Assembly (NCBI RefSeq): GCF_015265455.1
Contig: NZ_CP054492.1
Span: 1,364,001 to 1,428,000 of the forward strand
Length of the DNA: 64,000 nucleotides
Direction: 5' to 3'
DNA from: Candidatus Sulfurimonas baltica
GTDB taxonomy: Bacteria; Campylobacterota; Campylobacteria; Campylobacterales; Sulfurimonadaceae
Shown here piece by piece: positions 1 to 64,000 of the stretch. The notes under the pieces were generated by a model that searched no databases, was not told the DNA's origin, and saw only the letters and a list, made by a program, of their open reading frames with translations. The position numbers and the translations under genes are program-made. Each line of letters starts with the position of its first letter. Position 1 is the stretch's first letter.

Positions 1-508
1 CATATATAAAGACTAAAAGAATAATCCCTATAATGTCATCAATAACAGCCGCACCAATAACAATTTGCGCTATATTAGTCTTTTCCATATGTATATCTTT
101 TAAAACTCTAAGGGTTATACCTATGCTTGTGGCTGTAAGTGTCCCACCGATAAACAATGATATGTCAAATGACAATCCAAAAATATAATAAGCTATTAAC
201 AAACCAAAGCTAAAGGGCAGTATAACACCGAGTATAGCAACAACAAGAGATTTGGTTCCTGCATTTTTCAATCTCGTGAAGTCGGTCTCTATCCCCACTT
301 CAAAAAGAAGTAAAATAATTCCAATCTCTGCTAATATCTTCAATATTTCATTAGGCTCTACTATACCTAAAATTGATGAGCCTAAAAGTACTCCTGCAAA
401 CAGTTCACCAAGAACTGACGGTACTCCAAATCTAGCAAAGATTTCGCCCAATACTCTTGCAACTATTAATATTAAAAAAAGTGTTAAAAAAAAGTCATGT
501 GCTTCCAT
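1..508 (-). CDS. CPA2-family cation:proton antiporter (KefB/NapA type), 3' part cut by window edge
   Basis: The minus strand reads open from an ATG at 508 to the window edge (169 codons, no stop). The translation starts MEAHDFFLTLFLILIVAR and contains the hallmarks of monovalent cation:proton antiporter-2 proteins: a GVPSVLGELFAGVLLG segment, a LLLFEVGIETD segment and repeated hydrophobic helices. These proteins exchange Na+ or K+ for protons across the inner membrane. It is divergent from coaBC, with about 190 bp between the two starts. The C-terminal part of the transporter and any RCK/TrkA domain lie outside the window, so ion preference and subtype cannot be judged. Confidence 0.85.
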   Translation of the reverse strand, partial: MEAHDFFLTLFLILIVARVLGEIFARFGVPSVLGELFAGVLLGSSILGIVEPNEILKILAEIGIILLLFEVGIETDFTRLKNAGTKSLVVAILGVILPFSFGLLIAYYIFGLSFDISLFIGGTLTATSIGITLRVLKDIHMEKTNIAQIVIGAAVIDDIIGIILLVFIY

Positions 509-699
509 AAAAATCATTATACTATTTTTTTAATACTTAACTAAAATAATTTAAAAAAAATAACAAAATACAATGATAGATGATTATATAGTTTTAAGTT
601 AAACATCTTAAAGGTTTTCCTGCTAAAATATAACTCAAATAAACATATAAGAAACATTATTATACAAACTACAATTATTTAAAAAAACCGAGGTAAACC

Positions 700-1974
700 A
701 TGCTTATTCCAACAGATTTATTAAAAGGTAAAAAGATACTCCTAGGAGTTACGGGCTCAATTGCAGTCTATAAATCACCTGAACTTGTTAGACTTTTTGT
801 TAAGGCCGGCGCGGATGTAAAAGTTGTAATGAGTGAAGCTGCCAAAAAATTTATAACTCCCCTCACTTTTGAAACTCTCACCTCAAACCAAGTGCTTGAT
901 GACACAAATGAATCTTGGGTGAATGACCATAACCATATTAAGGCTGGGGAGTGGGCAGATTTATTTGTAATAGCGCCCTGCTCTGCCAATACAATTGCGA
1001 AACTGGCAAATGCTATAGCCGACAATATGCTTTTACAGACTGCTTTGGCATACCCACATGTAAAGATTATAGCACCCTCTGCGAACACAAATATGCTTGA
1101 AAATCCAATTACAAAAGCTAACCTTAAAATGTTGGCTATAGCCTCTTATGAGCTTGTAGATACCCAGACTAAAGAGCTTGCATGTAAAGCAGTTGGAAAT
1201 GGAGCTATGGCTGAACCTATAAATATATTTTGGCACTGCGCAAGAGCTATGCTTAAAGATGATTTTTGGAGCGATAGAAGAGTTATAGTTACAGGTGGCG
1301 GAACTGTAGAAAAGATTGATGATGTACGGTACATCTCTAACTACTCAAGTGGTAAAATGGCTTCATCTCTAGCTACGGCACTCTACTGCAAAGGGGCAGA
1401 TGTCAATTTAATCTCAACTAAATTTGAAGACAATCTGCCAAAAGATCTCCATACTATTGATGTTCAAAGTTCAGATGAAATGCTTGAGTATTTAAGTGAC
1501 TCTATACGCATTGCAAAAAAAGGGAAATTATCAAAGGCCTCACTTATGAGTGATGATAAAATTCGTCTTATACAGAAAAAACCATACCTTTTTATGGCGG
1601 CGGCTGTCAGTGACTATGTACCTGCTTACGCTCAGGAGGGAAAACTGAAAAAAGAGACCTTAGGTGATGAGTGGGAACTCAAACTTAAACAAAATATTGA
1701 TATATTAAATTCTATTGATAAAACAGATATAACCACTATTGCTTTTAAGGCTGAAATGGACTCAAACAACGCAATTAAAAATGCTTCAAATATGATTGAC
1801 AATAAAAGCGTTGATGCAGTTTGTCTAAATATCTTAAAAGACTCATCTAGCTTTGGGACTGACACTAACAAGGTTGATTTTATTCTTCCAGACAAGATAG
1901 AGTCAATCCCTCTCTCTGATAAACTTAGTGTTGCGTTTAATATTTTAGAACACGCAAAAAGTATGCACAAATAA
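700..1974 (+). CDS. coaBC: Bifunctional phosphopantothenoylcysteine decarboxylase / phosphopantothenate-cysteine ligase
   Basis: Two steps of coenzyme A synthesis: ligation of cysteine to 4'-phosphopantothenate (CoaB) and decarboxylation to 4'-phosphopantetheine (CoaC), in the cytoplasm. The 424 residues match the usual length. The N-terminal flavoprotein half shows GSIAVYKSPELV, the PCSANT motif and a PSANTNM segment; a degenerate substrate clamp (GNGAMAEP) follows, then the CoaB half with VTGGGTVEKIDDVRYISNYSSG. The ATG at 700 is preceded by a GAGGT ribosome site. It heads a tightly packed run of genes ending with truA (small gaps or overlaps throughout), probably one transcript. Confidence 0.95.
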   Translation: MLIPTDLLKGKKILLGVTGSIAVYKSPELVRLFVKAGADVKVVMSEAAKKFITPLTFETLTSNQVLDDTNESWVNDHNHIKAGEWADLFVIAPCSANTIAKLANAIADNMLLQTALAYPHVKIIAPSANTNMLENPITKANLKMLAIASYELVDTQTKELACKAVGNGAMAEPINIFWHCARAMLKDDFWSDRRVIVTGGGTVEKIDDVRYISNYSSGKMASSLATALYCKGADVNLISTKFEDNLPKDLHTIDVQSSDEMLEYLSDSIRIAKKGKLSKASLMSDDKIRLIQKKPYLFMAAAVSDYVPAYAQEGKLKKETLGDEWELKLKQNIDILNSIDKTDITTIAFKAEMDSNNAIKNASNMIDNKSVDAVCLNILKDSSSFGTDTNKVDFILPDKIESIPLSDKLSVAFNILEHAKSMHK

Positions 1975-1981
1975 TTACCAA

Positions 1982-2728
1982 ATGAATATATCACAAATAG
2001 ACTCTTTGGTTAAGTTGATCAGCACAAATCCAAATGAGGCAAAAGCTCTTATAAAGCTAGTCTCTGTTGATATTTTAAAATCTTTAGGAGATGGTAAATA
2101 TAGTGTTTTGCTTGACAACAAAACACTTACAGCACAGAGTGACAAGCCACTCAGCGAAGGTGCAAAATATTGGTCTCAACTCACACAATCGAAAGATTCA
2201 ACACCACAACTATCTCAACTCTTAAAACATCCTGCATTACTTAAAAATATGCAACACACAAATTTGGAATATTCGCTGAAAGATTTAAGAACTGTTCTCT
2301 CATCTGCGAAACCGGAAAATACTCTTAAGCAAAACTTACTTGAACATTTAAGCGTTGCATCGACTAAAGAGGAATTTTCAAGCACATCTGCCCTTTTACT
2401 CTCTTTGCACAATCAGACTGTGACAATTCCACTCAATTATCATGGCTATTTTTCTGTTTTACAATTTAAAAAAAGGTACAATAAGAAAACTAAGAAGAGT
2501 CAAATAAACTTTTATGCGGCACTTGAACTTTTGGGACCTATTTCAGGTATTATTTCACTTGAAAATGGCGGAGTTAGCATTGAGCTAAATGTTGCTTTTG
2601 ATAAAACTAAACAATTTTTGGAAAATGATATGAAAAACCTCTCTTATGATGTAGACATCTCTGTTGTAAATATTATAGAGCCTCTTTATATTGCTAATCT
2701 TAACTCTCTTTTGGACCTTTGCATATGA
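1982..2728 (+). CDS. Conserved hypothetical protein with a FliK-like C-terminal region
   Basis: 248 residues, no signal peptide or membrane segment. The last ~90 residues (LGPISGIISLENGGVSIELN, then a stretch ending in LSYDVDISVVNI) have the beta-rich pattern of the C-terminal domain of flagellar hook-length control proteins (FliK), in which a short 'LG.v...l...g..v.v.f' motif is typical. The N-terminal half is low in complexity and polar, again FliK-like, but the protein is short and no flagellar gene is adjacent. It starts 7 nt after coaBC and ends in an ATGA overlap with uppS, so it is translated with them. The function is uncertain. Confidence 0.7.
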   Translation: MNISQIDSLVKLISTNPNEAKALIKLVSVDILKSLGDGKYSVLLDNKTLTAQSDKPLSEGAKYWSQLTQSKDSTPQLSQLLKHPALLKNMQHTNLEYSLKDLRTVLSSAKPENTLKQNLLEHLSVASTKEEFSSTSALLLSLHNQTVTIPLNYHGYFSVLQFKKRYNKKTKKSQINFYAALELLGPISGIISLENGGVSIELNVAFDKTKQFLENDMKNLSYDVDISVVNIIEPLYIANLNSLLDLCI

Positions 2729-3402
2729 ATAAAGCAAGACATATTGCAATTGTTATGGATGGCAATGGCAGATGGGCAGAGCTAAAAGGTAAAAAAAGAG
2801 TTAAAGGTCATGAAGCTGGAGCAAATGTTGTTAAAGAGATTACAGCATTTTGTTCTGAAAATAAAGATATTGAGAGATTAACGCTTTATGCTTTTTCAAC
2901 AGAAAATTGGAAAAGACCCAGGCTAGAGGTTGAGTTTTTAATGAAGCTGTTAGAAACATATCTAAAAAATGAGCTTTCTGCTTATCTAAAGAACAATGTG
3001 CGGTTTGAGCCTATTGGTGACACCAGAGCTTTTTCAAAATCTCTGCAAAAAACAATAAAAGACGTTCAAGAAAAAACTTCACATTGTGACGGCTTGGTTC
3101 AATCACTTGCGCTTAACTATGGGGCTCAAGATGAGATATTAAGAGCCGTTAATAAAATTAAAAACTGTGAAGATGATATTACAGAAGCAATGCTCTTCAA
3201 TGCACTTGACTGTAAGCACGATGTAGATTTACTTATTCGCACAGGCGGAGACCATAGATTATCTAACTTTCTACTTTGGCAAGCGGCATATGCTGAGCTA
3301 TTTTTCACAGATATTCTTTGGCCTGATTTTACAATAGATGATTTACAAAAAATAATTAAAGATTTTACAAAAATTGAGAGACGCTTTGGAGGCTTAAAAT
3401 AA
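2725..3402 (+). CDS. uppS: Undecaprenyl diphosphate synthase
   Basis: Condenses isoprenyl units onto farnesyl diphosphate to make the C55 lipid carrier for peptidoglycan and other glycans. The product begins MNKARHIAIVMDGNGRWA, with the catalytic Asp and diphosphate-binding Gly-Asn-Gly-Arg of cis-prenyltransferases, and ends with RTGGDHRLSNFLLWQAAYAE and the C-terminal RFGG. The ATG at 2725 overlaps the stop of the preceding gene (ATGA); a TTG two codons upstream is possible but unneeded. Its stop overlaps the start of the next gene (TAATG). At about 225 residues it is near the family norm. Confidence 0.95.
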   Translation: MNKARHIAIVMDGNGRWAELKGKKRVKGHEAGANVVKEITAFCSENKDIERLTLYAFSTENWKRPRLEVEFLMKLLETYLKNELSAYLKNNVRFEPIGDTRAFSKSLQKTIKDVQEKTSHCDGLVQSLALNYGAQDEILRAVNKIKNCEDDITEAMLFNALDCKHDVDLLIRTGGDHRLSNFLLWQAAYAELFFTDILWPDFTIDDLQKIIKDFTKIERRFGGLK

Positions 3403-4217
3403 TGGAACTAACTATTTCTTTTATATTCGGTGTGCTATTTGGTTCGTTTTTAAATGTAATCATATTACGAATTCCCAAGGATGAGAGCATAATTTTTGGT
3501 GGCTCCCACTGCACAACATGTGGAAACAACTTGAAACCTTGGCACAATATACCAATATTTTCTTGGTTGTTCTTAAGAGGAAAATGCTCTTTTTGCTCTG
3601 CTAAGATATCGGTTCAGTATCCTATTGTAGAACTGATATCTGGATTGATATTTTTATTGCTTGTAAACAAGTTTGGTTTTAGCACTCCTGTTGTTTTTAT
3701 AGCACTCAGTTTCTTTATGCTTTTATCTCTCTCTATGATTGATTTAAAGTATAAGATGGTTCCAGATTCGCTAAATCTTTTGGCTATGTTTTTTGCAATA
3801 ATCGGTGCATGGAGCTTACACGGAGTTTTCACAAACTTTCAGAATGCTCTTCTTTTTGCCGGTGGATTTACTCTTTTGAGGTTTGCTCTATCTTACCACC
3901 TAACATCATCTGCACATAGATATGCAAAAAAAACTATAACACCTTGGACAAAAAACTATCACACATACCCATTTATAGAAGCTATGGGAGAAGGTGACAT
4001 AATGGTTGGAGCAACAATGGGTGCACTTCTTGGAATAAAACTAACACTTGCAGCTATATTTCTTTCAGCCATCTTAGCACTTCCTATTATGATATTTCTT
4101 GTAAACAGATATGGGCAAGGTCAAACAGTCCCTTTTGTCCCTTTTTTGGTTTTATCGACATTTTTAGTTTACATATTTGACAGCTCTGTATTAACATATA
4201 TTGAGGCTCTTTACTAA
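3402..4217 (+). CDS. Type IV prepilin peptidase / N-methyltransferase (PilD family)
   Basis: Membrane aspartyl protease that cleaves and methylates type IV pilin-like precursors. Visible features are the N-terminal two-pair cysteine zinc site (CTTCG and CSFCS, residues about 37-40 and 63-66), the first catalytic Asp in SMIDLKYKMVPD, and the GxGD motif as GEGD in MGEGDIMVGA. About seven hydrophobic segments and 271 residues fit full-length PilD with both protease and methylase parts. The start overlaps uppS by one base and the stop overlaps the next start, so it is in the same transcript. No pilin genes are in view. Confidence 0.92.
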   Translation: MELTISFIFGVLFGSFLNVIILRIPKDESIIFGGSHCTTCGNNLKPWHNIPIFSWLFLRGKCSFCSAKISVQYPIVELISGLIFLLLVNKFGFSTPVVFIALSFFMLLSLSMIDLKYKMVPDSLNLLAMFFAIIGAWSLHGVFTNFQNALLFAGGFTLLRFALSYHLTSSAHRYAKKTITPWTKNYHTYPFIEAMGEGDIMVGATMGALLGIKLTLAAIFLSAILALPIMIFLVNRYGQGQTVPFVPFLVLSTFLVYIFDSSVLTYIEALY

Positions 4218-5230
4218 TGCATGAACTAAAAAAATATATAAGAGACTCTTTATCTGTTATATTTTTATCTATTTTTATCCCTCTTTTTGCCATAGCTTCT
4301 GTAGTTTTTCTTATAAAGTTGGCTACATATACAGCTGTTATACAGCTGTCAATATGGGAGATGACAAAACTCTTTTTTTTCATAATCCCTGAACTGCTGT
4401 TTTATTCGCTTCCTATCTCTTTTTTTATAGCCGCTACCTTAACCCTGTTTAAACTCTCAAATGACAATGAGATTGTTGTGCTGTTTGCACTCGGCATAGA
4501 GCCTAAGTTTATACTAAAAACATTGCTAAAACCTGCAGCTATGCTATGTATTATTCTTTTATTTAATTTTTTCGTACTTTTTCCACATGCCAAAGTTCTA
4601 TCAAAAAACTTTATTTCATATAAGACAAGTGAAGCAAAATTCAATCTCTCAGCTTCGGAATTTGGTCATAAATTTGGTGAATGGCTACTCTATATTGGAA
4701 GCGATAACGGGGATGAAAGCTACTCTGATGTTATTTTATTTAATAAAAAACAAAATGAAGAGGTTTTAATAGGGGCAAAAAAAGCAGAAATTATTAATGA
4801 CTCTGGAATTTTGCGATTAAAACTGAGCGATGGGGAGGGTTACAGCTATTCGAAAGATAAGTTTACACAAATAGACTTTCAAACAATGTTTATTAACGAT
4901 ACAATGAAAACGAATGTTCTAGATTATAAAAAACCTGTTGAGTACTGGCTTCAAAGTGGTGCTGGTTACAAAAAAATATTTATAATAAATATTTTACTTA
5001 GTCTCTTTCCTTTGATAAGCCTGTTTTTGGTTGCAAGCATAGGAATTGTACATGTAAGACATCAAAAAGGGAAAATATATCTATACTTATTTTTGGGAAT
5101 TTTAGTTTATGATGTTCTTGCTTTTGGGTTGCAGGGTAAATTTTCATACTATACTATTCCATTGTTTATTACCGCTTGGCTAGCTGCAACATATTTCATC
5201 TACAGAAAAACGATTGTTGCAAAGTTTTAG
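4217..5230 (+). CDS. LptF/LptG-family lipopolysaccharide export permease
   Basis: 337 residues with three N-terminal membrane helices, a periplasmic middle domain (about residues 125-255) and three C-terminal helices, the layout of the YjgP/YjgQ permeases that pull lipopolysaccharide out of the inner membrane with the ATPase LptB. The first part (PELLFYSLPISFFIAATLTL, then a segment with LFALGIEP) is the recognisable conserved loop. Which of LptF or LptG it is cannot be told from this gene alone. It follows prepilin peptidase with a one-base overlap and is separated from truA by 6 bp. Confidence 0.88.
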   Translation: MHELKKYIRDSLSVIFLSIFIPLFAIASVVFLIKLATYTAVIQLSIWEMTKLFFFIIPELLFYSLPISFFIAATLTLFKLSNDNEIVVLFALGIEPKFILKTLLKPAAMLCIILLFNFFVLFPHAKVLSKNFISYKTSEAKFNLSASEFGHKFGEWLLYIGSDNGDESYSDVILFNKKQNEEVLIGAKKAEIINDSGILRLKLSDGEGYSYSKDKFTQIDFQTMFINDTMKTNVLDYKKPVEYWLQSGAGYKKIFIINILLSLFPLISLFLVASIGIVHVRHQKGKIYLYLFLGILVYDVLAFGLQGKFSYYTIPLFITAWLAATYFIYRKTIVAKF

Positions 5231-5236
5231 TGTTTT

Positions 5237-5947
5237 ATGAGATGTGCTTTAACAATAGCCTATGACGGCACAAATTTTCTAGGTTCACAGACACAAAAAA
5301 GCTCTCCAAACACCATACTTGGAAATCTGGAACATGTACTTCACAAACTACATGTAGATTCAAAGATTATAGCCAGCGGAAGAACAGACAGAGGTGTCCA
5401 TGCCACAGGTCAGGTTTGCCATGTTGATTTACCGGAGTTTTGGAATGACCTTGTAAAACTTAAAAAAGTTCTAAATGAGATGCTTCCAAACTCAATTGTT
5501 ATCAAACATATAAAAGAGGTTGAGAGTGAGTTTCATGCCAGATATAGTGCTAAAAAAAGAGTTTATAGATACCTGATAAAACAAGGCGATAGCAATCCTT
5601 TTGAGGGTAACTATGTTACATTTGTTGATTCTATAGATTTCAATAGTGTTGAGAAAAATATAAAGCTCTTTAGAGGTGAATTTGACTTTAAATATTTTAT
5701 GAAAACAGGAAGTGATGTAAACTCTACATGTAGGACTATTTACAGAGCGTTTGCTTATAAGCATAAAGGGTATATAGTCCTACATTTCGAAGGAAACGGC
5801 TTTTTAAGAAGTCAGATAAGGCTTATTGTTGGAGCACTCCTTACACTAGATGCAGATAAGATTATTCAAAAGCTACAATGCGTAGAGAATCACAAGCTTA
5901 AACCTGCTAAATGCAATGGTCTTTATTTAGCCAAAATTAAATACTAA
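5237..5947 (+). CDS. truA: tRNA pseudouridine(38-40) synthase
   Basis: Isomerises uridines 38-40 of tRNA anticodon arms. The catalytic Asp is residue 51 in GRTDRGVHATGQV; the N-terminal AYDGTNFLGSQ and the late GFLRSQIRLIVGALL segments are also diagnostic. 236 residues, normal length. The ATG at 5237 is the only good start (the product begins MRCALTIAYDG). It closes the coaBC cluster and is convergent with the minus-strand ElyC-like gene, 5 bp away. Two copies of the palindrome CTACATGTAG lie inside it (5348-5357 and 5724-5733). Confidence 0.96.
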   Translation: MRCALTIAYDGTNFLGSQTQKSSPNTILGNLEHVLHKLHVDSKIIASGRTDRGVHATGQVCHVDLPEFWNDLVKLKKVLNEMLPNSIVIKHIKEVESEFHARYSAKKRVYRYLIKQGDSNPFEGNYVTFVDSIDFNSVEKNIKLFRGEFDFKYFMKTGSDVNSTCRTIYRAFAYKHKGYIVLHFEGNGFLRSQIRLIVGALLTLDADKIIQKLQCVENHKLKPAKCNGLYLAKIKY

Positions 5948-5952
5948 TATAT

Positions 5953-6690
5953 TTACTTTTTCAACATACTCCATAAAATTCCGAAATATTCATGCATGGC
6001 AATTTTTGAGTCATACAGGTTGTCAATGTCGGGTGGTGTAAAATACAGGTTAACATCTCTTTTATGAAAGTCAGTAGGTGCAGCAATTGGGTTTAAGCCA
6101 AGTGATTTAAAAAGCTTTACAGATCTAGGCATATGGCTTGCCGATGTTACAAGGACAAAAGCTTCATCTCCAATCAAACTTTTCGTAAAAATAGCCTCCT
6201 CCTTTGTATCTTTTGGTTTTGGATTTACTATAATATTTTCAGACTTAACACCCAGCGCAAGAGCCAAAGAGGCATTCATCTGGGCATTGGAAACATTTGT
6301 ATCCCCCTCATAACCTGTAAATATAAGTTTAGAATTTGGTGTTTGCAGATGGATTATAACACCCTCAAGCACTCGTTTACTTGCAACTTGTGATGATAAT
6401 GGCTGAGATTCATCTGTGTTATGTCCGCTTCCCAATACATGTATATATTTTATTTTTTCTTTATACCAATATTTTGGATATTGGTTTTCCAAATTTTTCA
6501 CTAAAAAGTTTGAAAACGGATGGTATGAAAAAAGGAGTAAAAGCCCAAGCGCAAAGCCTAGAAAAACTTTTGCAACTCTATACTTTGCATTAAACAAAAA
6601 ATAAAAGCCAATAGCAAAAGCTATAAGTATCATGCCAAAAGGCTCAACAAAAAAAGTTATAAACTTCTTTAAAAAAAATCCAAATTCCAT
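5953..6690 (-). CDS. ElyC/SanA/YdcF-family envelope protein (DUF218)
   Basis: 245 residues: two N-terminal membrane helices (about 5-60), then a DUF218 domain beginning IKYIHVLGSGHNTDES, with the acidic TKEEAIF patch and VTSASHMPRSVKLF that mark this family. ElyC of E. coli has the same two-helix layout and length and supports peptidoglycan and carrier-lipid metabolism at low temperature; that role is transferred by family and not shown here. It is directly downstream of the alpha/beta hydrolase gene on the same strand (one-base overlap), so the two are likely co-transcribed. Confidence 0.85.
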   Translation of the reverse strand: MEFGFFLKKFITFFVEPFGMILIAFAIGFYFLFNAKYRVAKVFLGFALGLLLLFSYHPFSNFLVKNLENQYPKYWYKEKIKYIHVLGSGHNTDESQPLSSQVASKRVLEGVIIHLQTPNSKLIFTGYEGDTNVSNAQMNASLALALGVKSENIIVNPKPKDTKEEAIFTKSLIGDEAFVLVTSASHMPRSVKLFKSLGLNPIAAPTDFHKRDVNLYFTPPDIDNLYDSKIAMHEYFGILWSMLKK

Positions 6691-7472
6691 TATTCCAACA
6701 CCTCATTTATATGTTTTGAGACTTCCTCATGCCAAAGAAGCTCTTTATGTGACAACCCTTCATACTCTTTGTAGAGTACCAAGTTTTTTACATATTGTTT
6801 TAAATTTCTTGTATTTTTTATATATGTTATTTCATCATCTTTGCTCGCAAAAACATAAGTCTTAGCATCTATTTTTGAGACTAATTTAGTTTTATCAAAT
6901 TTATATCTCAAAATCCATGGCATATTAAAACCGTACTTCTCTTTAACAAGTAAGGCAATAGAGTCAAACGGTCCAACCATAAACAGACCTGCAACACTCA
7001 TTTTACTCGCTACATAAGCAGCAACCAATGAGCCTATAGAGAAGCCTAAAACATAAAAATCACCATAATTTTTTTTAACTATTTGAGCTACTTTGAGAGA
7101 ATCATCTAAGAGATTTTTTTCATTAACAACTCCACCGCTTTTTCCGTAAGAGCGGTAGTTGAAGGTGATTATTCTTACATGTGGGAACAACAATGAGAGT
7201 CTTTTAATAAGACCTACGCTGTCGTGAGAGCGTCCTGCAAAAAAAAGAAGTGTCGAATTTATACTGGGGAGTTTTCTGTACAAACTTTTTGGCTCATAGA
7301 CAACACCCTCAAGCTCAACCCCATCATCTGTCTTAATACTAAGTATTTCAAAGTCATCGTCTAGCTCTTCTTCACGGTAGTAAGTTGGTGAAAACACCAT
7401 AAAGTACTGCCAATGGTAAAATACAAAAGCTAAAACACCAAACGTAAAAAGTAAAAATAGAGTATATATCAT
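6690..7472 (-). CDS. Membrane-anchored alpha/beta hydrolase (BEM46-like)
   Basis: 260 residues with an N-terminal membrane anchor (about 1-22) and an alpha/beta-hydrolase domain. The nucleophile elbow is GFSIGS, the acid is probably in FASKDDEIT and the His in GLSHKELLWHE, so the triad is complete. The order fits the BEM46/YfhR-type hydrolases of unknown substrate, usually facing the periplasm or membrane. It overlaps the start of the ElyC-like gene downstream. The AT-rich 60-bp gap upstream, shared with the divergent gene at 7532, must hold both promoters. Confidence 0.85.
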   Translation of the reverse strand: MIYTLFLLFTFGVLAFVFYHWQYFMVFSPTYYREEELDDDFEILSIKTDDGVELEGVVYEPKSLYRKLPSINSTLLFFAGRSHDSVGLIKRLSLLFPHVRIITFNYRSYGKSGGVVNEKNLLDDSLKVAQIVKKNYGDFYVLGFSIGSLVAAYVASKMSVAGLFMVGPFDSIALLVKEKYGFNMPWILRYKFDKTKLVSKIDAKTYVFASKDDEITYIKNTRNLKQYVKNLVLYKEYEGLSHKELLWHEEVSKHINEVLE

Positions 7473-7531
7473 TCGTAACCTTATTGAGCGGAATTATAGT
7501 ATAATTCGAATAATTATTATAGGACAATTAT

Positions 7532-8266
7532 ATGCAAGCATTTGGGAAATTTTCAAGAAAAATAGATTTAGAGTATATTGTAGAGCAGTACATTTACATT
7601 CAAGAGAGTGATGAGACAATCGATTCAGAACAATTAGAGCAGATGCTTAAACACAAACGTAAAACTGTTATTGGAACTATCTTTTTATACAATCCTACAA
7701 TAGCACCTATAGGGTATAAAGACAATGCAAGCTTAGATGGGCAAGGATATGAGTTTAAGGGTCAATTTGATGAGCTTGCATTTGATAAAAACTGTACTCT
7801 TTTCGCTTCGGCTATCAAAGATGGATACAGAGGCAAACTTATAGAGATCAAATATCTTTTCGGTCTTAACAAACCAAATATAGAACCAACACCTATATTA
7901 GAAGAGTTTGATGGTGATTTAGACAGATACACAAGCAATCAGCTAACTCGCTACGATAAAGAGCTTAACTATCAAGACTACCTCAATATTCGTCTTAGCG
8001 GCAAGTTTGTTTTCTTTGCTTCAGGAAACAAATATGACAGACATCACAAAAACATCATCGCCTATGCCAGAAATCTTTCTGCACAAGCTGCAAAACTTGG
8101 GAAACATATTGCGTTTATGTATGACAATAACCACGATGCTGCCGAGAGTCAAGAGGTTGCATATTTTTTACCGGCAATTGCAACTGGAAAACTTAGAGAC
8201 ATAAGGGCAAATTCATTCAAGAGAGCCTTTAAAACTAACCCTCCATCGATTGTGAAGACAAATTAA
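7532..8266 (+). CDS. Hypothetical protein
   Basis: 244 residues, soluble, no signal peptide or membrane helix. I do not recognise a family. The sequence is rich in aromatic residues and ends in a basic stretch (KRAFKTNPPSIVKTN). A TATAAT-like box lies about 25 bp upstream of the ATG, and the gene is divergent from the hydrolase pair. Its 3' end overlaps the 3' end of the histidine kinase gene by 32 bp (tail to tail). It is clearly protein-coding because the frame is long and uses regular low-G+C codons. Confidence 0.75.
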   Translation: MQAFGKFSRKIDLEYIVEQYIYIQESDETIDSEQLEQMLKHKRKTVIGTIFLYNPTIAPIGYKDNASLDGQGYEFKGQFDELAFDKNCTLFASAIKDGYRGKLIEIKYLFGLNKPNIEPTPILEEFDGDLDRYTSNQLTRYDKELNYQDYLNIRLSGKFVFFASGNKYDRHHKNIIAYARNLSAQAAKLGKHIAFMYDNNHDAAESQEVAYFLPAIATGKLRDIRANSFKRAFKTNPPSIVKTN

Positions 8267-10052
8267 GCTTTATTGTAAAACAAGCGCCAATACCCTCTCC
8301 CTCTACAGCCTCTTGATTATCTACATGTAGGCTTCCTTTGTGGTGGTCTTCTACAATTGTTTTGGACATATAGAGTCCAAGCCCTGTTCCATTTTTTTCG
8401 TCTTTTGTTGAAAAATACGGATCAAATATATTTTTCATGATTTCTTCCGGTATTCCGCCGCCATTGTCGCAAATAATTAAACTTCTTTCTTTTGTGGTTA
8501 TTTTAATCAGCGGTTTCTCAATACCCTTTTCTTTAAAATTGTCCTGAGCATTTTTAAATATATTCAAAACAACTTGCATAAGTTCACTGTCATAAAGTTC
8601 TATTTTTTCATTAAAATTGTAATCATAGATAATATTAATATTGTCATTATGAAGTGAACCTTCGATTATTTTTAAAGATTTTTCTACAACACTCTTGAGT
8701 GATGTGAGCACAGGCAACTTGTTTGGTTTATAAAAATTTCTAAAATCATTTATTGTAGTAGTTAGGTTTTGTGTATATATTTCAATTTTTTCAAGCTGCC
8801 CTACAAAGGAGTTTTCACACTCATCTCTCCCCTCTTTCGTCTCTAGGTTGTACTCTCCAAGTTGAATTTTAATCATCATATTCATGGACGTTGCAGAGAT
8901 TGAAGAGAGCGGTTGTCTCCACTGATGGGCAATCATGCTTATCATCTCTCCCATTTGAGCCATTCTTGTCTGCTCTATAAACTTACGCTCTTGCTCTAGC
9001 TTTTCTCTTTTATATTGGTTCTCTTGAGTCACATCCTTTAAAACAAGCATAATTGTTTTTCTGTCGGGCATCAGACTCATGCTAATAATTGCATCGACAA
9101 TATTATCATGATTAACAATACAGCTGCTTTGAAAATTATGGTGTGACCCTTTATAAAACACATCTTTAATATTATCTACCATCTCGTCTTTAAAATCCGC
9201 AGATATAAACTCAAGAAAAGATATCTCAAGGAGTCTGTTTTTTGAGTATCCGGTAATCTCACTCAAGGCTCTGTTTACAAAAAGAAAGTTTGTATTTTTA
9301 TCAATAACTGCAATTCCGTCTGTAGTCATATTGAAAATTGTATTTAAATTTGATTTTGACTCAAGGAGTTTATTGTGCTTATTGGCAATATTTACCCCAA
9401 GATACTGAAACTCTTTTTGATCTTGAGTAGGAAATATCAAAAAATCATCATCTTTTGTATCTTGCAATTTTCTAACAATATCCTCTATCGGCAAAACTAT
9501 AGATTTTGCTACAAAATAAGAGATTATAAAAAATATACCGATGAGTAACAACCCTTCAATAATAAACTCTGTTGTCTCTCTTTTTACGTAATCATAATAA
9601 GCATCCAAATTAGCCTCAACGATCATATAACCGATAGGGACATCCAACACAGAGAAGGTGTTTAAGACTATGTATTCCTCTGTATTTTTAATACTTTTCT
9701 CTTCTTCTTTCAAAAGTGCCTCAAATCTGGGGTGTACCTCATGAACAATATTGGATGATTTGTTTTTTGCTAAAATAACTCCATCTTTGTCAAGAATATA
9801 TACGGAATTTATATAATCACTGTTAATGGAATCAATGCTTAGCTGAATATTTACTTTGTCTTGATTGTAAACATATGCGCTTGTATGCTCAACAAGTAAA
9901 TCATTTACAATGCTATTACTGCTCTGAATAACTTCAAACGCATACTCCTTTATTTTATGAAGCTGAAACAAAAAATTAATACCAAAAAACGAGATAATAA
10001 TGGCGAATGAAAGAGATATCACCTTAGTCTGTATAGTTTTGAATTTAAACAT
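8235..10052 (-). CDS. Membrane sensor histidine kinase with PAS domain
   Basis: 605 residues. Helix 1 (about 10-30) and helix 2 (about 163-182) bracket a periplasmic sensing domain; then a PAS domain (about 235-345, IFNMTTDGIAVIDKNTN), a dimerisation domain with the phospho-acceptor His376 in MIAHQWRQPLSSIS, and an ATPase domain with the N box (NIFKNAQDNF), G1 (DNGGGIP) and G2 (GTGLGLYMSK). This AHQWRQPL box is common in Campylobacterota kinases. No response regulator is next to it, so the partner is elsewhere. It is the third gene of an operon with the TonB-receptor-like gene and the 139-residue periplasmic protein. Confidence 0.93.
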   Translation of the reverse strand: MFKFKTIQTKVISLSFAIIISFFGINFLFQLHKIKEYAFEVIQSSNSIVNDLLVEHTSAYVYNQDKVNIQLSIDSINSDYINSVYILDKDGVILAKNKSSNIVHEVHPRFEALLKEEEKSIKNTEEYIVLNTFSVLDVPIGYMIVEANLDAYYDYVKRETTEFIIEGLLLIGIFFIISYFVAKSIVLPIEDIVRKLQDTKDDDFLIFPTQDQKEFQYLGVNIANKHNKLLESKSNLNTIFNMTTDGIAVIDKNTNFLFVNRALSEITGYSKNRLLEISFLEFISADFKDEMVDNIKDVFYKGSHHNFQSSCIVNHDNIVDAIISMSLMPDRKTIMLVLKDVTQENQYKREKLEQERKFIEQTRMAQMGEMISMIAHQWRQPLSSISATSMNMMIKIQLGEYNLETKEGRDECENSFVGQLEKIEIYTQNLTTTINDFRNFYKPNKLPVLTSLKSVVEKSLKIIEGSLHNDNINIIYDYNFNEKIELYDSELMQVVLNIFKNAQDNFKEKGIEKPLIKITTKERSLIICDNGGGIPEEIMKNIFDPYFSTKDEKNGTGLGLYMSKTIVEDHHKGSLHVDNQEAVEGEGIGACFTIKLNLSSQSMEG

Positions 10053-10471
10053 TATTCACCATCCTTTATGTATTTATCAAAACTTTTTGGAAGTGATATT
10101 TTTTTATTTTGCAACCTTGCTTTTGAAAACTCAATTTTTATATGCCCTCTATACCAATAAAAAGCTCCAACTGCATTTTTATTGGACGTATATACTACAT
10201 GTGATGTTGTAAAAAGCAGTAAATTTTCACTGTTTTTAGGAACTTCTTCAAATGAATCAACTAAAATAATATCAGCACTCTCAATCTCGCTGCTTAAAGA
10301 TAGATTTGGAGCATTAGCAATAACTACTTTATACTCATAATTACTTGTATAAACAATAACATTCTCTTTTGGCACCATAGCATGAAATATTTTATCAAAT
10401 ATCTTAGAGGCAGTAGCAGTATCAAAAGCAGATAGCTCAAGTGCTAAAAGTACAAACAGAATTAATTTCAT
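10052..10471 (-). CDS. Small periplasmic protein of unknown function, between a TonB receptor and a kinase
   Basis: 139 residues with a signal peptide (MKLILFVLLALELSAFD). The mature part alternates beta strands and helices and ends GAFYWYRGHIKIEFSKARL, then SLPKSFDKYI. I do not recognise a named family; the size and setting are reminiscent of YfiR-like periplasmic signalling proteins, but no diagnostic motif is visible. It abuts the receptor gene (stop at 10472, start at 10471) and shares one base with the kinase gene, so all three are co-translated. It may pass a signal from the outer-membrane receptor to the kinase. Confidence 0.75.
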   Translation of the reverse strand: MKLILFVLLALELSAFDTATASKIFDKIFHAMVPKENVIVYTSNYEYKVVIANAPNLSLSSEIESADIILVDSFEEVPKNSENLLLFTTSHVVYTSNKNAVGAFYWYRGHIKIEFSKARLQNKKISLPKSFDKYIKDGE

Positions 10472-12364
10472 TTAAAACATATACTCCATACTGATAAAAA
10501 ACCGTTGTTCAACGGGGGATATATTTATAGGTTCTTCTGCTAAAAATGTGTTTGGATCAACTCTATAATAACTATCTTCATAACCCCTATTAAAAATATT
10601 TTCACCTTTTAAAGAAAGAATTACGTCATTCGTATAACGATATTTTACACCTGCACTGTAATCATAATAAGATTTATTATTTATATTGTTTCTATTGTAA
10701 ACCAACTCATTAAAAATATCAAACTTTCCAACTCTATTTAGTGAGCGGACAAAAGCAGCAATAGATTTGTTATTAAAATTTCTTATATCTGCATATGAAA
10801 CATTTGAGACAAGTTTATTGTCTATGTCAAAATTATAAGTATATTCCAAAAATGTAGATATGTTTTTTACATCATTTTTACTGTTTGTAAAAGCTCCTGA
10901 TGGGTTAACTGCAAGATTATTTTTTGCAAATGGGAGTTGCTGAAATAAGTTTTTGGTAACACCGTAGGTAGCTACAAACTCTATTTCGTTTTTTCCGTCA
11001 ATATACTTTATCTCCTCACTAATCGCATTTAAGACTTGATTATCAAGTGGTCGTTCAGTCCATGGAAAATCTACATATATATAAGGCTCAACTAATGACT
11101 CAACTCTATATGCAAAAGATTTAAAAACAAATTTTTCATAAATATATGTGTGACTTAAACGAAATTGAAAAAGATCTTCATTTTTAATCCCTCCGTTATT
11201 ATCTACAATAGCATATTGGGTAGCTGCGCTTATTATATTATTATCGGAGATGCTATATCTCTCTTCTAAGAAAATAGTACTAATAGATTGTCTACTATAA
11301 TCATCCTTGGAACTTAAAACACCATCAACTTTAGCTTCTACCATCTCAAAACTTTTATTACGAAACTTTGCTCCGGCAATTAAGCGATTATAATCTGATT
11401 CATTTGTATACTTTATCTCTGCAGTAAAAACACCCTCTTCTCTATCAAAATCAAGATCTGGAGAGTAAGGTGACTCATCAAAACCGGCAGCTGCAGCTTC
11501 TTTATTCTCTCCGGAGATATGCGTGAATTGATTATTTACAGAAATAAATATATTTTTAAAATATGTTGTCTCATAACCTATATTTAAATAGTCATAATGA
11601 CCTGTTGAGACCTCATAGGTAGCTGTGGGACTTCTCGCTATAGAGGTATCAAGATTTGATGTTCCTGCCATAACTTGGAGTTTATTGTAGTTAGTATATA
11701 TTGAACCAAAAAATGAATTACTCTCAGAATCACGCTTTATTGGAATATTATGACTTGAATACTCCTTTTTTTTGTCATCACTTCTAGATACATATGTAAC
11801 ATAAGAGTAGTCCTTCAGCTCATCTGCATAATATGCAGATTGTTGATTGAATCCACGATTTCCATAGTTTAGATTTAACTTCCCGCCTCTGTCACGCTCA
11901 GGAGTTTTTGAATAGAGTTTAATTAGTATATATGTTGGCTCAGTAGAGAATTCATAAGATGGTGAGCGTGTATATATCTCAACATGGTCAATACTATCTA
12001 GGTTAATATTGTTAGAAGCTGTAATACCGCTTCCAAATGTTGATGATACAAGTTCTTGATTATCAATATATAAACGTATACTACTGCTTGAGAAAAATGC
12101 CGAAGAACCCTTGTTGAACATATCAGAAATTCCGCCGCGACTCTCTTTGTATCTTACAATGGGGTGTGATTTTAATAAATCTTTTAGACTATGAGCCTGC
12201 ATAATATCTAAATCTTTTCTTGTGAAGATAGTAACTGCTCCACCACTTTCAAGTTTTGTCTGTTGAGAAAGGTCACTATTGTGTGTGTAAGTTCCTAACA
12301 AGTCGTCCAGCTCTTCAGTGTGTAGTAATCCTATGGCTAATAATAATAAAAATATTAATTTCAT
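10472..12364 (-). CDS. TonB-dependent receptor-like outer-membrane protein
   Basis: 630 residues with a signal peptide and an N-terminal plug domain (AVTIFTRKDLDIMQAHSLKDLL, then SSIRLYIDNQEL and IDHVEIYTRSPS), followed by a long run of beta strands ending in a terminal Phe (FFISMEYMF), the outer-membrane insertion signal. TonB receptors bring in large ligands such as siderophores; here the downstream genes suggest a sensory use. No clear TonB box is seen just after the signal peptide. First gene of the three-gene operon with the 139-residue protein and the kinase. Confidence 0.88.
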   Translation of the reverse strand: MKLIFLLLLAIGLLHTEELDDLLGTYTHNSDLSQQTKLESGGAVTIFTRKDLDIMQAHSLKDLLKSHPIVRYKESRGGISDMFNKGSSAFFSSSSIRLYIDNQELVSSTFGSGITASNNINLDSIDHVEIYTRSPSYEFSTEPTYILIKLYSKTPERDRGGKLNLNYGNRGFNQQSAYYADELKDYSYVTYVSRSDDKKKEYSSHNIPIKRDSESNSFFGSIYTNYNKLQVMAGTSNLDTSIARSPTATYEVSTGHYDYLNIGYETTYFKNIFISVNNQFTHISGENKEAAAAGFDESPYSPDLDFDREEGVFTAEIKYTNESDYNRLIAGAKFRNKSFEMVEAKVDGVLSSKDDYSRQSISTIFLEERYSISDNNIISAATQYAIVDNNGGIKNEDLFQFRLSHTYIYEKFVFKSFAYRVESLVEPYIYVDFPWTERPLDNQVLNAISEEIKYIDGKNEIEFVATYGVTKNLFQQLPFAKNNLAVNPSGAFTNSKNDVKNISTFLEYTYNFDIDNKLVSNVSYADIRNFNNKSIAAFVRSLNRVGKFDIFNELVYNRNNINNKSYYDYSAGVKYRYTNDVILSLKGENIFNRGYEDSYYRVDPNTFLAEEPINISPVEQRFFISMEYMF

Positions 12365-12466
12365 TCTTCACCTTGTATTTTTTATATAATTTTAACATAA
12401 GAATCTTCAAAATAATTTTTATAATAAATTAAAACATTATATTGTACAATGACTAAATAAAAAAAA

Positions 12467-12532
12467 GCCAAACTTATTGTGAAGTAAGGACGGAAAGTTA
12501 CGAATCTTTTTACTAAAAGATGGTCGGATTGC
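12467..12532 (+). promoter_or_regulatory. c-di-GMP-I (GEMM)-like riboswitch candidate
   Basis: Upstream of the 507-residue gene. The sequence follows the GEMM-I plan: a CAAAC strand, a 6-bp stem (12473-12478 with 12483-12488) capped by the GNRA loop GTGA, then GACGGAAAGTTACG in place of the consensus GACGCAAAGCCACG, a second stem (12504-12510 with 12515-12521), and GGTCGGATTGC where GEMM has AGCCAGGTTGC. The loop-receptor geometry is preserved. The 5' partner of the last helix fits poorly and the usual ligand-contacting G is replaced by C, so ligand and activity are uncertain. A possible switch: TGAAGTAA (12480-12487) can pair with TTACTTCA (12564-12571). Confidence 0.5.
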
Positions 12533-12596
12533 AGATACTTCTTCTATTTAATTTAGCAGTTGTTTACTTCATACATTAAGTTACTATTGGAATAAA

Positions 12597-14120
12597 ATGA
12601 AGAATATAGCTTCAGAATTAAAAATCTATCTAAAAACAAATTTACCTAAACCCTCTATTGATTTTAAGTGGGGTGATTTTGAGAATGAAAATTTTTTCTC
12701 ATATCTAAATAAAAACTATCCAAGCGACTATTTTTCAAACAGCGAAAATCAATTGGAGATTAAACATGCATTTAAAGAGTACTTTGAGCCTATTGGATAC
12801 CCATTAGTAAAGCTCTCAGAAAATACAATACGTATAAAAGTGTTCGAGTACAAAACAGAGCCAAAAAATAGTTTAAACTTAGATTCTATTATTGATATTA
12901 TTGAGGAAAACGAGGAGCTAATCGAATATGATTACAAAGGCAAAGATGATTTAATTGCTATCCCAGAAGATGTAAAAGACAAAATAATATATTTTGTAAA
13001 CAACATTAAGAATGAAGAGATAAATAAAAAAGAGTTGATTAAATTTGCTGTAAGAGAAGCTTTTGAACTTGAAGAGAGTGATATTGTAATTATTAGAAGT
13101 AATCAAATAATTATAAAACTATTAGACGGATTTCTTGTAGAAGAAGTTGCTGACAATCAAAAAAATACTATTGCAGCAAGATATAATGGCATAGATGAGG
13201 CTAAACTCAAATCATTTAATGATGAAATTTTTTCACAACAAGATAATGAAGATTTTTTTTATTTTGCTGCTGAAGAGTTTGTTGATACATATTTTTTATC
13301 TAAGAACATAGATAATATAATTTACGAAAAAAATGCATTTTCATTGATTCAAACAATTATAATGGAGCAGTTAACTGACTCATATGATAATCAAAATGAG
13401 TTTTTCAAAGGGTTTGCAGGCTATCTGTTTAGAATACATTTCAAAGAAGTATTTGGTTATATAGCAGATATTATACTAGAAGAAGTTGGTTCATCAAATA
13501 AGTATATGATAGATTTTTTAAAATATTATTCTTTGGATGTTGTTGTTCTTGATGGAAACAAATACACTGTTCCACGCATAGAAGCGGAAAATGGGATGAG
13601 ATGGAATATTACGTCAATAATGTCTATAGTAAGGATTTATATTAAAGCAAAAATATCCATAGAGAATATACATGAAACGATTGATAATTTAAATAATGAT
13701 ATCTCTAAGTTTTATATTGGTGGAATTTCCCCTGTAGAATATAACAGCAGATTAAAAAAAGAGATAGAAAATTTATCTCAAAATATTAACTCTGACACGA
13801 AAAAATTTAATTTATACACAGAGACTTTAAGTTCATCAAAAGATGAAAATGAGAAAAAAGTATTAAAAAATGAAATAATCTCACTTAAAAGTTATTTATT
13901 ACATCTAAAAGAAAAGCAATCTATTCTCTCTTCTAAGTTTGCTGATTCAAGCACAATAACTGAGTATACAGATATAAAAAGAGAAATTGATTCTTTAAAA
14001 AGACAAGAGAATAGAGATAAGAAAATTATAGATCAAAATCAAGATTCATATTTGTCAATTAAAAATGCACTTATAAAAGCATTAACATCAAAGAAGACAC
14101 TATTAGGTAGAGTTGAATAG
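12597..14120 (+). CDS. Large hypothetical protein with C-terminal coiled coil
   Basis: 507 residues, acidic, no signal peptide or membrane segment, so probably cytoplasmic. Residues about 360-490 are heptad-like (repeated LK, IE, LSQNI, then ISLKSYLLHLKEKQ and EIDSLKRQ) and likely form a coiled coil. I recognise no family. It stands alone, with the c-di-GMP-I-like RNA candidate in its leader, which would tie its expression to the many diguanylate cyclases of this genome. The ATG at 12597 has a weak ribosome site (GGAATAAA). Confidence 0.75.
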   Translation: MKNIASELKIYLKTNLPKPSIDFKWGDFENENFFSYLNKNYPSDYFSNSENQLEIKHAFKEYFEPIGYPLVKLSENTIRIKVFEYKTEPKNSLNLDSIIDIIEENEELIEYDYKGKDDLIAIPEDVKDKIIYFVNNIKNEEINKKELIKFAVREAFELEESDIVIIRSNQIIIKLLDGFLVEEVADNQKNTIAARYNGIDEAKLKSFNDEIFSQQDNEDFFYFAAEEFVDTYFLSKNIDNIIYEKNAFSLIQTIIMEQLTDSYDNQNEFFKGFAGYLFRIHFKEVFGYIADIILEEVGSSNKYMIDFLKYYSLDVVVLDGNKYTVPRIEAENGMRWNITSIMSIVRIYIKAKISIENIHETIDNLNNDISKFYIGGISPVEYNSRLKKEIENLSQNINSDTKKFNLYTETLSSSKDENEKKVLKNEIISLKSYLLHLKEKQSILSSKFADSSTITEYTDIKREIDSLKRQENRDKKIIDQNQDSYLSIKNALIKALTSKKTLLGRVE

Positions 14121-14185
14121 CTGGATTTTGCTTTACAATCACACTATATATTAAGCGGTTAGAGTGTACAATTTCATTCCTATGC

Positions 14186-14218
14186 AAACTCCTTTTTTGG
14201 ATGTAAGCGGGCGAGTTT
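14186..14218 (+). terminator. Possible rho-independent terminator
   Basis: AAACTC (14186-14191) and GAGTTT (14213-14218) can pair across a 21-base loop and are followed by a T-rich run. It lies about 65 bp after the 507-residue gene. The stem is short, so this is weak. The rest of the 282-bp gap (14121-14402) holds a C8 run and a second dyad (14336-14378, GATGA with TCATC outside, TGGAT with ATCCA inside), with no coding frame that I can support. Confidence 0.3.
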
Positions 14219-14402
14219 TTTCTTTTTCTAAGATGTAGTTTTCATTTTTTTATAATTAAATCCCCCCCCAACCAAGACGCACTAGAACCTTTTTAAATGT
14301 GGTTTACTCTAATATCGAGAAAATCTGATAGATGCGATGAGCTGATTGCTGGATACCATCCAAAGCGATAGTCATCTTTAACCATAAAGAGAGTCGGCAA
14401 CA

Positions 14403-15328
14403 ATGAATATAGAAATTATATCAACAGATACAGGCACATATGATGCTATTATTAAATCAATTCAAGTAATGGGTCACGAAGCAAGAGTGAGTATATGTTT
14501 AAATAAATCAAACTTACAAGACGTTGTGCAAAGAAAGCCGGACTTAGTGATTTTGTCTAAAAAAAACATTTTTATTGAAAATGAAGAAAATATTTGCCTC
14601 TCTGAATACTTTGAAACAAACAATATAAATTTTTCAGGCTCATCAAAAGAGGCATTAAAATATGACTCCGACAAGGCATTAACAAAATCTTACTTAAAAG
14701 AGCAAGGTCACAATACAGCAAATTATTTTACAGCGACTCCCGGCGAATATATAAATGACAACAAAATACCGATAAGATACCCACTGTTTATAAAACCAAA
14801 TAGTTCTGCCTATGGCAACGGTATTGACGATTTATCTTATGTTACAAATTATTTGCAGTTTGAGAGTAAAGTTTTATCATTATATACTACATATAATGAG
14901 CCTGTTTTAGTTGAAGAGTACCTTGAGAGCCAAGAGTTTACAGTTGCTCTTATTAAAACAAAAAAGGTGATTTACTGGTGAGTGCAATTGAAGTTGTACC
15001 GACTAAATCACAGAATGGAATTAAAGTTCTTGGATTAAAAACACGAGCAGAGAAGAAAGAAGAATTCCTAAAAACTGAAGATTGCGAGCTTGTAAGCAGG
15101 GTTAAAAATATTGCTGTTAACGCTTTTATGGATCTTGGAGCAAGAGACTTTGCACAAATAGATATTAAAACAAACAGTTATGGACACTGCTTTTTTATGG
15201 GAGCAAATCTACTTCCAGATATAAAAGATGAATCTAGCTATCTGGTTAAAGCATTCGAAATTGAACATGGATATTCATATAACAAGATAATAGAGATTAT
15301 CGTAGATAAGGGAATCAGCAGAGTTTAG
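14403..15328 (+). CDS. ATP-grasp (D-alanine-D-alanine ligase-like) protein, split by a -1 frame change at a slippery heptamer
   Basis: Frame 1 (14403-14981, 192 aa) holds the N-terminal and ATP-binding part (YPLFIKPNSSAYGNGIDDL, then VEEYLESQEFTVALIK); the -1 frame (through 15328) holds the end (SAIEVVP, then GARDFAQIDIKTNS and MGANLLPDI). Together they give one ~308-residue protein of normal ligase-like order. The frames join at A_AAA_AAG (14960-14966), the dnaX-type slippery site; a -1 slip gives KTKKGDLLVSAIEVVP, exactly the expected sequence. Without a slip, translation ends at TGA 14979-14981, which overlaps a GTG (14978). It could be programmed frameshifting, a recent one-base deletion, or a sequencing error in the A run. 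Its last-domain Asn reads GAN, not the usual EAN. Confidence 0.7.
14960..14966 (+). other. A_AAA_AAG slippery heptamer at the frame change
   Basis: In frame with the upstream part: codons ACA AAA AAG. A -1 slip puts the ribosome on GGT GAT TTA CTG GTG AGT and restores the downstream ATP-grasp frame. The zero-frame stop follows four codons later (TGA at 14979). A clear stimulatory hairpin is not evident just downstream, and no strong ribosome-site-like sequence is present at the usual 10-14 nt upstream. Confidence 0.5.
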
Positions 15329-15343
15329 CTGAATCCTCCCCCT

Positions 15344-17368
15344 CTATGCTACACTCACCTCTTTTATGTCAGCAATCTTCAAGATGCTTTTATAGATAGA
15401 AGCTAGTAAAGATTTTCTGTTATTTCTTACACTTTCATCTTCGGCATTTACCATAACATCCTCAAAGAACTTGTCGAGTTCAGGCTTAAGACCAAAGAGA
15501 GCATCTAGCTCCTCCTCATAAGAGTTATATCTACATGTAGAGACTTCTATGTATCTTACATGTAGAACTTTTTCCGCTTCATGCTCAAAAAGCTTGTGAT
15601 CAACTATCATCTCTATTGACATATTAATATCTTTAGTGATGTTTGAGACTCTTTTAAATGTTGAAAAAGATTCACTGAAACCTTCACTGTTTACCATAGT
15701 CTCTAAAGCTTCTATCTTTTTACCCATGGCTAAAAGTTCTCTCTCTCCAGAAGCTAAAACAGCTACAATGATTGAGGGGTTTACTTTAAAGTACTGCTTA
15801 ACTCTCTCTAAAAAGAATGCCTCAAGTTTTGACATATCAAACTCTGCATAGCCTACTAACAACTCTTTTAAAGTCTTAACAATATCAAACTCTAAATTAT
15901 GCTCTTTAGTTATTCTAATAAGACCATTAACGGCACGACGAAGAGCAAAAGGATCACGAGTGCCTGTTGGGATTTGGTTTATGCTAAACATTGCAAGAAG
16001 AGTATCTAGCTTAATACTCATAGCAACTATAGCGCTTAACTTAGACGAAGGAAGTTCACTATCTTCTCCATCTGGAAGATACTGCTCTTTTATACATGTA
16101 GCTACTTCATCGCTCTCGCCTAGTGCTTTTGCATAGTAGCTTCCCATAAGACCTTGAAGCTCTGTAAACTCATAAACCATCTCGCTTGTCAAGTCAGCCT
16201 TTGCTAAACTTACAGCGCGCTCTAGAGTCTCTTTACTTGAGCCTTCTGGCTTATATATATCAAAAAGAATATTTGCTATTTTTTTCTCGCGCTGTATTTT
16301 GTCAGCAACTGTCCCAAGACCTTTCATAAAAACAACTTTTTCAAGTCCGTTGGTGCTAAGTCCATTTTTGAGATCATTGTCATAAAAGAAAAGCCCATCA
16401 GCCAAACGTGGTCTAAGAACTGTTTCATTCCCTTCAATAACCTTGGTAAAATCATCAGTAAGCGCATTTGATACAACAACAAATTTATTGATTAATTTAC
16501 CATCTTTAAAAACTGGAAAGTATCTCTGATGCTCTTTCATAGAGGTAATAATTACTTCAGCGGGAAGTCTTAAAAACGACTCATCAAATGAGCCTAAAAG
16601 TGCAGTTGGATGTTCTGTAATAGCAACTACTTCATCAAGTAAATCTTCGTCTATTTCAATTTTTATACCATTGTCTTTTTCAAGTGAAGAAAAATTTGCC
16701 AAAATATTTTCACGTCTAAGTTCAGGGAAGAGTGTTACACCGCCATCTTTTAAAACTTCAAAATACTCTTTAGCTCCACTGATATTAACAACGTCAAAAT
16801 TGCTTATACGGTGAACAAAAGTTTGCTTTGATGACTTAACATTAAAAAGTTCCATGTCAACTAATTCATCGCCTAAAAGCACATTTACCCATCTGATTGG
16901 TCTAATAAAGCTCTCGCTGTTGCTTCCCCATCTCATTGACTTGCCAAAATCAAGTGACTTTATCCAGCTTTGTATAACATCACCTAGAAGTTCTGCAGAA
17001 GCTTTTCCTTTAAGATCTTTTTTATAGTAAAGAACTTCTTTCCCGCCCTTCTGTGCTTTGCCAATCTCTTCAATGGAAACTCCACATTTCTTTGCAAAGC
17101 CGATAGCTGCCGGAGTTGGCTCACCATCTTTGTATGCTACAGCTATTGGTGCGCCGAAGAACTCCTCTTCACTGTCATCTTGACGAGTTTTAAACTCTGC
17201 GTGCCAAATAACCAAACGACGAGGCGTATAGTAAAACTCAAACTCACATAAAAGTGAATTTTTTTCTAGTATATCAGCATATTTCTTCTCAATATTGTTT
17301 AACTCTTTTAAAAGCGGAACCGCTGGAAGCTCTTCTACACCAATCTCTATTAATAATGGTTTTAACAT
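15344..17368 (-). CDS. glyS: Glycyl-tRNA synthetase beta subunit
   Basis: Beta chain of the alpha2beta2 glycyl-tRNA synthetase, needed with GlyQ for charging tRNA-Gly. The product starts MLKPLLIEIGVEELPAVPL, the family signature, and continues with FGKSMRWGSNSESFIRPIRW, TEHPTALLGSFDESFL and TSMKEHQRYFPVF; the C-terminal anticodon-binding part (TRDPFALRRAVNGLIRI) is intact. 674 residues, normal. glyQ is not in the window. Three TACATGTAG sites lie within it (one a full CTACATGTAG at 15531-15540). Confidence 0.96.
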   Translation of the reverse strand: MLKPLLIEIGVEELPAVPLLKELNNIEKKYADILEKNSLLCEFEFYYTPRRLVIWHAEFKTRQDDSEEEFFGAPIAVAYKDGEPTPAAIGFAKKCGVSIEEIGKAQKGGKEVLYYKKDLKGKASAELLGDVIQSWIKSLDFGKSMRWGSNSESFIRPIRWVNVLLGDELVDMELFNVKSSKQTFVHRISNFDVVNISGAKEYFEVLKDGGVTLFPELRRENILANFSSLEKDNGIKIEIDEDLLDEVVAITEHPTALLGSFDESFLRLPAEVIITSMKEHQRYFPVFKDGKLINKFVVVSNALTDDFTKVIEGNETVLRPRLADGLFFYDNDLKNGLSTNGLEKVVFMKGLGTVADKIQREKKIANILFDIYKPEGSSKETLERAVSLAKADLTSEMVYEFTELQGLMGSYYAKALGESDEVATCIKEQYLPDGEDSELPSSKLSAIVAMSIKLDTLLAMFSINQIPTGTRDPFALRRAVNGLIRITKEHNLEFDIVKTLKELLVGYAEFDMSKLEAFFLERVKQYFKVNPSIIVAVLASGERELLAMGKKIEALETMVNSEGFSESFSTFKRVSNITKDINMSIEMIVDHKLFEHEAEKVLHVRYIEVSTCRYNSYEEELDALFGLKPELDKFFEDVMVNAEDESVRNNRKSLLASIYKSILKIADIKEVSVA

Positions 17369-17419
17369 ATCTTAGACTCTTTATTTTATATTATTGTCGC
17401 GATTTTATCTATTTATTGG

Positions 17420-19252
17420 TTAAAGAGCGCTTTTAAAATCTTTTTTTGCTATCTCAACGGCTCCATCAAAATTTAAAATTTTACCGCCATACAATTTTGC
17501 AAACGCACTGGCATCTTCATAGTTTGAAAATGCATATTTACTCTCTACGCTCATAGTCCCTTTTTGTCTGCTGCCAACTACGTAAAAAGCTTTTGTCACA
17601 TCTATAAATTTCAAACTTTTCGCATCAACAACCTGAATATTTTCAAGAGGAAGTTTATTTACATGTAGGTCATCAACAAGACAGTAAAGAGAGCAGTATT
17701 GTCTAGCCTCACCGTTTAGTGTGGCTGCATGATTTGTTTTATAAAATATAACCAAATCCATGCCGCATAAAATTCCATCTCTCTTGTTCTCTCCAGACTG
17801 AAGAAGTGTTGCATCAATTAAGGAGACTGATTGAAACCTTTTAGTGTTTGGAGCATGATGCGAAAACTTTTTAGCACCATAGGTTTTAAAGGCATAAACT
17901 TTATAGACATTAAGCCACAGATAAAAAATAATTAGACTAGAAGCGGCTACAAACGCTACTATTTTGGCAATTTTTGAAGCACTGAAAAAGTTTATTCTCT
18001 TTGCCATAATTATAAATGCCCAAACAACGGCAATGTAATTAAAAATAGCAAATATTCTAAGCCAGCTATCTCCTCTTGCAGCGATTGGTTCTACTCTGTT
18101 TTGAGTAAGATTAAAACCTTGAATAAATCCATTTGCTATATCGCTGTAGTGGTGTAAAAAGAAAAATTCGTAAGTGTGTGAGAGTCCCCCTATTATAAAC
18201 AGAGGTGCAAAAGCATAACCTAGAGTATAAAACACTCTTTTGAAATCTTCTTTCAAAACTTTTGCCGCAATGTACATTCCCAAGTATACTAAAGAGATTG
18301 TTATAAGCATTGCAAAAAACAGTGCACTGATTCCTACATAATCAACTCCACTAATAGCTATTTTATCTTCTAAAAAAAGACCGAGTTTCGACCATATAAA
18401 TTCATCAGATATTGCAACACGTCCAAGTGCGTGGTGAAAACTCATGGCAATGGAAATTGCCGCTGTTATCAGAATGAAAGCCCAAACTTCAGCTTTTTGT
18501 ATCTTAAAGTTTTTAAAAAGCGACTCAGATGGCTTTGTAAATTTTAAACTTACTGCCTCACATGCACTACTGCAATCCATACACAAAGTACAGTCCGTCA
18601 TGCTTGAGCGTTTATCAAAGGTAAATGGTTTGAGGTTGTATGAACATGCATCTGCACACTCAAATGTTGTACAAGTCTTACAAGAATTTTCATAAGTACC
18701 GAGCGTTACAAAAGAAATTTTTCCAAAACCTCTCATCAAAGTCCCTATAGGACATATTGATTTGCAGTAGCTCATATCTTTATATATATAAAAAAACACA
18801 ACTGAGATAACCGTTAAAACAATAAAAAAGATTGATGAAGCTATTGGAGTTTTATAGGCCTCAGGATATATATAATAAACCACCCAAAAACCCACTATAA
18901 GAAGCAAAAGACCGACAAAAGGGTTAGAGAGTACTTTAGGCATCTTTTTTTTAAGGCCGAAGTTAGTTATATATTTTCCCATAAAGCCATGTGGACAGAT
19001 ACCGCAAAAAATTCTGCCAAAAGTCGAGAGTGTAACAACTACAAACAGTGGCCAGAACAATGACCAAAAAACTGCAGTTGTAAAGATGTTTTCCTCTTTT
19101 ACATGATGGATAAGTCCAAAGTATATAGCATATATAAATAACTCCAGAAGTATTAATCTAAGACCCATTATAAACAATTGATTTTTAAATAAAAACCTTA
19201 AAACAGGAATATTAAATATGTCACTCTTATCTCTTATTTGTTTTTCAACCAT
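17420..19252 (-). CDS. Membrane polyferredoxin (NosR/CcoG/NapH-like 4Fe-4S protein)
   Basis: 610 residues, with about ten or more membrane helices and four cysteine clusters: GRIFCGICPHG, CKSICPIGT, CKTCTTFECADAC and CTLCMDCSSACEAV. The last two are a paired 4Fe-4S ferredoxin set. The membrane-bound half resembles NapH/NosR/CcoG electron carriers, which move electrons between quinol or periplasmic donors and metal clusters. A C-terminal non-membrane region (about 455-610) carries a further cysteine trio (CSLYC) and is not assigned. It lies 8 bp after the TonB receptor gene, so the pair probably act together in metal acquisition or reduction; that is inference. Confidence 0.85.
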   Translation of the reverse strand: MVEKQIRDKSDIFNIPVLRFLFKNQLFIMGLRLILLELFIYAIYFGLIHHVKEENIFTTAVFWSLFWPLFVVVTLSTFGRIFCGICPHGFMGKYITNFGLKKKMPKVLSNPFVGLLLLIVGFWVVYYIYPEAYKTPIASSIFFIVLTVISVVFFYIYKDMSYCKSICPIGTLMRGFGKISFVTLGTYENSCKTCTTFECADACSYNLKPFTFDKRSSMTDCTLCMDCSSACEAVSLKFTKPSESLFKNFKIQKAEVWAFILITAAISIAMSFHHALGRVAISDEFIWSKLGLFLEDKIAISGVDYVGISALFFAMLITISLVYLGMYIAAKVLKEDFKRVFYTLGYAFAPLFIIGGLSHTYEFFFLHHYSDIANGFIQGFNLTQNRVEPIAARGDSWLRIFAIFNYIAVVWAFIIMAKRINFFSASKIAKIVAFVAASSLIIFYLWLNVYKVYAFKTYGAKKFSHHAPNTKRFQSVSLIDATLLQSGENKRDGILCGMDLVIFYKTNHAATLNGEARQYCSLYCLVDDLHVNKLPLENIQVVDAKSLKFIDVTKAFYVVGSRQKGTMSVESKYAFSNYEDASAFAKLYGGKILNFDGAVEIAKKDFKSAL

Positions 19253-19260
19253 AATAATTC

Positions 19261-21354
19261 CTAAAATAGATAGCTATAAGTAAGCATTGAACTCATTGGA
19301 GCTCCGGCCTTGTATGATTCATTGCCGTATACATTTTTTAAAGCTTCCATTGCATAATACTTATTTGTCATATTTTTAATATTCAACTGTATATTATGCG
19401 ATTTATATCCATAACCCACCATTAAATTAGTAACAAATTTAAACCCTTCATATTTTTTTGTATTTGCATTGTCCATATAGTAGCTGCCCCAACTTTTTGC
19501 GGTCACTCGTGTTTTAAAGCCGTTTGACATGTTAAATGCGGCAAAAAGCGAATACTGGTTTTTTGGAATATACGGCAGATAGTTTGAATCTCTAGAGACT
19601 AATCCAGCACCGACTTTTTCATTGAATTTTTTAAATTTAAAATCACTAAAAGCATAGCTGCCACCAATGTTCATATTCTGAGATAATTTATATACACCGT
19701 TAAACTCCAAACCTCTTTTTTGAGTCTTTCCGGCGTTGTCATATATAGAGTTGCCGTTAGAATCTAAAATCTGAATAATCTCGTCATCTACATCATTTTG
19801 ATAAACAGCCAAATCATATGAGATATTTTTGGCTCTTGTTTTAATACCAACTTCATAGTTTAAACTTGTTGATTTTTCCAAAGATTCATTCTCGCCTAAT
19901 TCACTTGTAGTAGGAGCTTGATTGGCCGTTGCTATAGATACATACATGTTTGTAGTCTCAGTTAGCTTATAAGTCGCCCCAACTCTTGATGATAGAAGCG
20001 TATATGACTTATCGGTTGTATAAAGACCAACTCCTGTTATATAGTTTTTTGAGCTGTAATCATAAGCAGTAATCTCATTGCCACTTATGTCAAAACTTAG
20101 TTTATCAACTCTTGTGCTAAAATCACATGTCAAGCCGTTAAGAGGTGAAAATGTCTCCATTATGTAAGCCCCATAAAGTGTAGTTGTACTATCCTCAGTT
20201 TGTGCCAAATCGCCTTTTACATCAGATAGTGTCTCACTTATATATGGAGTAAATGGCCATCCAGACGCAGGTAGAGTTACGTAATGTGCATATTTATACT
20301 TTCTGGAATCTTTGGTTATATCTGCTTTAAGAGTTACCCCAGCCACCAAAGAGGCTTTATCTCCAAATAAATTATGATTATAATCAAACTCTAAATCGGT
20401 TCCATATACACTGTTGTTGTCGCTCTCGTTTATTATTCCTGTTACCGGATGAAAGTGATCCCATGTATTAAAATAAAACCTTGGTTTGTAAGTTGTATCC
20501 CCTACCTCTTTTTCATACCTGACATTAAGGGCTAATATTTTTGAATCTCTTGAGCTATTTTGAAATTGTGCGCTTGTGTCGTGCTGTTCACCCGTACTCT
20601 CAAAAGTTGCGAACTCGCTGGCCGTCATTGATGTTGGTATATTCATATTTGATTGAGTATAAGAGAGCTCTGTTTCTATTGATGAATCATCTTCGAATAA
20701 ATGACCATACTTTAAACTAAATTGAGTGGCATCAAATTCATTATTATCTCTCCACTCATTATCTATCTTCCTCTTACTAAAAGTTACTGAAGTAAAATCG
20801 TTTTCACCAAGAGCACCTCTGAGTTTTAGATTAAGATTTCTTTGCCCATCATCACCGAAACCAAGTTTTATTCTGTTGTAATCTTCCTCAAATACAGACT
20901 TTGTTATAAGTTGAATTACGCCACCTGTTGCATTGGCAGCATTTATAGAGCCTGGCCCTTTTTGCACCTCTATACTGGCTACATCTTGCATGTCTATAAA
21001 ATCAAATCTGGTAAATGAGTCTGGGTCAGTTAGAGGCACTCCATCTTTCATAACCATAACTTCCCTTACACCATATCTAGCTTTAAGCCCTGCTCCTCTG
21101 ATTATAAGTCTCGGACTGGGAGAGTTTGTGGATGACTCTGCATTTACACCCGGTATATTTTCTATGGCCTCTTGTATATTTAGTATGTTTTTATCCCCAA
21201 TAGTTTTCTCATCAACAACTGAAATTGATTGCGACACCTCTTTTGTCCCTTTAAAGATTTTGGTTGCTGTTACACTAATGGCATCTAAGCTGACATCTTG
21301 AGCATTAAGTGACGAGAGTGCCAATAGTGTTATAAGTGAATATCTATATTTCAT
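19261..21354 (-). CDS. TonB-dependent outer-membrane receptor
   Basis: 697 residues: signal peptide, a TonB-box-like segment (LDAISVTATKIF), a plug domain (IGDKNILNIQEAIENIPGVNAES, GAGLKARYGVREVMVMKDGVPLTDPD) and a 22-strand-type barrel ending YSYLF. This is a full-length FecA/FepA-like receptor. The ligand is not determined by sequence. It is followed by the polyferredoxin gene in the same direction with an 8-bp gap, and the superoxide reductase gene is divergent upstream. I saw no clear Fur box in the 200-bp upstream gap. Confidence 0.93.
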   Translation of the reverse strand: MKYRYSLITLLALSSLNAQDVSLDAISVTATKIFKGTKEVSQSISVVDEKTIGDKNILNIQEAIENIPGVNAESSTNSPSPRLIIRGAGLKARYGVREVMVMKDGVPLTDPDSFTRFDFIDMQDVASIEVQKGPGSINAANATGGVIQLITKSVFEEDYNRIKLGFGDDGQRNLNLKLRGALGENDFTSVTFSKRKIDNEWRDNNEFDATQFSLKYGHLFEDDSSIETELSYTQSNMNIPTSMTASEFATFESTGEQHDTSAQFQNSSRDSKILALNVRYEKEVGDTTYKPRFYFNTWDHFHPVTGIINESDNNSVYGTDLEFDYNHNLFGDKASLVAGVTLKADITKDSRKYKYAHYVTLPASGWPFTPYISETLSDVKGDLAQTEDSTTTLYGAYIMETFSPLNGLTCDFSTRVDKLSFDISGNEITAYDYSSKNYITGVGLYTTDKSYTLLSSRVGATYKLTETTNMYVSIATANQAPTTSELGENESLEKSTSLNYEVGIKTRAKNISYDLAVYQNDVDDEIIQILDSNGNSIYDNAGKTQKRGLEFNGVYKLSQNMNIGGSYAFSDFKFKKFNEKVGAGLVSRDSNYLPYIPKNQYSLFAAFNMSNGFKTRVTAKSWGSYYMDNANTKKYEGFKFVTNLMVGYGYKSHNIQLNIKNMTNKYYAMEALKNVYGNESYKAGAPMSSMLTYSYLF

Positions 21355-21555
21355 AATTTTCCTAAGCTAAAAGTTTTTAAGATTTGAACTTTAACTTAAG
21401 ATTGTTACTTATCTGTTAAGTGCAATTGCATTAAAAATAAAAAATATTGATTAATTAAAAATTTCTTAAATAAGATAAATATACTCTTCTTTATGTCAAT
21501 CTAAAAGTTTTAATAGTTACAATGTCATATAAATTAAAAATACAAGGAATTTAAA

Positions 21556-21942
21556 ATGCCAAAGATAAATAAGTATGTAGATATTGACACCGTAGAGCGT
21601 GAAGCTAAAAAAGACCTGATTGACCGTCACTCTCCGTTTATTCACTGTGAAGATACAGCCAAAGCTGGTGAGATGTTTTCAATAACCGTAAAAATGGGTA
21701 ACGAGTATACTCATCCTGATGATTTTGATCACTATATTGCCAACATGTCACTTTTTAACGGTGAGACGCTTCTTGCTCGTGCTGACTTTACACCTGGTGC
21801 TCTTGGAAATATAAAATCTCATGCACAAGTTACATTTAACATTATTCCAACTGGTAAAAAACTAAAACTTACTGCTCAAGCATACTGTACTAAACATGGT
21901 ATTTGGGAATCAACTGAAACAGTAGTTGAAGTAACTGAATAA
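21556..21942 (+). CDS. Superoxide reductase (neelaredoxin/desulfoferrodoxin family, class II)
   Basis: 128 residues. Reduces superoxide to hydrogen peroxide at a mononuclear iron with one Cys and four His. The expected ligands are in place: His25 (RHSPFI), His53 and His59 (THPDDFDHYI), Cys111 and His114 (AYCTKHGIW). The desulforedoxin-type N-terminal rubredoxin-like domain is absent, so it is the one-iron class. The ATG at 21556 follows an AAGGA ribosome site. It stands alone, with a palindromic hairpin after its stop. Such enzymes are typical of microaerophilic Campylobacterota. Confidence 0.93.
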   Translation: MPKINKYVDIDTVEREAKKDLIDRHSPFIHCEDTAKAGEMFSITVKMGNEYTHPDDFDHYIANMSLFNGETLLARADFTPGALGNIKSHAQVTFNIIPTGKKLKLTAQAYCTKHGIWESTETVVEVTE

Positions 21943-21963
21943 CTATAAAATTTTCACCTTTTC

Positions 21964-21985
21964 AATAGGACTTTAAAGTCCTATT
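21964..21985 (+). terminator. 22-bp perfect palindrome after superoxide reductase
   Basis: AATAGGACTTT is followed directly by its reverse complement AAAGTCCTATT, forming a long hairpin 21 bp after the stop codon. There is no clean T run, so it is more a transcript-end stabiliser than a textbook terminator. Confidence 0.6.
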
Positions 21986-22134
21986 ATACACACTTCTTTA
22001 GATAAAAATCAAAACTATTCATTATCATAATTTTATAGTATTTTTTTATGTTACACATGTGATATATATATGTTTTTTGGAACAATGATTGCTCCCTATA
22101 TAATTAATATCTATATTAAAAGCCAAGAGCTTTT

Positions 22135-23724
22135 ATGGTAAAAAAATTTGGAGATTATGTGGAACTAAACAATAACACAATAGAAAATAGCAATTTTACT
22201 ATCACATCTCCTAATGAAATTTTTAATATTTTAAAAAAAATAGAAAAAATAGAAAAAAACAATATTATTATCCATATAATATCTTCTTCAGATAACACAC
22301 AAATGCTTCAAAATTTAAAAAAAGAGATAAACGGTGTAGTTCCACAGGCAAAGATAGTTTTTCTCAAACACAATGAAAAATCTAAAATATGCTTGAATGT
22401 TTATACTTTAAAAGATGATGCAGAGAGTAAAGATTTCAGCAATGAGATATTCAATAAACTCTATAGAGACAATTCAAATAAAAGCGGCGAAATAATCAAA
22501 TACAGGAACAAGCTTCTTAGCAGATATTTTACTGATCACTTAACAAATCTTCCAAATGTTTATCAGTTAAGAGGAGACTTAGAGGAGAATGAAAACTTCA
22601 CATTGATTATTTTTAACATAGACAATTTTCAGACAATTAATAATTTTTATGGATACTTGATTGGAGATTATGTAATTGAAAATGTTGCCAAATATCTTCA
22701 AAGAAATATTCCAGAATATGATGTTTATAAACTATCTGGTGATGAGTTTGCGCTTGTCATAAACAAAAACATGTTTTTTTATGACTTAAAAGAGCACCTA
22801 AGTAACCTTTATGATCGTTTGAAAGACATTTCAGTTAAATATCAGGGTATTAATATATTTGTTAATGTCACCCTAGCCTCATCAGTCAACGGAGACAATA
22901 CAAATATATTTTCCAAAGTCTCAATGGCACTCAGGCATGCTAAAGAGATTCGTGCCCATTTTTGGATATATGAAGATAAAATGGATTTTGAAAATAATTA
23001 TGCAAAAAAACTTCAGTTATCGGATGTCGTAAGAGAGGCTGTTAGCAATTTTAGGATTGTTCCATATTATCAGGCTATTATAGATACCAAAACTTCTAAA
23101 ATAATGAAATATGAGTGTCTGGCAAGACTCATAGATATAAATGGAAAAGTGTTGTCACCACTAGACTTTATACCTATAGCAAAAAAGATAAAAAACTACC
23201 ATATAGTTACACAAACAATAATTGATAAATCATTCGCTACGTTTGAAATTCTTGATTTTGAATTTACAATAAATTTATCAATAGAAGATATTGTAAACAA
23301 AGAGATGTTTATATTTATCATGAATAAATTAAAAAATTCAAAAGTATCAAATAAAGTTACTTTTGAAATACTAGAATCAGATGCTATAGAGGATTTTAAG
23401 AAAGTTGAACGATTTATCTGTGAAGTAAAAAGATATGGTGCCAAGATTGCTATAGATGACTTTGGAAGCGGTTACTCTAACTTTGCATATTTGACTAAAA
23501 TGAGTGCTGACTATATAAAAATAGACGGTTCTTTAGTTAAAGAGATTGACACAGACAGAAGTTCCCTTTTAGTTGTGGAAACTATAGTTGAGTTTGCAAA
23601 AAAACTTGGAATTAAGACTATTGCAGAGTATGTTCATTCTCGTGTTATTATGGATAGAGTTAAAGAACTAGGTGTTGATTACTCTCAGGGTTATTACATA
23701 GACGAACCATCTTTGATGGCTTAA
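22135..23724 (+). CDS. GGDEF-EAL protein (cyclic-di-GMP turnover), copy 1
   Basis: 529 residues, soluble. An N-terminal ~125-residue region with no named domain is followed by GGDEF (active-site variant SGDEF in YKLSGDEFALV) and EAL (YECLARL in place of xEALxR, then a conserved ILESDAIEDF and DDFGSGYSN loop, and QGYY). The RxxD inhibitory site is absent. The likely start is ATG 22135, but a GTG at 22156 is better placed behind GGAG. About two-thirds identical by eye to the minus-strand protein at 33741-35288, so the two are paralogues. Enzymatic balance cannot be read from sequence. Confidence 0.9.
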   Translation: MVKKFGDYVELNNNTIENSNFTITSPNEIFNILKKIEKIEKNNIIIHIISSSDNTQMLQNLKKEINGVVPQAKIVFLKHNEKSKICLNVYTLKDDAESKDFSNEIFNKLYRDNSNKSGEIIKYRNKLLSRYFTDHLTNLPNVYQLRGDLEENENFTLIIFNIDNFQTINNFYGYLIGDYVIENVAKYLQRNIPEYDVYKLSGDEFALVINKNMFFYDLKEHLSNLYDRLKDISVKYQGINIFVNVTLASSVNGDNTNIFSKVSMALRHAKEIRAHFWIYEDKMDFENNYAKKLQLSDVVREAVSNFRIVPYYQAIIDTKTSKIMKYECLARLIDINGKVLSPLDFIPIAKKIKNYHIVTQTIIDKSFATFEILDFEFTINLSIEDIVNKEMFIFIMNKLKNSKVSNKVTFEILESDAIEDFKKVERFICEVKRYGAKIAIDDFGSGYSNFAYLTKMSADYIKIDGSLVKEIDTDRSSLLVVETIVEFAKKLGIKTIAEYVHSRVIMDRVKELGVDYSQGYYIDEPSLMA

Positions 23725-23818
23725 GTACACTTTAGTAAATACTGAAGCTTTTACTCAGTTAACCAAAAACAAGCAAAAAATAGCTAAAATCTCATAACTA
23801 AAATTTTTAAGGATATTT

Positions 23819-24370
23819 TTGCTTAATCTTCCCAATGCCTTGGCATCACTTCGCATATTGATTGCGCCATTGATGTTTTGGATAATCTTAAACCCAGATT
23901 TTTTTACAGACTCCGGCTATGATATAACATGGAACTACTATACTGCTTCTCTTTTGTTTGTTCTAGCTAGTATTACAGACTTTTTTGATGGCTATATAGC
24001 AAGAGAATGGAATCAGATGACTATGCTTGGCGCTATATTGGACCCTCTTGCGGATAAGATGCTTACACTTGCTGCATTTTTAGGTCTCATGATGATTGGC
24101 GAGGCTTCTGCTTGGGCGATTTATATTATTATAGTTCGTGAGCTTTTCATTACCGGAATTCGAACTGTTGCGGTTAGCGAAGGATTAAGCGTTAAAGCTT
24201 CGTGGGCTGGAAAAATAAAAACAGTTATACAGATGATTGCCATTGGTTTTTTACTAATGCACTGGCCTTTTGCGACTGAGCTTTTATGGTTTGCGGTAGC
24301 TCTTACTCTATACTCAGGATTTGAATATCTTTATGGGTTTAAACAAGCAATTTTAAAAGGTAAAAATTAA
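23819..24370 (+). CDS. pgsA: CDP-diacylglycerol-glycerol-3-phosphate 3-phosphatidyltransferase
   Basis: Makes phosphatidylglycerophosphate from CDP-diacylglycerol, the committed step to phosphatidylglycerol and cardiolipin, in the inner membrane. 183 residues with several membrane helices and the CDP-alcohol phosphatase/transferase motif DG(x)2AR(x)8G(x)3D(x)3D, visible as DFFDGYIARE, GAILDPLADK. The start is TTG at 23819 behind AAGGA. Its last base overlaps the rseP start, giving a pgsA-rseP-yggS unit. Confidence 0.94.
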   Translation: MLNLPNALASLRILIAPLMFWIILNPDFFTDSGYDITWNYYTASLLFVLASITDFFDGYIAREWNQMTMLGAILDPLADKMLTLAAFLGLMMIGEASAWAIYIIIVRELFITGIRTVAVSEGLSVKASWAGKIKTVIQMIAIGFLLMHWPFATELLWFAVALTLYSGFEYLYGFKQAILKGKN

Positions 24371-25422
24371 TGAGTTTTATTATCTCTCTTTTAGTCCTAT
24401 CAGCACTTATATTTTTTCATGAGCTGGGTCACTATTTTGCAGCCCGTGCGATGGGTGTTTATGTTGAAGTTTTCAGTATTGGTTTTGGGAAAAAAATTGC
24501 CTCTTTTTACAAATGGGGTACCGAGTGGAGAATAGCACTTATACCACTTGGCGGATACGTAAGGATGAAGGGTCAAGATGACAGTGACCCTAGTAAAAAA
24601 AGTTACGACAACAACAGTTACAATGTAAAAACACCGATGCAAAAGATTTTTATACTTTTAGCCGGTCCTCTTGCAAACTTTGTTTTAGCATTTTTTCTTT
24701 ATTTTATTATTGCTCTTGGTGGTCCTGGTATTTTATCTCCAGTAATTGGAAATGTTGTGAAAGATTCACCTGCTTTTATTGCAGGATTAGAGTCCAACGA
24801 TACTGTAAAATCTATAAACGGCGTAGAGATTTTCACTTGGTCAGATATGGCTAAGCATATTGAAACTTCAACTGGTTCATTGGATATTGAGATTGTAAGA
24901 AATAATTTTATTGAACACAAAATTTTAACTCCAAAAATCACACAAACTACAAATATGTTCAATGAAATTATACAAAAAAAGATGATAGGAATCGCAAGTG
25001 CAGGAGTTTCTCATAAACTTGAACTAAGTGCAAGCGAGACACTATCCTATGCCACTGAGCAGACTATATATGCATCCACTATGATATTTACTGGTCTTAA
25101 AAAACTTATTGTTGGGGAAGTTCCGGCAAAAGAGCTGGGCGGAGTCATAAGTATAGTTAAAATCACATCAGACGCTGCTGCATACGGATGGATGAGTGTT
25201 TTGGCTTTTGCAGCGCTTATTTCCGTTAATCTTGGAGTTTTAAATCTTCTTCCGATTCCAGCACTTGACGGCGGACATATAATGTTTAATCTCTATGAAT
25301 TTATCTTCAGAAGAGAAGCAAGTGAGGCTATAGTTATAAAACTCACTATCGCTGGATGGGCTATACTTTTCTCGCTTATGGGACTTGGAATATACAACGA
25401 TATTAATAGACTAATGGGGTAA
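24370..25422 (+). CDS. rseP: Site-2 protease (RseP-like zinc metalloprotease)
   Basis: Membrane zinc protease that cleaves anti-sigma factors and other membrane proteins. The HELGH motif is at residues 17-21 (catalytic His17, Glu18, His21), a single PDZ domain follows (about 115-190, SPAFIAGLESNDTVKSINGVEI), and the second metal site is NLLPIPALDGGH near the C-terminus. 350 residues, normal for a single-PDZ member. It starts one base into pgsA and ends 2 bp before the next gene. Confidence 0.95.
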   Translation: MSFIISLLVLSALIFFHELGHYFAARAMGVYVEVFSIGFGKKIASFYKWGTEWRIALIPLGGYVRMKGQDDSDPSKKSYDNNSYNVKTPMQKIFILLAGPLANFVLAFFLYFIIALGGPGILSPVIGNVVKDSPAFIAGLESNDTVKSINGVEIFTWSDMAKHIETSTGSLDIEIVRNNFIEHKILTPKITQTTNMFNEIIQKKMIGIASAGVSHKLELSASETLSYATEQTIYASTMIFTGLKKLIVGEVPAKELGGVISIVKITSDAAAYGWMSVLAFAALISVNLGVLNLLPIPALDGGHIMFNLYEFIFRREASEAIVIKLTIAGWAILFSLMGLGIYNDINRLMG

Positions 25423-25424
25423 AT

Positions 25425-26099
25425 ATGAATCAAGAAGAGTATAAAATCTATATAGACAATGTTATAAGAAGAGTTGAATTTGCAAGAGTTAGAGTCAGCG
25501 CTCATCACATTGTAAAAATTGTAGCAATCAGTAAGTATTCAACAGCCAAAGAGATAGAAGAACTATATAACATAGGTCAAAGAGCTTATGGTGAGAATAA
25601 AGTTCAAGATTTAAAAGCTAAGAGTGAAGAGCTTAAAGAGCTTCCAATTGAGTGGCACTTTGTAGGCAATCTTCAAAAGAATAAAATAAATAATCTTTTA
25701 GATATTGACCCTACTTTGTTTCATGCACTTGACTCTTTAGAGTTGGCTTATGAATTGCAAAAAAAACTAAAAGCTAGAGAAATGACTCTTGATGCGCTGC
25801 TTCAAATAAACTCTGCAAAAGAAGAAAGCAAGCATGGCTTTATGCCCGAGATTGCAAAAGAGAGCTATGAAAAAATAGCTAATGAGTGTCCAAACATCAA
25901 TCTAAAAGGTGTTATGAGCATAGGTGCACATAGTGATGACAAAGATGTAATTAAAAAAAGTTTTGAGATTACACATAAAATTTATAGTGAACTTAAAGGT
26001 GCAACCATTTGTTCTATGGGGATGAGCGGTGATTTTGAGTTAGCAATAGAGTGCGGGTCCAATATGGTTAGACTCGGCTCAGTTTTATTTCCTAAATAA
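25425..26099 (+). CDS. yggS: YggS/PLPBP-family pyridoxal-phosphate homeostasis protein
   Basis: 224 residues, one-domain alanine racemase-like fold. The PLP lysine is Lys37 in KIVAISKYS; the family signatures AYGENKVQDLKAK, WHFVGNLQKNK and GVMSIG are all present, as is the final SMGMSGDFELAIECGSNMVRLGS. It binds PLP without a known catalytic reaction and affects amino-acid and B6 balance. Last gene of the pgsA-rseP unit and convergent with the carbonic anhydrase gene. Confidence 0.94.
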   Translation: MNQEEYKIYIDNVIRRVEFARVRVSAHHIVKIVAISKYSTAKEIEELYNIGQRAYGENKVQDLKAKSEELKELPIEWHFVGNLQKNKINNLLDIDPTLFHALDSLELAYELQKKLKAREMTLDALLQINSAKEESKHGFMPEIAKESYEKIANECPNINLKGVMSIGAHSDDKDVIKKSFEITHKIYSELKGATICSMGMSGDFELAIECGSNMVRLGSVLFPK

Positions 26100-26127
26100 C
26101 TTCTTTAAAAATAATTATCTTACATAT

Positions 26128-26155
26128 CCACTCTAAAATTTGCACTTTAGAGTGG
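26128..26155. terminator. Bidirectional hairpin between convergent genes
   Basis: CCACTCTAAA (26128-26137) pairs perfectly with TTTAGAGTGG (26146-26155) across an 8-base loop, midway between the converging yggS and carbonic anhydrase genes. The flanking sequences are moderately AT-rich. Confidence 0.65.
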
Positions 26156-26192
26156 CACTTGTTTAATAAATAATTCCCAAAGGGGAATTAAA

Positions 26193-26954
26193 TTATTTTA
26201 AAACTTTTCTAGCGTTGATTGGCTGAATTGGTCTATTGTCATTACCGTGCATAACTTCTTTAAACTTAGCAACCTGCTCTTTGTTTACATGTGAGTAGTT
26301 TTGAAGAACAAGCCATCTAACACCCTCGCTACATGGTGGAGTAGTTAAAGAACCGTCAAATCTGTAGTAATCTTTGTTTTGTGGTAAAAAATCTCTTGCT
26401 TTTGCTGCACTAACTCCACAACTAGAAGTTTCTCCGGCTTGATCTGACATCTGATTCCAAACTTTTTTAATTAATTTATTCTCTTCACCATCTTCAAACA
26501 TAAGTGCAACAACAGCCAATTCACCTTTTTCACTAACATGAACAAAATGAGCTTCTAAAGGAAAGTGTTTACCCTCAATTTGATTCTCGCTTGGTGTATG
26601 GAAATGAAACTGTTTTAAATCAAATTGAGTCCCATCAACCTCTATAGAGCTTCCAGGCTTAACATTAACCTGTATAGTATGTCCGTTGTTTATAACCTCT
26701 GCAGCCTCCGTAGTATATGAAAATTTAATCTTATCCAGCCCTTCTGCTGTAGTTACAATGACATCAGAGCTTATATTGACGGGAGACTGATTTCTGCCAT
26801 CTTTACACATAAAATTTTTTGGATCTAAATTACCCCAATTCTCAGGACCTTCATGGCCTGTATAACCCCAATGGGTCCCATGTACACCTGCAAAAAGTGT
26901 AGTACTTAAAACAGCAGCCGTTAAACTGCTTGCCAAAGTTTTTGATAAATTCAT
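26193..26954 (-). CDS. Periplasmic alpha-type carbonic anhydrase
   Basis: 253 residues with a signal peptide (about 1-22). Catalyses CO2 hydration in the periplasm with a zinc held by three His: His117, His119 (QFHFHTPSEN) and His136 (EAHFVH). The substrate-pocket segment SLTTPPCSEGVRW and HWGYTGHEGPENWG are classic. Two cysteines (in the MCKDG segment and the PPCSEG segment) could form the usual disulphide. A monocistronic gene, with a weak promoter-like AT-rich stretch of about 60 bp upstream. Confidence 0.95.
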   Translation of the reverse strand: MNLSKTLASSLTAAVLSTTLFAGVHGTHWGYTGHEGPENWGNLDPKNFMCKDGRNQSPVNISSDVIVTTAEGLDKIKFSYTTEAAEVINNGHTIQVNVKPGSSIEVDGTQFDLKQFHFHTPSENQIEGKHFPLEAHFVHVSEKGELAVVALMFEDGEENKLIKKVWNQMSDQAGETSSCGVSAAKARDFLPQNKDYYRFDGSLTTPPCSEGVRWLVLQNYSHVNKEQVAKFKEVMHGNDNRPIQPINARKVLK

Positions 26955-27013
26955 TTCCTATCCTTATATTTAAATAGTAAAATTATAACTAAATTATCAC
27001 ACTAATAAAAGAT

Positions 27014-27694
27014 TTAATTAAAAAACTTATGTTTATTTTTATATCTTACTGAATCGTTAAGGCGATTATCCACGCATTTTAGCTGGTACTCTACCATTTT
27101 TTCAAATGGATTTAAAAATGTCTTTAAATAGTCATTTTCTATGTTTTCATACTTCCAAAAGTTTAAAAGTTCTAAAAGACTCAAAGTTGATTCAATTGTA
27201 GATAGACAATAATCTGCCGGCTGCTCTTTTATCTTGAATTGTGAAAGTTTATTGTTCTCAAAACTAATATGATTTAGATTTTGCAAATTTTTTGATTCTC
27301 TTAACATCTTCAGTGAACATGCCCAAGTCGAATCTATAATAAATATAGCTATATCTTTTTGATTACTCGGCTTGTTGTCATGCAATTTTTCCCTGCTGAT
27401 ATTTATCGCATCTTTTGATGGGTAGAGTATATAACTGTTACATGTAGAGAGAATCTCATTGATTTTTTTATGATTGCTAAAGTCAATTCCAATAAAAAGT
27501 TCCGAATTTTCAAGCGACAGATGAGTTAAATGCCCGGTTCCATTCTTTACTTTTTTAAACTCTTTTGGATGCATCAAAATTATAAACTTTGTTTTTGTTT
27601 TAATACTGTTTACATAGCCACACATGCAGGAGCTTTTCGGTCTGTAACAATTGTAACATTTTTCTCTATCACCATAAAGTGTTTGCATTTTCAA
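27014..27694 (-). CDS. tapT: tRNA-uridine aminocarboxypropyltransferase (DTW domain)
   Basis: 226 residues. Members make acp3U in tRNA using S-adenosylmethionine. The zinc cysteines are in KCYNCYRPKSSCMCGYV, and the DTW motif appears as DSTW in FIIDSTWACS; QYxLR-type residues near the end are not perfect. The start at 27694 gives MKMQTLYGDREKC. It is divergent from the oxidoreductase at 27742, with about 50 bp between. Confidence 0.88.
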   Translation of the reverse strand: MKMQTLYGDREKCYNCYRPKSSCMCGYVNSIKTKTKFIILMHPKEFKKVKNGTGHLTHLSLENSELFIGIDFSNHKKINEILSTCNSYILYPSKDAINISREKLHDNKPSNQKDIAIFIIDSTWACSLKMLRESKNLQNLNHISFENNKLSQFKIKEQPADYCLSTIESTLSLLELLNFWKYENIENDYLKTFLNPFEKMVEYQLKCVDNRLNDSVRYKNKHKFFN

Positions 27695-27747
27695 CCTATA
27701 TTAAATAATAGAAATTATACTAAAATTAGACATTTAAAAGGATGATC

Positions 27748-28986
27748 TTGAACAAAAACTTTGACCTTATCGTTGTTGGTGGCGGTGCAGCGGGGATAAT
27801 GTCTGCAATAATATCTGCGCGAGATGGAAAAAGTGTTCTGCTTTTAGAAAAACTTCCTAAAATTGCTTCAAAACTAAAGGCTACCGGCGGTGGCAGATGC
27901 AACCTTACCAATACTCTTTCAAATGAGGAGTTTATGGCTAAGTTCGGTCGTGACGGCCGATTTATGCAAGATGCGCTTGGGGCATTTGACCACAAAGCCC
28001 TTATAGGTTTTTTCAAAGATATAGGAGTTGAGACACACGCTCCTGACGGTTTTAGAATTTTTCCAACTTCTCATAGCTCATCTACTATTATCTCTGCTCT
28101 TGAAGATGAGTTACGCACTCTACATGTAGAAGTTTTATGCTCACAAAAAGTACAAAAACTTCTACATGTAGAGGATAAAATTGTAGGTATTGAAACGCCA
28201 TCTGACACTTTTTATGCGTCAAATGTCGTAGTAGCCACCGGAGGACTCGGCTACCCAACGCTTGGAGCTCAGGGTGACGGTTATGAGATGGCTCAAGAAC
28301 TCGGACACAAAACAACAGAACTGTATCCAGCCATGATGCCTCTTAAGACAAAAGATGAATGGGTTAAAAATTGTCGTGCAGATACAATCGCTAAAGCTGA
28401 GCTTAGAGTTGATTTGAAAAAACACAACAAACTCAGGGCAACAGGAGATTTGATATTTACAAGTAACGGAATCAGGGGTCCGGTTGTTTTGGATTTTGCC
28501 AGAGAGATTACACCACTTTTATCAAAATATGGCGAACTTTCAATACTTGCTAATTTAACAAAAGGGATGAATGAAGAGCAGTTAAACCAGCACTTAAAAA
28601 AAGAAGTCGAGACGAATCCACATGCAGAAATTTTAAAACATATCTGCACCCTGCTCCCGGAGGCTCTCTCTTTGGCGTTACTTGACTTAGCCGGCATTGA
28701 CCCAAAGAGTAAATATGGGAAAATTTCAGGCTCTTCAAAAGCAAAACTCATAAACATACTTGCCTGGACACCACTTACAATCAACGGGCATGATGGATTT
28801 AAAATGGCTATGATTACAAGAGGCGGAATAAATCTTAAAGAGATAAATCCAAGGACAATGCAGAGCAAGCTAATTGATGGTTTATACTTTTGCGGAGAGG
28901 TTATGAATCTAGATGGTCCATGTGGAGGCTACAACCTCCAATGGAGTTTTGCCAGCGGATATTTGGCTGGATTGTTAAAAAAATAA
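27748..28986 (+). CDS. HI0933/BaiN-family FAD-dependent oxidoreductase
   Basis: About 412 residues. The N-terminal dinucleotide-binding motif is FDLIVVGGGAAGIMSA, followed by ATGGGRCNLTN and TGGLGYPTLGAQGDGY, and a C-terminal CGEVMNLDGPCGGYNLQWSFASG, which together identify the YhiN/HI0933 flavoproteins. Substrate unknown (BaiN in gut bacteria acts on bile acids). I prefer the TTG start at 27748, which is 5 nt after an AAGGA; an ATG at 27742 overlaps that site. Two CTACATGTAG palindromes lie within 52 bp (28120 and 28162). Confidence 0.9.
   Translation: MNKNFDLIVVGGGAAGIMSAIISARDGKSVLLLEKLPKIASKLKATGGGRCNLTNTLSNEEFMAKFGRDGRFMQDALGAFDHKALIGFFKDIGVETHAPDGFRIFPTSHSSSTIISALEDELRTLHVEVLCSQKVQKLLHVEDKIVGIETPSDTFYASNVVVATGGLGYPTLGAQGDGYEMAQELGHKTTELYPAMMPLKTKDEWVKNCRADTIAKAELRVDLKKHNKLRATGDLIFTSNGIRGPVVLDFAREITPLLSKYGELSILANLTKGMNEEQLNQHLKKEVETNPHAEILKHICTLLPEALSLALLDLAGIDPKSKYGKISGSSKAKLINILAWTPLTINGHDGFKMAMITRGGINLKEINPRTMQSKLIDGLYFCGEVMNLDGPCGGYNLQWSFASGYLAGLLKK
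28120..28171. repeat. Paired CTACATGTAG palindromes
   Basis: Two exact copies (28120-28129, 28162-28171) in one gene. Further exact copies start at 5348, 5724, 8321, 15531, 29686 and 33550, and the shorter TACATGTAG at 15557, 16093, 17660 and 27439. All are within genes of the chromosomal backbone, and none are in 37,669-64,000. Confidence 0.85.
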
Positions 28987-29163
28987 TTATTTTGCTTTTT
29001 TAACAGCTTTTTTTGCAGCTTTTTTTGCTACTTTTTTAGTCGCAGGCTTTTTCTTTACAACAGCTTTTGTCACTTTCTTTGCCACATCTTTTGATGCTTT
29101 TGCTTTTTTAGTTACTTTTGCAACAACTTTTTTTACTGCTTTTTTCTTTAAAACTTTTGCCAT
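28987..29163 (-). CDS. Histone H1-like Lys/Ala-rich DNA-binding protein
   Basis: A 58-residue gene whose product is almost entirely Lys, Ala, Val and Thr (KKAVKK, KKVAKK and KKAAKK repeats), begins MAKVLKKKAV and ends KKAVKKAK. It matches bacterial histone H1-like/AlgP-type tails that bind nucleic acid non-specifically. The ribosome site AAGGAG lies 6 nt before the ATG at 29163. Its stop abuts the stop of the oxidoreductase (tail to tail, no gap). Its small size and poly-Lys composition make it easy to overlook. Confidence 0.8.
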   Translation of the reverse strand: MAKVLKKKAVKKVVAKVTKKAKASKDVAKKVTKAVVKKKPATKKVAKKAAKKAVKKAK

Positions 29164-29193
29164 TTTGGCTCCTTTTATTTTGGATTTATTACC

Positions 29194-29267
29194 AATAGTA
29201 ATAAATTATAGAGATTATATTGTTTTTCAACAATAATGTCAACTATATTCTAACTAATAGTAATAAA
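29194..29267. promoter_or_regulatory. Direct repeats of AATAGTAATAAA in a divergent promoter region
   Basis: The 12-mer occurs exactly at 29194-29205 and 29256-29267, 62 bp apart, between the divergent H1-like gene (start 29163) and the small HTH gene (start 29350). Two similar flanking bases (CCAATAG and CTAATAG) strengthen the match. They may be operators for the downstream DNA-binding protein. Confidence 0.4.
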
Positions 29268-29349
29268 ATATAGTATTACACTGCTTTTTAAAATATATTT
29301 GCAAAACAAGCTATAATTGCACTAGTTAAACATATATAAAGGCTTTATT

Positions 29350-29637
29350 ATGACATTTATAGATTTTAAAAAATTATTGCTTGATGCTGAAATAAGCTTG
29401 CCAAAATTTAGTAAACTTATTAAAGTAAGTGAGAAAAACATTCAGTCATATAAGACAAAAGGTAAAGTGCCCAATACGATAGCAGTAATTGTTACCTGCT
29501 TTTCAACAATGAATAAACAAGAAATAGATTACCGCTCTATAATAGAAGCTATAGGACTTGAAGCTAAAACAAAAAAAGGTGCCGGTTTTAAAAAAAGTGA
29601 AGAAGTTGATACTAAAGATAAAACATCATCTATTTAA
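29350..29637 (+). CDS. Small XRE-like helix-turn-helix protein
   Basis: 95 residues. The first ~60 form a compact helical domain (MTFIDFKKLLLDAEISLPKFSKLI, then VSEKNIQSYKTKGKVPNTIAVIV) with the spacing of an XRE/Cro-type DNA-binding domain, followed by a short basic tail. It is divergent from the H1-like gene, and its last 8 bp overlap the 3' end of the thiE-like gene. It is probably a regulator of one of these promoters. Confidence 0.65.
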   Translation: MTFIDFKKLLLDAEISLPKFSKLIKVSEKNIQSYKTKGKVPNTIAVIVTCFSTMNKQEIDYRSIIEAIGLEAKTKKGAGFKKSEEVDTKDKTSSI

Positions 29638-30181
29638 AGTACCTGATAGAAGCAAAACCATAAGCTTTTGTCTGCCCAATCATACCTACATGTAGCGTTT
29701 TAACTATTCCACCCAATGCAAATACAGGAATAGAACACATCTCCAAAAGCTCTTTTAGCTCTTCTACCCCTTTTGGCTCACCTTTATCTGGAGATGTAAA
29801 AATTGGACTGAAAGTTACGGCATCAGCTCCCAACTCTTGAGCCAACAAAACTTCTTCAAAAGTATGAGTGCTTACAATAACTTCAAGGCCAAATTTTTTG
29901 GCATCAAAAATCTTGTCAAACTGCTTAGAAGTTAGATGAACACCAGTTGCATTTAGTTCTTTAGCCAAATCTGCATGTTGGTGAATAAAACTTTTCATAG
30001 TTTCAAACTTTCGGCAAACATCCATAAAAGAACTTGCTCCAAGATTGTAATTTTTATTTGACTTGTCTCTATAGAGTGCATAATTTGGTTTATGTTTTAA
30101 AAACTGATTGTATAAAGTATTTTTGAAAACATTTGGAGTGTCCATACAAAACTCCGCAGAAGTAATCAGATACTTTTGCAT
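29630..30181 (-). CDS. Thiamine-phosphate synthase / TenI-like protein
   Basis: 183 residues, TIM-barrel. Recognisable segments are GVHLTS, STHTFEEVLLAQELGADAVTFSPIF, then SPDKGEPKGVEEL and VFALGGI, which place it in the ThiE/TenI family. It is a little short, and its N-terminus lacks the usual ThiE substrate strand, so a TenI-like thiazole-tautomerase role is possible. CTACATGTAG occurs inside it (29686-29695). It follows the 148-residue gene on the same strand. Confidence 0.85.
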   Translation of the reverse strand: MQKYLITSAEFCMDTPNVFKNTLYNQFLKHKPNYALYRDKSNKNYNLGASSFMDVCRKFETMKSFIHQHADLAKELNATGVHLTSKQFDKIFDAKKFGLEVIVSTHTFEEVLLAQELGADAVTFSPIFTSPDKGEPKGVEELKELLEMCSIPVFALGGIVKTLHVGMIGQTKAYGFASIRYFK

Positions 30182-30224
30182 AGTGTTTTTCTTTTTTGCA
30201 TAATTTAATTAGCTACTAAATCTA

Positions 30225-30671
30225 CTATCTAAGCAGTGGGTTTCTAGACTTAGGAAGTGGGGCTTCAAATACAACACTTCTAGCTTCTTCATCATTTTTA
30301 TATCTTTGAGCAATCCCATTTACGTGATACTCTAAGCGATTAATCAGGTAAAGTTCGTCACCACTGTATTTTGATTTAGATTCTGTTAAATAGTTTTGCA
30401 AAAACTTCAACTTCTGTATCTCATCATCAAAGCTTATACTCTTGATTAGACTCATAACTTCATCATACTCATCACCGCACTCTGAGATGAAATCATATGA
30501 TAAATCTATTGTTTTCATAGTGTCAAGTGATTTAGAGAGTGAAAAGTGGTTATACAACAAACAACCTACAAAATACTCTATGTCTGAGCGTTCAAACTCA
30601 GAATATTGTCTATCTTCAGACTCAAAATGCTTATGCCAGATTTCTAAAATTTTTTCTATTTTTTTATTCAT
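30225..30671 (-). CDS. Conserved hypothetical protein
   Basis: 148 residues, acidic, all-helical in appearance, no signal or membrane segment, product MNKKIEKILEIWHKHFESED onward. The family is not recognised. It is on the minus strand, 43 bp before the thiE-like gene, and divergent from nrdD at 30788. Codon use matches its neighbours. It may be co-transcribed with the thiE-like gene. Confidence 0.7.
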   Translation of the reverse strand: MNKKIEKILEIWHKHFESEDRQYSEFERSDIEYFVGCLLYNHFSLSKSLDTMKTIDLSYDFISECGDEYDEVMSLIKSISFDDEIQKLKFLQNYLTESKSKYSGDELYLINRLEYHVNGIAQRYKNDEEARSVVFEAPLPKSRNPLLR

Positions 30672-30707
30672 ACGGAATTATACCCTATAGCAATTAACAG
30701 AGCTTTT

Positions 30708-30727
30708 AGTGACATGTAAATGACACT
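30708..30727. promoter_or_regulatory. Imperfect 20-bp palindrome in the nrdD promoter region
   Basis: AGTGACATGTAAATGACACT reads nearly the same on the other strand (8 of 10 bases match in each half). It lies 60 bp before the nrdD start, upstream of an AT-rich stretch with a TATAAAAT box, so it could be an operator. It does not clearly match NrdR or FNR boxes. Confidence 0.3.
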
Positions 30728-30787
30728 TTTTATTATTAACTTTTAACTTCTTATCATATAAAATTCATCAAAATATTAGGGGTTACT

Positions 30788-32881
30788 ATGGTTGAAAATA
30801 TATTAAAAAGAGACGGAACACATAAAGAGTTTTTATCATACAAGATTGAAGACGCTATTAAAAAAGCATTTAAGTCTCAGCATGTCACTTATGATAGCTC
30901 TGTGTTTCACAATGTACTAGAAAAACTTAAAGATAGAAGGGTTGTAGCTGTTGAAGATATACAAGATTCAATAGAAGAAGAGCTATACAAAGCAAGATAC
31001 TATGATGTAATGAAGTCATTTTTACTTTATCGCCATATGCATAAAATGCAAAGAGACCACCTGCTAGAAGAAGACACAACATACATAAACTCAACTCAAA
31101 CTATTGAAGAGTATATTTCTGGTACCGACTGGAGAATTAAAGCAAATTCTAATACTGGCTACTCAAATGCAGGACTTGTAAACAACACTGCCGGTAAAGT
31201 TATTGCAAACTACTGGTTAGATAAAATTTATACAAAAGAAGAGGGTCAGGCACATAGAAACGGTGACTACCATATTCACGACCTTGATTGTTTAACTGGT
31301 TACTGTGCAGGATGGAGCTTAAGAGCACTTCTAGATGAAGGTTTTAACGGTGTAAGAGGTAGAGTTGAAAGTGATGCTCCAAAGCATTTTCGTGAGGCTC
31401 TTGGTCAAATGGCAAACTTTTTAGGGATACTTCAAAGTGAGTGGGCTGGCGCGCAAGCTTTTTCATCATTTGATACATATTTAGCTCCTTATGTTTTCAG
31501 AGACAAACTTCCGTATAAAGAGATAAAAAAAGCTATTAGAAGTTTTATTTACAATCTTAATGTTCCTGCTCGTTGGGGTCAGTCACCTTTTACAAATGTT
31601 ACAATTGACTGGACTGTGCCAGAGGATTTAAAAGATCAAATTCCTACATCTAAGCAAACTCACCTTTTTAAAGGTCTTCTTGATAGTGAACTAGAAGAAA
31701 TGGCAGCTGAGCGCGGTTGTAAAAATCTTGAAGATATGACATATAAGAATTTCCAATCTGAAATGAATCAGATCAACAAAGCTTATTATGAGGTTATGAC
31801 TGAGGGAGATAAAACTGGTCAACCGTTTACATTCCCTATTCCTACTGTAAATATTACAGAAGATTTTGATTGGTACGGAGAAAATACAGATGTACTTTTT
31901 GAAAACACTGCAAAAATAGGCTCATCGTATTTTCAAAACTTTATTGGCTCTCAGTACAAAAGAAACGATGCTGGTGAACTTATAGCGAATGAAGAAGCTT
32001 ATAAGCCTGGACATGTAAGAAGTATGTGCTGTCGTTTGCAACTTGATTTAAGAGAGCTTCTAAAGCGTGGTGGTGGTCTTTTTGGTAGTGCTGAGATGAC
32101 AGGAAGCATAGGTGTTGTGACTATTAATATGGCAAGACTTGGCTTTTTATATAAAGGTGATAAAGAGTCATTAATGCTTCGTATTGACCAACTTATGAAT
32201 CACGCAAAAAACACTTTAGAAAAGAAACGTGTATTTATTCAAGAGATGTATGACAGAGGACTATTCCCATACACTATGAGATATTTACCAGGTTTTAAAA
32301 ACCACTTCTCTACTATTGGTGTAAACGGAATAAATGAGATGATTAGAAACTTCACAAGTGATGCTTATGATGTAAGATCTGAAGCAGGAATAGAGTTTGC
32401 TACTGAGATTTTAAACCATATGAGAGACAGAATGGTTGAATTTCAAGAAGAGACAGGAAACCTTTACAATCTTGAGGCAACACCAGCTGAGGGAACAACT
32501 TATAGATTTGCAAAAGAAGATAAAAAGAGATACGGTGATTCAATTCTTCAAGCTGGTATGGATGATAATATTTACTATACAAACTCATCACAAATTCCAG
32601 TTGATGTTACAAATGATCCATTTGAAGCGTTAACACTTCAAGATGATCTTCAGTGTAAATATACAGGCGGAACAGTTCTTCACTTGTACATGAAAGAAAA
32701 AGTTAGTTCTACTGAGGCATGTAGAAAGCTTGTAAAAAATGTTATTTCAAACTTTAGACTTCCATATATCACAATTACGCCTCTGTTTTCAGTGTGTCCT
32801 AAACATGGTTACATAGCTGGAGAACATGAGTATTGCCCAAAATGTGATGAAGAAATTTTGATAGAAGAGAACATTGCTTAA
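30788..32881 (+). CDS. nrdD: Anaerobic (class III) ribonucleoside-triphosphate reductase, catalytic subunit lacking its glycyl-radical tail
   Basis: 697 residues. Makes dNTPs without oxygen. An N-terminal ATP-cone (about 1-95, ILKRDGTHKEFLSYKIEDAIK) is followed by the barrel with DLDCLTGYCAGWSLRALL, SMCCRLQLDLRELLKRGGGLFG and GSIGVVTINMARLG; the C-terminal zinc cysteines are in CPKHGYIAGEHEYCPKC. In related enzymes the RVMGY glycyl-radical segment follows directly. Here translation ends after the zinc site, and the radical segment is in the next gene. nrdG follows. Confidence 0.93.
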   Translation: MVENILKRDGTHKEFLSYKIEDAIKKAFKSQHVTYDSSVFHNVLEKLKDRRVVAVEDIQDSIEEELYKARYYDVMKSFLLYRHMHKMQRDHLLEEDTTYINSTQTIEEYISGTDWRIKANSNTGYSNAGLVNNTAGKVIANYWLDKIYTKEEGQAHRNGDYHIHDLDCLTGYCAGWSLRALLDEGFNGVRGRVESDAPKHFREALGQMANFLGILQSEWAGAQAFSSFDTYLAPYVFRDKLPYKEIKKAIRSFIYNLNVPARWGQSPFTNVTIDWTVPEDLKDQIPTSKQTHLFKGLLDSELEEMAAERGCKNLEDMTYKNFQSEMNQINKAYYEVMTEGDKTGQPFTFPIPTVNITEDFDWYGENTDVLFENTAKIGSSYFQNFIGSQYKRNDAGELIANEEAYKPGHVRSMCCRLQLDLRELLKRGGGLFGSAEMTGSIGVVTINMARLGFLYKGDKESLMLRIDQLMNHAKNTLEKKRVFIQEMYDRGLFPYTMRYLPGFKNHFSTIGVNGINEMIRNFTSDAYDVRSEAGIEFATEILNHMRDRMVEFQEETGNLYNLEATPAEGTTYRFAKEDKKRYGDSILQAGMDDNIYYTNSSQIPVDVTNDPFEALTLQDDLQCKYTGGTVLHLYMKEKVSSTEACRKLVKNVISNFRLPYITITPLFSVCPKHGYIAGEHEYCPKCDEEILIEENIA

Positions 32882-32909
32882 TAGCATTAAATAAATTAAA
32901 GGATATAAA

Positions 32910-33062
32910 ATGAGTAAAAATGAAGCATTAAAGTTACACGAAGAAAAAAGACAAAAATGTATAGTATATACAAGAGTAATGGGTTATCATAGACCTGTTG
33001 AGAGTTTCAATGTAGGAAAAACTGGTGAGCACAAACAGAGAAAACAATTCACTGAATGCTAA
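32910..33062 (+). CDS. Separate glycyl-radical-site subunit of class III ribonucleotide reductase
   Basis: A 50-residue gene between nrdD and nrdG. The product contains CIVYTRVMGYHRPVESFNVG and ends with KTGEHKQRKQF, the segment that in many class III reductases forms the C-terminal radical loop, with Gly25 in RVMGY as the radical site. It has its own ribosome site (AAAGGA, 5-6 nt before ATG 32910) and a 28-nt gap after nrdD, so it is not a simple read-through artefact. The 3' end overlaps the nrdG start by 38 bp. It would have to bind the NrdD barrel for activity. Confidence 0.85.
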   Translation: MSKNEALKLHEEKRQKCIVYTRVMGYHRPVESFNVGKTGEHKQRKQFTEC

Positions 33063-33726
33063 TGTAATTTATGATTGCACATCATTTACTCACCTAGACT
33101 ATCCAAATCATCTAGCTTGTATAGTTTGGTTCAGTGGGTGCAATATGAGGTGCGATTACTGCTATAACAAAGATATTGTATTTGCCAAAGATGGTGAGCA
33201 TAGCTATAATGATATTTTAACTTTTTTAAAAAGTAGAAAGAATCTTTTAGATGCTGTTGTTCTATCTGGCGGCGAAGCAACTTCACATAACTTAAAAGAG
33301 TTTTGTCAGGCTGTAAAAGAGATGGGTTTTAAAATCAAACTTGATACAAACGGTATCAATACTCTAAAAATTAAAGAGTTGCTTGAATTAAACCTACTTG
33401 ACTATGTCGCACTTGATTTCAAAGCTCCAAAAGCAAAATTTCAACAAATAACCTACTCCAATAAATACGAAGATTTTTCAAATACATTGGATATGCTTAT
33501 TGAGAGTTCAATTGATTTTGAAGTAAGAACTACAATCCATAATGATTTGCTACATGTAGAAGATGTCAATGAAATTATAAAAGAGTTAAAGAAAAAAGGT
33601 TACAGTAATAAATACTACTTACAAGAGTTCTTGGATACCAAATCTAATATTGGAAATATACAAACAGCAACAAATAAATTTGACAAATCACGTTTAAGTA
33701 ATGAGCTAGAAGTTATTTGGAGATAA
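33025..33726 (+). CDS. nrdG: Anaerobic ribonucleotide reductase activating protein (radical SAM)
   Basis: 233 residues. Generates the glycyl radical on the reductase using S-adenosylmethionine and a 4Fe-4S cluster bound by Cys39, Cys43 and Cys46 (CNMRCDYC). GGEATSHNL and LDTNGINTLKI match the radical-SAM activase pattern (GGE and DTNG). The start is GTG 33025 behind AGGA, inside the small radical-subunit gene, which couples the translation of the two. CTACATGTAG occurs at 33550-33559. Confidence 0.93.
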   Translation: MSTNRENNSLNANVIYDCTSFTHLDYPNHLACIVWFSGCNMRCDYCYNKDIVFAKDGEHSYNDILTFLKSRKNLLDAVVLSGGEATSHNLKEFCQAVKEMGFKIKLDTNGINTLKIKELLELNLLDYVALDFKAPKAKFQQITYSNKYEDFSNTLDMLIESSIDFEVRTTIHNDLLHVEDVNEIIKELKKKGYSNKYYLQEFLDTKSNIGNIQTATNKFDKSRLSNELEVIWR

Positions 33727-33740
33727 TCTTAAATAATTTA

Positions 33741-35288
33741 TTATTTAAGATTAACAGATGGCTCATCTATATAAAACCCTTGAGAATAATCAACGCCAAG
33801 CTCTTTAACTTTATCCATAATAACACTAGAGTGAACATATTCTGCTATAGTTTTTATACCAAGTTTTTTTGCAAATTCAACTATTGTTTCTACGACTAAA
33901 AGTGAATTTTCATCTACATCAATATTTTGCACAAGCGCGCCATCTATCTTTATATAATCAGCCCTCATATTTGTTAAATATGCAAAGTTTGAGTAGCCGC
34001 TTCCAAAGTCATCAATAGCTATTTTTGCACCATATCTCTTTACTTCACTTATGAAGCGCTCTACTTTTTTAAAATCAATAATTGCATCTGACTCAAGCAA
34101 CTCAAAAATAACTCTATTTGATGCTTTGGAATTTTTTAATTTCTCTATAATAAAATTAAATATTTCACTACTCATAATATCTTCTATAGAAAGGTTAATA
34201 CTAAATTCGAACTCACTGTTTTCAAATGTAGCAAAAGATTTATCGATTATAGTTTTTGTTACTATATTATAAACTTTGATTTTTTTTGCAATAGGAATAA
34301 AAAGAACTGGTGAGAGTATCTTTCCATTTTTATCTATTAATCTTGCCAAGCACTCATACTTTTTAATTTCTGAGGTTTTAGTATCAACAATAGCTTGATA
34401 ATAAGGGACAATATGAGAGTTTTCTACAGCATATCTAACAATTCCAGAGAGTTTTAAATTTCTTTCATACTCATTTTCAAAGTTCATTCTATCTTCATAT
34501 ATCCAAAAAGGAATGCCTAGTTCTTTTGCGTATTTAAGCGCCATAGAGACTTTAGAAAATATATTTTTACTATCTCCATTCGTAGATGATGCCAATGTAA
34601 AATCTATATATATATTTATACCCTGATAATCAACAACAAAATTTTTAATATTATTGTAAAGATTATTCAAATAATCTTTAAGCTCATAAAAACCAATGTC
34701 TTTGTCTAAGATAAATGCAAACTCATCGCCTGAGAGTCTATATATTTCATTATCAGAAATAGTTTCTTGAAGATATTTTCCAACTTGTTCAATCACGTAA
34801 TCTCCAACAATAAAACCATAAAAATTGTTAATTGTCTGAAAGTTGTCTATATTAAAAACTACTAAAGCAAAATCTTTTTCTTCATCTAGGTCATTTCTAA
34901 GTTTATATACATTTGGAAGGTTTGTTAAATGGTCTGTAAAGTATCTACTAAAAAGCTTATTTCTGTACTCTTTTATACTCAAATCTTTTTTCGTAGTTTG
35001 TGCATTTAGCTCTCTTAGCACTTCATCATTTATATTCTGAATCTCTATATCCATCTTTAAGTTATATACAGTCAGGCATGTTGTAATTTTATCACTATGC
35101 TTCAGTAAAACTACTTTAGCGCTGGGGAACACCTTTGTTAGTTCATTTTTTAAACTCTGAACTAAAACAGTATTATGTATAAAAGATACAATATGAATTA
35201 AAACATTATCTTTTTTCAGTTTTTGAACATTTTCTAGTACACTTGGTACATCTATTGAAGATGTTAATGTAAAATCACTGACTTCCAT
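33741..35288 (-). CDS. GGDEF-EAL protein, copy 2
   Basis: 515 residues, closely similar over the full length to the protein at 22135-23724 (shared LFSRYFTDHLTNLPNVYKLR, NIDNFQTINNFYG, YRLSGDEFAF, YECLARL, AIDDFGSGYSNFAYLT). SGDEF and ECLARL are the motif variants, and no RxxD site is seen. The upstream region also matches copy 1 (AATTTGGAGAATAATGTGGA against AATTTGGAGATTATGTGGA), so the duplication included the leader. In copy 2 the GTG is out of frame, so ATG at 35288 is used. Opposite orientation to copy 1, about 10 kb apart. Confidence 0.9.
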   Translation of the reverse strand: MEVSDFTLTSSIDVPSVLENVQKLKKDNVLIHIVSFIHNTVLVQSLKNELTKVFPSAKVVLLKHSDKITTCLTVYNLKMDIEIQNINDEVLRELNAQTTKKDLSIKEYRNKLFSRYFTDHLTNLPNVYKLRNDLDEEKDFALVVFNIDNFQTINNFYGFIVGDYVIEQVGKYLQETISDNEIYRLSGDEFAFILDKDIGFYELKDYLNNLYNNIKNFVVDYQGINIYIDFTLASSTNGDSKNIFSKVSMALKYAKELGIPFWIYEDRMNFENEYERNLKLSGIVRYAVENSHIVPYYQAIVDTKTSEIKKYECLARLIDKNGKILSPVLFIPIAKKIKVYNIVTKTIIDKSFATFENSEFEFSINLSIEDIMSSEIFNFIIEKLKNSKASNRVIFELLESDAIIDFKKVERFISEVKRYGAKIAIDDFGSGYSNFAYLTNMRADYIKIDGALVQNIDVDENSLLVVETIVEFAKKLGIKTIAEYVHSSVIMDKVKELGVDYSQGFYIDEPSVNLK

Positions 35289-35416
35289 GTATCATAGTCT
35301 AAGTCCACATTATTCTCCAAATTTTTTTATAACATTCTACCTGAAAAATATAAAGTAGATTTTAACAACATTTTAAATATACTCACATTAATGTTTTACT
35401 AATATAAGGGTTACTA

Positions 35417-36073
35417 TTGAAGTCTTTTCAAAATCTGCTTCTTCTTCAAAATTTGTATCGACTTAAGGCTATTGGCTTTGAGTATAGTGATCCATTTTCT
35501 GTTAATAAAAAAAGCTCAAATGAAAAGCCTTCTACCCTTGATGAATTAGTAAGAGACATATCTACCTGTCATCTGTGCGATTTAAGTAAATCAAGATCCC
35601 AAAGTATGAGTGGTTTTGGAAACCCAAATGCTGATATTATGATAATAGACTATAGTGTTTCACTAAACGAAGATAATACAAATTCTTACTACACTGGTCG
35701 TTCAGGTGAAATTTTAACAAATATGATAGAGAATGTTTTGAAATTAAAGACTGAAGATGTTTATTTTACACATGCTATAAAATGTAAACCTTTAAATTCA
35801 AATGCTCCATCAAATTCTGAATGGGACTCATGTAAAAACCATCTATTTTCACAAATAGAATTTGTTAAACCAAAAATAATTGTAACCTTAGGTAAAGATG
35901 CTTATGCTAAAGTTACATCTGAGAATGAAAATTTTCAAAGTGTAAGAGGACATGTTATTGACTTTAAAGAGTATAAACTTATCCCAATTTTCCACCCGAA
36001 CCATTTGCTTAGAAATCCAGATGATAAAAAAATTGCACTAAATGATTTAAAAACTATAAAGAGTTGTATATGA
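35417..36073 (+). CDS. Uracil-DNA glycosylase family 4-like protein
   Basis: 218 residues, starting at TTG 35417. Resembles family-4 (Fe-S) uracil-DNA glycosylases: CHLCDLSKSR, then the TGRSGEILTNMI and YFTHAIKCKPLN segments and the C-terminal IFHPNHLLRNP. The usual GEAPG loop is replaced by DYSVSLNED, so catalytic competence is doubtful. It overlaps the next gene by 4 bp (ATGA). The function is probably base excision repair or a derived role. Confidence 0.8.
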   Translation: MKSFQNLLLLQNLYRLKAIGFEYSDPFSVNKKSSNEKPSTLDELVRDISTCHLCDLSKSRSQSMSGFGNPNADIMIIDYSVSLNEDNTNSYYTGRSGEILTNMIENVLKLKTEDVYFTHAIKCKPLNSNAPSNSEWDSCKNHLFSQIEFVKPKIIVTLGKDAYAKVTSENENFQSVRGHVIDFKEYKLIPIFHPNHLLRNPDDKKIALNDLKTIKSCI

Positions 36074-37293
36074 AAAAACTATACTTTATTTTAATATTTC
36101 CATTTTTACTATATTCACAAAGCTTTCTTGTGTCTAATATTCAAATTCCAAAAACAGATGTTCAAAATTTAGACCCTTATTCATGTGATGAAAAGTGTTT
36201 ACAAAAGCATCTTGACAATGGTTTTATTTTTTCATTTTTAGCTCATGCAAATTTACCGTTAGAGAACAATAAACAAGAAGATATAAGACGAGAATATATA
36301 TCACTTTTTAATCTAAAAGCAAAAATACTAAGCCGTAAACTTCGTATTGCTCTATTATTGCCATATAAAACAATAGGTAGATATGCCGCTTCAACAACAA
36401 ATGCTTCATTTGCTTATCTAATGGCTAAAAATCGTCCTTTTGAATTAAAAAGTTATAAAATAGAGAGTGAAAATTATAAAGATATTTCTGATGCACTAAG
36501 AAAAATTCAAGAAGATGAGTTTAATTATGTGATTGCCCCGCTTACGCAAACAGGTGAAAACATTATTTCAAATATCAATCCTGAACTAAATATATATTTT
36601 CCAACAATAAACAAAAAAGATGCCAATACCACATCAAAATATCTTTACTATGGCGGTATTGATTACCGTGCACAAAGTAATTTACTTGTGCAAGAAGCAA
36701 TATCTCCATTGGTTATTTTCTATGACAAATCAACTATTGGGAAAAAATTATCTGACTACCAAGAAGAGCAGTTTAGAAATAAAAACATGAATTCAGATAT
36801 AAACATAACTGTTGTGAAATTTTCAATTCCTAAACAAATCACAAACTTAGAAAAACAGTTAAAAGAAAATAAAGAGATAAATCAAGCCTCTGTTTTTGTA
36901 AACACTCCTATTGTTAAAAGCGGAATGATTATGTCTCAACTAACTTTATATGACACAAATAATACCAATGTCTTGTCAACTCAAACAAATTATAATCCAC
37001 TGTTACTATCTATGACTCAATATCAAGATAGAAAAAATATGATAATTGCAAATTCTATAACTTTAAATAAAGATGTACTTATTGAAACAAACTTACTTTT
37101 AGGAAATGATATAGTTTATGATTGGATAAACTATACAACTACTGTCGGAGTTGATTACTTTTTTAACCAATTAAATGGTGAAGAGAGAGAGTATGAGATT
37201 GAAGTAGTTGATAATCAGATGATATACCCTATAAAACTACTACAGCCATCTATATATAGATTTATAAACTATAAATCACTTGCTGAAGAGTGA
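36070..37293 (+). CDS. Periplasmic protein with a LpoA/solute-binding-like fold
   Basis: About 407 residues with a signal peptide (MKKLYFILIFPFLLYSQSF). The region RIALLLPYKTIGRYAAST, followed by alternating short beta and helical segments and YYGGIDYRAQSNLL, looks like a type I periplasmic-binding fold, as in LpoA or LivJ-like proteins. This is a fold-level guess only. The ATG at 36070 overlaps the stop of the glycosylase gene. Its 3' end overlaps the 3' end of ybgC by 18 bp on the other strand. Confidence 0.7.
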   Translation: MKKLYFILIFPFLLYSQSFLVSNIQIPKTDVQNLDPYSCDEKCLQKHLDNGFIFSFLAHANLPLENNKQEDIRREYISLFNLKAKILSRKLRIALLLPYKTIGRYAASTTNASFAYLMAKNRPFELKSYKIESENYKDISDALRKIQEDEFNYVIAPLTQTGENIISNINPELNIYFPTINKKDANTTSKYLYYGGIDYRAQSNLLVQEAISPLVIFYDKSTIGKKLSDYQEEQFRNKNMNSDINITVVKFSIPKQITNLEKQLKENKEINQASVFVNTPIVKSGMIMSQLTLYDTNNTNVLSTQTNYNPLLLSMTQYQDRKNMIIANSITLNKDVLIETNLLLGNDIVYDWINYTTTVGVDYFFNQLNGEEREYEIEVVDNQMIYPIKLLQPSIYRFINYKSLAEE

Positions 37294-37656
37294 CAACAAA
37301 AGCTCTTTCACATCTGTTGTAATTTTTTGGGGCTTCCCTTCAAATGTTATATATGCTAAAGTAATTGACAATTCAAATATTTTTTTTTCTTCCTTATAAA
37401 TTGTTTGTAAAAGTTTAAATGAGGCTGCTTTCATAACTAAAAGTTCTGTTGTCACTTTTAGCTCATCGCCTAATTTAGCACTTAAAAAATAGTCAGCTTC
37501 AACTTTTCTTGCTACAAAATGGCCATTTTCAAGAACGGGGGTACTTCCCAATTTGAAGAAGGAGTCACTTCTAGCACGCTCACAAAAATTTAAATAGTTT
37601 GAGTGGTAAACTACTCCTCCAGTATCTGTATCTTCATAATAGACCCGTATGTTCAT
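37276..37656 (-). CDS. ybgC: YbgC-type acyl-CoA thioesterase
   Basis: 126 residues, hotdog fold. Product MNIRVYYEDTDTGGVVYHSNYLNFCERARSD carries the catalytic Asp in the EDTDTGG segment. The ATG at 37656 is preceded by AAGGGG at 8 nt; an upstream in-frame start in the att repeat is unnecessary. This gene's 5' end is the attachment site: the 32-bp repeat 37637-37668 covers its ribosome site, start codon and first six codons, and is found again at 59215-59246. Promoter sequence upstream is now supplied by the element. Confidence 0.93.
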   Translation of the reverse strand: MNIRVYYEDTDTGGVVYHSNYLNFCERARSDSFFKLGSTPVLENGHFVARKVEADYFLSAKLGDELKVTTELLVMKAASFKLLQTIYKEEKKIFELSITLAYITFEGKPQKITTDVKELLLSLFSK

Positions 37657-37668
37657 GCTAAACCCCTT
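37637..37668. repeat. attL: 32-bp attachment-site copy at ybgC
   Basis: Exact match over 32 bp to 59215-59246. Contains the ybgC ribosome site, ATG and first six codons. The backbone (ybgC reading frame) continues to its left; element 1 begins directly to its right. Confidence 0.9.
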
Positions 37669-37751
37669 TGTATAGGGCATTTAAGAGCCCTCTAAAATAA
37701 ACCGTCACCAAAAACGGTACCAAAACTTTTGAAACTTAAAGCAGTCTCTTT

Positions 37752-37757
37752 ATTATA
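37752..37757 (-). promoter_or_regulatory. Outward -10 box in the element left end, towards ybgC
   Basis: TATAAT on the minus strand, about 95 bp before the ybgC start. The surrounding block (37726-37776) is conserved in the left end of element 2 (about 59309-59360) with a matching TTTGAAACT and TTGTACTA, suggesting that both elements bring an outward promoter for the gene they interrupt. Confidence 0.4.
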
Positions 37758-37783
37758 TTTTTTCGTATTGTACTATAAGGACA

Positions 37784-39217
37784 TCAACAATCTTGACTAA
37801 ATAAGGGTTCGTAGTAAACTTTCTTATCTCTTTCTCTCAAAAAATTATCCATCATATATTTAACTTTATCCTCATCGCAATCAGGAGTGATATAATTTAT
37901 ATAATCTTCCTTACTATCGAAGCTTATTGTTTCTAAATTCCCATCTTCATGAACAACACTTACTTCATATATAGTTTTTGTTTTGTAGCTACTAAATAGT
38001 TCTAAAAAATCACCAATATCTTCATCTAAATCATATATTTTTTGTGTGTTAGTACTATACTTTAGATCTTTGAAGCGAGAGATAATCTTAGAATTTTTTT
38101 TCTTATTATTGGTTATATAACCATTATTATCTACCTGAACTGATATCTTCTCAATTGTCTTAGCATCCAGCGATAGCTCATATCCTAATATAATAAGTGG
38201 CAGATGTTTAAAGTCTTTTCGTACTTTTAGGTTATCTACTATATTAAAAAAAGTATCCTCTAATCTTCTGTCAATATAATCTTCACCTATCCCTACCTTT
38301 AATAAATCATCATTGAAGGAAGCTAGCACTTCTTTTAAAGTGAACTTTTCATGTTTGTCCTTGAAATAGCTAAAATATAGACTCATTTTGTAGGAGTAAT
38401 AAAGTGCATTATAAAACTTTTTAAAGATCTTTTTTGTAGCTTTTTTATTACTACTTGTACTTGCTTCTAATACCATAATCTTATCATGCATCAAAAAAGA
38501 TAAATAATAATCCACATTCTTTAAATGTCTGACTTTCCTATTATTAGAAAAAGTATCCTCTATAATTATTGCTAATTGTCCAAAACTTTCTAAAATTTCT
38601 TCTTTAGTTCTATTAAAAACTTCTTGTTTATATCCATCTACTTCTCCACTACTTTGGGAAACAATATCCTCGATTTTCAAACTCGTAAGTTTTTCTTCTA
38701 CTGTAACTAGTGTTTCAGCTAATGCTGAATCATAGGTATCAATATTGTATTTATAACCAACCTTTGACAAAAAGGCATCTTTTACTTGTAAGAGTGCATC
38801 ATCAAGTAAATCAGTAGTTGCTGAATCAAGATTATATAAATTACCGAACTTTTCAATGTAACTACCCTCAAGGTTTGATAATTCTTCTTCCAAATATACG
38901 AGGTTCTCTCTGTACTTATATATAAGTGTAATTTGATAGATATTTGAGATAAGTTTTATAAAATCTCTTTTGGCATCAAGGTAATCTAGTTTTGAAAGTT
39001 CTGCAAACTTTTTTTTGTATTTATTTCCATCAAGCTTCTGGAGGTATTTATCAATAAAAATAAGAATATCAAAGTTTTTTTTTGAATCAGTTAACCTTAG
39101 CAATATTTCAAAAAAATGCTCATAGATACATGTATCGTAGTATGTGTCTGTACCATAGGATGGAAAAGTTTCCACACATAAATTTCTAAAATAATAAGAG
39201 ATATATTTATTCTGCAT
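37784..39217 (-). CDS. Orphan 477-residue protein at the element 1 left end
   Basis: 477 residues, soluble, largely helical (many KKF, LLDD and LYKYR-type stretches), no recognised domain or catalytic motif. The product begins MQNKYISYYFRNLCVETFPSYG and ends VYYEPLFSQDC. It sits immediately inside the left attachment site, in the direction of ybgC, where mobile elements often keep non-essential cargo, such as defence genes. It is absent from the matching place in element 2. The gene is long and uninterrupted, so real; its function is unknown. Confidence 0.75.
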   Translation of the reverse strand: MQNKYISYYFRNLCVETFPSYGTDTYYDTCIYEHFFEILLRLTDSKKNFDILIFIDKYLQKLDGNKYKKKFAELSKLDYLDAKRDFIKLISNIYQITLIYKYRENLVYLEEELSNLEGSYIEKFGNLYNLDSATTDLLDDALLQVKDAFLSKVGYKYNIDTYDSALAETLVTVEEKLTSLKIEDIVSQSSGEVDGYKQEVFNRTKEEILESFGQLAIIIEDTFSNNRKVRHLKNVDYYLSFLMHDKIMVLEASTSSNKKATKKIFKKFYNALYYSYKMSLYFSYFKDKHEKFTLKEVLASFNDDLLKVGIGEDYIDRRLEDTFFNIVDNLKVRKDFKHLPLIILGYELSLDAKTIEKISVQVDNNGYITNNKKKNSKIISRFKDLKYSTNTQKIYDLDEDIGDFLELFSSYKTKTIYEVSVVHEDGNLETISFDSKEDYINYITPDCDEDKVKYMMDNFLRERDKKVYYEPLFSQDC

Positions 39218-39236
39218 ATCAAAGTTTATCGAAAGT

Positions 39237-39416
39237 TCTAAAGTACCCCCTTAAGTCTCCTAATCCATTTTATAATTTTTAAATGGAGGTTAAGGTCGTA
39301 CAGATTTAATTGATAGATAAACATCAATATCTAATCTAAAGTACCCCCTTAAGTAACCAAGCTTTTTTTACAATGTTGACTTTAGAAGGTTTAGGTCGAA
39401 CAGATGTAGTTGGTAA
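39237..39416. repeat. Two tandem ~80-bp dyad units
   Basis: Unit 1: a 20-bp left arm (39237-39256) and right arm (39287-39316). Unit 2: left arm 39335-39354 (identical 20 bp) and right arm 39387-39416 (similar). The left arm GTACCCCCTTAAG and right arm TTAAGGTCGTAC are inverted relative to each other, so each unit can fold. They fill most of the 348-bp gap between the orphan gene and the HTH gene, and may be operators, recombinase sites or structured RNA. Confidence 0.6.
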
Positions 39417-39565
39417 CTCACTCTTTGACCTTATTAAGATAGTTGGTGACTTCTGTTCTAAGCAGAAGTTTAACAACAAGTGTTGCAAATACACTTGTCA
39501 TGAAGCGGTTTACGTGACTTGTCACTAATAACTGTTTAAAATATACAAAAAGGAGAGTAACTATT

Positions 39566-39901
39566 ATGTTCGAAGAAATTTTAGAAAAAATTAACAATCT
39601 TGAAAAGAACATGGTCCTACTGTTGGACTTGCATTTGCAACAGACTAATAGTCTCACAAAATACAACGAGGTCGCCCTATTCTTGGGTAAAACGAAACGC
39701 ACGATTTACACTTACATCAAAGAAGCAAAGCTGGTTGCTAACAAGCACTACTACATAGATGCTAATGCTAAAACTGTTTTTATACCTAAGGCAATCATTG
39801 AGTTTAAGCAAAATCCAGTTGAAACTAAAGGTATTAAAGAAACTACTGTGTCGAGAGTGATGCATCCAATTGCAGAGAAACTTTTACAGGGAGTAGCTTA
39901 A
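39566..39901 (+). CDS. HTH protein (excisionase-like), element 1
   Basis: 111 residues. A coiled N-terminus (MFEEILEKINNLEKNM) leads to a helix-turn-helix (YNEVALFLGKTKRTIYTYIKEAKL) and a basic tail. It is very similar in layout to the protein at 59507-59857, which also sits directly before an integrase, so it is probably an excisionase or directionality regulator. The stop overlaps the integrase start (TAATG). The AAGGAG ribosome site fits the ATG at 39566. Confidence 0.8.
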   Translation: MFEEILEKINNLEKNMVLLLDLHLQQTNSLTKYNEVALFLGKTKRTIYTYIKEAKLVANKHYYIDANAKTVFIPKAIIEFKQNPVETKGIKETTVSRVMHPIAEKLLQGVA

Positions 39902-41094
39902 TGAGACTTCTTGTAAATATTTACCTTACAATTCTTGGTGTCAAGTTCACGATAAAAGAAAAATACAACAGATGGTATATTGCGTTCTCTCATAATGGAA
40001 GGCGTATAAATCGTTCAACTGGGTTAGAAGCAAGTAAGAAGAACTTGCAGACTGTAAAGAAGGAAGTCTTACCACAAATTGCTCAAGAGTTGATATCTTC
40101 AACTCAGTCTGTTGATGCTGATATCAGAACTTCAGATGAAACTCTTTTAGAGGATTTTTCGGAACTTCATTTTAACTTGCATAAAGAGAATGTACGGTCA
40201 CATGTATATGAAAGAGATTTTAAAAACTTTCAGCGACACATATTACCTTACTTCAAATCTAGACAGCTAACATCTATCAAACCAATGGAACTAGAAGCAT
40301 GGCAGAATAGATTACTTTTAAAGTATAAAATCTTGAGTGTGCAAAAGTATAGAAGTATCTTCTATGGCATTTTCACAAGAGCCTATAAAAATGAACTAGT
40401 TACAAAAAATCCCTTTGATACGGTTACTGCTCCAAAAATGAAAGGAAAGTTTAATCGACTAAGTAAAAGTGAGGCGATCAACCCTTTTACTCAAAAAGAG
40501 ATAAATATTTTAGTTGATGCAGATGATAATTCTTACATGTCAAACTACATAAAACTAATGTCAAATAGTGGAATTAGACCAGGAGAACTGATAGCGCTTA
40601 CTTGGAAAGATATAGATTTTGAGAACAGAACCATCAATGTGGACAAGACCATTATTAATAATGTTAGCGGTTTGCCAAAAACACAATCTAGTGTGCGGGT
40701 AGTTGATATAATTCAAGATGCATATGAAGCACTAGAAGCTCAGTATAAGTTGACTGCTACACTAGTGTATGTCTTTGTAAATTCTAGTCATAAACGATTT
40801 TATAGCCACGACATCATCAATATAAACTTTAGAAATAGACTTAAGATGCACAACATTGAAGTTCGCCCTCTGTATCAACTGCGCCATAGCTTTGCGAGTA
40901 GAATGATTAAGAGTGGGATTAACATCACATGGGTTAGTGCGATGCTTGGTCATAAAGACAGCTCAATTACACTTCAGGTGTATACGAAGTTCATACAAGA
41001 AGATAATGAAACACGTATGAGCAACATAGATAAAATTAATCAGCAGTTAGGAGGTGAAGCATATGAAACAGTTACGCCCATTAGCGTCTCTTAA
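39901..41094 (+). CDS. Tyrosine integrase, element 1
   Basis: 397 residues. An N-terminal arm-binding domain (ITIKEKYNRWYIAF region), a SAM-like core-binding domain (about 115-190) and a catalytic domain with the first Arg in SGIRPGELIALTW, His-x-x-Arg in RHSFASRMI, His in GHKDSSI and the nucleophilic Tyr in LQVYTKF. All key residues are present. Similar throughout to 59857-61029. It begins within the HTH gene stop (TAATG). It should act on the ybgC site. Confidence 0.93.
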   Translation: MRLLVNIYLTILGVKFTIKEKYNRWYIAFSHNGRRINRSTGLEASKKNLQTVKKEVLPQIAQELISSTQSVDADIRTSDETLLEDFSELHFNLHKENVRSHVYERDFKNFQRHILPYFKSRQLTSIKPMELEAWQNRLLLKYKILSVQKYRSIFYGIFTRAYKNELVTKNPFDTVTAPKMKGKFNRLSKSEAINPFTQKEINILVDADDNSYMSNYIKLMSNSGIRPGELIALTWKDIDFENRTINVDKTIINNVSGLPKTQSSVRVVDIIQDAYEALEAQYKLTATLVYVFVNSSHKRFYSHDIININFRNRLKMHNIEVRPLYQLRHSFASRMIKSGINITWVSAMLGHKDSSITLQVYTKFIQEDNETRMSNIDKINQQLGGEAYETVTPISVS

Positions 41095-41194
41095 GAGACT
41101 TACCCCAACAGCACTTGAATCTCAAGTCGCTGCACTTATATCAGGAATTAAAAAAAATGAAAAATTCATTAACAACAAACTATACAAAAGTTAG
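41063..41194 (+). CDS. Small 43-residue protein overlapping the integrase end
   Basis: MKQLRPLASLKRLTPTALES, then QVAALISGIKKNEKF and a short tail; basic. It has one of the best ribosome sites in the window (AGGAGGTG, about 6 nt before ATG 41063). It overlaps the last 32 bp of the integrase gene and the start of the next gene in another frame. No family recognised; possibly a small regulator. Confidence 0.55.
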   Translation: MKQLRPLASLKRLTPTALESQVAALISGIKKNEKFINNKLYKS

Positions 41195-41654
41195 CTCAGC
41201 AACGGGCTCAAAAATAGCAACAGGTACAGCAACCGCTATTAGCGGCATACTAAAAGATGCTAAAAAGCATAATATTTATGTGATAGCGGAACAATGGACT
41301 GATGATAGGTTAGCATTAGCTGGTCTGTTCTTAGGTGATGATGCTACAAAAGCAACGCATAGTGTTATGGACAACGTAAACGACCGTACAATCGACTATG
41401 ACTTAGTAAAAGCTAGTAGTAAAAAAGAGGTTAAGAATTTTATAAACTACCATACGAAGCTAATGGCAGATACTACTATTTACATCGTTAAATCCACCAG
41501 AGATGTTCAACCTAGCTACGAATTTATTGCTCTTGGCTCTACACTTAATGTGAGTACAATCAAAGAAGTTCCTTACGATGGTATGGACAACTTGTACTAC
41601 CTAAGTACGGATAGAGCTTGCTTTGACTTTGTGTCAGCTGATATGGTGGCTTAA
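41157..41654 (+). CDS. Hypothetical protein, element 1
   Basis: 165 residues from ATG 41157 (an upstream TTG at 41115 would add 14 residues but overlaps the 43-residue gene). The product has KIATGTATAISGILKDAKKHNIYV and a regular beta/alpha pattern; no family recognised. It precedes the next gene by only 2 bp, so the two are a translational unit. Confidence 0.65.
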   Translation: MKNSLTTNYTKVSSATGSKIATGTATAISGILKDAKKHNIYVIAEQWTDDRLALAGLFLGDDATKATHSVMDNVNDRTIDYDLVKASSKKEVKNFINYHTKLMADTTIYIVKSTRDVQPSYEFIALGSTLNVSTIKEVPYDGMDNLYYLSTDRACFDFVSADMVA

Positions 41655-41656
41655 TC

Positions 41657-42766
41657 ATGGTTAACTTAAACTCAATCTCATTTAGTATCACGACTGAAGG
41701 AGGATCTTTTTTAAAAGATCTCTTTGGTCATATCAATACACTTCCACTTCAACTCGTATCAGAGGACAAAGATATGCAGCGGTACAAATACAAGCTAAGA
41801 ATCACACAACTCATCAAACGTAATTATGAAGAAACTTGTGTTGACCTCTTAATAGAAGATGTAAAAAATGAAGGCTTAGACTTTTTTACACTACAGATAC
41901 TGGGAAATCAGGTAATCTTTACTTTTGAGAACGTTACAAAACTTCCAAAACTAAGTAAATCAGACAAAGTGCTTCCATCAGAAGCGTATACTTACATTAA
42001 GCATCTCTATGGAACAATCTATGCGGATGAAAATATTATCTTCAACAAGATAAAAGTGATTAAAAGTTTGTCACGTTTTTTAGATTCCCATGGCTTATTA
42101 GGAAAGAGCATCATCAAAGAACTAGTGCTTACTTGCCCAATAGATTCTACAATATACTCAGATATGAGACTGGTATCTTTGACTTCACTAAGTTCAAATT
42201 TAATGGGATATAGGACACTCGACGCTGATTCTTCTTTAATAGTCAGTGGGACAATTTTGGATTTAGAACCAAAAATTAATAATGATGTAAATTATGCAGA
42301 GTTGGTGTCTACAAAGACAACTGTTGATTTCAAGTTGTACGACTGCTCATGTAAAATTACTGCAACTGCTTACAATAAACTGACCTCTACTGAAAAAGAC
42401 AAGGTTGATATCTCTCCAATATATACAACACAAATAGGAAATAGGAAACCAAAAATCTCAAAACCAACATATTCTATGGAAACCAGCTATGCTCCTCACT
42501 CTTCAAAAAAAGAGTATAGCTGCAATATTGTTTTTAATAATTTTACTAAAAATGGAGTTACTTATAATCTAGGTAATACAAAACTTTTATCTGAATTTAT
42601 ATCAGAAGAACTAAATCTGTATTTATTGCTACAGAAAGATATTCATGCCTTTTATTTTGAAGGAAAGCAAACAGGGGAAATTGACTTACACAAAGATGTG
42701 AACATATCCAATAAGCTCCATACGCCATTGGAAAATTTGGAGCACAAACTACACCAATGGTTTTAG
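41657..42766 (+). CDS. Hypothetical protein, element 1
   Basis: 369 residues, soluble, beta-rich, no recognised domain. Product MVNLNSISFSITTEGGSFLKDL onward. It follows the previous gene with no real gap. Its stop overlaps the 3' end of the convergent minus-strand gene by 4 bp. Probably accessory; not part of the replication set. Confidence 0.65.
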   Translation: MVNLNSISFSITTEGGSFLKDLFGHINTLPLQLVSEDKDMQRYKYKLRITQLIKRNYEETCVDLLIEDVKNEGLDFFTLQILGNQVIFTFENVTKLPKLSKSDKVLPSEAYTYIKHLYGTIYADENIIFNKIKVIKSLSRFLDSHGLLGKSIIKELVLTCPIDSTIYSDMRLVSLTSLSSNLMGYRTLDADSSLIVSGTILDLEPKINNDVNYAELVSTKTTVDFKLYDCSCKITATAYNKLTSTEKDKVDISPIYTTQIGNRKPKISKPTYSMETSYAPHSSKKEYSCNIVFNNFTKNGVTYNLGNTKLLSEFISEELNLYLLLQKDIHAFYFEGKQTGEIDLHKDVNISNKLHTPLENLEHKLHQWF

Positions 42767-43437
42767 GATAAAAGATATACCGCTGTTGCTTTTTTCTTAC
42801 TTCGCAGATTCGTGTCTGCGAACAGCAATGGCTCAATGATCCTCAATTGGGTTAGTATTTTTTTAGCACTCAGGTTGATACCATAGAGGGCTAAAAAATA
42901 ATATTTGAGCCTATTCTTTAAAATTTTTCCCTTTACAAATGCTTCTCTTAACTCTTGAAAAAGTTCCACATCAGTTTCTTTTAGGTGTTCAATATCTAAC
43001 CTATTTCTAGTTTTAATTAGCCTTACAAACTCTTCTAGATTACTCACCACATCAACTGTTACTTCATCATACTTTGAAATATTTATCTCTGATGGTATTT
43101 GCTTTAATATCTGTAACTGAGAAGAGAGTATCTTTATTTCGTCCTCAGTTAAAATAGTACTTATACTTTGGGCAACCATATCAGCACGTTCGTCATCATC
43201 AAGTAAGCTTTTAAAATATTGAACCATTTTTTCATCCAATGACACTATATCTGCAGACGCTATTTTTAGATCATCAAGGTTGGTAAACTCTTTTGGTGGA
43301 ATTTCATTTGGAACATGAATCTTCTGTGTCGGCTCATTATGGACTATTGAATCCATTGTGACTTCTTCATATTCCAAAGGCTTCCTGCTTAAATTTATGA
43401 CGGTTGGGGAAGTTTCATTTTCATTCATAGTTGGCAC
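42763..43437 (-). CDS. Hypothetical protein, element 1, minus strand
   Basis: About 221-224 residues; start GTG 43437 or ATG 43428, neither with a strong ribosome site. Acidic and helical (LVSNLEEFVRLI in different spacing, ISTILTEDEIKIL). No family recognised. Divergent from the HTH gene at 43800 across a 362-bp gap. Confidence 0.6.
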   Translation of the reverse strand: MPTMNENETSPTVINLSRKPLEYEEVTMDSIVHNEPTQKIHVPNEIPPKEFTNLDDLKIASADIVSLDEKMVQYFKSLLDDDERADMVAQSISTILTEDEIKILSSQLQILKQIPSEINISKYDEVTVDVVSNLEEFVRLIKTRNRLDIEHLKETDVELFQELREAFVKGKILKNRLKYYFLALYGINLSAKKILTQLRIIEPLLFADTNLRSKKKATAVYLLS

Positions 43438-43799
43438 TTTTTAGCACAGTATAGTAGAAGTTATATATTTTGTCAAAGAACCCCTCTATTAGCCAACTAA
43501 ATAAACCTCTTATTAAGCCCTATTGATTCACATAAAAATAAATTACTAGATACGATAAAAAAGACTTTATTTTTCAATTCTTTGCTCCACTTATGACTCT
43601 GCCGCAATAATTACTTTATTTATACTAGTTCATAGTATTTTCTTCTAACCACTAACAAAATCGTTCACTAATTCTCTTTATAGAGCCATTCTCAGGGTAA
43701 TTTTCAAGAGAGAGAACAAATACTAGATATACAAATAAACATGAAGTATATATATACAAATGAAATTTATATATTAAATAAAAAATCGGAGGTGGTAAA
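43438..43799. other. Intergenic region, 362 bp
   Basis: Between two divergent genes, and AT-rich. It must contain the promoters of the minus-strand gene and of the HTH-primase-helicase operon, but I see no strong consensus pair. The last part (43786-43799) is the GGAGGT ribosome site of the next gene. No coding frame or repeat stands out. Confidence 0.5.
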
Positions 43800-44057
43800 A
43801 TGAACCACAAAACAACTACACTTGAATGGTTGGAAGATACCTTTAAGGGTGCTAGGTATGTAAGTAAGCCTCAAGCTGGAAAAGTACTATCGGTTAGTAC
43901 AGCATCTATAAATAACTATATGACTCAACATCAAAATCGATTGGAGAGTGTAAAACTAAATCCTCAATCAAAGCAGAGTGCCGTACGCATATCTCTTGAT
44001 TCACTTGCGACTTTCATTGATAATTTAAGTAACACAAAAGATATACAAGATGAATGA
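43800..44057 (+). CDS. Small DNA-binding protein (AlpA/HTH-like) heading the replication operon
   Basis: 85 residues: TTTLEWLEDTFKGARYVSKPQAG, then VLSVSTASINNYMTQHQNRL, a helix-turn-helix arrangement like phage AlpA/MerR-type regulators. The GGAGGT ribosome site sits 6 nt before ATG 43800. It overlaps the primase gene by 8 bp. In P4-like satellites a regulator at this place controls replication genes, so a similar job is likely. Confidence 0.7.
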   Translation: MNHKTTTLEWLEDTFKGARYVSKPQAGKVLSVSTASINNYMTQHQNRLESVKLNPQSKQSAVRISLDSLATFIDNLSNTKDIQDE

Positions 44058-46146
44058 AACAACCTTAACTAAACTAATATCTAGTTATCCAGTTGCTAAA
44101 GGCTTTAACCATCTTGGAGAAAAACTAAAAGGTAGACATTACTCAAGTGGTAGTTTTATAACTTACTCTATCCTCAATATGATGGATTTAAAAAATCTAA
44201 TTTCTTCATTAACTCAAACAGAATGTTTAATGTTAGGTAGATACGATATTAATCAAGGAATTATAGTTACTCAAACGACCTATAAATTCACCATCGATAA
44301 ATCTAATGTAAGAACGCGCACCAAATCGCATACTTACTGGAACAAAAAATCAGTTTTGTTCTTTGATTATGATTTTACTGTGGATATGAATGATGTTCTA
44401 AAAGCTGAAAACTTTGAAGCACTCTATGAATTAATCCTAAAAGTTCTTCCAGAATTTGCAAGTGTGGAGATGCTTTTTAAATTCTCTTCTAGTTCAAACA
44501 TATATGATGTAAATACCAACACCTACATAGGTAAAAAAATTGGTATACATATCTATTTTATGGTTGATAATACTAGTGAGGAGAGTATTGAATCTTTCAA
44601 ATCACTTCTAAAGTCTAGGTTATATGAACTAAAACTTGCCTATCTTGAAAAAGATAAACAGGGAAAAGTTCAAGAGGTATCTCTACTAGATTTTGCAGTG
44701 TTCTCCAGAGAGCGTGAAATTATAGAAAGTTTACCTCTCCTTCCTCCTAACCTTAGTGTCTATACAATAGGTAATGAATCTAAAATATTTAACGAGGGTG
44801 CTGCTGCATTTGATTTAAACAGTATCAACTTGGATAACGAGTACAGATACGAAGAAGAGCTAGAAGCTCAAAAACAAAAAATACAAGGAGATAATTATGT
44901 TTACAACACTAATGATAGTAGGAATACTTCTTTATATAATAGTATCAATCAAGATGTTCTCGTAGCATCATCAAATGAAAGGCTGAACTACATAAAGGTT
45001 CTACTCAAAAACAAGAATATGAACTACAACCAAATCACTCCCTTTTTTAACGGAGAGATAATCTCTATGTTACTAAGAGAATTTGGTTATATAGTAAACT
45101 CGTTAAAGTTTAAACTCAGAGAATCAGAACGAACCGCGTCAACGAGTATCAGAAATGATAATGGAATGATATTTGATTTTGGTGCTGATTTTAGTGGTAC
45201 TGTTGTTAAACTCTTGATGAACTATCATCAAATGAATTTCAACAATGCTTTAAAGTACCTCTACATCTGTTTAGGTGCAGATGGCCTAAATCTTAATGAA
45301 AAGATATACTCACCATTAAAAGATCCTGTACAGGTAAATAAAAATATCTTTACTGGACGAGTCATTGACCTAAATATAACAGTACCAAAAGTACAAATAT
45401 ACTCAAAATCAAATACTAAAACTATTCCTAAAAAGTCGTACGATTTAAAAGAGATTCACTCGCAAAATAGTGACCTCTTTAGAACCTCAGGATCTGAGCT
45501 AGATTCAATTATAAACCCTCAATTATTAAATAATTATAGAAATAATTTAGATGAACTATACCCTGATATTTTAGGTTCTAATTCACATGTAAGCATAGGG
45601 TATAGCAATGATTATCATAGCCTATCAGTTATCTTAACTGATGCAGATAACGAGCTAAAAACCATAGCTATACGAAGAAACAATAATCCAAAGAAAGTTG
45701 AATCGTGGGATAAGTGGAAGAAGTATGGTTCTATAAATTATATACCTTCTCGGATTCTTCAAGAAGATCAAATTGTATATGTGGGGTTTGGAATGATGGA
45801 AGTAATCGTAATGGAACTACTAGGATTATCCTATATAGTATTTCAAAGTGATTCTGTTGCTAAGAAGCTTGATAAGAATGAGCAGTTTTTAAAAATCAGA
45901 AATAGTGTTAACGGTAAGAAGGTTGTGTTGTTACTTGATAACGATGAGGCTTGTATGGATACAGTAAAACCTTTACGTAGGCTGCTAAGTAGTGCAAGTG
46001 AGATTGTTGTTATTAAGTTTGAAAAAGTTCTAAATAGAGAACTAGAAAAAGGCTACGACTTTGTGGATTATATAAACGAAGTTAGTTGTGATGTAGATAT
46101 CACTAAAGAAAATTTAATAAATATATTGGAGAAAGAAATGATATGA
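44050..46146 (+). CDS. Primase with AEP-like N-terminus and DnaG/Toprim-like C-terminus
   Basis: 698 residues. Residues ~95-240 show an archaeo-eukaryotic primase pattern: Asp106-x-Asp108 (FFDYDF), a Ser-rich strand (FSSSSNIY), His167 (GIHIYF), and Asp214 (LLDFAVF), followed by a ResF/PLPP-like edge. Residues ~340-405 (KLRESERTASTSIRNDNGM, then FDFGADFSGTVVKLL) resemble the DnaG/CHC2-type N-terminal region without zinc cysteines. Residues ~570-660 look like Toprim: Glu584 in GMMEV and Asp630-x-Asp632 in LLLDNDEA. Overlaps the HTH and helicase genes by a few bases. Confidence 0.75.
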   Translation: MNETTLTKLISSYPVAKGFNHLGEKLKGRHYSSGSFITYSILNMMDLKNLISSLTQTECLMLGRYDINQGIIVTQTTYKFTIDKSNVRTRTKSHTYWNKKSVLFFDYDFTVDMNDVLKAENFEALYELILKVLPEFASVEMLFKFSSSSNIYDVNTNTYIGKKIGIHIYFMVDNTSEESIESFKSLLKSRLYELKLAYLEKDKQGKVQEVSLLDFAVFSREREIIESLPLLPPNLSVYTIGNESKIFNEGAAAFDLNSINLDNEYRYEEELEAQKQKIQGDNYVYNTNDSRNTSLYNSINQDVLVASSNERLNYIKVLLKNKNMNYNQITPFFNGEIISMLLREFGYIVNSLKFKLRESERTASTSIRNDNGMIFDFGADFSGTVVKLLMNYHQMNFNNALKYLYICLGADGLNLNEKIYSPLKDPVQVNKNIFTGRVIDLNITVPKVQIYSKSNTKTIPKKSYDLKEIHSQNSDLFRTSGSELDSIINPQLLNNYRNNLDELYPDILGSNSHVSIGYSNDYHSLSVILTDADNELKTIAIRRNNNPKKVESWDKWKKYGSINYIPSRILQEDQIVYVGFGMMEVIVMELLGLSYIVFQSDSVAKKLDKNEQFLKIRNSVNGKKVVLLLDNDEACMDTVKPLRRLLSSASEIVVIKFEKVLNRELEKGYDFVDYINEVSCDVDITKENLINILEKEMI

Positions 46147-47588
46147 AAAAATTAATTAATAATTGTTACGATAAAAATGAAGATAGTGAGCTATTTATAG
46201 CTCTTAAAGATGTAGATATGTACTTATGGATTACGGATGATGGTGATTTTGCATATAGGATTGGGGATGATGGGAAGGTTATAAAAGTAACAGCCTCTAA
46301 GTTAAAAATGATTGTGAAGAACCGTTTAAAATTTGCAATTACCATTGATGATGAAAATGCTAAAGAAGGTACTAATCTTGATACGATTGACTTACATGTT
46401 GTTTCAAGAGATATATTTAACCCTTTTAGTAGTGAAGAGTTCTGTGATGTGCATGGTGAAATCTGTAGAAATACTTTTAGAACCACTGAATACATGGAGA
46501 TGCAAGCAGGAGAGTATAAAGAACCAAAAGCAATTTTGGCATTGATTATGAATCTTGTAAATAATAATCAAGAACGGTTTGTATATTTCTTGAATTGGTT
46601 TGCATATTTCTTTCAAACTTTGAGGCGACCAATGACCGCTATCTTGATCAAGGGGAAACAGGGATCTGGGAAGAATCTACTTGTTTCAAAGGTACTTGCA
46701 AAACTACTTGGAGAGGCTCAAACTTCGGTGATTGGGGATAAAGCGATCCGTAGTAATTACATCGGTGGTATGTTCCAAGGGAAGCTTTTTTATCAATTTG
46801 ATGAGATATCTCACTCCGCAAAAGATAATGTTCAAATGCAAAATACTCTTAAAGAGATAGTTACAAACAATGTAGTTCAACTTGAACGTAAGTTTGTTGA
46901 TTTGGTAAATGGTATAGAGATATTTGGTTTATGTTTATTTACTACCAATAAACCTTCTGCCCTTGCTATAGAACACAACGATAGAAGATATTCTGTGTTT
47001 ACTACAGGAGAAAATCTTAACAATAATGATTTTTTAGGATATGGGACATATGAGGATTTTAGTGAAGCACTTGAAGCTGAACTAGATGATTTCGCGGTGT
47101 ACTTAAAATCATTTAAAGTAGATGAAAAGCTTGCGAATACGTGTATGGACACATTAGAGAAGCAGGCGCTTGTAAGTGTAACAAACTCAAGGTTTATAAA
47201 CTTTCACACTGCCCTTATTTCTAAAGATATTGGATACTTTGAAGAGTTGAAAAATGATTCACTTGGTATTAGTTTTTATAACCAACTTGAAAGTGATTTT
47301 TCTAAAGATGTAGTAAGTAGTAATAATATTGCTAATTATTACACTGCTGTTGAGAGTGATGAGATTAGCTCAACTAAACTCTTAAAGCAACTTCGTACTA
47401 TTGATTCAGAACAGTGGCATACGAAAATGACAATAGGTGATGGAAGTGGTAGATATTATCTACTTGAAAACCATCCAAAAAGAGAAGAGAAGTTAGCTTC
47501 TCTGTATGGAACTGTTGAAGCAGTTCCAGTAGTTGCTAATAATGTAGAAATTATAAAACCCATGAACCCAAGCTTAATAGTGCAGTAA
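46143..47588 (+). CDS. SF3-type replicative helicase (P4/VirE-like)
   Basis: 481 residues. Walker A is GKQGSGKN (171-178), Walker B is FDE (219-221, LFYQFDEIS), and a sensor-like LFTTNKPSA and DRRYSVF segment follow. This is the layout of the D5/P4-alpha-type or DUF5906 helicases that work with a primase at a small origin. The overlap with the primase stop (ATGA-type) shows co-translation. It ends ~280 bp before the repeats proposed as the origin. Confidence 0.88.
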   Translation: MKKLINNCYDKNEDSELFIALKDVDMYLWITDDGDFAYRIGDDGKVIKVTASKLKMIVKNRLKFAITIDDENAKEGTNLDTIDLHVVSRDIFNPFSSEEFCDVHGEICRNTFRTTEYMEMQAGEYKEPKAILALIMNLVNNNQERFVYFLNWFAYFFQTLRRPMTAILIKGKQGSGKNLLVSKVLAKLLGEAQTSVIGDKAIRSNYIGGMFQGKLFYQFDEISHSAKDNVQMQNTLKEIVTNNVVQLERKFVDLVNGIEIFGLCLFTTNKPSALAIEHNDRRYSVFTTGENLNNNDFLGYGTYEDFSEALEAELDDFAVYLKSFKVDEKLANTCMDTLEKQALVSVTNSRFINFHTALISKDIGYFEELKNDSLGISFYNQLESDFSKDVVSSNNIANYYTAVESDEISSTKLLKQLRTIDSEQWHTKMTIGDGSGRYYLLENHPKREEKLASLYGTVEAVPVVANNVEIIKPMNPSLIVQ

Positions 47589-47646
47589 TGCTAACATAAA
47601 CCATCTTTTTTGCATAGAAGATGGTTCAAAATTTAAAGGATTAAAA

Positions 47647-47811
47647 ATGCAAACATATTCAAATGATAAAAATATTAAAGAGTCAAACAGACTTATAAGA
47701 AAGGCTAAGAAGAGTAAGGTTCCTCTTAGTAAAAGTCAAGCTGAGTTTATTCAAAATACTAGAACGACTTCATTTCTTGATGCAATATTTTCAATGCCAG
47801 TGAGGGACTGA
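47647..47811 (+). CDS. Small basic protein, 54 residues
   Basis: MQTYSNDKNIKESNRLIRKA, then KKSKVPLSKSQAEF and IFSMPVRD at the end. Basic N-terminal half. AAAGGA lies ~7 nt before the ATG at 47647, a good ribosome site. It follows the helicase gene and precedes the origin candidate, so it may be a replication accessory protein; no family recognised. Confidence 0.6.
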   Translation: MQTYSNDKNIKESNRLIRKAKKSKVPLSKSQAEFIQNTRTTSFLDAIFSMPVRD

Positions 47812-47871
47812 TTAAGGGTATCTCCTTTAGTATTTGTTCTTCAGTCAGTTGAGAAGGTAGTAATAATTTTA

Positions 47872-48169
47872 CTGCTGGATTCTCTGATGCATTCTTGACT
47901 CAACTCCTAATTTATTTTTATAATTTTACTTTTTTACTGCATCCTTACTGCCTTCTTTAAAATGAAAGAGTCAGTAAAATATAGCTTAAAGTAATTTCCT
48001 GCTGGATTCTTTGCTGCATTCTTTGCTCAACTCGTAAACTATTTGTAAAAACAGCTCTAATCTGTATAGGTAATGCTGTTTTATATAAGAATAAGACTTT
48101 TTTCTTATCTAAATCTAGGTAGTGAAAAATATTTCAAAATATCAAAGAATGCAGCAAAGAATCCAGCAG
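47872..48169. repeat. Iterons, inverted repeat and origin candidate
   Basis: A 39-bp unit occurs at 47872-47910 and again at 47999-48037 (GCTGGATTCT...GCATTCTT...CAACTC). The first 27 bp of the second copy has a perfect inverted copy at 48143-48169. Between are diverged half-copies (CTGCATCCTTACTGCCTTC, 47938-47956). Directly after comes a stretch of ~70 bp that is almost pure A+T (48170-48240). This is the usual plan of an iteron/DNA-unwinding origin, and it follows the primase and helicase genes. Confidence 0.65.
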
Positions 48170-48251
48170 TAGCTATATATAATAAAAAAATTAATAATAA
48201 TAATATAAATAAAAAATAAAAAAAATATATATAGAAGATTTAGACTTTCGC

Positions 48252-48446
48252 CTAAACCTCACTCTCCTTAATCGCTTTTACTAACGATGGCATAATCTCA
48301 AATATCGTTGATAGCTTCTCATAACTACCACTAGAGTTATACACATTCGTATATAATGTTTTTGAACTCAACCCATATGGGTCAAGTTCACAAATCTCTT
48401 CTATCTTTGATTTCAACTCTCTGGGTAAATCTTCATAATCTTTCAT
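48252..48446 (-). CDS. Small hypothetical protein, 64 residues
   Basis: MKDYEDLPRELKSKIEEICEL, then YEKLSTIFEIMPSLVKAIKES. Acidic, helical. AAAGGT lies 5 nt before the ATG at 48446. No family recognised. It is next to the origin candidate. Confidence 0.6.
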   Translation of the reverse strand: MKDYEDLPRELKSKIEEICELDPYGLSSKTLYTNVYNSSGSYEKLSTIFEIMPSLVKAIKESEV

Positions 48447-48668
48447 TACTTACCTTTGCTGTTATCGTTGTGTATAATATAATTACACACGCATTTTTCA
48501 TTTTCTCTTTTTTTAACTATTGGTTTTTTAACTCTTCTCATCATCTTCTCCTAATCTCTGTAGTTGCTGCTGCAACCGCCTATACTGTCACTAAACTTGT
48601 GACTTCTCCTACTGACTAAACCTCTTGTTTGGTTGATATTCATTCTCTCGTAATATCTTGCTCTTGGG

Positions 48669-48929
48669 TCATACATTTTTTTCTCCTAATTTTAATAAAT
48701 CTTCTATCTTTGGCAAAGTCACCTCTGCACCTAATATTTCATTTATTCTTAGTTGCAATAAGGCTAATGATGAAAAATCATCATCTGCTATTTCCTTATC
48801 GCCTCCATGCTCGTACATCCATAGATGCAAATTATTCTCACTGTAGGCTCTTATATTTATTTCTATATATCCTACAAATGTGAAGTAATAATCATCTTCG
48901 TAATCCCAGATTGGGTTACTCTCTTTCAT
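48669..48929 (-). CDS. Small hypothetical protein, 86 residues
   Basis: MKESNPIWDYEDDYYFTFVG, then YIEINIRAYSENN and a helical end. AAGGAG lies 5 nt before the ATG at 48929. The start overlaps the stop of the DUF2958 gene (ATGA), so the two are translated together. No family recognised. Confidence 0.6.
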   Translation of the reverse strand: MKESNPIWDYEDDYYFTFVGYIEINIRAYSENNLHLWMYEHGGDKEIADDDFSSLALLQLRINEILGAEVTLPKIEDLLKLGEKNV

Positions 48930-49231
48930 CTCAACTCCTTGATATCTCCATATCGTGTTGGAGTGAAATGTAAATCTCTTTCTATTTTTAGCCCTAATGG
49001 ACCTCTTACACTTTCTAACTCATCTAGGCTCACATTGCCTAGCTCTTTTTCTAGTCCATGCACCATACAGAATAATATTCTGTCCTCTTCATCGTATTCT
49101 AAAACCCACCATGTCCAATTGGCATCTGGGGTAAAGAATTTTGCATAAACTATTTTATTTTCTAATTTAGTATTCTCACTCGAATACATTGCCGGAATTA
49201 TTTTTTCCAACTCTTTTGTCATTAATTGCAT
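48926..49231 (-). CDS. DUF2958 protein, copy A
   Basis: 101 residues from the ATG at 49231, with a GAGGAGGT ribosome site directly before it; an upstream in-frame start would have no such site. The core KFFTPDANWTWWV, then LGNVSLDELESVRGPLGLKIERDLHFTPT is the DUF2958 signature seen on conjugative plasmids and integrated elements. Two more copies are at 52089 and 63483. Its function is unknown in the family. Confidence 0.8.
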   Translation of the reverse strand: MQLMTKELEKIIPAMYSSENTKLENKIVYAKFFTPDANWTWWVLEYDEEDRILFCMVHGLEKELGNVSLDELESVRGPLGLKIERDLHFTPTRYGDIKELR

Positions 49232-49714
49232 TTTTACCTCCTCGTAACTCATGCTATTGATACATTGATTTCTATGGTAAATTTTTCTATTACTCAATTA
49301 TCTTTTGGGGTAATAAACAGTTAATATAGAAATAAGACATGTTTTTCCATCGTGCAGAGTGTTTTTTATCTTTAAAGATAGTTTTCTAAAAATAAATAGT
49401 TATAAATCACTACTGAACAAATGAGTATATGGAAGTCATATGACCTTGAAAAAATAGGCATTAATCTTTATCTCAATATCATGACTTTTAAAAAAGGGAT
49501 AAGGTGGTTGTTTCTTAGCTGGGAACACTCATAAACTAATTTTATGAAATGTAAAGACCCTTCTTGTGCTTTATTTCATAAAAGTATTACACTATCTTTA
49601 CTCTAATGTATCGATGGTGTAATTTCTTGTCTAAAAAATCATGGAAAGGTGTTTACAGTGGGTGAAGTGTCTATGGTGTTTAACAAATCATTATATAAAT
49701 ATAAGGATTGCATC
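49232..49714. other. Intergenic region with two consecutive hairpins
   Basis: Contains two perfect inverted repeats: TTTTATGAAAT (49540-49550) with ATTTCATAAAA (49573-49583), and ATTACAC (49586-49592) with GTGTAAT (49617-49623). They lie 2 bp apart, like a tandem hairpin. No other gene was found in the 483 bp. Function unknown. Confidence 0.5.
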
Positions 49715-49852
49715 ATGAAGAATGATATAAAAATAAGTAAATATAAATTGAAGAAGTTTATTGAAGATAGTAAAAAAGTACAAGACACTAAGCCAAAAGA
49801 GTTATCTCTTGAAATATTAAAGTTGTTAAAAATAGAAGAAGGTACTTTCTAG
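49715..49852 (+). CDS. Small hypothetical protein, 45 residues
   Basis: From ATG 49715 behind AAGGA (7 nt). Product MKNDIKISKYKLKKFIEDSK, with a helical, basic character. No family recognised. It precedes two tandem 12-bp repeats (49861-49890) and the next gene. Confidence 0.5.
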   Translation: MKNDIKISKYKLKKFIEDSKKVQDTKPKELSLEILKLLKIEEGTF

Positions 49853-49860
49853 GAGTTAAA

Positions 49861-49890
49861 CACCTTAGACACCCTACCCACCTTAGACAC
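49861..49890. promoter_or_regulatory. Tandem direct repeat CACCTTAGACAC
   Basis: The 12-mer is exact at 49861-49872 and 49879-49890, with starts 18 bp apart. It lies ~30 bp before a TATAAT box (49921-49926) for the next gene, so it looks like an operator. Confidence 0.45.
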
Positions 49891-49949
49891 TTTTTTATAA
49901 AATCAATTTTAAATTTCTAGTATAATGCTTTAAAAAATATTGGAAATAG

Positions 49950-50195
49950 ATGAATACAATAACACTCTCAGTAGATGATGAAAACTTAGAAACCATGCTC
50001 ATCATTTTGAATAATTTAAAAACAGGTTTAATTAAAAATATTGGAACAAATGGGAAAGCATCTAAAGTCAGAACACCACCATATCAACCCAAAGTGAAGG
50101 CAATTATAAAAGATGATGACTTCGGCACTGCCGATAGCAGTGGAAAATATATAAATCCAGCGGCTTATAAACAGCGATTACAAAATAAGAAGTAA
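49950..50195 (+). CDS. Small hypothetical protein with antitoxin-like N-terminus
   Basis: 81 residues. MNTITLSVDDENLETMLIIL, then the NNLKTGLIKNI segment, recalls short antitoxins/regulators that start with a beta strand and helix; the middle is PPYQPKVKAIIKDDDFG. No partner toxin is clear. The copy in element 2 has an in-frame stop near its start (61115), making it a probable pseudogene. Confidence 0.6.
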   Translation: MNTITLSVDDENLETMLIILNNLKTGLIKNIGTNGKASKVRTPPYQPKVKAIIKDDDFGTADSSGKYINPAAYKQRLQNKK

Positions 50196-50231
50196 AACCA
50201 CTTTCACATTTAATGAAGTTTCTAATACTCT

Positions 50232-50411
50232 CTATTTTTGCGTGAGATTTAAATTCTTCCAATACTCTCTAAATTTTAGAGTGTAATATACAGATGCTTC
50301 TTCTCTTGACATTTGAAGAGGAATTTTCATGTTTGGAGATTTAGCAATCCAACTACCATCTACTAGTTTCATATCATACTTAACAAGATAATAATATTCA
50401 CCGTAAGTCAT
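50232..50411 (-). CDS. Small conserved protein, 59 residues, copy A
   Basis: MTYGEYYYLVKYDMKLVDGS, then WIAKSPNMKIPLQMSREEAS and YYTLKFREYWK. The ATG is at 50411 (AAGAG 5 nt before); a GTG at 50417 is possible. The copy at 61383-61562 is nearly identical, so it is under selection, but no family is recognised. Confidence 0.65.
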   Translation of the reverse strand: MTYGEYYYLVKYDMKLVDGSWIAKSPNMKIPLQMSREEASVYYTLKFREYWKNLNLTQK

Positions 50412-50614
50412 AAGCACTCTTTGAAGGATTTTTAAAATTATAGCAAAACACTATCATTAATTTGATGGTGGCTTTTCTTGTGGCTTAAAACACTATAAAC
50501 TCTACTATTTTATAGTGTTTCCTTTGTTTAGTCGCTTTACTCAGGCTCTTTCACTTTGTCTGCATCCAAAACCCTATAATATATCCTTTATAAGGACTTA
50601 TTAGGAGGTTTATT

Positions 50615-51208
50615 ATGAAAACTACAAAATCTATAAAAAGAATCAAAGAAAACATTACAATCGTAGAGTTTAAAAAAATTATGGCTGCAACTCGTGGAGA
50701 TGACTCTATTAGAGAGAATACAAGATTAAACTTACTCAGAACCTTTGTAATGCTGTATCACACAGGTATGAGACTAAATGAACTTCAAGATTTAAGAGTA
50801 CAAGATATAAAAGAGCTACTTGAGAATGAAACGGTTAAAGTTCTATCAAAAAAAACATCATCAGAAAGAAAACTCTATCTTACTAAAGAGTTCAAAAAGA
50901 ACCTTACACCACTATTTGACTTTGAGATAGAAGATGATGAGAATAGAGTTATCTGTAAAGGTAGCAATAAGAACAAACGAACAGGAATAAATCCTATAAC
51001 ATTCATACAGCAAGTAAATCAATATCTAAAAGTTCTTGGTAGCGGCTACACTTCCCATTCGTTTAGACAAGGTATTTTAAGCGACTTTGGAGCTAAGGGA
51101 GTTAACATAAAGATTATGAGTAAATTTATTGGACATTCTGATATCAAGACGACCCTCAAATACGTTCAGCCCAGTGACGAAGACATTATGATGAATTTGA
51201 TTAGGTAG
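50615..51208 (+). CDS. Short single-domain tyrosine recombinase, copy A
   Basis: 197 residues, only the catalytic domain: Arg in TGMRLNELQDL, the His-x-x-Arg pair in SHSFRQGIL, His in GHSDIKTTL and the Tyr in LKYVQPS. No core-binding N-domain (FimB-like length). About 96% identical to 61768-62364. Sequence immediately upstream (from ~50400) is also conserved in both elements, so it travels as a block with the small genes around it. Candidate recombinase for the downstream cassette array. Confidence 0.85.
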   Translation: MKTTKSIKRIKENITIVEFKKIMAATRGDDSIRENTRLNLLRTFVMLYHTGMRLNELQDLRVQDIKELLENETVKVLSKKTSSERKLYLTKEFKKNLTPLFDFEIEDDENRVICKGSNKNKRTGINPITFIQQVNQYLKVLGSGYTSHSFRQGILSDFGAKGVNIKIMSKFIGHSDIKTTLKYVQPSDEDIMMNLIR

Positions 51209-51293
51209 CTTGAAGTTATAAAATTCGACAAATTGCAATATTTTGAACTCCGTCTAAAATTTTATGAGAGAATCTATTTTAAGGAGTAAAATC

Positions 51294-51476
51294 ATGCAAA
51301 CATATAAAAATAGCAGTAACGTCAATGAAACTAACGATTCAACTGAAACTTACTCATACCAAGGTAGCGAAGTTATAATAATTACCGTTTTTAAAACTGG
51401 GGTGAATAGTGTAGCTATAGTTGAGGATGTCAATACAGGAGAACAGTTTGAAGTCTTTAGAGACCAACTTTATTAA
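51294..51476 (+). CDS. Small hypothetical protein, 60 residues
   Basis: From ATG 51294 behind AAGGAG (7 nt). MQTYKNSSNVNETNDSTETY, then VFKTGVNSVAIVEDVNT, and ends FRDQLY. Beta-rich. In element 2 only the last nine or so codons of this gene survive (62640-62675), behind a different gene. Confidence 0.6.
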   Translation: MQTYKNSSNVNETNDSTETYSYQGSEVIIITVFKTGVNSVAIVEDVNTGEQFEVFRDQLY

Positions 51477-51499
51477 ACTCAAAATACTTCTCCATTTCT

Positions 51500-51590
51500 T
51501 GAGGAAGAAGATGCTTCGAGTATAAAGCGATAAATCTATTTTATCGATAATCTTGACTATGAATTTTTACTGTAATTACTTTTATTCGTC
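51500..51590 (-). pseudogene. Remnant of the 74-residue gene seen in element 2
   Basis: The TTGACTATGAATTTTTACTG block (51552-51571) matches the start of the gene at 62721-62945 (TTGACTATGAATTTTTATAG), and the 3' end of the same region has a hairpin where the gene ended. The middle of the gene is missing. Likely a deletion in this module. Confidence 0.35.
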
Positions 51591-51595
51591 AGTAC

Positions 51596-51844
51596 TCATA
51601 AATGTACCTCTTCAATAACAATGTTTACGCTATCTTCAAAATCATGATAAATTTGTGAAGCATAATACTCGTGAACATTAACCATACTCTCTATTTTAGA
51701 CCCATCAAAAAACTTAGCAACTGCATTTTTAGAAAAAAACACGTTTGCCAATTCTATAGCTGCAGCTTGAGCTTTGATAAGCGTCGCAAAAGGTTTAATT
51801 ACTTGAATCTCGTTGTAGCTAATTACTATGACTAAATATTTCAT
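51596..51844 (-). CDS. Small hypothetical protein, 82 residues
   Basis: MKYLVIVISYNEIQVIKPFA, then KAQAAAIELANVFFSKNAVA. Overlaps the next gene's stop by 4 bp (ATGA), so it is co-translated. No family recognised; not in element 2. Confidence 0.6.
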   Translation of the reverse strand: MKYLVIVISYNEIQVIKPFATLIKAQAAAIELANVFFSKNAVAKFFDGSKIESMVNVHEYYASQIYHDFEDSVNIVIEEVHL

Positions 51845-52089
51845 CTTTCCTCTCCTATCATAAAATAAATAGCGTCTCTAGCGTTTCCTGTGCAAAGACC
51901 GCCATCAATTTCATTTTCTTCAAGATAATAATTATCTTCATCTTTCTCATCACTTGAGTAAACGTTAACGATATAACCTTCAGAAGTTACAGATTCAAAT
52001 ATCTCATAAAAAAGTCCATTATATTCAAACTCAATCGTTTCGCCATTTTCTAATTTTCTCTCTAACTTCTTTAACTTTGTATTGTTCAT
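51841..52089 (-). CDS. Small hypothetical protein, 82 residues, acidic
   Basis: MNNTKLKKLERKLENGETIE, then FEYNGLFYEIFES and a very acidic middle. Starts in a TAATG overlap with DUF2958 copy B. No family recognised; not in element 2. Confidence 0.6.
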   Translation of the reverse strand: MNNTKLKKLERKLENGETIEFEYNGLFYEIFESVTSEGYIVNVYSSDEKDEDNYYLEENEIDGGLCTGNARDAIYFMIGEER

Positions 52090-52391
52090 TAGTGTAGCTT
52101 CTTTACTTCTGATAGAGGTGTTGGCGTAAAGTGAATATCACGCTCTATTGGTAATCCAAGTGGACCCCTTATTGATTCAAGTTCTTTCAAATTAAAATAA
52201 CCAAGTTCTGATTCATGACCTACAACATAGCCGAAACATGTAAAATCTTCTTTTGATACCTCAGTGATATACCAAGTCCAGTTGCTATCTGGTGTGAAGA
52301 GTTTTATATGACATGTTGGGTCTTTGGTGTTTTCTGTGTCGTAGATGTTAGGGAGTGTTTGTAAGAGTTTAGGAGGGATAAGTGTTTGCAA
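52089..52391 (-). CDS. DUF2958 protein, copy B
   Basis: 100 residues from TTG 52391, preceded by AAAGG at 8 nt; the product LQTLIPPKLLQTLPNIYDTEN aligns from its first residue with the ATG-started copy C at 63785, which settles the start. Core KLFTPDSNWTWYI and ELESIRGPLGLPIERDIHF. This gene marks the end of the conserved module, with the cargo array after it on the left side of its start. Confidence 0.8.
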   Translation of the reverse strand: MQTLIPPKLLQTLPNIYDTENTKDPTCHIKLFTPDSNWTWYITEVSKEDFTCFGYVVGHESELGYFNLKELESIRGPLGLPIERDIHFTPTPLSEVKKLH

Positions 52392-52473
52392 TTTTGTTAC
52401 CTTTCTTAAGATTATCATCACTTAATGTTTCAAGTACCCTACCAGAAGAAAAACTTTTAATAAAAAATAGCTT

Positions 52474-52495
52474 TGTTCCAAAAAGAACAGGTTTA
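52474..52495. repeat. Half-site S0 at the cargo array start
   Basis: TGTTCCAAAAAGAACAGG (and a few more bases) matches 55171-55191 with one substitution and one gap. It lies just after the conserved module ends (module copies diverge at about 52446 and 63840) and before the first cargo gene. Confidence 0.55.
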
Positions 52496-52593
52496 TGAAC
52501 CTAATGTAAATAATTTGCTATTTTTCCAAAAAGCGAAGTAAAAATTTATTTGAATTGTGTTAAGCTGACTTATTAGACTTAAAGGTTATATAT

Positions 52594-53400
52594 ATGAAAA
52601 AAGCTTTATGTTATCTAGTTATTAGTTATTTCTTTTCAATGAACTTATACGCAATTACATTAGGTGTAGTTCCTCAACAAAGCCCACTTAAACTTATGAA
52701 GGTCTGGGCTCCGATAGCTCAGTATCTTAAAAAAGAGACTGGTATAGATGTTACATTAAAAATTGAATCATCAATTACTAAGTTTGAAAGAGTACTATAC
52801 TCTGGTGGGTACGATATTGCCTACATGAATCCATATCATTATGTAGTAGCTCATAAGAAAAAAGGTTATTTAGCAAAAGTAAAAGCACATAAAAATATTG
52901 TTGGTATATTGGTTACAAGAAAAGATAGTGCTATACAAACTACACAAGACTGTAAAAATAAGATTTTTCTCTTTCCTGCTCCAAATGCTTTTGCAGCAAC
53001 CTTAGTTACAAAATATGAGTTGTTGAAATTTTTTAATATAGAGCTAAATGAAGAGAAAAAGTTTCTTTACGTCAACTCACATGATTCTGTTTATAAAGGT
53101 GTTGCTAGAGGTATTGGAGATGTTGGTGGTGGGATTGAAAGAACATTTGAAAATTTAAATGATAAAGTAACTAAAAACTCTTTAAATATTTTATACAAAA
53201 CAAAAGGTTATCCTAGTCATCCATTTGCTTTTAAACCATCTTTAAAAGAAGAGACTATAAAAAAAATGTCTAAAGCTATTCTCAATATGCCAAACGGTTT
53301 ATTAAATAAGTTGAGCATAAAAAAAATGATAAAAACTGATGACTCTCAATATAATATAATAAGAGATATTGCTACAAAACTTAAAATGGATAAAAATTAA
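52594..53400 (+). CDS. PhnD-like periplasmic binding protein
   Basis: 268 residues with a signal peptide (MKKALCYLVISYFFSMNLYA). The binding-protein fold segments TLGVVPQQSPLKLMKVWAPIAQYL, YDIAYMNPYHYVVAHK and YKGVARGIGDVGGGIER are like phosphonate/phosphite/phosphate PhnD proteins. No ABC transporter genes are next to it. Instead a membrane diguanylate cyclase follows with a 2-bp gap, so the pair may sense an anion and turn it into a c-di-GMP signal. Confidence 0.85.
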   Translation: MKKALCYLVISYFFSMNLYAITLGVVPQQSPLKLMKVWAPIAQYLKKETGIDVTLKIESSITKFERVLYSGGYDIAYMNPYHYVVAHKKKGYLAKVKAHKNIVGILVTRKDSAIQTTQDCKNKIFLFPAPNAFAATLVTKYELLKFFNIELNEEKKFLYVNSHDSVYKGVARGIGDVGGGIERTFENLNDKVTKNSLNILYKTKGYPSHPFAFKPSLKEETIKKMSKAILNMPNGLLNKLSIKKMIKTDDSQYNIIRDIATKLKMDKN

Positions 53401-53402
53401 AG

Positions 53403-54983
53403 ATGTTTATATCTTTTAAATATAAGTTCATAGTGTCATTTGTAATATTGAATATATTTTTTATATCCGTCGTTGTATTTTTCAATTTTTCATCAATAGA
53501 AAAGTTATCTAACTCTTTGGTTAGTCAAAATATGAAGATGGCTAGTAAACTTTTTAGTGAGCTTATTGTTACTCCTATTATTGTTAATGACCTTGCAACT
53601 TTAGATAATACAGTAAATAGCTTCGTGAGTATTAAGAATGTTATTGCGGTTAAGATAATGAATAATAATAATATTGTTTTATCTCATAAAAATGATGAAA
53701 ATCCTACTTACAAAAATATCTTTGAGAACAATAAAGAGATATTACATCTAAATGAAAGAACATTGGTATTGAAATTATTAGATATAAAAATTGATGATGA
53801 TATTATTGCAAAAGCAAAAATAATTTTTGAAATTACTGATAGTTTACGTATGCAAGAGCGTAACAAAAATGTTACATTTATAATGATGATACTAGAGATA
53901 ATAGTAATTATTTTAGTTGCTTACTTAATTGGATCTAGCTTGATTAGGAGACTTAGTGTTTTAACACATTCTGCGGAGGAAATAGCAGAAAATAATCAGG
54001 TCACTATTCCAAATATTGATAATTATAAAGATGAAGTATCTATATTGGCAAATACACTCCAGTTAATGCAAAATAAAATCAATAAACGAAGTGATGAATT
54101 GAAAAAATACATTCAGCTTGTTAATGAAAACATTCTTATTTCAAGAACTGATTTAAATGGAATTATTACAGATGTTAGTGAAGCTTTATGTGAAGTGTCT
54201 GGATTCTCTAAAGAAGAATTAATTGGAAAAACCCATGCAGTGATTAAGCATCCAGACACATTGATAAGTGAACATGAAAATTTATGGAAAACTATTTCTA
54301 AAGGTAATGAATGGCATGCAGATGTAAAAAATAAAACAAAAGATGGTGGTTTTTTCTGGGCTGACTCTAGCATCTATCCAGATTACGATTATAATCAAAA
54401 TATTATTGGATATTATGCTATTCGTCATGATATTACTAGTAAAAAAGAGATAGAAAAGTTATCTATTACTGATGGGCTAACTAAATTATACAATAGACGA
54501 TATTTTGATAACATGTTTGATGAAGAGATTAATAGAGCAAAACGAGATAGAAAAATATTTTGTTTATTATCCTTAGATATAGACTTCTTTAAAAAATATA
54601 ATGATACTTATGGACATCCAGAGGGTGATCAGGTTTTAATAACTATAGCTAGAGTTTTAAACTCACATATGAAAAGAGCAGGTGATATTGCATTTAGAAT
54701 AGGTGGTGAAGAATTTAGTGCAATTTTTGTAGAAAAAAATGAAAAAAATGTTTATACCTTTACTGAAAATATACGTCAAGATATAGAAAATCAACAAATT
54801 CAACATATAGAAAATACATCTTCAAATTTTGTAACTGCATCATTTGGTGTTATTTATATTGATTTTAGTAAAAATAATAATGCTGAAACAAATAGAGAGG
54901 TACTTTATAAAGAAGCTGATAATCAGCTATATAAGGCTAAAGAGACAGGACGAAATAAGGTTGTAATCAAAGCATGTAATTAG
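53403..54983 (+). CDS. Membrane diguanylate cyclase with PAS domain, cargo unit 1
   Basis: 526 residues: helix (10-29), periplasmic domain (about 30-155), helix (156-178), HAMP-like (180-230), PAS (about 240-345), GGDEF (about 350-526). Active site GGEEF (434-438) and the RxxD inhibitory site (Arg425, Asp428) are both present, so it is probably an active, product-inhibited cyclase. Its partner is the PhnD-like protein upstream, which likely binds the periplasmic domain. Confidence 0.92.
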   Translation: MFISFKYKFIVSFVILNIFFISVVVFFNFSSIEKLSNSLVSQNMKMASKLFSELIVTPIIVNDLATLDNTVNSFVSIKNVIAVKIMNNNNIVLSHKNDENPTYKNIFENNKEILHLNERTLVLKLLDIKIDDDIIAKAKIIFEITDSLRMQERNKNVTFIMMILEIIVIILVAYLIGSSLIRRLSVLTHSAEEIAENNQVTIPNIDNYKDEVSILANTLQLMQNKINKRSDELKKYIQLVNENILISRTDLNGIITDVSEALCEVSGFSKEELIGKTHAVIKHPDTLISEHENLWKTISKGNEWHADVKNKTKDGGFFWADSSIYPDYDYNQNIIGYYAIRHDITSKKEIEKLSITDGLTKLYNRRYFDNMFDEEINRAKRDRKIFCLLSLDIDFFKKYNDTYGHPEGDQVLITIARVLNSHMKRAGDIAFRIGGEEFSAIFVEKNEKNVYTFTENIRQDIENQQIQHIENTSSNFVTASFGVIYIDFSKNNNAETNREVLYKEADNQLYKAKETGRNKVVIKACN

Positions 54984-55021
54984 ATGAACTAGCATGAAAA
55001 AATTGAAAGATTTTGATAGAG

Positions 55022-55058
55022 CTACGAAATCCTTGTTTTCGATCTTTTGTAGTTTTTT
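55022..55058 (+). terminator. Rho-independent terminator after the diguanylate cyclase
   Basis: CTACGAAA (55022-55029) pairs with TTTTGTAG (55045-55052), followed by a T6 run (55053-55058). Confidence 0.75.
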
Positions 55059-55106
55059 AAGAATTTTCAGTATGCGTAGCCACACTAAACTTTAACCTCA
55101 TAAACT

Positions 55107-55177
55107 CTTATATTTGGAGCAATTTTTAGTAACAGAAAGATTGCTCTAAATAGAGTTGAATTTTTGAGCATGTTCCA
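55107..55177. repeat. Cassette-border repeat S1
   Basis: 71 bp, about 86% identical to S2 at 56758-56828. Starts CTTATATTTG and ends TGTTCCA. GGAGCAAT (55116-55123) can pair with ATTGCTCT (55140-55147), and the outer TGGAGCA with TGTTCCA. Located after the first cargo unit. Confidence 0.75.
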
Positions 55178-55346
55178 AAAATAACAGTTTAAGTAAATGT
55201 CTAGTTTGTAAAGGACATTCCAATCATGGAAAATAATCAAAACAAAGATGAGACTATCCATATTCCAGAAGTTTTAAAACCTTAGTTATGGAATTATACA
55301 AAACATGTTAAAATAGTTAAAGTAATTACTAACTAGAGGAGAAATT

Positions 55347-56216
55347 ATGAGGAAGTTACATATTATACTTGCTGCAATCAACATGTCTATTTTAGATGAT
55401 GAAGTTATGAAAAGAGCGATGTTTACTGCAAAAGAAACAAATGCACAACTACACTTCATTCATACGATTGATATACCACTAATGGATATAGAAATAACCT
55501 CCCAATATTTAGGAAAGAAAATTGACAAAGATGCTATCAAAAAGAAGATAGTCCATAAAATAAATGCACTAAATGAGTCTAAATCTGTTGAATATATTGT
55601 TAATATCACTATAGGGGATGCTTCCGAACAAGTTATGCATATGGCCGAAAAAATTCATGCTGATTTGATTATTCTTGGTTCACATTCAAAAGCAAAAATT
55701 GAGGACTACTATCTTGGGTCTACTGTACAAAAAATTGCAGAAGAAAGCGGGCGTCCTATTTTAGTAATTAAAAATAGTTTTCAAGGAGCTTACAAAAATA
55801 TTTTAGCACCAACAGACTTCTCGAGTTCTTCTAAAAAAAGTGTTCTATTCACACAAATAGCATTTAAATCTTCTCCTATTATACTTATACATGCTTATAA
55901 AAGTTTAGATGATTTTACAATGGAATTTTATACACTCAAGTCAAATAATGAAGAAGAGTACCCAGACTTCTTAGGTCGGTCATATGCAGATATCTTTAAA
56001 CAAGATGTAGGTATTAGGCATATAGATATGATTAAAAGTTTTTCATCTATTAATAAGAGTTTACTTGAGTATATTCAAAATAAACAAAGTGATCTTATTG
56101 TTCTTGGTTCTAGTGGATCTGACATTGTAGGTTCATTTCTTAGTTCTACTGCTTCTTATCTACTTAGAAACACTTTTACAGATGTGTTAATTTACATTCC
56201 CCTGAATCAAGAGTAA
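55347..56216 (+). CDS. Tandem universal stress protein (UspA), cargo unit 2
   Basis: 289 residues with two Usp domains (about 1-140 and 146-288). ATP-binding-type loops are ILGSHSKAKIEDYYLGSTV in the first and VLGSSGSDIVGSFLSSTA in the second. GAGGAG precedes the ATG at 55347. Usp proteins help survival under stress. The PsiE-like gene follows with a 25-bp gap in the same direction, so the two form one unit. Confidence 0.92.
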   Translation: MRKLHIILAAINMSILDDEVMKRAMFTAKETNAQLHFIHTIDIPLMDIEITSQYLGKKIDKDAIKKKIVHKINALNESKSVEYIVNITIGDASEQVMHMAEKIHADLIILGSHSKAKIEDYYLGSTVQKIAEESGRPILVIKNSFQGAYKNILAPTDFSSSSKKSVLFTQIAFKSSPIILIHAYKSLDDFTMEFYTLKSNNEEEYPDFLGRSYADIFKQDVGIRHIDMIKSFSSINKSLLEYIQNKQSDLIVLGSSGSDIVGSFLSSTASYLLRNTFTDVLIYIPLNQE

Positions 56217-56241
56217 ATAAATTATTTAACAAGGAAATATA

Positions 56242-56727
56242 ATGAATATTCATGACGAACTACCGACAGAGCATGAAGATGCTTTAATCGCATTTTTACA
56301 TAAAATAATAAAGATAGCGGTAAAAGTATTAGCAATATTAATGGTACTTGTAATATTTTGGGGTGTAGGGGATGTTGTATATGTACTTTATCAAAATCTA
56401 ATGGCTCCACCATTTATGTTACTTAGTATATCAGACATATTTAAAACCTTTGCAGCTTTTCTTGTTGTACTTATAGCCATAGAAATTTATCAAAATATTG
56501 TTATGTATCTAAGAACAGATGTAATACCAATTAAATTAGTAGTTGCAACGGCATTGATGGCAATTGCTAGAAAAGTAATTATAATAGACTTTAGTACTAT
56601 AACCCCAATGTATATTTTTGCTACAGCTGCAGTAGTTTTAGCGCTTGGTATCACTTATTATCTTATAGGGAAACATCATAAAGAAAAGATTCTAGATCAA
56701 AGAAAAGGTGCTACTGATACAGATTGA
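56242..56727 (+). CDS. PsiE-like phosphate-starvation-inducible membrane protein
   Basis: 161 residues, four membrane helices (about 25-50, 58-80, 100-115, 125-145), with IKLVVATALMAIARKVIIIDF, the typical central PsiE stretch. Function unknown in the family; in E. coli it is phosphate-regulated. AAGGAAATA precedes the ATG. The association with a PhnD-like protein in the array suggests that the cargo as a whole deals with phosphorus or stress. Confidence 0.85.
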   Translation: MNIHDELPTEHEDALIAFLHKIIKIAVKVLAILMVLVIFWGVGDVVYVLYQNLMAPPFMLLSISDIFKTFAAFLVVLIAIEIYQNIVMYLRTDVIPIKLVVATALMAIARKVIIIDFSTITPMYIFATAAVVLALGITYYLIGKHHKEKILDQRKGATDTD

Positions 56728-56757
56728 TTAAAGAGGATATAGCATTTTCAAAATATA

Positions 56758-56828
56758 CTTATATTTGAAACAATTTTTAGTAACGGAAGGATTGTTCCAA
56801 ATAGCATTGAATTTTTGAACATGCTCCA
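56758..56828. repeat. Cassette-border repeat S2
   Basis: 71 bp, same length as S1, about 10 differences. Ends TGCTCCA. GAAACAAT and ATTGTTCC are inverted, with a compensating change relative to S1 in the fourth pair (G-C to A-T). Located after the second cargo unit. Confidence 0.75.
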
Positions 56829-56963
56829 TAAGGTACTAATTGTGGGACTAAATTATGATTTAGAATAAAAAGAAACATTTTTTAGAGAATGCTATAACTC
56901 TTTTAATTTATAAAGAAGACTTATATTTTAAATTAGATAAAATACCAAAACTTGGAGTTAAAC

Positions 56964-58898
56964 TTGAAAATAAAAAACATTATATTATTAACATTACTTT
57001 TTATATCTACAAATAGTATTGTATATACAATTACAGAAGTATACTCAAAACAACGAATAGATTTAGTCCTAAAAGAGGATTTAAATAAACTACAAATTCA
57101 TTTTGAGATTTTAAATACTACACAAAAAAACATCGCCTATGCTATATCTCAATCAATACAAAGAAATACAGATGCAATTAAGTTTTTAAGTGAGTCATAT
57201 ACTGCAAGTGTAGAACAAAATAAACTCAATAGAGAAAAACTTAATACTCAACTAAAAGAACAATATAGAACTGCTAAAAAACAAGGAGTACTGCAACTAC
57301 AGTTTGTAAATAGAGATAATATCTCTTTTTTAAGAGTTCATAAACCATCAAAATTTGGAGATGATTTAACTACTGTTAGAGAAGATTATAAAATAGTTAA
57401 TACAACTAAAGAAACAATTAGAGGTTTTACTCAAGGGAGAACTGCACACGGGTTCAGAAACACTTTTCCACTATTTGATAAAAATAATATACATATTGGA
57501 GCAATGGAGATCTCTTTTTCAAGTGCAAAATATCAAAGTTACCTAGACAATGTTAGTGATATACACACTCACTTTTTAGTTGATAAAAAAATATTCAATT
57601 CTAAAACTTTGGAAACTAAAAATTTAGTAATAAACTATGAACAATCTGCGGAAGACAACCACTTTATGCTAAATTTAGGTCCATTTCATTCACATCAACG
57701 ATGTATTGTAGAAAATAACAAAAAACTTAAATCATATAGAAAAATTATAGATACTCATACCAAAACAGGTGAAAAGTTCAACTTTTATTTGAAGTTTAAT
57801 CAAGATATAGAAATAGTATCATTTTTACCTATTAAAAACTTATCAAATAAAACTGTAGCTTGGATTGTATCATATACAAAATCAGATATTATTAAATCAT
57901 TAATTACTAGCACTATGATTATTAGAGTATTATCTTTCTTTCTATCACTAGTGATAATATATCTTATATATAGACAAATTAAATCAAATCTTCAAATTAA
58001 AATTGAACAAGAAAAATCTGAAAAAAAACAAAATTTATTAAATGAGATTTTAAATACAACAGATAATATTATGATAATCACTGACTTTAAAGATATCAAA
58101 TATTCAAATGATAAATTTAAATCAATGATGCTAATAGCACATACATCTCAATACAATGAAGAATCTCATCATAATATGCTAAATCTGTTTATGGAAACAG
58201 ATAGTTACTTACATAGTGGATTACTAAAAGAGAATGAATCATTTGCACATCTGTATAGAAATACTAGAATAACAGATAGAAAGGTACTCATACTCAATGA
58301 AAACTTTGAACCAAAAGCATACTCTATAGTTATCCAAAAGCTTAAAGACAAAGGAGAATATCTAGTAACTCTATCAGATATATCTGAACTGCAAGAGGAG
58401 TTTAAAGAGGTTGAAAATAAAGCTTATATAGATGGACTTACAGGAGTTTATAATAGAAATAAATTTAATGAACTATTTAGTAAAGAGTTAGAAAGAGTAG
58501 AAAGATATAAAGAACCATTAAGTATTACAATTATTGATATTGATCATTTTAAAAAGTTCAATGATACATTTGGACATTTAGTTGGAGATGAAGTTCTAGT
58601 ATCTATGGCTCAAACTGTAAATAAAAGTACAAGAGAAACAGATACCTTTGCTAGATGGGGTGGAGAGGAGTTTGTAATTATGTTTATTGATACTACTGTA
58701 GATAAAGCTAAAAAAGTAGCAGAATCTTTAAAAGATAAAATTGAGGCAAATGAACATCCAACAGCAGGTAAAATAACTGCTAGCTTTGGGATAACAGAAT
58801 ATAAAGATGGAGACAATCTAGATACAATGTTTAAAAGATGTGATGATGCTCTTTATAAAGCTAAAGAAAATGGTAGAAATAGAGTTGAATGTTTATAG
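56964..58898 (+). CDS. Membrane diguanylate cyclase with periplasmic sensing domain, cargo unit 3
   Basis: About 644 residues from TTG 56964 (GGAG 6-7 nt before); a TTG at 56952 is possible. Helix (about 5-25), a large periplasmic double-Cache-like domain (about 30-305, LQFVNRDNISFLRVHKPSKFG), a second helix (about 315-340), an unclear middle domain, and GGDEF at the end. GGEEF in FARWGGEEFVIMF with the RxxD site RETD five residues before, so active and inhibitable. It stands alone in its unit, followed by repeat S3. Confidence 0.92.
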   Translation: MKIKNIILLTLLFISTNSIVYTITEVYSKQRIDLVLKEDLNKLQIHFEILNTTQKNIAYAISQSIQRNTDAIKFLSESYTASVEQNKLNREKLNTQLKEQYRTAKKQGVLQLQFVNRDNISFLRVHKPSKFGDDLTTVREDYKIVNTTKETIRGFTQGRTAHGFRNTFPLFDKNNIHIGAMEISFSSAKYQSYLDNVSDIHTHFLVDKKIFNSKTLETKNLVINYEQSAEDNHFMLNLGPFHSHQRCIVENNKKLKSYRKIIDTHTKTGEKFNFYLKFNQDIEIVSFLPIKNLSNKTVAWIVSYTKSDIIKSLITSTMIIRVLSFFLSLVIIYLIYRQIKSNLQIKIEQEKSEKKQNLLNEILNTTDNIMIITDFKDIKYSNDKFKSMMLIAHTSQYNEESHHNMLNLFMETDSYLHSGLLKENESFAHLYRNTRITDRKVLILNENFEPKAYSIVIQKLKDKGEYLVTLSDISELQEEFKEVENKAYIDGLTGVYNRNKFNELFSKELERVERYKEPLSITIIDIDHFKKFNDTFGHLVGDEVLVSMAQTVNKSTRETDTFARWGGEEFVIMFIDTTVDKAKKVAESLKDKIEANEHPTAGKITASFGITEYKDGDNLDTMFKRCDDALYKAKENGRNRVECL

Positions 58899-58961
58899 TT
58901 TTAAACTGTTTGGATTAAATTTAAATCTGTTATAAAACATACTCTTAAACTCCTTTAATCT

Positions 58962-59007
58962 CTTATATTTGGAACACAAAGTACTCAAATGAGTTTTATA
59001 TGTTCCA
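58962..59007. repeat. Cassette-border repeat S3
   Basis: 46 bp, starts CTTATATTTGGAACA and ends TGTTCCA. TGGAACA (58970-58976) and TGTTCCA (59001-59007) are perfect inverted repeats, and ACTCA-AA-TGAGT forms an inner hairpin. The interior differs from S1 and S2, but the ends match. Located after the third cargo unit. Confidence 0.7.
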
Positions 59008-59214
59008 CAAAGTGTTCAAAAAGTAAAAAGTATAAATTCCCACAAAGCCTTAGGCGTTTTGGAATAACATCTTAAGTGAATCATTCAGCTCACAAAACGG
59101 TACCAAAAACGGACACTAAACTTCACTTAATTTCCTAATATACAGGAAAATTAATCAAAAAGAAGCCTTTATTTCCTACTATTTCCAGCAATTACAGGAA
59201 AAGATGGGTAATCG

Positions 59215-59246
59215 TAATAGACCCGTATGTTCATGCTAAACCCCTT
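59215..59246. repeat. att copy between elements 1 and 2
   Basis: Exact 32-bp match to 37637-37668, including the first codons and ribosome site of ybgC but not the rest of the gene. It is the right end of element 1 and left end of element 2. Confidence 0.9.
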
Positions 59247-59506
59247 ATATACCGTGCTTTACGAGCTTTTAAAGATTTAGCGAACACAAAACCGGTCACT
59301 AAAATGTTTGAAACTGAAAGCTATTTTGCTTATATTTTTTTGTATTGTACTAAAAACAAGCACTATCTATGATGAGATTTAAAATGAATATATTCTTTGT
59401 GTCCGTTAATACCCTCACCTAACAAATCTATATGATAAAGAAAAGATTAATGCGTTTGTACGTGTTCTTTCATTTCGAATCAAATACAATCAAAAAAGGA
59501 TTACTC

Positions 59507-59857
59507 ATGTTTGAAGAGCTAATCGAAAAAATAAATAAAATAGAGGCGAATGTGAATCTACTTTTACAGTTACATATAGAACAATCAAATAGTTTAACTA
59601 CATATAATGATGTTGCAAAATTTTTAGGAGTAACACGTAAAACTATTTATAACTATATAAAAGATGGAAATTTTATAGAAGATAAACATTTTTATAGAAA
59701 TAATAAAAGAACTCCAACATTTATTCCATCTGGAGTTATTGAGTTTAAAAAGGGTGTAAAAGCTGTTGAGACAAAATCAGTTTTGCCATCTCTTAAAAAG
59801 CCAATTGAAAGAGTAAATAATCCAATTGTGTCAAATATGCTTATAGGGGTGGCATAA
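59507..59857 (+). CDS. HTH protein (excisionase-like), element 2
   Basis: 116 residues from ATG 59507 behind AAAGGA (7 nt); longer upstream frames lack a ribosome site. MFEELIEKINKIEANVNLLL, then SLTTYNDVAKFLGVTRKTIYNYIKDGNF. Very like the 39566 protein. Overlaps the integrase region by stop/start proximity. Confidence 0.8.
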   Translation: MFEELIEKINKIEANVNLLLQLHIEQSNSLTTYNDVAKFLGVTRKTIYNYIKDGNFIEDKHFYRNNKRTPTFIPSGVIEFKKGVKAVETKSVLPSLKKPIERVNNPIVSNMLIGVA

Positions 59858-61029
59858 TGAAAGTAGATAACAACACATATGTTACTGTTCTAGGAATAAA
59901 ATTTACCATTAAAGAAAAGTACGGCAAGCTTCATATTGCTTTTAATATAGATGCCAAAAGAAAAAATAGATCCACAGGTCTTGAAGCAACTAAAAAGAAT
60001 TTGATTGTTGTAAAAAATGAGATTCTTCCACAGTTTGCTCAAGAACTCATAGCACTAAAAAGCTCTACACAATCAACAATAATTGTTGAAAATGATAATT
60101 CTACTCTTGAAAGTATTGCTGATATCCATTTTTTACTTCATAAAGAGAAAGTTCGTGATCATGTATACAAACGTGAAATAAGGAACTACAATCGGCATAT
60201 AATACCCTACTTCAAAGGTCGACAGCTTAATTCAATAAAATCTATGGAGATTGAGGCTTGGCAAAATCGACTTTTAACTAAATACAAAGTCTTGAGTGTT
60301 AAAAAGTATAGAAGTATCTTTTATTCGATCTATACACGCGCTATACAGAACGAACTAGTCATAAAGAACCCATTTGACAATGTACCTGCCCCATCGCTTA
60401 AAAAAGAGTTCTATACTTATGCTGAAGCAGAGACTGTTAATCCTTTCACTCAATCAGAAATAGACAAACTTTTAGGTTCCGAAGATGATACATACATTCC
60501 AAACTTTATAAAACTGATGTCAAATTGTGGAGCTCGCCCGGGAGAGTTAATTGCTCTAGTATGGGATGACATTGATTTTGAGAAGCGAACTATAAATATT
60601 GCTAAGACTATTGTTAATAATGTTGTCAACTTACCTAAGACAATCTCTAGTGTTCGTTGTATAGATATGATAGATGGTGCATATGAAGCGTTACAAGCCC
60701 AATACAAGTTAACTGGTACATATGGCACGAATGTGTTTTTAAACTCTAGTAAGAAGAGTTTCTACAGCCACGATATTATAAATCTACTGATGCAAAAGAG
60801 ACTCAAAAAGTTAGGTATTGAACCAAGAAGCCTTTATCAATTTCGCCATTCATTTGCCTCCAGAATGATTAAAAATGGTATTGATATTACATGGGTTTCC
60901 AAGATGCTAGGCCATAAAGACAGCTCTATCACACTTCAGGTCTATACCCATTACTTAAAAGAAGAGGCTCTAGAAATTATTGTTGATTTAATAAAATGTG
61001 AAATGCAAAGTAAAACAGATATAAAGTAG
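59857..61029 (+). CDS. Tyrosine integrase, element 2
   Basis: 390 residues, aligned throughout with 39901-41094. Catalytic residues: Arg in CGARPGELIALVW, RHSFASRMI, GHKDSSI, and Tyr in LQVYTHYL. Full length and intact. Divergence from the element 1 integrase suggests that element 2 is a related but separate family member and not a recent duplicate. Confidence 0.93.
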   Translation: MKVDNNTYVTVLGIKFTIKEKYGKLHIAFNIDAKRKNRSTGLEATKKNLIVVKNEILPQFAQELIALKSSTQSTIIVENDNSTLESIADIHFLLHKEKVRDHVYKREIRNYNRHIIPYFKGRQLNSIKSMEIEAWQNRLLTKYKVLSVKKYRSIFYSIYTRAIQNELVIKNPFDNVPAPSLKKEFYTYAEAETVNPFTQSEIDKLLGSEDDTYIPNFIKLMSNCGARPGELIALVWDDIDFEKRTINIAKTIVNNVVNLPKTISSVRCIDMIDGAYEALQAQYKLTGTYGTNVFLNSSKKSFYSHDIINLLMQKRLKKLGIEPRSLYQFRHSFASRMIKNGIDITWVSKMLGHKDSSITLQVYTHYLKEEALEIIVDLIKCEMQSKTDIK

Positions 61030-61102
61030 TCCTCAACATCCAATAAATTACTATTCAAATAACGAGGAGTTAGTCTGAAAAAGTAGTGTTATTGATAAGT
61101 TT

Positions 61103-61342
61103 ATGATTATTGAATAGGTAGATGATGAAAACTTAGAAATTGTACAAACAGTACTTAACAATTTGAAAGCTGGGTTGATTAAAGATATTGAAACAAACGG
61201 AAAAGTGTCTAAAGTAAGAACGCCACCATATCAGCCAAGAATTAAGACAATCATGAAAGATGATGACTTTGGAACAAACGATAGCAGTGGAAAATATATA
61301 AATCCAGCGGCTTATAAACAGCGGTTACAAAATAAGAAGTAA
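61103..61342 (+). pseudogene. Broken copy of the 81-residue antitoxin-like gene
   Basis: From GTA 61118 the frame matches 49950-50195 closely (VDDENLE, then TPPYQP and the identical GKYINPAAYKQRLQNKK end), but the first part is replaced: ATG 61103, then a TAG at 61115-61117 directly before the conserved region. It has no start codon of its own in the right place. Confidence 0.7.
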
Positions 61343-61382
61343 TCTATAATTTTTTAACATTTGATGAAATTTTTAATACTCT

Positions 61383-61562
61383 CTATTTTTGCGTGAGATT
61401 TAAACTCTTCCAATACTCTCTAAATTTGAGAGTGTAATATACAGATGCTTCTTCTCTTGACATTTGAAGAGGAATTTTCATGTTTGGAGATTTAGCAATC
61501 CAACTACCATCTACTAGTTTCATATCATACTTAACAAGATAATAATATTCACCGTAAGTCAT
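61383..61562 (-). CDS. Small conserved protein, 59 residues, copy B
   Basis: Differs from copy A in one residue (KSLNLTQK against KNLNLTQK). Start chosen at ATG 61562 as in copy A; the GTG two codons before is possible. No family recognised. Confidence 0.65.
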   Translation of the reverse strand: MTYGEYYYLVKYDMKLVDGSWIAKSPNMKIPLQMSREEASVYYTLKFREYWKSLNLTQK

Positions 61563-61767
61563 AAGCACTCTTTGAAGCTTTTTTTAAAATTATAGCAAAA
61601 TCACTATCATTAATTTGATAGTGAATTTTCTTGTGGCTTAAAACACTATAAATCAATCTATTTTATATGGTTTTGTTGGTTCCGTGCGTTTACTTAGCCT
61701 CTTTCACTTTGTCTGCATCCAAAACCCTATAAAATCTCCTATATAAGGACTTATTAGGGGGTTTATT

Positions 61768-62364
61768 ATGAAAACTACAAAATCAATAAAAAGAATCAAA
61801 GAGAACATAACAATCGTTGAGTTTAAAAAGATTATGGCTGCAACTCGTGGAGATGACTCTATAAGAGAGAATACAAGATTAAATCTACTTAGAACCTTTG
61901 TAATGCTATATCACACAGGTATGAGACTAAATGAACTTCAAGATTTAAGACTACAAGATATAAAAGAGCTACTTGAAAATGAAACTGTTAAAGTTGTCTC
62001 CAAAAAAACATCTTCAGAGAGAAAACTCTATCTTACTAAAGAGTTCAAAAAGAACCTTACACCACTATTTGACTTTGAGATTGAAGATGATGAAAATAGA
62101 ATAATCTGCAAAGGTAGCAATAAGAACAAACGAACTGGCATAAACACTATTACTTTTATTCAACAGATAAATAAATATCTAAAATCAGTTCTTGGTAGTG
62201 GCTACACATCGCACTCCTTTAGACAAGGAATTTTAAGTGACTTTGGTGCCAAGGGAGTTAATATCAAAATTATGAGTAAATTTATTGGACATTCTGATAT
62301 TAAGACTACCCTCAAATATGTTCAGCCAACAGACGAAGATATTATGATGAATTTGATTAGGTAA
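61768..62364 (+). CDS. Short single-domain tyrosine recombinase, copy B
   Basis: 198 residues, catalytic domain only, with the same Arg, HSFRQ, GHSD and KYVQP motifs as copy A; one-residue insertion and about seven substitutions. The AT-rich upstream segment and ribosome site (AGGGGG) are also nearly the same. Likely functional. Confidence 0.85.
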   Translation: MKTTKSIKRIKENITIVEFKKIMAATRGDDSIRENTRLNLLRTFVMLYHTGMRLNELQDLRLQDIKELLENETVKVVSKKTSSERKLYLTKEFKKNLTPLFDFEIEDDENRIICKGSNKNKRTGINTITFIQQINKYLKSVLGSGYTSHSFRQGILSDFGAKGVNIKIMSKFIGHSDIKTTLKYVQPTDEDIMMNLIR

Positions 62365-62467
62365 CAAGATATTTGCACCTAGCTATATTTTTAAGTGGCA
62401 GTACTTTTTATTGGAACAAGGTAGACTAAAAAGATTGTATGATAGAATGCAGCCATAAAAAGGGTAT

Positions 62468-62632
62468 ATGATGGCAACTAGTTTTAAAAATGGTAATGAG
62501 GGAAAATATTGTTCTGTTTGTGATGACTGGAAAGAACTGCATGAATATCATAATGAAACAGCCAAAGGTTCTTCGCAAGGTGGCAAGCAAAATGTATGTA
62601 AAGAATGTGTCCAAAAAAGAAATAAAAAATAG
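62468..62632 (+). CDS. Small zinc-ribbon protein, 54 residues
   Basis: MMATSFKNGNEGKYCSVCDD, then WKELHEYHNETAKGSS, then NVCKECVQKRNKK. The CSVC and CKEC pairs make a four-cysteine zinc site, as in HNH-associated or McrA-like small zinc fingers. A weak AAGGG ribosome site precedes. It replaces the 60-residue protein of element 1; the end of that gene (LEVFRNQLY) remains in another frame just after it (about 62640-62675). Confidence 0.65.
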   Translation: MMATSFKNGNEGKYCSVCDDWKELHEYHNETAKGSSQGGKQNVCKECVQKRNKK

Positions 62633-62639
62633 TTCCTCT

Positions 62640-62675
62640 ATAACACTGGAAGTATTTAGAAATCAACTTTATTAA
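62640..62675 (+). pseudogene. 3' remnant of the 60-residue gene
   Basis: Encodes LEVFRNQLY and the stop, matching the FEVFRDQLY end of 51294-51476, but nothing before it matches. It shows that the upstream gene was exchanged by recombination near this point. Confidence 0.55.
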
Positions 62676-62720
62676 ACTTAAAATATTTCTTCATTCTTTA
62701 AAGAAGAAGATGCTTCGAGT

Positions 62721-62945
62721 TTAACTAAATACATCTATTTTAGATGTAATCGCTTCAATCGCAATATCTTGTAAATACAACGAATGGACTGACTTACAAT
62801 AAGCTCGAAGTAAATCAATACGTTTATTGTTCCCTTGCAAATCAAAATCTTCATTCATTGAAAAGAATAAACTCATTACATACTCATCACTGACCTTCAC
62901 ATCAAAATCTTGACTATGAATTTTTATAGTAATAATTTTATCCAT
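62721..62945 (-). CDS. Small hypothetical protein, 74 residues
   Basis: MDKIITIKIHSQDFDVKVSD, then EYVMSLFFSMNEDFDLQGNN. Overlaps the next gene by 8 bp. In element 1 only its start and end survive (51500-51590). No family recognised. Confidence 0.6.
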   Translation of the reverse strand: MDKIITIKIHSQDFDVKVSDEYVMSLFFSMNEDFDLQGNNKRIDLLRAYCKSVHSLYLQDIAIEAITSKIDVFS

Positions 62946-63483
62946 TTTCTAGCTTTTGATCTAAATCTAAAAACTCTGTTCTAGATGTATCCTTACCCTC
63001 AAGAGTACTTATAGACTCTCTAATTAGTTCCACTAGCTCATCTACATCAAAATTTGAAGTCTTACTAGCACCATTATTGATAATAACATTTGAGACTAAT
63101 TTTAAAAGTGCTTCAACTTTAACAACATCATTTTTTATGTGGTAAGGGATAGTGTATTTATCAAGATAGTTAAATTCATATTCTACATCTTCCGATAGAT
63201 TATTAAAAGCCTGTTCTTCATCAAACTGTGAGTTCAAAAGGAAATCCATTAAATCAGACTTTTGTTCTTTCGTTACAATCTCTGGAATCTCTTCGTTAAT
63301 ACTACTAAATTTTAAAGTGTACTCACCATCATATTCATCACAATTTAGTAGGTCTATTATTTCAGACTTCTGACACTCTAAGTTTATGTATATATATAGT
63401 GTACCTCTTATGCCCATAATGCTACTTACTTCTGGATTGTTATAGATTTTGAAATTGAGTTGTTTATGAATGATTGATGTCAT
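62938..63483 (-). CDS. Hypothetical protein, 181 residues
   Basis: Acidic and soluble, MTSIIHKQLNFKIYNNPEVS onward, no recognised family. Starts in a TAATG overlap with DUF2958 copy C. It takes the place of the 82-residue gene pair of element 1. Confidence 0.65.
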   Translation of the reverse strand: MTSIIHKQLNFKIYNNPEVSSIMGIRGTLYIYINLECQKSEIIDLLNCDEYDGEYTLKFSSINEEIPEIVTKEQKSDLMDFLLNSQFDEEQAFNNLSEDVEYEFNYLDKYTIPYHIKNDVVKVEALLKLVSNVIINNGASKTSNFDVDELVELIRESISTLEGKDTSRTEFLDLDQKLENG

Positions 63484-63785
63484 TAGTGGAGCTTCTTTAC
63501 TTCTGATAGAGGTGTTGGAGTAAAACTTGTATCTTGTTCTATTTTTAAACCAAATGGACCACGAACTGAGTTTAACTCGCTTAATGTAAAGTAGCCAAGT
63601 TCTAACTCATGCCCAGAAACTAATCCGAAACAAGTATCCTTATCTTCTTTAGATATCTCTGTGATGTACCAAGTCCAATTACTATCAGGTGTGAATAGTT
63701 TTATGTGACAGATGGGATCTTTTGTGTTTTCTGTGTCGTATAGGTCTGGCAGGCTTAAGAGTGCTTTTTGGATTAGTGTTTGCAT
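63483..63785 (-). CDS. DUF2958 protein, copy C
   Basis: 100 residues, ATG 63785, with AAGG before it. KLFTPDSNWTWYI, then LNSVRGPFGLKIEQDTSFTPT. Same length and position as copy B. The conserved block runs ~55 bp beyond its start and then diverges from element 1 at about 63840. Confidence 0.8.
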   Translation of the reverse strand: MQTLIQKALLSLPDLYDTENTKDPICHIKLFTPDSNWTWYITEISKEDKDTCFGLVSGHELELGYFTLSELNSVRGPFGLKIEQDTSFTPTPLSEVKKLH

Positions 63786-64000
63786 GAATAACCTTTTTAT
63801 TTATTGATTATCATCTTTAAAAGGTTCAGATACCCTACCATGAGACAGGACATGAGACATATGGTTTAGTGAGTTTGATTGATTAGAGAAAAGTGTATTA
63901 AGAAGTTGACTTTATGAGACAGAGAAGATGGTGACTTATATCAAATAATGTTAGATATGATATTATTACCAATACAACTCTCGGAGCAATTGATATGATA

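Follow-up and report, generated by a model that had tools for sequence, protein, structure and literature searches.

How does a genome come to carry a row of unrelated genes, each followed by a similar repeat, and what joins them together? The question is raised by a 64,000-nucleotide stretch of Candidatus Sulfurimonas baltica DNA (positions 1,364,001 to 1,428,000 of NZ_CP054492.1, hereafter the window), which is part of one complete 2.74-Mb contig. An earlier note, made from the letters alone, had described here a cassette-like array of three cargo units, with repeats S1, S2 and S3 after the units and a half-site, S0, before the first of them. Each cargo unit is indeed followed by a site (Table 1), and the array is flanked by two diverged copies, 75-96% alike, of a mobile-element module. 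S0 starts 24 bp past the end of the left copy.

Table 1. The array in the window and its flanks (positions count from the first letter of the window)
Feature	Position	Strand	Description
Mobile-element module, left copy	50010..52449		short tyrosine recombinase and DUF2958 gene
Short single-domain tyrosine recombinase, left copy	50615..51208	+	197 aa; weak link to S/T across genomes
S0, remnant of S site	52474..52501	+	third inverted repeat only (TGTTCCAAAAAGAACAGGTTTATGAACC); partial copy, last third of S
Module 1 cargo	52594..54983	+	PhnD-like substrate-binding protein 52594-53400; PAS-GGDEF diguanylate cyclase 53403-54983
S1 site	55094..55198	+	repeat I 55094-55121, II 55142-55170, III 55171-55198; CTTATA from 55107; predicted crossover dinucleotide CT at 55107-55108
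Module 2 cargo	55347..56727	+	universal stress protein (Usp) 55347-56216; PsiE-like protein 56242-56727
S2 site	56745..56849	+	repeat I 56745-56772, II 56793-56821, III 56822-56849; CTTATA from 56758; predicted crossover dinucleotide CT at 56758-56759
Module 3 cargo	56952..58898	+	dCache-GGDEF diguanylate cyclase
T site (S3 of the earlier note)	58949..59073	+	repeat I 58949-58976, then direct half-sites, last inverted repeat
Small HTH gene	59432..59857		precedes int390
int390, full-length tyrosine integrase	59857..61029	+	390 aa; beyond T
Mobile-element module, right copy	61157..63845		short tyrosine recombinase and DUF2958 gene
Short single-domain tyrosine recombinase, right copy	61768..62364	+	198 aa; 2.7 kb beyond T

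S1 and S2 are two copies of one site of about 105 bp, with 85% identity over 74 nt, which is beyond chance. Scoring the half-site TGTTCCAAAA along 57 distinct S sites gave six main peaks, forward at columns -12, 36 and 65 and reverse at columns 6, 55 and 83, and S is made up of three adjacent inverted repeats of this half-site, 28, 29 and 28 bp long; 20 bp separate the first two, and the last two adjoin directly. The outermost two half-sites sit in the flanks outside the searched profile, and hence were unseen by the search model; of 2000 permuted motifs, none scored as well at one of these positions and one did at the other. In the central dinucleotide of repeat I, C is conserved in 100% and T in 98% of sites. 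A res site of the Tn3/gamma-delta type has three dimer sites of inverted half-sites in about 114 bp, and S has the same three over 105 bp.

The third repeat fared differently. S3 (from 58962) is a real site, but what it has in common with S1 and S2 is the first ~15 bp and a TGTTCCA, after which another consensus follows; by its sequence it is not a third copy of the same repeat but a different, related class of site, which we call T. A T site has repeat I as in S, two direct half-sites in its middle and a final inverted repeat, so that the three-dimer layout of a res site is present in part. S0 is likewise real, though partial. T occurs six times in this genome, and among the 399 genomes of the order a search with a T model located it at 78 places in 40. 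In most arrays T lies downstream of the last S and in the same direction, as the array-terminal class: it closes the window array, a second array in the same genome (below), arrays in the genomes G118, G311, G155, G347, G370, G411 and G379, and arrays on the plasmids pSULFM1, p133_LEO_107 and pM830MA. The genes to the right of T are highly variable; pAFAEC and one further plasmid have an annotated Tn3 transposase next to T. In many loci (L240, L248, and as remnants elsewhere) the 3′ end of an IS256-type transposase gene, whole or remnant, directly abuts T. An origin of T from an IS256 end was considered and rejected, as T adjoins IS256 3′ ends in some loci but many other genes too.

S1 and S2 contain inverted repeats, and a compensating base-pair change between the two had been taken to suggest selection on a fold. 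One pair does change from G-C to A-T, but 3 of 13 copies cannot form it, and neither the inner nor the outer stems of S showed covariation beyond shuffles among the 57 distinct sites, so that selection on a fold, and with it a folded, single-stranded site, is unsupported. Hairpin 1 had a weak excess of pairing in the same sites (86.3% against 84.7% in shuffles). Single copies can fold, S1 strongly, because the half-sites are all complementary to one another, and Rfam gave no meaningful family match across 52000-59300. S is conserved in the manner of a protein-binding site and has the layout of a double-stranded, three-part res site.

Searching related genomes for such sites, as the earlier note had proposed, bore out its key prediction of many sites behind different cargo. 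With a covariance model of 13 S sites, S was found in 20 of the 399 genomes, mostly one per species, across eight genera and two families. The copies form same-direction arrays, spaced mostly at 1-7 kb; the cargo between neighbours is unrelated, and in 42 of 43 neighbouring pairs both copies have the same orientation. Dispersal of the repeats at gene ends without cargo exchange, which would have made them ordinary intergenic repeats, was not what these genomes contained. The named relatives found through the resolvase and on plasmids belong to Sulfurimonas, Arcobacter, Aliarcobacter and Poseidonibacter, and the cargo of named plasmid arrays includes Shedu, Lit, TIR-type and DUF262 genes, which are likely to act in phage defence. 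The one exact pattern used on IMG/VR viral contigs matched no S core there. On the A. butzleri plasmid p83_DSM_105473 (L200; 49933-50022 and 55396-67096) an antibiotic resistance gene cluster stands a few kb from an S site, and nothing indicates that S moved it.

The genome of the window carries a second array between 1461 and 1507 kb, where ten S sites lie on the opposite strand, with toxin-antitoxin pairs, IS elements, regulators and enzymes as cargo. Here the Usp-PsiE module recurs as a near-identical copy (G000:C1:1473466-1472086, minus strand): the displayed alignment of about 1.6 kb has one mismatch, the sites on either side differ, and the identity runs only from the right edge of the upstream site as far as the left edge of the downstream site. 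Another species (G379) has a 93.6% copy of the same module. A two-component module occurs at 180 kb and at 1449 kb, 96.6% alike over 3.1 kb, and is then followed by S at one place and by T at the other. Comparison of the sequences thus demonstrates that cargo has been exchanged between arrays, plasmids and species of Sulfurimonas- and Arcobacter-type bacteria; the suggestion of a cassette-like system is borne out in this respect. The site pairs S1/b4 and S2/b3 flank the same, nearly identical cargo and yet differ at 12-16 of 80 positions; in S1 and b4, which differ at 12, the differences are mostly transitions, and the site did not, then, simply travel with the module.

Break positions of the exchanges were fitted on pairs of sites that resemble each other by at least 93% in one flank and are unrelated in the other. 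Eleven sharp comparisons, with one flank 97-100% alike, were drawn from the same genome, from plasmids and from other genera and include both S and T sites; in every one the break interval holds columns 1-2, the centre of repeat I, with its near-invariant dinucleotide, where a res site would cross over at its site I. In three loci the cargo is common up to AACCTCT and is followed by three different T sites, while in two plasmids T and everything to its right are exactly alike and the cargo to the left differs. Three further breaks, including that of S1/b4, fall at columns 77-98 around repeat III and do not fit a crossover in repeat I; some pairs of resolvase units break at columns 48-69. These may reflect other events. 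Linking S to its flanks column by column across the whole set of sites gave no information, since distant sites resembled one another as closely as linked ones did.

When the proteins of the arrays were clustered across genomes, a single recombinase proved to be shared by most arrays, a serine resolvase of 187 aa, SR187. It matches the Pfam Resolvase family, and its best solved relatives are the gamma-delta and Tn3 resolvases, to which it aligns at full length, with the catalytic serine, at position 9, and the DRL.R motif in register. SR187 is present in 13 of the 399 genomes, namely in 12 of the 20 with S and in one of the other 379 (Fisher P=6e-17). In the Campylobacterota loci checked, its gene lies antisense inside S, at the repeat III end; serine resolvases typically have a site of three repeats and their gene beside the third. 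This arrangement was found in the 12 genomes, the remaining eight being without SR187. The window array has no SR187 gene and the second array of the same genome does; T occurs in 40 genomes, most of them without SR187. Distant relatives at ~50% identity (in Thiothrix, Bacillus and others) had no S nearby by profile.

Taken together, S and T are probably res-type recombination sites, and the arrays are probably gene modules joined at them and working like cassettes, with a resolvase of the SR187 type as the most likely enzyme. A module would end with the left half of a repeat I, the right half being supplied by the next S or T. SR187, which is of the Tn3/gamma-delta type, or a relative of it most likely binds the three repeats and pairs two same-direction sites, with strand exchange predicted at the near-invariant CT in the centre of repeat I. 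Two S sites in one array would allow the block between them to be deleted as a circle, and the reverse reaction, or an exchange between replicons, would insert or swap blocks; new modules may first enter in such ways, and exchange is probably still occurring. T is a related site which usually closes an array, and module blocks stand joined to it on its left. The enzyme alone would not explain how new modules enter, since classical resolvases delete more readily than they insert.

Three other explanations have to be weighed against this one. The earlier note had pointed to the short tyrosine recombinase, and S and T could be recombined by that single-domain enzyme of the window, or by full-length integrases near T. 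In several genomes and plasmids a gene of one subfamily of the short enzyme lies 27-40 bp from T, with its 3′ end toward T, and this subfamily may have a role there; tyrosine recombinases are also able to use inverted core sites. Of the 14 genomes among the 399 that carry the short enzyme, seven have T (P=1e-4) but only four are among the 20 with S, to which SR187 is far more tightly linked; moreover the genes right of T vary greatly, and the layout of S is that of a serine resolvase site. We regard this explanation as unlikely, and the type of enzyme and site is better explained, as far as sequence can tell, by a serine resolvase with res-like sites than by the earlier reading. The full-length integrase int390 was rejected as the enzyme of the system, its close relatives being rare and its gene pointing away from T. 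A little less probable still, in our view, is a passive role: S and T would be terminators or miniature transposable elements, intergenic repeats dispersed at gene ends, and the modules would be moved by IS elements or by homologous recombination between the repeats. S and T are intergenic, T often lies between convergent genes, and IS elements often abut the sites, including identical IS1182 copies at the same site column in b3 and b8. Passive repeats would not, however, be expected to keep nearly all neighbouring copies in one direction, nor to be so low in copy number and grouped in arrays. The left and right flank families of S also assort independently (31 pairs share the left only, 115 the right only and 3 both), which is not what repeated insertion into targets would give, and breaks due to homologous recombination would spread over the site rather than cluster at one position. 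As an observation in its own right, IS elements have inserted at fixed positions beside S or T at b3 (1472049), b8 (1493035) and the T sites 550760 and 1139709, and two identical IS1182 copies at the same column of two different S sites recall res-hunting elements.

The array could also be an integron derivative, a CALIN (a cluster of attC-like sites without its integrase), in which S and T would be aberrant attC or attI sites served by an IntI encoded at another place in the genome. A genuine IntI is encoded at C1:1711582-1712526 (411 bits against a cut-off of 265), about 290 kb from the window array and with canonical attC cassettes behind it (locus C1:1711576-1712574, L271), and there is a second, broken integrase with cassettes (C1:1289402-1290139, locus to 1290157, L272). 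In the Arcobacteraceae a canonical attC often lies 8-13 nt ahead of the start of S, four integrons have T behind their last attC, and ~350 bp of integron intI-attI intergenic DNA, without intI, stands directly right of some S sites (L112, L115, L194 and L196). The canonical attC sites of this genome and its relatives nevertheless carry the core (RYYYAAC ... GTTRRRY around a hairpin) and look unlike S and T, from both of which the core is absent, as had been claimed. The window array also has no canonical attC, and the second array is almost free of them. There is no enrichment of IntI among genomes with S (8/20, as against 15/59 controls; P=0.26), S has no covariation-backed fold, and in 3 of the 11 comparisons the break interval excludes the G|TT positions at the edge of S. 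With S beside attC, attI regions after S and T after the last attC, integron pieces seem to travel as modules between S and T sites, as one kind of cargo among others; the four loci with intI-attI DNA seem, from their sequence, to be mini-integrons carried in this way. We consider descent from an integron quite improbable. A narrower proposal, that S is attC-like on either strand with exchange at its AG|GTT edges, is attractive because GTT stands at both edges of S; it was rejected on the canonical attC found beside S, the failed covariation and the three break intervals that exclude it.

If S and T are res-type sites worked by a resolvase, their nearest counterpart is the res site of Tn3 and gamma-delta, which spans 114 bp, is bound by three dimers and is cleaved, with a 2-nt stagger, in its site I (PMC2428073). 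The likenesses are three inverted repeats of one half-site, each of about 28 bp, a resolvase of the same family with its gene at the site III end, and breaks at the centre of site I, with toxin-antitoxin and other modules being swapped. Single exchanges of gene modules at res site I have been reported between Tn3-family transposons (PMC7157771). S differs from Tn3 res in its gaps of 20 and 0 bp, and the arrays differ in that no Tn3 transposase is needed nearby and that, where a Tn3-family element is a single transposon, bounded by 38-bp terminal inverted repeats and carrying a Tn3 transposase, whole arrays of modules are built on many tandem sites, with T as a terminal class of its own. Portable resolvase-res elements, TIME-RES among them (PMC4133298), also move a small resolvase gene and a res site as a unit, and one of them has a resolvase of 187 aa; they are bounded by Tn3-type inverted repeats and, unlike S and T, do not form arrays.

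Cassette arrays of two other kinds invite comparison. The dif/pdif sites are 28-bp Xer sites with XerC and XerD halves and alternating orientation. They too are short recombination sites joining modules that are shuffled between plasmids and chromosome, and it is established that dif modules, such as those of Acinetobacter plasmids, are moved by Xer recombination (PMC13141974, PMC6449649). S and T do not belong with them: S is ~105 bp long, in three repeats and one direction, and its probable enzyme is of a different kind from the host XerCD. Integron cassette arrays and CALINs (PMC8618304) resemble the S/T arrays in their tandem unrelated genes in one direction, the site behind each unit, the special site at one end and the toxin-antitoxin pairs and defence genes in the cargo; S and T differ in having neither attC architecture nor a link to IntI, in breaking at a resolvase-type centre and in having T at the downstream end.

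A stronger version of our proposal, which we hold tentatively and think rather doubtful, is that this is a dedicated gene-capture system doing the job of an integron with a serine resolvase, in which T would be a fixed acquisition platform and repeat I the point at which S-bounded blocks (single genes, defence systems, whole mini-integrons) are acquired and exchanged among chromosomes and plasmids of different genera. The open papers searched contained no description of tandem module arrays that are built on res-like sites and closed by a terminal class of site, nor any report of this kind of enzyme for such arrays.

Integrons and Xer (dif) modules already provide bacteria with cassette arrays; arrays on resolvase sites would add a third way of gathering and rearranging accessory genes. 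Resolvases are thought mainly to delete, and whether they are capable of driving gene capture becomes testable, with the S and T models serving as a search profile. The carriers of these arrays are Sulfurimonas- and Arcobacter-type bacteria, including food-borne species, and the genes which they would collect and reshuffle in this way include regulators and likely phage-defence genes.
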